DNA of 23,658 bases, from positions 1 to 23,658 of IMG/VR virus record IMGVR_UViG_3300035070_002719; one strand, given 5' to 3'. The position numbers and the translations under genes were made by a program. The notes under the pieces are model-generated. The model did no database searches, was not told the origin of the DNA, and saw only the letters and a program-made list of their open reading frames with translations. Below, in pieces: positions 1 through 23,658 of this stretch; the stretch's first letter is position 1, and each line of letters starts with the position of its first letter. This DNA comes from a virus.

Positions 1-44
1 ACTGGCGTTTTTTATTTAAGGAAATTTGAGTATGGTGCCCGTTT

Positions 45-3000
45 TTAGTCTTTCCTTTTTATTTCCCCTCTATCAAATTCTCTTACAACAAATTCTCCAT
101 TTACGTTCTTCATTGTTGTACCTCTTTTTTTCTTCTTAGGAGCCTTCCCTTTTTGGCTATCCATCATACCTAAGTCCCATTCACTATAACCTAAAGCCAA
201 AGCAAATGCTTGCCAAGTTTTAGTTTCCTCTTCAGTCATAGTTTTAAGGTTGTTAAGCTTTTTAAATAACCTATCTAAAGGTATGTTTCCACCTGCAGAT
301 ATAATTTGAGATATCGCTAAGTAAGCAGGATTATCTAAACTGTAACCTTCCATTTGCTCTCTTGTATTCTTATATGTAAAAGCTCTTGCTGCAGACATTC
401 CTTTACGTATTTTAGAGTTTAAAGGAGGAGATAAAGATAAAGTTTTTAAGGCAGCTTTTTCGTAATTAGGTCTATCAGCTTCTGACTGTTCTACAATTTC
501 AACGAGAATGTTTTTAGCTGTGGATACAATTGCTCCAGTTAAACCTATACCTCTTAAAATACTGTCTGCTAAAGAATTGATAATACTACCTTCTTTTTTC
601 TCTCTAAGCTCTTTTGCTTCATCGTCTTCATCATCATTAAACAACATAAACATTAATCCGTTTTGCAAAGAAGCAAATATAATATTTTGCACCGCTGCAT
701 AGTACGCTAACTTAGCTACGTTTGCTTTAGTGTCACCTCTTCCGTTTATTAAGTCAAGAATAGCTTTTTTACTTAGACGAGCCATTTGCATAGGCGTGTT
801 AGCAAAAGCCAATATAAGACGCCCCAATGGGCTTGCTTGTTGGTTTGAAACCCTATCAGGTCTAGAAGACTGTTGCGTTTCTTCTGCAATTTCTTGAAAG
901 TCCAAGAACGCTTGCTTTTTCGCTGCAGCTTCTGCCATGCCTAGGGACATGTACTTTTTTACATTGTTTCTATAGTAAGAAGCGCCTCCTGCTGCAATAG
1001 CAAAACTATCAGACATTGTTGTTGGTAAAAACCCTATTTTAACCATTTGCTGATAAGCAGCTCTCATTTTATTAGTAGCGCCGTCTGTTGCTTGTATAAT
1101 TATGTTTGCGTTAACATCAGTTTTTAGACCTGTTCTTCTTTGCTTTAAAAAGTCAGAGTTAAATATCATAGAAAAATCAGCCCAGTATTGTTTTTGATTA
1201 GCAAAAGCTTTTGCAGCTGCTACGGGATTGTTTTCTTCAAAGTTCAAAAAGTTAATAATAGATAACTGCTGCAGTAATGCGGATCTAGTATTAAAAAACA
1301 TAATAGTAGCTACAGAATCGTTAACCCAGTTAAGTAATCTATTAGCATATTTATTCTCACCAGTAGGTCTTGATCTTCCAAATTCCATACGGTAAAGCAT
1401 GTCAGATAACTGTTCTCTATAGTTTGAACCAAATTCAGCTTCCAGCTTGTTCATATTTTCATTAGAAAATACTACATCTTTATTCTCTTTCCACTTTGTC
1501 AAAAACTCCGCTCTACTAGATGTGTTAACCATGTTAACTACGTCTGTTGTTATATTACCTCCTAGCCAGTTTTTTCCCGGTTCAGGGTATCCATTAATAG
1601 ACCCTAACAACTGAGTAGCAAAAGTAGATAGTTCTGAATTATTGTCTACATAGCTTACTAGCTCTGAAATATCTTGCTTACTTAATCCAGGTATTTCTGT
1701 ACCTATTTTATTCCAAATCCAAACCCTAACAGCATCTTCGTTTTTAAATCCGCTTTTACCTTTTTTACTTAAATCAGCTGGGCTCTTTTTAATTTTTCTT
1801 CTTAAGTCTTTAAGCTTATTAGCTGTTACTTGCTGATATCTTTCAAAGTTATTAATACCATCCGCATAAGGATCTAGTAAATTTTGTTTTAGCCAGGCTT
1901 TTTGCTGCTCTCCTTTTTTACTTTTTCCTATCAATGTATACATCAAACCTACGAAGTCTTCCGCTCCTGGAGGTATAAGCCACTTAAACTTACCTTTTTT
2001 AGCTCCTAATACTTGAGCTCTAGCATCTGAAAATGTTTTAGCCGCTTTTACGCCTGTTTTTGTTTCTATAATCTCATTAAACTCTTGACTTAAATCAATA
2101 GAAGGCTGAATTGTAGAAGATTCTAAAGCTGTTGCAAACTTTTTTAATCCTTTTTCAGTATTAATATCTATATCGGATTTTTTAAATTTACGCACGTTAA
2201 CCATTTTAGATACAGCTTGAAGTGTTATATATCTACGTTTCCCCGATTTTGTTGTTGTTGATGTAAATTTCATGTTCAAATCTATTTTAAAATCTGCATC
2301 AAGAGCTCTAATACCTGGGATTTCATGTATGTTTTTACCAATATAATACAATCCTTTTCCTCCAATGTATATATAATAAACACCTTTAGCGTTATAATGG
2401 TTTATCACTTTTTGAAGACCATCATCACCGGCTTTAGTTACTTCTTGAAACTTTTTGAAAGCGGCAGATTTTTTAACCTTTGCTTCAGTGGCTAGCGAAA
2501 TAGAGCCGCCTAAAGGGAAACCTGTGAAATTTTGATTTTCTTCTTTGTTTATTAAGGCAATTATTTCATTTAAAGCTTCTTTTCCTTCTTCAGCTAAGTT
2601 TACTATATTTTGTCCTCCAACTATAGAATCTGTTTTGATAAACTTATTCCCTTTTCTAAGTACTATTTTACCGTCAAGTAAACCTAAAGTTAAAGAACCA
2701 TATCTAGTAAACGCATCTAGTTTTATTTCTAGCAAAACTTTAAATTCATTTTTCTTGCCGCCGTGTACGAGCAATTGAATATCCGGTAAAGCTTTATCAT
2801 AAGCTGCTGTACTTTCTCCTATAGCCTCTATGTCTATACCAAATTTCTTTGCGAAGTCGTTAATATTTTTAAAAACAATTTCTTCAAAAACAATACCTCC
2901 AAAAGTTGTACCTTTTATTATTCCTTTTTCTATTAAATAATTTACAAAATCTTTTACTTTAGGGGACAAATTGTTAAACTCAGCGCTATTTACGAAGTCT

Positions 3001-6000
3001 TCGTCTCTATTTACTTTTTTAGTCGTATTAAGAATAGTTTTTTCTTCTGATTTATCAAAGCTAAATTGTATTTGATCAAAGCTTTTATCTTCGTTTTTAT
3101 ATCTGTCAAGCTGAGACTCAATTTCATTTAACTGAGCTTCAACTATTACTTCACTAATAACATCTATAGAATCACTAGGTGCTAACTCTCTAATAGCTTT
3201 TATGTCTGTTAAGTTATCAACAGTAGCATAACTAGCAATAGTTTCTTTAATAACTGGCGTGATAATTTCTCTAGCTAATTGTTTTTGTCTTTCTAGTATA
3301 GTGGTTTTTTTGCCATCTAAAAAGTATTGCAAAAATGTTTTCTTATCAATCGGTTCTATTTTGAAAATAGGATTACCTTCTGCTGTTATTTCTCTACCAA
3401 TTTGCTCTATATTAAATAGCTTACTGTAGCTTTTCTTTATAGTTTGGACAGGCAGAGCTTTCATTATGATATCAAAATTCTTTTTATCATTCAAAAAGTC
3501 TATGTAAGCACCTGGTATTTTTGTTTGACCATTTTTTTCACCAATAGCTCCCCATCTTTTCAAAACAGTTTTAAACAATTTCTTATTTAAAAACTCTTCT
3601 ATCCAGGGTACTAAAGCAGTTTTTCTTCCGCGCTTTACACTTGTTTTTTCAGATAAAGTTCCTTTCCTTGCTCTTAACTTAACCTCTCTTTCTAATTCTT
3701 TAGAAATATCTTCGACTAAAGCATCGTCAACTAGGTCAAGCTGGTCAAATGTAGCTTGCCCTCTTTCAACGCTTTCGCCTTCTATTTGAGGTGTTTTAGT
3801 TTCTTCTACAGCTACTCCTTTAGCTGTGTCTATGTCTGTCGTAAATTCTTTGTTGACGTCTTTAAACATCAAAGACTGCCTAGTCTGTATACCGTACTTT
3901 TTAACGTACCCAGCCAAGTCTTTGTTTTTTCTAGGATCAAATGTTCTAAGCGCTTTAGGTATTTCAGCTCTCAATACAGCCAAAGCATCTTCTTTGTTAA
4001 ATGCTTCGTCAGTTGTCTGTCTAAACTTTTGTTCAACTATTGTATTTATATAGCCTTCAAATAAAGGAACTAGCTTGCTTTCCAAGTTGCCAGGTAAAGG
4101 ATTTTTTGCGTTGTAGTTCGTTCTTCCTTGTCCTTCCGTTCCTTTTTCGTAAATTTCCATAATCTGTTTAGATTTTGGATCGTTAGGTCCTAGTTCTGTT
4201 GTCCTAACAGGCTTAGCTTCTCTTTTTACTTTAGGCTTAGGTTTAAGCTTAGGTTCAGTTTTAGCGGTTACTATAACTTCCGGCGCATCTAAAATAGCAT
4301 CTACTTGAGCGTCATATTGCTCTTGGCTTATTTCTTCGTTTATTAAAGACTGGTCTAAAGCTTCTAATTTTTCGTTAGCTGCTTCGCTTAAAGAAAATTC
4401 TTTTGCGACTTTGGTTTCAGCTTTAGCTTTTGATAAGTCTCCAACAGAGTCTATAATAGCTCCGGAAAGTTTACCTTCTTTAATTGACTTACTGTATTCG
4501 CGCATGAAGTTGTATACGTCTTTACCTGTTTCGAATTTTATTTTTTTAAAGCCTAAAGCTCTAAATACAGGTAATAAAGCATCGCCAATTTTAGTAAATA
4601 AGTTTTCGTTATACTTAACTTCATTTTTTGCAATAGCGTCCGAAAAAGAAGTAAGGTATTCAGTGTTATATACTTCGGTGCCTCGAGCAGTATATCCTCT
4701 ATCACCCATGATAGTTTCCATTTTTTCAAGAGTAGCACTATCTAGTTTCTTTTTAAAATCAGAAACAATTTTACCCTGCTGTTCTGGGTCACCAATCATT
4801 GCGTTTAGGATAGGGTGTAGTACTTCGTGTGCTCCTACATTAATTTGGTTAGTTTTAGCAGCAACTTCTTTGTTTATATAAAGAGTTCCCCCTAAAGCAA
4901 ATCCGCCTATTCTATTAAATTTAGCCTTATCTTCTGGCTCAAGTTTTACTTTATCTGCTTTTAGCTGTTCTTCAAGCCCTTTTGAACTGTCAAAAGATTT
5001 GGTTTTTAATCCAAGCTTAGCTCCCTCTTCTTTAGCAAATCTTTCTGTAGCTGCAATATTTTTTTGTTCAATTGCTACATTAATTTTTCTTTTAGTTTCC
5101 TCTATTGCGGCTGTTTTTTCTTTAGCTACATTAGACTTTCTGCCAGGCTTTCTATACTTAGCGGTTATATTGTCAATGCCTTCGTTAAGTTCTTTTACTC
5201 TAGTTTGAGCGCTTCTTGTATCATTACCTTTTAAAGCTTTTCTTTCTTTTTCTAATTCAAATAACTCTGCTCTATCGGCTTCTTCTGTTACCTTAGAATC
5301 AATATTTGCTTCAAGGACAGCGTCTTCTCTTTTTTGGTTTATTTCTTTTGAAAGCTTTTCGTCTTTTTCTACTTTAATATCCATACCTGCTAAATCTTCA
5401 GCGGTAGCAGTTTCAAGAACTTCTTTTACTTTGTTTTGGCTTACGTTTTCTCCATTTATGCTATACTTGCTAACCTTCATTAAACCAGGTGCTTGTGTAA
5501 TTGCAGCTACAGGTGCTCCACCGATTCCAGCAATACCTTCAACGATTATTTCTTTAGCGTCCATTTCTTTACCTTCGATAGCTAAACCAGCTGCTTCACC
5601 TGCTGCTCCACCAATCATTTCTCCTACTCCTAGCGTGGTTTTCCCTGCTACATTAGCAGCAACCTTTCTAGCTGTGGACGTTGCTCCTTTTCTAACAACT
5701 CCAGACACTGCTCCCGCAGCCCCTCCAGATAAAGCAGTAGCAATACCTTCAATAGCACCAATAGTCATACCTCTAGCAAGGGAAGTGTTTCTTATTTCAG
5801 AAAACTTTTCTTCATCTGACAAAAGTGTTTTAACATTTTCAGCATTGAAAGCCATATCTTCATCCGCAAGCTTTTCTTGTATTCTACTAGCAAATGTAAT
5901 TAAAGATTCACTCAAGGCGTTTGCGCCACCCATATACCCAGCAATACCAGCAGGCAAAGCTCCGGCTCCTCCGGTAGCAGCTCCTACTACACCAGCGGCA

Positions 6001-6629
6001 GTAGCTCCTGTAGCTAAACCAGCAGCAGCAGCTTCTTTACTAAAAAGCCCAGCTAAAGACTGAACCATTACTCCTGTAAAACCAGCAATCCCTTCGTCTT
6101 TAATAGCTAAAAGAGTTGACATAGCGGCGTTTTCACCTTTGCTTTTGTATTTGTCATAAGACTTAGACCAGTCTTCGAATTCTTTTATACCATCCGCAGA
6201 TTGATACTTGTTCACGGCATTGACAAAATCTTCATATTGGAAGTCTTTACCTTGGCCCCCATTGTACATAATAGAAGCAATTTCATCATAAGCATCTTCT
6301 CTAAGACTACCAGATTTCCACCCTTGTGCTATAGCCCCGAAAAAACCAGAGCCATCTTCTTCTTCTTCAGTTTCAACACCTTCAATTTCATTTTCTTCTA
6401 ATACCAAAGAAGTATCTTCCAAACTGGACTCCCCACTCTCTATTTCCTTCCCCGCATTTACAGAACTTTCTACGGTGTCCAGGTCGTTTCCCGGTTCGTC
6501 TTCTTCTATTGTTAAACCTTTTTCTAAAGCTTTGTTTATGTAATCTTCAAATGAAACTCCATTTTCATCTGCTGCTGATTGAATTTCGTCGTTATCGTAT
6601 TCAACTCCGTTAAAAAAATACTTTGGCAT
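45..6629 (-). CDS. Giant polyvalent virion/ejection protein (T7 gp16 position)
   Basis: 2194 residues. Visible parts in order: a small N-terminal unit (1-45), a Glu-rich linker (76-92), Gly/Ala-rich hydrophobic stretches (about 175-385), a charged helical, probably coiled-coil stretch (about 400-560), a metallopeptidase-like domain with HEVLH at 601-605 and candidate third ligand E657, a Lys/Pro linker (about 791-809), a sigma-70 region-2-like stretch (about 846-925), a PD-(D/E)XK-like segment (E1249/E1250, D1283, E1301, K1303), and a long helical C-terminus (about 1740-2150) with a hydrophobic segment at 1974-1997. Phage polyvalent proteins with mixed enzymatic domains are an established class. 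By position, after three smaller genes in T7 13-14-15 order, it is inferred to be packaged in the head and ejected with the DNA. No lytic transglycosylase or RNA polymerase motif was found. The start has an A/T leader without a Shine-Dalgarno sequence, 10 nt after the preceding stop codon. The gene call is secure; individual domain calls are less so. Confidence 0.88.
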   Translation of the reverse strand: MPKYFFNGVEYDNDEIQSAADENGVSFEDYINKALEKGLTIEEDEPGNDLDTVESSVNAGKEIESGESSLEDTSLVLEENEIEGVETEEEEDGSGFFGAIAQGWKSGSLREDAYDEIASIMYNGGQGKDFQYEDFVNAVNKYQSADGIKEFEDWSKSYDKYKSKGENAAMSTLLAIKDEGIAGFTGVMVQSLAGLFSKEAAAAGLATGATAAGVVGAATGGAGALPAGIAGYMGGANALSESLITFASRIQEKLADEDMAFNAENVKTLLSDEEKFSEIRNTSLARGMTIGAIEGIATALSGGAAGAVSGVVRKGATSTARKVAANVAGKTTLGVGEMIGGAAGEAAGLAIEGKEMDAKEIIVEGIAGIGGAPVAAITQAPGLMKVSKYSINGENVSQNKVKEVLETATAEDLAGMDIKVEKDEKLSKEINQKREDAVLEANIDSKVTEEADRAELFELEKERKALKGNDTRSAQTRVKELNEGIDNITAKYRKPGRKSNVAKEKTAAIEETKRKINVAIEQKNIAATERFAKEEGAKLGLKTKSFDSSKGLEEQLKADKVKLEPEDKAKFNRIGGFALGGTLYINKEVAAKTNQINVGAHEVLHPILNAMIGDPEQQGKIVSDFKKKLDSATLEKMETIMGDRGYTARGTEVYNTEYLTSFSDAIAKNEVKYNENLFTKIGDALLPVFRALGFKKIKFETGKDVYNFMREYSKSIKEGKLSGAIIDSVGDLSKAKAETKVAKEFSLSEAANEKLEALDQSLINEEISQEQYDAQVDAILDAPEVIVTAKTEPKLKPKPKVKREAKPVRTTELGPNDPKSKQIMEIYEKGTEGQGRTNYNAKNPLPGNLESKLVPLFEGYINTIVEQKFRQTTDEAFNKEDALAVLRAEIPKALRTFDPRKNKDLAGYVKKYGIQTRQSLMFKDVNKEFTTDIDTAKGVAVEETKTPQIEGESVERGQATFDQLDLVDDALVEDISKELEREVKLRARKGTLSEKTSVKRGRKTALVPWIEEFLNKKLFKTVLKRWGAIGEKNGQTKIPGAYIDFLNDKKNFDIIMKALPVQTIKKSYSKLFNIEQIGREITAEGNPIFKIEPIDKKTFLQYFLDGKKTTILERQKQLAREIITPVIKETIASYATVDNLTDIKAIRELAPSDSIDVISEVIVEAQLNEIESQLDRYKNEDKSFDQIQFSFDKSEEKTILNTTKKVNRDEDFVNSAEFNNLSPKVKDFVNYLIEKGIIKGTTFGGIVFEEIVFKNINDFAKKFGIDIEAIGESTAAYDKALPDIQLLVHGGKKNEFKVLLEIKLDAFTRYGSLTLGLLDGKIVLRKGNKFIKTDSIVGGQNIVNLAEEGKEALNEIIALINKEENQNFTGFPLGGSISLATEAKVKKSAAFKKFQEVTKAGDDGLQKVINHYNAKGVYYIYIGGKGLYYIGKNIHEIPGIRALDADFKIDLNMKFTSTTTKSGKRRYITLQAVSKMVNVRKFKKSDIDINTEKGLKKFATALESSTIQPSIDLSQEFNEIIETKTGVKAAKTFSDARAQVLGAKKGKFKWLIPPGAEDFVGLMYTLIGKSKKGEQQKAWLKQNLLDPYADGINNFERYQQVTANKLKDLRRKIKKSPADLSKKGKSGFKNEDAVRVWIWNKIGTEIPGLSKQDISELVSYVDNNSELSTFATQLLGSINGYPEPGKNWLGGNITTDVVNMVNTSSRAEFLTKWKENKDVVFSNENMNKLEAEFGSNYREQLSDMLYRMEFGRSRPTGENKYANRLLNWVNDSVATIMFFNTRSALLQQLSIINFLNFEENNPVAAAKAFANQKQYWADFSMIFNSDFLKQRRTGLKTDVNANIIIQATDGATNKMRAAYQQMVKIGFLPTTMSDSFAIAAGGASYYRNNVKKYMSLGMAEAAAKKQAFLDFQEIAEETQQSSRPDRVSNQQASPLGRLILAFANTPMQMARLSKKAILDLINGRGDTKANVAKLAYYAAVQNIIFASLQNGLMFMLFNDDEDDEAKELREKKEGSIINSLADSILRGIGLTGAIVSTAKNILVEIVEQSEADRPNYEKAALKTLSLSPPLNSKIRKGMSAARAFTYKNTREQMEGYSLDNPAYLAISQIISAGGNIPLDRLFKKLNNLKTMTEEETKTWQAFALALGYSEWDLGMMDSQKGKAPKKKKRGTTMKNVNGEFVVREFDRGEIKRKD

Positions 6630-6639
6630 AATTTAATTT

Positions 6640-7974
6640 TTATATTTTAGGTAAAGATTGTTTAGGCTCTACTTGCTGCATGTCACCTGTAAATTGTCCT
6701 GCTACTTGCGCCATAACTACAGAAGGAGAGTCATTGGCTTCGATTCTAATACTCCATCCTTTTCCGTACTTAGGATTTGTTATTGTATAAGAATTTAAAA
6801 TTCTTTTTCCGTCTACTTCAATATCTGCTGGTTTTACCGTAAAACCATAAGACTTGAAAACTTGCTTAGCATTTTTCATGTTTATTTTACCTGAACCCAT
6901 AGCTTTATTAAGCCTTTTGTTCATGTCATCACCGTTTTCACTCCACCACGAGTTTAGCTTTGCTTGAGCTTTTTCAGTAGGGGTTTTAGTAGGTGCTGCT
7001 TTTATAGTGTCTGATATTAATTTACTTTGAGGTATAACGTTTTTTATAGTATCTTCTACAAGCCATTTTTTTACAGCCATTACTTGCTCTGGGTTATTGT
7101 TATCAAAAATAGTGTTTTGACCCATTCTATCTACCCATGTTTGGTTCGCTATATTGTAACTAGTTCTTTTTCCAACCCAGTCAAAACTTCCGTTGTTCAT
7201 CAATTCTTGCGTAGCTTTTTCTACATTTATTTTTTCTTCAGCTACAACCCTTGAACTTCCGTCTTTTAATGGCACTTTAGTACTAATAGTTTCTTTCCAT
7301 ACAGCTATGTTTGGGTCTAATATGGTTTTGCTAGCCGTTTCTTGAAAATCTTTTACGGGTTCTATAGTTTTTAAAAGCTCTTCACCCGAATCTATAGTGG
7401 CTGTAGCGTTGTTTAAGTCTAATTTATAGTCTGATCCTTCTAAAGATAAAAAAGTAGAGTTTTCTTCTTTAGAAATTCTTAACTTAGGGTCTCCATTGTT
7501 ATATGCGCGAATAAGATTTTGTAAAGGTGCTCCTGTAGACTTGCTTATGTATCCAACTTCGCCGGGGTTTTTAGACATAGAGTCTTTAAGTTTTTTTGAT
7601 AAAAATTCTACGGTTACCATGTTTTTGCCGTATTTTTCTACATTTCCTTTTATTTCGGTTTGCCTTAGCAGGTTAATATCTCTTTCTGCTCCGGATAAAG
7701 TAGGCAAAGCTTTTGTTAAAGACCTTAGCTCTTCAGACTCTGTTCTCATCATCTCTGCGAAAGAAGATTTTAAAGCAGGGTTAGTAGAGCCAGGAAGTTT
7801 ACCTATGTTATTACCTAAAGCAATAACCATTTCGTCTTCTCTTTTTTGTATTTTTTCTTGCTCTATCCTGTCTTCTTCGATTTCGGCTTTCATATTATCA
7901 AAGCCTTTATCGAGTCCTTCTGCGAAAGGGTTAGCTGTGGAATCTAAAAATTGTTTTGGATTTCTATATGACAT
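6640..7974 (-). CDS. Structural/internal virion protein, T7 gp15 position
   Basis: 444 residues, with no family recognised from sequence alone. The first 90 or so residues are strongly charged and helical (Glu/Lys/Arg-rich around 28-48), consistent with a coiled coil. The rest is a mixed alpha/beta soluble protein with no signal peptide, membrane segment or catalytic motif that I can see. It lies between the 246-residue coiled-coil protein and the 2194-residue giant protein, the place held in T7 by gp15, which forms the middle of the ejection channel. It is shorter than T7 gp15 (about 750 residues), so equivalence is inferred from order only. The gene stops 10 nt before the next start, which suggests co-translation with its neighbour. 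The ATG is preceded by A/T-rich sequence without a Shine-Dalgarno motif. Confidence 0.8.
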   Translation of the reverse strand: MSYRNPKQFLDSTANPFAEGLDKGFDNMKAEIEEDRIEQEKIQKREDEMVIALGNNIGKLPGSTNPALKSSFAEMMRTESEELRSLTKALPTLSGAERDINLLRQTEIKGNVEKYGKNMVTVEFLSKKLKDSMSKNPGEVGYISKSTGAPLQNLIRAYNNGDPKLRISKEENSTFLSLEGSDYKLDLNNATATIDSGEELLKTIEPVKDFQETASKTILDPNIAVWKETISTKVPLKDGSSRVVAEEKINVEKATQELMNNGSFDWVGKRTSYNIANQTWVDRMGQNTIFDNNNPEQVMAVKKWLVEDTIKNVIPQSKLISDTIKAAPTKTPTEKAQAKLNSWWSENGDDMNKRLNKAMGSGKINMKNAKQVFKSYGFTVKPADIEVDGKRILNSYTITNPKYGKGWSIRIEANDSPSVVMAQVAGQFTGDMQQVEPKQSLPKI

Positions 7975-7998
7975 ACTATGTACTTTTTATTTTATTTA

Positions 7999-8739
7999 TT
8001 ATTGTTTGTACCAGTCTTTACCACCGCTCTTAATAGCGCCAGCAATTGGACCAACAGCATCAATTGCACCAGTAACTAATCCTGAAACTGCCGCGTCCTT
8101 AGCATTTTGGGCGGCTTGTAAGTTTGCGCCCGCTCCATCTACTTTTGCTTGCGCTCTATCTAATGCTACTAATTCTCTGGATTCCTGTTCTTGGAAAACG
8201 TAGTCTTTGCCCATTGCTTCAGCTTGCTGCATTCTTTTTGCTTCGGCCATATCAATGCCTTGCAACCTTAGTTGCTCTTCCACTTTAAGATCGTTAACTC
8301 GTTGATCGCCTTGAGCTTTTAGTTTTTGGTTTTGTGCTTCTTGCGATTCAAGAGATGCAGATATACCTTTTTTACTTCTCAAAGCGGCTTGCGCCAACGC
8401 AGTAGCACCTCCGGCACTCGCACCAGTGGCTCTTAGAGTGTCTAAAGTGTTTGCTAAAGCAAGATCAGCCTCTTCGGCTTGAAACTCCGCTGCTTGTGTA
8501 GCTACACCTAATTGGGCATAAGCGTTTTTAGCCATTCCTGACACGTCCTCTGCTAATCCAGAAACGTTTTCATAACCTTCGTAAGGGTTTATAATTTTTT
8601 GCCTATTAGCTTCTAGCTCGGCGAGCTGTGATTCTGCTGTGCTAAGCCTACCTTTAGCTTTTTGCCTTTTTTGGTTTGCTCCGATAGCTCCAATGCCTTT
8701 TGCTACCAAGCCTCCAATAGCTGCTGTTACTAATCCCAT
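7999..8739 (-). CDS. Coiled-coil internal virion protein, T7 gp14-like position
   Basis: 246 residues. It opens with a Gly/Ala/Ile-rich hydrophobic stretch (about 3-21, including AAIGGLVAKGIGAIGA) and ends with a second one (about 218-238). Between them is a long Ala/Gln/Glu-rich helical region typical of coiled coils. Hydrophobic ends around a helical middle, small size and position directly after a gp13-like gene fit T7 gp14, the internal virion protein that inserts in the outer membrane during DNA ejection. That function is inferred, since no diagnostic motif exists. The start lies only 3 nt after the stop of the upstream GNAT-like gene, so the two are probably translationally coupled. Other possibilities are a different minor virion protein or a tail-tip component. 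Confidence 0.82.
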   Translation of the reverse strand: MGLVTAAIGGLVAKGIGAIGANQKRQKAKGRLSTAESQLAELEANRQKIINPYEGYENVSGLAEDVSGMAKNAYAQLGVATQAAEFQAEEADLALANTLDTLRATGASAGGATALAQAALRSKKGISASLESQEAQNQKLKAQGDQRVNDLKVEEQLRLQGIDMAEAKRMQQAEAMGKDYVFQEQESRELVALDRAQAKVDGAGANLQAAQNAKDAAVSGLVTGAIDAVGPIAGAIKSGGKDWYKQ

Positions 8740-8742
8740 TTG

Positions 8743-9150
8743 TTATAGTTTTTTAGTTATTTCGTGAGAAGGGCTCGGATCTACCTTATAGCCCATTCTT
8801 TTATGCGTATTTGTTAATTGCTTATTTCTACCTATCGTAAATATGTATTTGCTTCCTTGATCTTTACAAACTTTTTCAGCTGTGCTTATTAAAAGCTCAA
8901 TAGCTTCTTGCCTATTACTTTTTCTGTATTCAGGGTTAGATACTATCCACTCTAATAAAACAGCTTTAGAATTTGTAAAATATATAAAACCAGCAACAAC
9001 CGGAATATCATTGCTATACACAATTATACCTCCAGTTCCGTTATCTGGTAAAAAATCTTTAGGAGGATGTTGCCATCCTTTCCAATTAGACCACCAAGAA
9101 ACTAATGTATCCCAATCAGTTTCTTGTAGCTTTCTAGTACTTAATTCCAT
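8743..9150 (-). CDS. GNAT-fold protein, T7 gp13-like
   Basis: 135 residues with the look of a GNAT acyltransferase: a strand with the pattern VLLEWIVSNPEYR (64-76), a following helix (EAIELLISTAEKV, 82-94), then KYIFTIGRN and a final TNTHKRMGYKV motif (113-123) that resembles the closing strand-helix-strand of GNATs. The acetyl-CoA pyrophosphate loop, normally R/Q-x-x-G-x-G/A, is poor here (R76-K-S-N-R-Q), so enzymatic activity is doubtful. T7 gp13 is of very similar size and, as I recall, has been grouped in the GNAT fold clan; it also sits just before genes 14-15-16. I therefore infer a virion-assembly role rather than free acetyltransferase activity. An active modifying enzyme remains possible. 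Confidence 0.72.
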   Translation of the reverse strand: MELSTRKLQETDWDTLVSWWSNWKGWQHPPKDFLPDNGTGGIIVYSNDIPVVAGFIYFTNSKAVLLEWIVSNPEYRKSNRQEAIELLISTAEKVCKDQGSKYIFTIGRNKQLTNTHKRMGYKVDPSPSHEITKKL

Positions 9151-9160
9151 TTAATTTAAT

Positions 9161-10540
9161 TTAATACGCGGACTCTACATAATTAGAGGATACCGCAAAT
9201 AATTCTTTTGTGCTACCTAAGTTAGTTGTATCATCTGTTTTCATTTCAACCGTAGCAAAATAACCTTTTATACCAGTCATAGCGCTCCCGAATACAACTT
9301 CATTTGCTTGAGCAATAGTGTTATTCTTTATAATCGCGTGGTATTTATTTTCTTTCCGAGTAAAACCAGCATTGTATAAAGGCTGAACAACGGCAGCAGC
9401 TCCAGTGTTAGGTGTAGGCGTTGCTGAGTCATAAGTACCCTCTAATCTACTATGAATAGAAGAGCCTATGTCGCTAAAGCTATTTATAGAAGTTACTTTC
9501 CATCCATCACTACCTTCGTAATTTATTGTTTGAAAGTTTTTGGACACAGACGCTTTAGGATTAAACACAAACTTAACGCTAGAGTCAAAAGCTACGTTGT
9601 AAAATGTATTTTTACCCGTAGATGTGGGGTCGTTAAAGTTATGCACGTACAAGCTGTTGCTATTTGTAGTATAAAACATGTTCTTTAAGTTAAAAGCAAA
9701 ACTTGGCTTGTAAGAATAAAGACTAGTCCATCCGTTAACAGAATCGTCAAAAGACAACGTTTTATAAGCTATGCTATTATTAGCAGATTGTAAAGATACA
9801 ACATAGTTTTTGTTATGAACATCAAATCCTCCGATAGCTTTACCTTTAGCGGTTGTGCTATCTAAGTTAATAAGGTTATCCCTAAAAAAGTCTTTCATTC
9901 CATATGCAGAAATTTCTGTAATACCGTCTCTAGAAAGTCTTAAGACTGCGTTTCTGTTTTTGTCTGTAAAATACTTTCTATAACCGTATACAGCAAAACT
10001 TTCAGGGTTTGTACTTATGCCGTAGTTCCCAGCATAAGAAACCACTTGTCCTATAACCATTGCACCTGAAGTTGTTATAGCCGTTCCTTCAGCTGAGTAA
10101 ATAGCATCTTTGTCTATCAATGCTTTACTAACTTTGTTTTCTTGGAATATTATAAGGTTTGTATCTTCTGCGTATAGTTTTTGAATAGTACCGTTAGAAG
10201 GGTCTAAGCTTCGTGTTATATCTTCGCCTACTGGAAACTGATTCGTATTGTTTATATCTGTTCTACTATTATATATTCCTGAATAAATTAACCCATTGCC
10301 CAATAAAGAACCTCGGTTTGTTTCTTCAACTATATAAGCTTTTGCTCCAAAGTCTACACTTACATTGTTATACCCTCCTCTGATTCTAGACTCTTCAACG
10401 TACCAGTTTCTATCAGGGTTAGCTTGGGCATTTGTCGCGTATTTCCACACAGGTCTAGCTTCGTTAACCGTCCCCGGTTCATCTACTACTTTGCTTAGTA
10501 TAAAAGAATTAAAATATTTTACTTCTACTATTGCTGCCAT
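9161..10540 (-). CDS. Tail nozzle/hub-type protein (459 aa)
   Basis: 459 residues, beta-rich, with no signal peptide or membrane segment. Blade-like repeats of short strands are visible, for example LIIFQENKVSKALIDKDAIY (about 128-147) and AVLRLSRDGITEISAYGMKD (about 197-216), a pattern that fits a beta-propeller or nozzle wall. The short-tail nozzle in T7 is gp12 and in P22 gp10. Here the propeller-like character is shared between this protein and the 1043-residue protein two genes upstream, so the nozzle may be built from two polypeptides. It lies 10 nt upstream of the GNAT-like gene, at the boundary between tail and internal-virion genes. Assignment as a tail protein is fairly safe; the exact part is inferred. 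Confidence 0.78.
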   Translation of the reverse strand: MAAIVEVKYFNSFILSKVVDEPGTVNEARPVWKYATNAQANPDRNWYVEESRIRGGYNNVSVDFGAKAYIVEETNRGSLLGNGLIYSGIYNSRTDINNTNQFPVGEDITRSLDPSNGTIQKLYAEDTNLIIFQENKVSKALIDKDAIYSAEGTAITTSGAMVIGQVVSYAGNYGISTNPESFAVYGYRKYFTDKNRNAVLRLSRDGITEISAYGMKDFFRDNLINLDSTTAKGKAIGGFDVHNKNYVVSLQSANNSIAYKTLSFDDSVNGWTSLYSYKPSFAFNLKNMFYTTNSNSLYVHNFNDPTSTGKNTFYNVAFDSSVKFVFNPKASVSKNFQTINYEGSDGWKVTSINSFSDIGSSIHSRLEGTYDSATPTPNTGAAAVVQPLYNAGFTRKENKYHAIIKNNTIAQANEVVFGSAMTGIKGYFATVEMKTDDTTNLGSTKELFAVSSNYVESAY

Positions 10541-10555
10541 ATATTATTTTTAATT

Positions 10556-11386
10556 TTAGTATCCAGATCTATCTGCATCCGTACCTGCTATTCTAAATAG
10601 TTGAATATACTGCTCTTGATATTCAATGGTTAAAAGATCATCTTCCACAGCAAGAAAACGAGCTCTTGATTGACCTGTTGGGTCACTAAGACTATTAAAA
10701 ATTTTATTGTCTATGCTAAGAGAGTCAGTAGAATTAACCCCACCGGTTCCACTTCTGGATGAAAAACTCATAAGCCTAGTTGAAGCTGAAATTATAGTGT
10801 TTAATTGACTGTGATTTTTAAAGGTATTATCAGAGTTTTCAGTTAATTCAAAATATTGGCCAACTCCAGACGTAGAACTGTATTTTGCTCTAATGGGTCC
10901 GTTGTAAGTAACATCAACATTGTTAGAGCCTATAGTAATTGTCCAAGTATCCCCTTCAGTATATCCAACGCCTGGAGATATTACTTCCATTTTTGTTATA
11001 ACATTTGAAGCAACTGTAATTTTTAAATGCAACAAAGTGCCTTTATTAGCTGGATCATAAAAATCATATTCACCATCACTAGATCCTGGTACACTGATAG
11101 TGCTTAATTGGTATATATTGCTTCCAACGCTAGGGCTAGACTCACTTTGTTTTTGAAAAAAGTCAGGGTTATAATATAAGTCTTTTACAGTAGCAGAAGC
11201 AGCGTCGGGTCCTCCTTTTATTATACCAGCATAAATCATAACAGGTGCATAGGTAGAAGCTGTCATATAGTCTTTAACTATAGATCTAACATTAGAAGCG
11301 GTTATAGCTTGAGAGGTATTGTCGGCCATTTGACTGTCAATAGCGTCGTCTATTTGTTTTTTAGTAAATGTTTTTTGTGTTGCCAT
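10556..11386 (-). CDS. Tail appendage/fibre-like structural protein with GSGYxxGD motif
   Basis: 276 residues. The N-terminus (about 5-45) is helical and polar, a possible attachment segment. The middle is beta-rich and carries SPGVGYTEGD at 137-146 within a segment (about 120-152) that closely resembles a repeat in the adjacent upstream 1043-residue protein. The last third is Ser/Thr/Asn-rich. Such motifs are common in phage fibre and appendage proteins, so a role in the tail periphery or receptor contact is the best inference. It lies between two nozzle-like genes, 9 nt after the first and 15 nt before the second. No enzymatic motif is seen. A tail-tube collar or chaperone role cannot be excluded. 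Confidence 0.75.
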   Translation of the reverse strand: MATQKTFTKKQIDDAIDSQMADNTSQAITASNVRSIVKDYMTASTYAPVMIYAGIIKGGPDAASATVKDLYYNPDFFQKQSESSPSVGSNIYQLSTISVPGSSDGEYDFYDPANKGTLLHLKITVASNVITKMEVISPGVGYTEGDTWTITIGSNNVDVTYNGPIRAKYSSTSGVGQYFELTENSDNTFKNHSQLNTIISASTRLMSFSSRSGTGGVNSTDSLSIDNKIFNSLSDPTGQSRARFLAVEDDLLTIEYQEQYIQLFRIAGTDADRSGY

Positions 11387-11395
11387 TTTTATTTG

Positions 11396-14300
11396 TTAAA
11401 GATTAAATGCGTTTGTAAATTGCGCGGAATCAAATTCTCCTCGTGTAAAGTCTATTGCTATAGCCTCAGTGTCTGTAAGTCCTCCAGCGTCTGTTAAGAC
11501 TAGGTTCAAATTAAACACAGAGTTTGGTGGAAATGAATTGTTGTAACTGTAAGTCAATTGCCAAGTATCGCTCTGATAGTAGCTTACGTTGAAAGTAACC
11601 GCTCCGTAACCACTACCACTCGAAGGGTCTATTGTTATTGAGTTCAAACCGTTGTCAAAAGTCCAAGAAAGATCTCTTGTAGTGCCGCTAAACGCTCCGT
11701 TTACTCCTGTAAAAGTTACAATAGGATTAAGCATACCTAAATAAGTAGTAGGAACAGTTATAGGCGCTATAGTAGGAGCTACGTTGCTTAATTGCCCTTG
11801 TAAAGTCAATGTTTTTGTTACCGGTACGGCTGGCGTTGAATTAGTTACGCTAAAGTTAAAAGTATATTTTTCTTTTGTAATAGCGTTAAACCCATAATAA
11901 AAAGTATTAACGGTTGTTTCTACATTGTACCCGGCTACGCCGTCTCCTGTCAGTGTAAATTCAGAAGTACGATTTGCACCCGTGCGGTCTATAACGCTGA
12001 TCAAAGTCATTGTAGAAGTAAAATTTTGACCTGATGCGTTAATAGGTTTAAAGCTTGTAGATGAAATATTTGTACCTGTATTAGCCGCTTCGGTTAATGT
12101 AAAATCAAAGTTTTCGAAGTACTTAGGATCGTCAGGGCCGCTTGCTCTAATAGCTTGGTTTAGCTCGCTAATAAGACCAGTGGTAGACGTTTCCCAGTAA
12201 ATGTTAAGTAACGAAGAAACAGGTTCGGTCTCTAAAACACCTAGAGTTATACTAGTGTTTGTGCCATAGGGCTTTCCTATTACATAAGGTGTTAAAAATT
12301 TTGCAATTAAAGGATTTGATTCAGCTTGATAAACAGCAGGGTTTGCGGTTTGATCACTACCAACTAAATCGTTTAAAGTAGAAATTGTAGATACAAAAGA
12401 GCCTTCATTTGTAACATTAAACATTTCGTTATAAATGTTAGTAGAAGGAGGCGGAGTATCTACTCTAGGATAAAGAATAGCGTCGCTGCTAAATTGTTTT
12501 TGATCTGGCCCTACTTCCTCTAAAGATCTAGGTACTTTATTTATATTATCAGAAATAAGTGATATAAAAGCAATATTTTGTTCTTGAATGTTTGCTCCGC
12601 CGCTTCCTTCAATATTACCTGAAACTATATCTGGAACATAAACATTGTAGTATTCCTGCTCTGTTTGCTTAACAACAATTTTATAAGAATACCAACCTAA
12701 AGGGTTGCTTTCTGATAAAGAAGTTACTATTAAACTCCCTTGTGATCCACCTGCGCCAACTAAACCGATTACGTCTCCAACATTATATCCAGAACCAGGT
12801 GTTGAAACAATCGCTCCGTTTATAAAGCCATTAACAACCGTTATAGTAGCCTTAAGACCTGTGCCGCTGCCTCCACTTGTTACGATAGTATCGTAGGTGC
12901 CTGCAACATAACCGCTACCTCCACCGCTAACAGCTAAATTTTCTACATTTCCGCCGTTAGGCTCAACATATAAACCAGGCTCTCCTGTTTCTAAAGGATT
13001 TCCTAGCTCTGTATAAGGGTTTCTATTACTGGTTATTTCTGACGAAAACAAAACTTTTAATGAATCCCCATTAAAACTTTTTGGATCTAGCTTTTTGTAG
13101 GGAGAATATATAGTAGAACTTCCATAATCGTCTCCGCCTTGAGGTGTTAATGTTAATGTGTTTTCTGCTAAAATCACTCCAGATTGTCTTCCATATCTAT
13201 CAGATAAAACAACACCTACCTGATAGTTTCTGTTTTCCTTAACTGTTTGTTCTGGATATTCTTCTAAAGCTCTGCTCGTATCGGTAGAACTAACAGGTAG
13301 TTTTTCTGAAACATTAACAGAGTAATCTAATCTAGCAGGAGCGGTATGCTTGTTAACATAATTACTGTAAACTATTCTATTACCTATAACTTCTTGCCCA
13401 AGTGCTTTTACCGGTACCTTATCGTATACCCTAGTTGATTGGCTAACTGGTAAAACCTTAGCGGGCTTTGTTGATTGGTAATCGTAGTCGTGGTATAAAT
13501 TTGCCCCTGTTAAGTCGTTTAATCTTACTTCGTCTACTACTTTTATTGCGTTTGAATCTGATTCTTTGTAAAGAATTTCTATTTTAGAAACTTTAAGTTT
13601 ATCGTTTAACTCATTTGCTTGGTACTCTAGCGGAATTATTAGTTTAATATTATTAACTTTATTTTCCATAAACTTGACGACTGTACTTTTATAAGCGTCG
13701 TCTTCGTCGCTTTCGGTTAGCGCCACTGGAGTTCCTCCGTATTTGTCTATAAAACTACCATCTTGCTTAGGTATAAATGCTATTTGCGTAAACGGAGCCA
13801 TTATAGAGTATTCCCCGTCATTAAACTGAAATCTATAACTAAACCTTACAAATCTGTCATGTATAAAGTCTGCGTCTCCTGGATAGTCAGCATTGTAATC
13901 TGGGTTATCTGTTGTCCCGTCAGGCAATTTGGCACTTGAAACATCTTTCATTGTTGTTTTATACACGCCTGATCCAGGAGAAGTTTCTTCAAACATCTCT
14001 ATGGCTTTAAAAGGCGCATACTTTGCTACAGAAACGTGGTCTTCTGTAGAGTAATAAGTGTTGTCGTTAAAAGCTGTTTGAACATTTATTTTTCTAGGTT
14101 GGTTTCTATTGTCTGTCCAAAAAAGCAAATCTTCGATCATGTTTATGCCATAAATTGGATGCGTTTTAGATAAGTTTAAAAACGATCCTTGAAGCAAAAC
14201 GGTTAATGTTTCCGTGAGTGTGTTGTACACGTGTACTTTACAGTTAGCTGTTTGTGGAGCAAATTCGCTAAAGTTGTCATGATCTGTTGTAAATAAGTAT

Positions 14301-14527
14301 ATAGAATTATTAACCTCGCTTACAAAGTACCCTATAATAGTATCGTTAGGGTTTGCGCTAGCTAAAAGATTATTACCTAAAATATTTTCAATAGCCCCTA
14401 CGTCATTTTGCTCGGAGTTAGAAACAGATATGTTTAAGCCTTCTCTATACTCGTTGCTAGGTATAAGTCTATCGTCTAAGTCCTGGTTCATTTTAGAACC
14501 AAGAAAGCTATTTTTAACTTCTGCCAT
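11396..14527 (-). CDS. Tail nozzle-like protein with repeat and Ig/cadherin-like C-terminus
   Basis: 1043 residues, beta-rich throughout. The N-terminal part (about 1-170) reads as strand-turn-strand blades: NDLDDRL-type opening, an IIGYFVSEVNNSIYLFTTDH blade, then one ending in LLFWTDNRNQPRKINVQTA. This pattern fits the propeller of short-tail nozzle proteins (T7 gp12, P22 gp10). Two tandem units of about 41 residues, with GGGSGYVAGTYD at 535-546 and PGSGYNVGD at 577-585, form a Gly-rich insertion. The last 270 or so residues are Thr/Ser/Asn-rich and end with a VLTDAGGLTDTEAI segment like Ig/cadherin-type adhesion folds. The likely role is the distal tail channel with surface-exposed adhesive modules. 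The next gene starts 9 nt after the stop. Confidence 0.8.
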   Translation of the reverse strand: MAEVKNSFLGSKMNQDLDDRLIPSNEYREGLNISVSNSEQNDVGAIENILGNNLLASANPNDTIIGYFVSEVNNSIYLFTTDHDNFSEFAPQTANCKVHVYNTLTETLTVLLQGSFLNLSKTHPIYGINMIEDLLFWTDNRNQPRKINVQTAFNDNTYYSTEDHVSVAKYAPFKAIEMFEETSPGSGVYKTTMKDVSSAKLPDGTTDNPDYNADYPGDADFIHDRFVRFSYRFQFNDGEYSIMAPFTQIAFIPKQDGSFIDKYGGTPVALTESDEDDAYKSTVVKFMENKVNNIKLIIPLEYQANELNDKLKVSKIEILYKESDSNAIKVVDEVRLNDLTGANLYHDYDYQSTKPAKVLPVSQSTRVYDKVPVKALGQEVIGNRIVYSNYVNKHTAPARLDYSVNVSEKLPVSSTDTSRALEEYPEQTVKENRNYQVGVVLSDRYGRQSGVILAENTLTLTPQGGDDYGSSTIYSPYKKLDPKSFNGDSLKVLFSSEITSNRNPYTELGNPLETGEPGLYVEPNGGNVENLAVSGGGSGYVAGTYDTIVTSGGSGTGLKATITVVNGFINGAIVSTPGSGYNVGDVIGLVGAGGSQGSLIVTSLSESNPLGWYSYKIVVKQTEQEYYNVYVPDIVSGNIEGSGGANIQEQNIAFISLISDNINKVPRSLEEVGPDQKQFSSDAILYPRVDTPPPSTNIYNEMFNVTNEGSFVSTISTLNDLVGSDQTANPAVYQAESNPLIAKFLTPYVIGKPYGTNTSITLGVLETEPVSSLLNIYWETSTTGLISELNQAIRASGPDDPKYFENFDFTLTEAANTGTNISSTSFKPINASGQNFTSTMTLISVIDRTGANRTSEFTLTGDGVAGYNVETTVNTFYYGFNAITKEKYTFNFSVTNSTPAVPVTKTLTLQGQLSNVAPTIAPITVPTTYLGMLNPIVTFTGVNGAFSGTTRDLSWTFDNGLNSITIDPSSGSGYGAVTFNVSYYQSDTWQLTYSYNNSFPPNSVFNLNLVLTDAGGLTDTEAIAIDFTRGEFDSAQFTNAFNL

Positions 14528-14531
14528 TCAA

Positions 14532-15782
14532 TTAGTGTTTTATTTGTTTAGATTTACCTCTCATAACTTGGGTAATCTCTGAAAGTTTTATATTAGAAAG
14601 TCTAATTTTAGCATTTCTTAATTTAGCACTTTTATCTTGTTTTAATCTTCTTACTACATATTCAGGTTGATTTGCTCTTCCGGCAAGAATAGAGTAGCTT
14701 ATATGAGCGTACATAGCTTCTTCCGCCATTTTTGGAAGTTTCGTGTCCATGTCATAAGCTAGTCCATCTGAAACATACTCAAAGATAATAATTTTGTCTA
14801 CCAGGTTAGCTGAAAAAGATATTTTGCCTTCTCTTTCGTTTATAGTAAACCATCCGTTATTATTGGCTTGTTGAGGTTCTAGCCCGTATCTTTGACCATA
14901 AGCTCTTGAATTTTCATTATCGTAACCAGGATAACCAGAAAAAGTATTACTTTCTAAAGAGTCTAAATTTTTTAAATCATTATTAGCCCATCTACTTTCT
15001 GTAATAGAATTTGTTGTTATGTTATTGTTATATTGGTCTTGCTCTACTAGTCCATTTGCTCCTTGTTGCAAGGATTCGTAAGGATTACTAGTAAGGGTAG
15101 TAGGATATATAACATGCTTGACGCCGTCTAGTCCAATCCATGACATTTTTACATACTTTACGTAGTCTTGCGGTATTACAATACTTAGGCTGTTTGGAAT
15201 AGACAGCTCTTGAGACTTAATACTTTTTAAAGTGTCATAACTAAACTCTTGTAACCCTCGCTTAGCGTGAAATATAACGTCTGTTCTTTTAACACTAGGT
15301 ATTAGCTTACCGGTGCCTACGTATCCAACAATAAAGTTGTTAATAATATCGTTAAGAGAAACATAAGCGTAAGAGCCGTAATTGTTTTCTACCGTGTTAC
15401 CTATAGCTCCGTTTATAGTAGGACTAGCTCCGTATTCTCCTCCGTCTGCTCTTTTTAACTGCACAGCTATTACCTCTGTGTTTGTTGGAGCAACGCTAAA
15501 TGTAATTTTATTTCCAACAACAGCGTAACCGCTAACTTGTTCTACATACGTATTTTTCGCGCTTCCGTTAGTTCCTTTATATATTTTAAAATTATTTAAA
15601 GAATAGTTTGCGCCTAAATCATAAAATAATAAATCTGTATCAAAACTAGTAGTAAAAGACAAAGTTGCCCCGTCTCCTTCAAAGTCTTGATAGCCTCTAT
15701 AGTATTGCGTGTTATTTTCGCTAATCAATCCCGGATCCTGATTGTAATTATTTGCGTTTCCGCTTGGAGGTGTTATGGCCAT
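14532..15782 (-). CDS. Head-completion/tail-tubular candidate (T7 gp11 / P22 gp4-like) with extra N-terminal domain
   Basis: 416 residues. Residues about 138-235 (beginning SLNDIINNFIVGYVGTGK) and 345-416 (helical, ending in a basic tail QVMRGKSKQIKH) have the helix-rich character of head-completion or tail-tubular A proteins such as P22 gp4 and T7 gp11. Residues about 33-112 form a separate beta-rich unit (starting DFEGDGATLSFTTSF) resembling a domain seen near the ends of phage fibres, apparently fused to the connector part. An Asn/Gln-rich stretch lies at about 236-310. The protein would sit between portal and nozzle, matching its place before the 1043-residue nozzle gene. The two genes are 4 nt apart. 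Assignment rests on pattern and position. Confidence 0.78.
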   Translation of the reverse strand: MAITPPSGNANNYNQDPGLISENNTQYYRGYQDFEGDGATLSFTTSFDTDLLFYDLGANYSLNNFKIYKGTNGSAKNTYVEQVSGYAVVGNKITFSVAPTNTEVIAVQLKRADGGEYGASPTINGAIGNTVENNYGSYAYVSLNDIINNFIVGYVGTGKLIPSVKRTDVIFHAKRGLQEFSYDTLKSIKSQELSIPNSLSIVIPQDYVKYVKMSWIGLDGVKHVIYPTTLTSNPYESLQQGANGLVEQDQYNNNITTNSITESRWANNDLKNLDSLESNTFSGYPGYDNENSRAYGQRYGLEPQQANNNGWFTINEREGKISFSANLVDKIIIFEYVSDGLAYDMDTKLPKMAEEAMYAHISYSILAGRANQPEYVVRRLKQDKSAKLRNAKIRLSNIKLSEITQVMRGKSKQIKH

Positions 15783-15787
15783 TTATA

Positions 15788-16510
15788 TTAGCTTTTTTCG
15801 TTAATGTTAGTTTGTTGCACTTGGCTAGTAGCTGCTTGTACTATATTAGGGTCTCTAATAATAATACCTGCATAAGCTAGTATTCTTAAAACCAACTCTA
15901 CTTGCTCAGAGCTGTGAAGCCCAAAGTCTACAGAAGGATTGGTTGGTAAGTTTACTGCGTTAAATATAAATTGACCAACTGACCCAACTGAATAATTCCA
16001 TTCGGGGCTAGCTGGTTTTGAAATGTAATCAAAAAGTATATTTTGAATAGCATTGTTAGACTCTCCTGAAAAAGGATCTAATTGTATACTATTATTTTCT
16101 AGTAAATACACAGGGTAAGATAAGGTTGGTTTAGTAATAGGTGATTTTTTCAAGTTGTAGTATTCGTTTCTCGAAACTCTCTGCACCTCTATTTCATTCA
16201 TAGTAACGGTACCTAACACGTGAAGATTAGTAGGAAACGCTGCTATTCCGTTTGATGTCGGCGTAACGGATTCGCCGTAGTTTTTAAATAATGATATTTT
16301 TTGGTCTAAATAAGCTACTCTGTCCGCATAATCCATATCGTTTTGCGGGACTCTAGTCAATTGATTAAGGTCTTCAAAGTATTTTTCAAATATTTCAAGC
16401 TGAACTTGAGTACCTACTTTATTAAACTCTTCAGGCGTCATGTAACCACGCTGCTCTTTGTTAAGTATTAATAAAACTGTTTTATATACAGTATCTACGC
16501 TTATTGCCAT
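15788..16510 (-). CDS. Connector/adaptor-type structural protein
   Basis: 240 residues. The N-terminus is helical, with NKEQRGYMTPEEFNKVGTQ (17-35) followed by a helix running through EIFEKYFEDL. A beta-rich middle and a C-terminal helix (about 200-220, VELVLRILAYAGIII) follow. I recognise this general pattern from structural-module genes of marine and Bacteroidota phages, placed between capsid and tail-tubular genes, but I cannot name a characterised family with certainty. The position points to a head-tail connector, adaptor or collar protein. The start lies behind a 65-nt structured leader, and the gene is followed after 5 nt by the 416-residue gene. No catalytic motif is seen. Confidence 0.75.
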   Translation of the reverse strand: MAISVDTVYKTVLLILNKEQRGYMTPEEFNKVGTQVQLEIFEKYFEDLNQLTRVPQNDMDYADRVAYLDQKISLFKNYGESVTPTSNGIAAFPTNLHVLGTVTMNEIEVQRVSRNEYYNLKKSPITKPTLSYPVYLLENNSIQLDPFSGESNNAIQNILFDYISKPASPEWNYSVGSVGQFIFNAVNLPTNPSVDFGLHSSEQVELVLRILAYAGIIIRDPNIVQAATSQVQQTNINEKS

Positions 16511-16525
16511 TTATTTTGTTTTAGT

Positions 16526-16572
16526 GTAATATAAAGGGGACAAATTAATTATCCCCTTATATTTTATATTAC
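16526..16572 (-). promoter_or_regulatory. Structured RNA leader before the connector gene
   Basis: On the minus strand an inner stem AAGGGGA/TCCCCTT encloses an 11-nt loop. An outer stem GTAATATA/TATATTAC closes it, with a 6-nt bulge on the 5' side. The structure fills most of the 65-nt gap between the 280- and 240-residue genes and ends 15 nt before the ATG. No T run follows, so it is unlikely to be an intrinsic terminator. A transcript-processing site, an mRNA-stabilising hairpin or a translational control element would fit. Confidence 0.5.
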
Positions 16573-16575
16573 GTG

Positions 16576-17418
16576 TTATTTAAGTTTTTTCTCTATAGAC
16601 CTAAACACTTCCACTCCTTCGTCTGTCTTAAAAAACGCAGCCATGGCCGAGTAAGGATTTTCGTCAAAAGGAACCGTCATAAGCTTTCTACCGTTCGAAG
16701 ACCATGAAAAAGTTCTTTGGTCCGAAGACAATGAAACTATCCCTAGTTCAACTGATTTTACAGCCAAGTTTCTTAATTCTACATTTTCGTCATTAGCCAG
16801 TTCTAAGAACAAGTAAGGATTGCCTCGAGCAAATAATAGTAGGTCACGTTTAAGTTCCTTAGAACTCATTTTAGACACCTTAGATCCAGTTTCTGTACGC
16901 ATAATCGCCTCTACTTGATCTATGTCCATCAAAGATGCCGCGTTTAAAGCGTCTATTTGCAATTCCAAAATATCAAGATCATCTACTGCTTCTTCTACTG
17001 AGTCAAACTCAAAGTAAACTTTATCTCTTAAAGGGTGGTAAAGAGACAAAAGCTTTTGTAGGTTTTGTTTCGCTTTAGGCACAACAAGAGACCCATTATC
17101 AAAAATAATATGTCCAACTGTGACTTCTCCTTTTTGTTCTTCAACTAGCGGAGAAGATTGGTTTGTACCGTACCTAAGTTCTTTTTGCGTACCTGTTTCT
17201 TCGTCAAAATACAATAAAGAGTATTTTCTAGTATGTCTTGATGGAATTGTATGTGTTAACGGCGAGTTGCCGTTTGATAGTATGTATGTTCTGTCTTTAA
17301 TTTCCCACTTTGGTGCAGCGGGTTCTTTAACTAAAGTTTGACTTACTGCTACTGTTTTTTCTTTTTGTAATTCTACTTCTTTAGCTACGTTTTTTGTAGC
17401 TGCTTTTTTTACTGCCAT
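16576..17418 (-). CDS. Hypothetical structural-module protein after the capsid gene
   Basis: 280 residues, not assigned to any family I know. The first 35 residues are Lys/Ala/Glu-rich and likely disordered. Residues about 38-115 are beta-rich (WEIKDRTYIL..., LLYFDEETGTQKELRYGTN, VGHIIFDNGSLVV). From about 120 the protein is helical and acidic, with an LDILELQIDALNAASLMDID stretch at about 148-167, and ends in a basic KKLK. It is the only gene bracketed by two RNA structures, a strong terminator on its 5' side and a structured leader on its 3' side. Its position directly after the major capsid gene suggests a head decoration, capsid-assembly or connector-related role. That is position-based inference only. 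Confidence 0.78.
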   Translation of the reverse strand: MAVKKAATKNVAKEVELQKEKTVAVSQTLVKEPAAPKWEIKDRTYILSNGNSPLTHTIPSRHTRKYSLLYFDEETGTQKELRYGTNQSSPLVEEQKGEVTVGHIIFDNGSLVVPKAKQNLQKLLSLYHPLRDKVYFEFDSVEEAVDDLDILELQIDALNAASLMDIDQVEAIMRTETGSKVSKMSSKELKRDLLLFARGNPYLFLELANDENVELRNLAVKSVELGIVSLSSDQRTFSWSSNGRKLMTVPFDENPYSAMAAFFKTDEGVEVFRSIEKKLK

Positions 17419-17441
17419 AATATAATATAATTAAATAATTT

Positions 17442-17488
17442 AAAAAAGTAATAGTTACCCCCGTCGATAAAACGAGGGTAAAAATTAC
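17442..17488 (-). terminator. Intrinsic terminator after the major capsid gene
   Basis: Read on the minus strand, TTACCCTCGT pairs with ACGGGGGTAA to give a 10-bp stem containing one U-G wobble and a 7-nt loop TTTATCG. An outer GTAAT/ATTAC stem lies beyond a 2x2 internal loop, and TTTTTT follows at once. On the plus strand the wobble becomes a C-A mismatch and the T run is lost, so the element is directional. It starts 16 nt after the capsid stop codon. In T7 a terminator also follows the capsid gene and lowers expression of downstream genes by partial read-through. The same role is inferred here. Confidence 0.78.
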
Positions 17489-17504
17489 AGTAATATACTT
17501 TTTA

Positions 17505-18977
17505 TTAAACTGCTGCTCCTTTGAACAATACAAAGTTGTTAGCGCCTTGTACACACAAACATCTTTCAGAAAGGAAGTTTACTTCCATCGCATCAAGATC
17601 AGATGTAAATGCTCCACCAACAGAACCGGTCAACCAAGTTTTCATTCTGCGATCGTCAGATTGAGAAGCTCTGTAACGAACGTGCAAGAATGGACGTCTG
17701 ATGTTAGTTCCTAAAATTTGATCGTAAACAGTTGATGTTCCCGCTGGAATCAAAGCTCCTTCAATACTTTCTCCTACAGAACCTCCACGTGTTGACGCAT
17801 CGTTCAAGTATTTCCAGTCAGTCTTGTAAAAGTCATAAGACCCTCTACGGAAACCTGAGAATCCAAGATTCAAAGCCATGTCTTCAGAGTTTTCAAACAA
17901 TCCATATGCAGTACCTCCATTTGCTCCAGCAGAAAGAGTTGCGAGCATATCGTCGAAGTCCAAAGATACAGAGCGATTCAAAAACAACATGTTTTCTTCG
18001 ATAGCTCCTTGAGTATCCAAGTTTTTAAGAATTGCATCAAAATCATCAAGTCCACCTGCGGCAGTAAATCCAGTAAGAACGTTACCTCTATCTTCAATTG
18101 CAGCAAACAAGCCTTCAGTACCTTTGTTACCGTTGGTCAATGCACCAGATCCAGCTACTGCTTTTTCTCCTTCAACTACAGACATTTCTAAGTAATCTTC
18201 AAAACGCAAACGAGTTTCTGATTCAGCTTTTAAGTACCACAAGTAACCGTCAACTCCTTCTTCGGTAGCTACGTTTACCCATCCAATCTGAGCAGTGTCA
18301 GATCCAGAAACGCTATATTTGCTTCGGATAATAATTGGAGAGTTAGAAAACTGAGTAAGAGTAGGGTCGATGCTCACCACGCCGTTCACGTTTGCAGCGC
18401 TGTGGCTTGGTGTAGTAGATCCTTTTCCGTATTCAGAACCGTATACAAAAATTTTAACCGTGTCAGTGTTAGCGGCAACGCCAGAAAGATCAGCAGCAGT
18501 ATAAGGAGCTACCGTCAAGTTTCCGTTATTTGCATCTTTTACACCTGCTCCAGAAGCAGTAACTACAGCTTTAATTTCTTTACCTGAAGTTTCGTTGATA
18601 ATAACAACTGTTTGGTTAACAGAAATTACGTTTTCAACATAATCTTTAGGGTTAGCAGGAGTTAGCGCTACTTGGATATCCAAAGTGTTAGCAGTGTTAG
18701 ATACTACGTCAACTCCGGTATAAGCAACGTGTAAACGGTTTTGCTCAGACCAAATAACTTGATCAGAAGACATAGGCATTTCAGCTCCTACCATTTTCAA
18801 GAATCCAGAAAGAGTTCTGTTTCCGTAACGCTCTACTTCGTTTTCGTAAATTTCAGGCAAGTATTGTTTCGCGAAAGTTCCGCCGCCTGTTGCGCTATCA
18901 AAAGACAAGTAGTTATCATTTAATAGTTGTTGTTTTTGTGAGGGTTTAATTGTACCCAATAATGGTGCTAATGCCAT
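17505..18977 (-). CDS. Major capsid protein
   Basis: 490 residues. The N-terminal arm (about 1-30) is followed by FAKQYLPEIYENEVERYGNR, a helix typical of the capsid N-domain. A beta-rich section with Gly/Ala/Asn-rich loops (about 100-210) could be an inserted domain. The conserved-looking core contains the motif FRRGSYDFYKTDWKYLND at 376-393, and the C-terminus closes with a hydrophobic strand. Length, order after a scaffold-like gene and before a terminator, and the distinct codon use (many AAC and CGT, where neighbours favour AAT and AGA) all fit a highly expressed HK97-fold capsid protein. The fold is inferred. No protease or decoration domain is seen. The ATG leader is A/T-only, 18 nt downstream of the scaffold stop. 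Confidence 0.92.
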   Translation of the reverse strand: MALAPLLGTIKPSQKQQLLNDNYLSFDSATGGGTFAKQYLPEIYENEVERYGNRTLSGFLKMVGAEMPMSSDQVIWSEQNRLHVAYTGVDVVSNTANTLDIQVALTPANPKDYVENVISVNQTVVIINETSGKEIKAVVTASGAGVKDANNGNLTVAPYTAADLSGVAANTDTVKIFVYGSEYGKGSTTPSHSAANVNGVVSIDPTLTQFSNSPIIIRSKYSVSGSDTAQIGWVNVATEEGVDGYLWYLKAESETRLRFEDYLEMSVVEGEKAVAGSGALTNGNKGTEGLFAAIEDRGNVLTGFTAAGGLDDFDAILKNLDTQGAIEENMLFLNRSVSLDFDDMLATLSAGANGGTAYGLFENSEDMALNLGFSGFRRGSYDFYKTDWKYLNDASTRGGSVGESIEGALIPAGTSTVYDQILGTNIRRPFLHVRYRASQSDDRRMKTWLTGSVGGAFTSDLDAMEVNFLSERCLCVQGANNFVLFKGAAV

Positions 18978-18995
18978 AATAATTTGTTTTTAATG

Positions 18996-20177
18996 TTAAA
19001 AGTTTCTTTTTATTTTAAGTTTAGAAGAGTCAAGACCGCTAACCGCTTTCACCCTTACTCCTCCAATGTTAATATCAGAAGGGGCAGTTTGCCTAGTATC
19101 TGTATTAATATTTTTAGATTTCGCAGTAACATCTTTAATTGCATCAGCCTTGCCTTGCTCATAAAAGTGTTTTGCGATAGTGTCAACGTTTTCAGCAGCG
19201 TAAATAGCTTTATGATAACCTTTCGTGTCCACTACATCACCTTTATCATTTAGGAACTTCCCAATTAGGTTATTAATGTTTGATTGGTTTTCAGCAACTT
19301 TTGCAGCGTTTTGTACACCGTATCTAAATGATTTTTCACCAACCTTGATATCAAAACCTTTGAAATCTTGGGAAAACATTTTTTTAGTGTCGTTAATGAA
19401 CTGCTCGTGTTGAGTGTTTGCTGTTTTTTGACCTTCATTATATCGATTAAAAAACTCAGTAGCTTCTGTTTGTTCTTTGGTAACTCCGGGTCTCAACTTG
19501 ATTTCCGAGTAATACTTATCCTTTAAACCTGTTAGAAATTTCTTTGCTTTTGCAATCTCTTCTTTTTTTGCGAGTTTCTTTTTGCGGATATCTCGCTCCT
19601 CATCAATATCTTCATCAAAGTCGAAAGCGTCTTCTAATAAAAAACTAATTTCATCAGATTCTAAATGTGACTTTGTTTGTTTGTAATATTCTTTAAGCAA
19701 CGCGTCATTGTCTACATTACTGTAATCAGCGTTTAATCTAGAGTAATCTTCTATTGTGCCTCCTGTTTCATTCATAAACTCTACAAGTTTTTCAATGTTC
19801 TCAGGTAAAGACACTTTTTCTTCAACCACAGGGTTTGATTTTTCAACCGCTTGCGGCTCACTAGGCGTTTCACCTATAGTGACTACTTCTTCTTCTTCTT
19901 TGGCAACTTCTTTAAGTCTTTCGTTTCCTTCATCCACTTCTTGCAATCCCACTTCGGGGTTTTCATCTTGAAGCACAGTTTCATTTGTTGTTTGCTCTTG
20001 AACGGCATTTTCTTCCTCTTTTTTAATTACTACTTTTGTAACTTCCGGAACTTCTGTTTTGCTTTCAAACTTAACCTTAATAGGTTCTTTTGTTGTTGAC
20101 GTTTCTGATGTTTCTTCTTTTTTAGGTAGCTTTCCTTTTAAAGAAAACTCTCCTTCTTGTTTAGTTGTTTCTGACAT
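18996..20177 (-). CDS. Capsid scaffold/assembly protein
   Basis: 393 residues. Residues 1-130 are low-complexity, Glu/Lys/Thr/Val-rich and acidic. A helical charged middle follows, with EFMNETGGTIEDYSRLNADY at 133-152, an acidic cluster around 179-195 and a Lys-rich helix at 198-215. The protein ends with a basic tail (SKLKIKRNF). An acidic, helical protein with a basic C-terminal tail placed between portal and capsid genes is the classic scaffold layout, in which the basic tail contacts the capsid protein and the scaffold is lost from the mature head. T7 gp9 is the functional counterpart. The start is preceded by ATTATATTATATC, almost the same leader as that of the 280-residue gene. No prohead protease domain is visible. 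Confidence 0.82.
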   Translation of the reverse strand: MSETTKQEGEFSLKGKLPKKEETSETSTTKEPIKVKFESKTEVPEVTKVVIKKEEENAVQEQTTNETVLQDENPEVGLQEVDEGNERLKEVAKEEEEVVTIGETPSEPQAVEKSNPVVEEKVSLPENIEKLVEFMNETGGTIEDYSRLNADYSNVDNDALLKEYYKQTKSHLESDEISFLLEDAFDFDEDIDEERDIRKKKLAKKEEIAKAKKFLTGLKDKYYSEIKLRPGVTKEQTEATEFFNRYNEGQKTANTQHEQFINDTKKMFSQDFKGFDIKVGEKSFRYGVQNAAKVAENQSNINNLIGKFLNDKGDVVDTKGYHKAIYAAENVDTIAKHFYEQGKADAIKDVTAKSKNINTDTRQTAPSDINIGGVRVKAVSGLDSSKLKIKRNF

Positions 20178-20208
20178 GATATAATATAATAAAAATTAAT
20201 AAGTATTC

Positions 20209-22614
20209 TTACTTAGGAGAAAACTGCTCCAATCCAAATCCACCTAGGTTGTCGAAACCTGCGGACTCAAAATTTTTCGGCAAAGTATTATTTTTTCTTT
20301 GCTCTATTAACTCGCTTTGCTGAGTTGCTTGTATTTTTGTTCTTTCGTCTTTTCTGTCTTCTTTGTACTCTTCTTTAGTCTTTTTAGCGTTGCCTTGTGC
20401 TTGAGCAAGTTGAATGTTATATTGAAACTCTAATTGCATTAGCTCTCTTTTCAATTCAGCTTCCTGTTGCATTTTAGAAATGTCAAACTGAGATTTAGCC
20501 TGCTCTATTTGTATTTTTGTTTCCGCTAAAGCTTGTTGTTTTTGAACCTCTGCCATAGCTGCTGCTTCTGACGCTTGTGCATTTGCTTGGCCTTGCGCTT
20601 GAATATTTGCTTGCTGAGCCGCTTGATCGCTTTCTTGTTTTTTAAGTCTTCTAAACTTTAGCATTTGATTTGCTAGCTTAAGATTCTTAATGTTTCTAAT
20701 ATCTATAGCGTCTTCTAGAAATATTTGACCAGATTGTAAAGCTACTTGTATATTTTGTTCTAGCTTTGCTTTTTCTTCCTCTTCTGGCTCTAACTCTAAG
20801 TAAATACCAAAATCGTGAAGATTGAGTGTAGCCATTTCCCCGAGTACTTTCGAGTTGTATATGGATATACTAGAATCTAAAGAGGATCTAGTCAAAGGGA
20901 ATGAAAGCATGTCAGCAACTCTTAAAGATACGTTTTCGCAAGTTCTAAGGGTTAAATACAAACTAGCCTGCAATATATGTCTAGTAGCTACATTGGATTG
21001 CGCAGCCGCCAGCTTTTGAAGCCCGACTAAAGCATTTTTATCCGGAGAGCTTCCGTCTCTTGCTTCATTAAGCCCAGTGACGTCTCTAATCATTTGTAAG
21101 TAATACTGGTATGTATTAATTAAAGAAGATATTTTACCTTGACCAGAAGAAGAAGCAAGTTCCTGAACAGGTACTTTTCCTCTGTTAAGTTCTCCATCTT
21201 GAGTAAGTGATCTACCTACTACACTACCAGTTTGAAAATACATATTAAGTGCTTCTGCTGGATTGTAGTTTGTTCCGTTACCCAGATCAACTTCAGCTAA
21301 ACCATCCATGTCTAAAAATACACCGTCAGGCACTATTCTAGACATAACTTGTTGCAGTTTTAAATGTGTTAATTGAATCATATCAGCAAAACCTGTAATT
21401 CGGCTAACTAAAGATTCAATTCTGCCTTTATATATTCTAGGAGCACAAATACTATAGTTCATTATAGCTTTTGTTGTGTCAGCGTATGGTCTAGTAATAT
21501 TTTCTGCTAATTCCCACTTTATCATTTTGTTAGTGCCAAGAACTTTTACTCCAGAATAAATAACTTCTATACTTCTAGAAACTTTTTTAAACGTATCTGC
21601 TTCGGGTGGATTAAATTCATCGGTTTTTTCAATAGCTTTTTCTAAGCCCTGATCCGTTGTTTTTATTTTAAAAACTTGATCCAAATAAGTTTTATACTCA
21701 AAATACATTAAAGTAACAGTATCGCTATCGTAGCTATTATAACTATAGTTATGGTTTTTATTACCAGAGTATTGTTCTATTTCTTTAAGGTCCTCAGTAG
21801 TAAGTTTAGGAAACTGTTTTTTCAAATCAGATAAACTAACGTCTTTTACTTCGCCTACATAATAAATGTCTTCAAAATTAGGATCTTCGGTATAAGAGTA
21901 AACTAAGTTAGCAGGATCTACATAATCAATTACAACTCCTTCTGCTTTATTAAAGCTAGTCTTAGTTGCTGCAATGCCTAAAGTAACTAGGTCGTAGTTA
22001 ATTCTTCTGCTTGTTAATGTATATTTGTTTTTATCTAAAAGATTGTTTATTACTTCTTCTTCCGCAATTTCAACATTTTGCTTGTACTCTAATTGCATAT
22101 ACAAAGAAAGCTCCTCTTCATTTCTTGGCAAAGCATCAGGGTCTTCTACATTAAAAAGATCAAGACCCAAAGTTTCTTTTACATTGGAAAGATGTTCTTT
22201 AGTTTGCATATCGCTTAAAACTTTGTCTACGTAATCCGTTTTCTTTTTTAAAGATTCTGGATCTTGTGCGTAAGCTTTTATTTCGTAATTTTTATTAGAT
22301 ATTCCGTTTACAACAATATCAACAAACTTAGCTATAACAGGCACCGGTTTCCAGTCTAAATTTAAGTAAGACAAATCTCCGTTAATTGAAAGTTCGTCTT
22401 TATACTTTTGAATAGGTTGCTCACCTCTAGCGTAAAGCCTTAAGCTATGAAAGTTGTTGAAATTTGTAATGAATCTATTGTTGGCGCTTCGAGTACTCCC
22501 GAACCATTCTCCTTCAATAGCTCTTCCAACCATTTCTCCATATTCTAAGCTAGCTTTTTCAGCGTTGCTTACAACTTGACTAGGAAAAGAGCTGTTATAA
22601 TTAGTATTTATCAT
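20209..22614 (-). CDS. Portal protein
   Basis: 801 residues, long for a portal (T7 gp8 has about 536), the size seen in some Bacteroidota phage lineages. It opens with SLEYGEMVGRAIEGEWFG (about 23-40) and continues as mixed alpha/beta with the helix-rich core expected of a portal (for example SRITGFADMIQLTHLKLQQV, followed by a GLNEARDGSSPDKNALVGLQ section). From about 658 to 775 the C-terminus is a long Gln/Ala/Glu/Lys coiled coil, a candidate barrel-like helical extension facing the DNA in the head. It forms the dodecameric DNA channel that docks the terminase. Its ATG directly follows the terminase stop (TAA-ATG, no gap), so the two are translationally coupled. Confidence 0.92.
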   Translation of the reverse strand: MINTNYNSSFPSQVVSNAEKASLEYGEMVGRAIEGEWFGSTRSANNRFITNFNNFHSLRLYARGEQPIQKYKDELSINGDLSYLNLDWKPVPVIAKFVDIVVNGISNKNYEIKAYAQDPESLKKKTDYVDKVLSDMQTKEHLSNVKETLGLDLFNVEDPDALPRNEEELSLYMQLEYKQNVEIAEEEVINNLLDKNKYTLTSRRINYDLVTLGIAATKTSFNKAEGVVIDYVDPANLVYSYTEDPNFEDIYYVGEVKDVSLSDLKKQFPKLTTEDLKEIEQYSGNKNHNYSYNSYDSDTVTLMYFEYKTYLDQVFKIKTTDQGLEKAIEKTDEFNPPEADTFKKVSRSIEVIYSGVKVLGTNKMIKWELAENITRPYADTTKAIMNYSICAPRIYKGRIESLVSRITGFADMIQLTHLKLQQVMSRIVPDGVFLDMDGLAEVDLGNGTNYNPAEALNMYFQTGSVVGRSLTQDGELNRGKVPVQELASSSGQGKISSLINTYQYYLQMIRDVTGLNEARDGSSPDKNALVGLQKLAAAQSNVATRHILQASLYLTLRTCENVSLRVADMLSFPLTRSSLDSSISIYNSKVLGEMATLNLHDFGIYLELEPEEEEKAKLEQNIQVALQSGQIFLEDAIDIRNIKNLKLANQMLKFRRLKKQESDQAAQQANIQAQGQANAQASEAAAMAEVQKQQALAETKIQIEQAKSQFDISKMQQEAELKRELMQLEFQYNIQLAQAQGNAKKTKEEYKEDRKDERTKIQATQQSELIEQRKNNTLPKNFESAGFDNLGGFGLEQFSPK

Positions 22615-23658
22615 TTATATTATTTTTGATGTAAATCCATTATTGTCATATTTCTTAAAACCTAAGCTTATAGCTTTTAGTTCTCGCTTTGCAACTGGGG
22701 TATACTTGTTTTTATTACAAGCCATAATAGCTAAGCCTGAACTAATAGAAGCATCGTGTTTTGTTCTATTATTAATATTAAACTTAGCCCAATCTTCTAA
22801 GGTTCTTTGCAAGTACATGTCACCATACCCGTCTTCTTTTCGTCCGACGAATTCTTCTATGTATGTTTCTATAGCGGAAGCGTGAGCTTGTTTTATGTCT
22901 TGACTAGAGTTTGGTATACCTCCGATTTCTTTTTCTGTAACTGAAAGTTTATGAATAGTTTTATCTGGTCTATTCATAGCGAACCCTCTATAGCCTCTTC
23001 TTTTAAAGTGATATAGTAATCTAGGTTTATTGTTTTCGCAAAGTATAGGCATTCCGTAAAACACGCAAGCCATTAGAACATCTTCAAAAAATATTTCCGC
23101 TGTTTGAGGTCTAGAAATATACTCTAAGAAAAAATGGTTAGCAGGAGCGTCTTCCATGCTGAATTTAGTTAGGCCGTGTAATGCTCCGTTAGATCCTTTT
23201 TTATCTACAGTTCCTGATATATCGTAACTGTCGCAACCAAAAGCTCCTACGTGTTCATTACCTGGATACTTTACACCATTCTTTATTATCACGCGGTTTT
23301 GTAAGTTATACGAAGGAACCCAAGTTATTCTAAATCTACCATTCTTGTTTGGGTAGAACTCAACTACTGTATCCTTTATACCGTTCTTCCATTGAAAGCT
23401 ACCGGTTGTTACTACAGAAGAATTTCTAAGATCTTCATTGTAGTCTACTTGTTCGTATATCTTAGTTAAGTTAAACAAAGACTCTTTAGCTTCGTCTCTA
23501 AAAGCGTGCTTTTCCGTTCTAGGAAATTGCCTGTAAAATTCATTTAAACCGTCTTGGTCATCTTTTAACCCATCTACTTCATTTTCCCAGTGCTCTATAA
23601 CGCCTATGTCTATTAGTTCGCCGTCAACTCCTTTGACGGGTTCTTTTGGCGTATCGAA
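22615..23658 (-). CDS. terL: Terminase large subunit, C-terminal part (cut by window edge)
   Basis: The frame is open to the right edge, so the start and the ATPase domain lie outside. The visible 347 residues are the nuclease end. The stretch reading EFYRQFPRTEKHAFRDEAKE is typical of the hinge before the nuclease domain. Counting from the TTG codon at 23476-23478, the three expected acidic residues are visible: D83 in AFGCDSYD, E148 in ILCENNKPRLLYHFKRRGYR, and D242 in TKHDASISSGLAIMA. These fit the RNase H-like nuclease that cuts concatemeric DNA during packaging. That TTG is an internal Leu codon, not a start. The stop codon abuts the portal start codon. Confidence 0.93.
   Translation of the reverse strand, partial: FDTPKEPVKGVDGELIDIGVIEHWENEVDGLKDDQDGLNEFYRQFPRTEKHAFRDEAKESLFNLTKIYEQVDYNEDLRNSSVVTTGSFQWKNGIKDTVVEFYPNKNGRFRITWVPSYNLQNRVIIKNGVKYPGNEHVGAFGCDSYDISGTVDKKGSNGALHGLTKFSMEDAPANHFFLEYISRPQTAEIFFEDVLMACVFYGMPILCENNKPRLLYHFKRRGYRGFAMNRPDKTIHKLSVTEKEIGGIPNSSQDIKQAHASAIETYIEEFVGRKEDGYGDMYLQRTLEDWAKFNINNRTKHDASISSGLAIMACNKNKYTPVAKRELKAISLGFKKYDNNGFTSKII

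Follow-up and report, generated by a model that had tools for sequence, protein, structure and literature searches.

A giant polyvalent protein with predicted protease, sigma-like and nuclease domains closes the virion module of a marine podovirus-like phage

The window analyzed here is a stretch of 23,658 nucleotides, positions 1 to 23,658 of the IMG/VR virus record IMGVR_UViG_3300035070_002719, from a marine, podovirus-like phage related to Pervagoviridae, Pachyviridae and Elemovirus of Flavobacteriia. A single open reading frame at positions 45 to 6629 encodes 2,194 residues from an ATG, as the original prediction had it; the frame lies on the minus strand, which that prediction did not give. 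Shuffling the window 100 times gave no open frame longer than 198 residues, and the 2,194-residue frame is genuine, conserved and no artifact. The portal, capsid, tail and muzzle genes are all on the strand of the giant gene, the late or virion gene context in which polyvalent proteins are found, and the giant gene closes this virion module, following two genes of internal-protein size.

The neighboring genes, all on the minus strand, tie the locus to cultured phages. The gene at positions 9161 to 10540 encodes a muzzle-like tail protein (Pfam crAss_MUZ_C, E = 5.8e-9), and the gene at 8743 to 9150 encodes a GNAT-like protein homologous to the phi40:1 virion protein gp098. The 246-residue protein at 7999 to 8739 is a homolog of virion proteins of cultured relatives, matching phi40:1 gp099 (E = 1.3e-24) and Gundel_1 gp072 (E = 1.7e-25) with an iterative HMM. 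The 444-residue protein at 6640 to 7974 occupies the internal-protein position and is syntenic with phi40:1 gp100, phi18:3 gp121 and Gundel_1 gp073; phmmer gave no match for it, and its likeness to these proteins is positional only. GenBank notes citing experimental MS/MS cover gp098 to gp101 of phi40:1 and gp120, gp121 and gp123 of phi18:3, among them the giants of both phages (gp101 and gp123), which hold the same slot as the giant gene of the window and are annotated as virion proteins. The proposed virion location is thus supported by counterparts in two cultured relatives, and from its gene slot and neighbors we infer that the 2,194-residue protein would be packaged and then ejected or delivered.

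The giant protein itself is difficult to reach by standard searches. In a Pfam search of the window protein together with some 50 relatives, the window protein had no domain that passed the cut-off, nor did it match any of the Pfam large-polyvalent-protein domains. Foldseek searches of the PDB with both AF2 models of the protein gave no match reaching E = 1e-3, and the top structure match in BFVD was a “large polyvalent protein” (E = 2.3e-4). A tblastn search with the entire protein against the phage collection returned nothing, so HMMs and the synteny of the portal and capsid genes were used to find the cultured relatives. The family is nonetheless large, with at least 488 loci in IMG/VR carrying the C-terminal module and 94 homologous giant ORFs. 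The domain order does not vary among 81 near-complete relatives: zincin, sigma2-like domain, nuclease or HAD domain, and conserved helical C terminus. Domain HMM counts below are taken over 101 giants. The motifs described below are not products of chance, each of them being unchanged or almost unchanged in divergent relatives.

The N-terminal conserved region (residues 95 to 390, positions 5460 to 6347) was detected by HMM in 22 of the 101 giants, and PHROG 32588 matches residues 93 to 494 with E = 7e-31. Gly/Ala-rich segments of membrane-active appearance had been pointed out in the protein, and Gly and Ala do make up 37% of residues 170 to 390, but these segments contain no classical transmembrane helices, with no 19-residue window reaching a Kyte-Doolittle value of 1.6.

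Residues 520 to 733 (positions 4431 to 5072; HMM in 70 of the 101 giants) are strongly indicated, by sequence and model, to be a zincin-like metallopeptidase domain with putative catalytic activity. The HEVLH zinc-binding motif occupies residues 601 to 605 (positions 4815 to 4829), and E657 is the candidate third zinc ligand; H601, E602, H605 and E657 are invariant in an eight-row alignment, and 64 distinct sequences retain them. The AF2 model (pLDDT 79) places HExxH within one helix, followed by three strands and then by E657 in a later helix, which is the order described for the MPTases of polyvalent proteins (PMC5512222). Four family members match Pfam Peptidase_M78 weakly, and no zincin was among the 50 PDB matches listed by Foldseek for the model carrying this domain. 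The assignment first made from the HEVLH motif thus stands, on motif and predicted topology. A candidate homology of the region after the zincin to the RNAP beta-prime subunit of phage AR9 was rejected, the profile match (E = 0.0056) spanning just 39 residues.

A protease within a giant chain raises the question of processing. The zincin might split the chain at assembly into separate virion proteins, the precursor never entering the host as one chain. Three observations would suit a precursor: no domain is more frequent in polyvalent proteins than the zincin, processing of phage P1 DdrB is believed to precede its packaging (both PMC5512222), and the AF2 model shows long low-confidence linkers between the domains of the window protein. 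Against this, N4 gp50 carries a zincin of this kind yet enters the virion without being processed (PMC5512222), and we regard a polyprotein precursor as unlikely.

A sigma-70 region-2-like stretch had also been proposed, at what we delimit as residues 832 to 960 (positions 3750 to 4136), with a core at residues 853 to 925; our confidence in this identity, which draws on profiles and models, is moderate. HHalign pairs the domain with E. coli sigma region 2 at 67% (E = 5e-5), compared to 9.8% for the best of 200 column shuffles, and the register coincides with regions 2.1 to 2.3. The subgroup of the window alone scores just 1.9% against E. coli sigma, so that the link of the window's own segment to sigma passes through homologous subgroups. 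About half of the best 50 Foldseek matches in the PDB are sigma factors, including RpoS region 2 (TMt 0.68, probability 0.90). The resemblance is to less than a whole sigma factor: Pfam found no region 4 helix-turn-helix anywhere in the protein, for which reason it is not filed as a sigma factor, and the promoter-melting aromatics, YATWW in region 2.3 of RpoD, are absent, the corresponding site reading GYVKKY in the window and AYINKF in group C. The proposed region 2 likeness itself has moderate support.

The loss of these aromatics would also fit a convergent three-helix bundle that makes no contact with RNA polymerase and may instead bind DNA or another cargo protein. Pfam and PDB-sequence profile searches with the sigma-like profile gave no sigma match, the Foldseek E-values are all above 0.1 with no single significant match, and the domain is linked weakly to the sigma factor that the phage itself encodes (34% for group C and below 2% for groups A and B). 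A convergent bundle is, however, difficult to square with an HHalign register that fits regions 2.1 to 2.3 and a score that beats all nulls, or with the independent recurrence of sigma factors in PDB and viral structure searches; we judge it rather improbable. The phage's own factor is a separate sigma-70 protein of about 250 residues, encoded by 15 of 18 large relatives. RNAP genes were not found in 20 related records with two Pfam models, of which PF00940 was also silent in control genomes; together with the encoded sigma factor this accords with reliance on the host RNA polymerase. The sigma2-like domain is followed by a conserved alpha/beta region (residues 960 to 1191, positions 3057 to 3752; HMM in 22 of the 101 giants).

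The nuclease cassette has two parts. Its core, residues 1217 to 1360 (positions 2550 to 2981), carries the PD-(D/E)XK signature that had been noticed from the sequence, with PD at residues 1282 and 1283 followed by E1301-x-K1303. Together with E1249, residues D1283, E1301 and K1303 are the sole invariant columns among 15 divergent sequences, the others being 17 to 42% identical to the window. Profile matches of the core in the PDB are Hjc resolvases only (E = 0.2 to 1), with the E, PD and ExK in exact register, and single family members match Pfam PDDEXK_9 (0.003) and TnsA (0.015). In the AF2 model the E lies in a helix and the D comes before the ExK, in the next strands, consistent with an alpha-beta-beta-beta core. 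Foldseek gave no significant match for the model of the PD and C-terminal parts, the restriction-endonuclease-like structure 3ijm being a weak one (probability 0.23). The PD-(D/E)XK identity is strongly supported by conservation and model, and DNA cutting is predicted from it. The C-terminal half of the cassette, residues 1361 to 1495 (positions 2145 to 2549), contains the motif AKGVYYIYIGGKGLYY and has stand-alone homologs in cyanophages: the same two-part protein exists by itself in P-SSM2 and P-TIM40. Many relatives have an HAD phosphatase-like domain, counted by strict motif, in place of the nuclease, and the two never occur together in the 81 near-complete relatives.

The long helical C terminus that had been described is borne out by the AF2 model, in which it is nearly all helical. 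This module (residues 1502 to 2158, positions 156 to 2126) matches gp074 of Tenacibaculum phage Gundel_1 with E = 4e-51 and gave no match to T7 gp15, T7 gp16 or N4 gp50. It is the best conserved part of the protein and occurs in all the relatives that were found by way of it, as might be expected if the protein were chiefly a structural ejection or channel protein whose helical parts function while the enzyme-like domains are inert leftovers or DNA-binding decoration. The giants of several cultured relatives (phi38:1 and Panino) that lack a detectable zincin fit the same picture. Very divergent sequences nevertheless retain every zinc-binding and PD-(D/E)XK catalytic residue without change, as inert remnants would not be expected to do, and the exchange of nuclease for HAD without coexistence is what would be expected of functional cargo. 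A chiefly structural role therefore appears quite unlikely.

The giants in the same slot in cultured relatives differ in content. Gundel_1 gp074 has the C-terminal module in common with the window protein, shares its N-terminal region with the phi40:1 and phi18:3 giants, and so bridges the two groups; it has its own HEFGH motif. Neither gp074 nor gp101 of Cellulophaga phage phi38:1 has a detected sigma2-like or PD-(D/E)XK domain, unlike the window protein; the latter, 99.9% identical to phi40:1 gp101 and scanned as its proxy, has no detectable zincin either, so that the MS/MS annotation of the phi40:1 giant concerns a protein in which none of the three domains is detected.

The gene had been placed in the slot of T7 gp16. 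The position holds, at the end of the virion module and last of three successive internal-protein-sized genes, but the window protein has no transglycosylase domain by Pfam and no sequence similarity to T7 gp15 or gp16. Closer slot analogs are phage N4 gp50 and the crassvirus cargo. The N4 virion RNA polymerase likewise ends a virion module of portal, capsid and tail genes, two smaller virion proteins and the giant, and its HELVH zincin aligns with that of the window at 7.8%, compared to at most 0.3% for shuffles; unlike gp50, the window protein has no RNAP module matched by Pfam, and the C-terminal modules are unrelated by HHalign. The cargo of phi-crAss001 (gp45 to gp50, PMC10172136) similarly consists of very large virion proteins after the muzzle gene in a Bacteroidota-type phage with muzzle homology, but the crassvirus giants are RNA-polymerase-associated proteins (PMC10172136), and no such domain was found in the window protein.

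The suggestion that the locus represents an undescribed system does not hold, as polyvalent proteins are already described (Iyer 2017, PMC5512222) and the window protein is a member of that class: a giant chain whose gene lies in a virion module and whose hub domain is a zincin-like MPTase, with zincin, sigma2-like and PD-(D/E)XK domains, predicted from sequence and models, that would combine unrelated activities in one polypeptide. The present family differs in its sigma2-like domain and in the alternation of PD-(D/E)XK with HAD; the word “sigma” is absent from the main text of Iyer et al. 2017 (PMC5512222). What looks new is this domain and the fixed layout of zincin, sigma2-like domain, nuclease or HAD, and C-terminal module across a very large environmental family.

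We propose that the protein is made late, that it would enter the particle by way of the conserved helical C-terminal module acting as packaging signal, and that it would pass through the muzzle-bearing tail together with the DNA or before it. As the counterpart proteins of cultured relatives are annotated from MS/MS as virion proteins, the predicted activities could reach the host before phage gene expression. The zincin may cleave a host protein, or it may trim its own polypeptide, either within the head or once it has entered the cell. The sigma2-like domain might occupy the sigma region 2 site on host RNA polymerase, so that host transcription is blocked or redirected, and could keep its hold until it is relieved by the sigma factor that the phage makes later. 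The PD-(D/E)XK cassette may cut or bind DNA, either the host's or that of rival elements. That this polyvalent protein is virion cargo of podoviruses related to flavophages, acting in packaging, delivery and host takeover as outlined, we consider probable, if by no means assured. More tentative, and on balance doubtful, is the further proposal that a widespread group of marine phages bears in the virion an RNAP-binding sigma2-like domain fused to protease and nuclease, by which host RNA polymerase would be captured or shut down before any phage transcription and in advance of a complete sigma factor encoded elsewhere in the phage.

The analysis supplies domain-level names for a family that Pfam leaves without any domain. 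With the family abundant and cultured relatives in existence, virion content and polymerase binding are directly testable. Phages N4 and the crassviruses carry a polymerase in the virion, and T4 Alt chemically modifies the host polymerase. If the proposal is true, the phages described here would supply a transcription-factor-like module together with the particle, adding to these two strategies a third virion-borne means of controlling early transcription.

The giant is encoded at 45-6629 on the minus strand by a frame with an ATG start and zero internal stops; the longest open frame in shuffled versions of the window, a fragment (a 23,658-base IMG/VR virus record), is 198 residues. Every long gene lies on one strand, in the order terminase end, portal, scaffold-sized protein, major capsid protein, four head-tail or tail proteins, a 276-aa protein, and a muzzle-like protein (Pfam crAss_MUZ_C, 5.8e-9); then come a GNAT-like protein, two proteins of 246 and 444 aa, and last the giant. 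Portal and capsid searches matched only Flavobacteriia phages and one uncultured spring-water phage, at levels of 54% for MW202828 (portal), 46% for Maribacter phage Panino, 42% for the Flavobacterium elemo phages, 34% for Cellulophaga phage phi38:1, and 28-29% for phi46:3 and Tenacibaculum phage Gundel_1. These relatives share the virion-gene run followed by a very large protein, which is in two pieces in phi46:3; in Gundel_1 the run lies directly before the terminase gene. The deposited names of two giants in the homologous slot, “reticulocyte binding/rhoptry protein” (MW202828, 741-12320) and “tRNA methyltransferase” (Panino, 8229-13718), look wrong. The likeness to the T7 gp16 slot that had been proposed holds as a positional parallel and nothing beyond position.

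GenBank notes describe Cellulophaga phage phi40:1 gp098, gp099, gp100, and gp101, and likewise phi18:3 gp120, gp121, and gp123, as “annotation based on experimental MS/MS proteomics analysis.” The window 246-aa gene is a homologue of gp099, and the GNAT-like gene (8743-9150) is a homologue of gp098; it may encode a packaged acetyltransferase-like protein. The link of the giant is less direct: its C-terminal module is shared with Gundel_1 gp074 (E 4e-51), the N-terminal region of which matches phi38:1/phi40:1 gp101, phi18:3 gp123, and the elemo giants. Virion location is thus well grounded for the gene slot, and for the giant itself it is predicted. From the slot, the muzzle, known crassvirus cargo (PMC10172136), and the behavior of N4 gp50 (PMC5512222), we infer that the giant would be ejected, and the virion-delivery idea of the original prediction is reasonable. 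The phi38:1 gp101 gene (19423-24498) is annotated by similarity to “phi18:1_gp101,” a doubtful label because phi18:1 is reported with 67 encoded proteins (PMC11946311); phi40:1 was probably intended.

Scans recovered 11 relatives via the C-terminus and 6 via the sigma-like region, and a deeper profile at least 488 loci. Of 81 near-complete giants, 66 have a detected zincin (10 more show HExxH followed by Glu), 48 the sigma2-like domain, and 36 a HAD motif; a strict profile detects the PD-(D/E)XK cassette in 9, a more sensitive profile in about 15. Where present, the zincin comes first, then the sigma2-like domain, then the nuclease or HAD, and last the C-terminus; nuclease and HAD never co-occur. 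The HAD phosphatase-like domain (FDFDDTL ... LTAR ... DD), seen in the related loci L002, L016, and L017 and in about 30 further giants, fills the place of the cassette directly before the C-terminal module. Conservation is very strong across 22 giants at residues 960-1191 (window 3057-3752), a mixed alpha/beta stretch with no recognisable fold.

The three motifs first noticed were all judged right. HExxH and a downstream Glu are retained across 64 distinct sequences, and an AF2 model of residues 530-1240 (pLDDT 79) places HExxH within helix 598-612 and E657 in helix 652-667, with three strands before it; weak Peptidase_M78 matches in four family members and alignment with the HELVH region of N4 gp50 are consistent with a zincin. 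Residues ~690-730 after it (window ~4440-4560) include a 39-residue match to beta-prime of the non-virion RNAP of phage AR9 (E 0.0056), possibly by chance. The nuclease cassette (residues 1217-1495) has four invariant columns, E1249, D1283, E1301, and K1303, in 15 sequences (the others 17-42% identical to the window), and in the PDB its profile matches only three Hjc-type resolvases, in which these residues line up; in the AF2 model E lies on a helix, a later strand opens with D, and the strand after that holds ExK. Cyanophages P-SSM2 and P-TIM40 encode this two-part cassette as a gene of its own, and it is therefore a mobile module. In T4-like cyanophages it occurs as a stand-alone hypothetical protein (L115, 1486-2163; L116, 1399-2178).

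The sigma-like segment (residues 832-960), 130 residues long, is a true conserved domain and falls into three homologous subgroups (HHalign 93-99%). For the subgroup bearing EIxxGxxGxxDLIxxYxPxxxxPLAAYIN, the alignment to regions 2.1-2.3 of E. coli sigma reaches 67% (E 5e-5), compared to a best of 9.8% in 200 column shuffles and at most 0.5% for other segments of the giants, except four overlying the sigma-like region. In Foldseek, sigma factors account for roughly half of the 50 highest-ranking PDB matches and turn up again among the viral matches, with no single match significant in either set and the output omitting the residues that were aligned. Both region 4 and the promoter-melting aromatics are absent, and therefore the domain is not a sigma factor. 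If the domain binds polymerase, blocking or recruiting would be more plausible than DNA melting.

The “undescribed system” was not borne out: the giant belongs with already described polyvalent proteins, and what is new is a variant of these. Two RNAP families were found in none of 20 related records, a search that divergent crassvirus-type polymerases could escape and in which PF00940 was also silent in every control genome. Of 18 large related contigs, 15, including L028, the nearest relative by architecture, encode a ~250-residue protein whose alignment to E. coli sigma factors spans 194 columns (99%, E 2.5e-19). These complete sigma-70 family factors (L119-L133; e.g., L130, from the L028 genome) sit outside the virion module and have a conserved insert, ATSQQASGV. 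The phages thus appear to use the host polymerase together with a sigma factor that they encode, which lends plausibility to a candidate polymerase-binding module carried in the virion and acting earlier.
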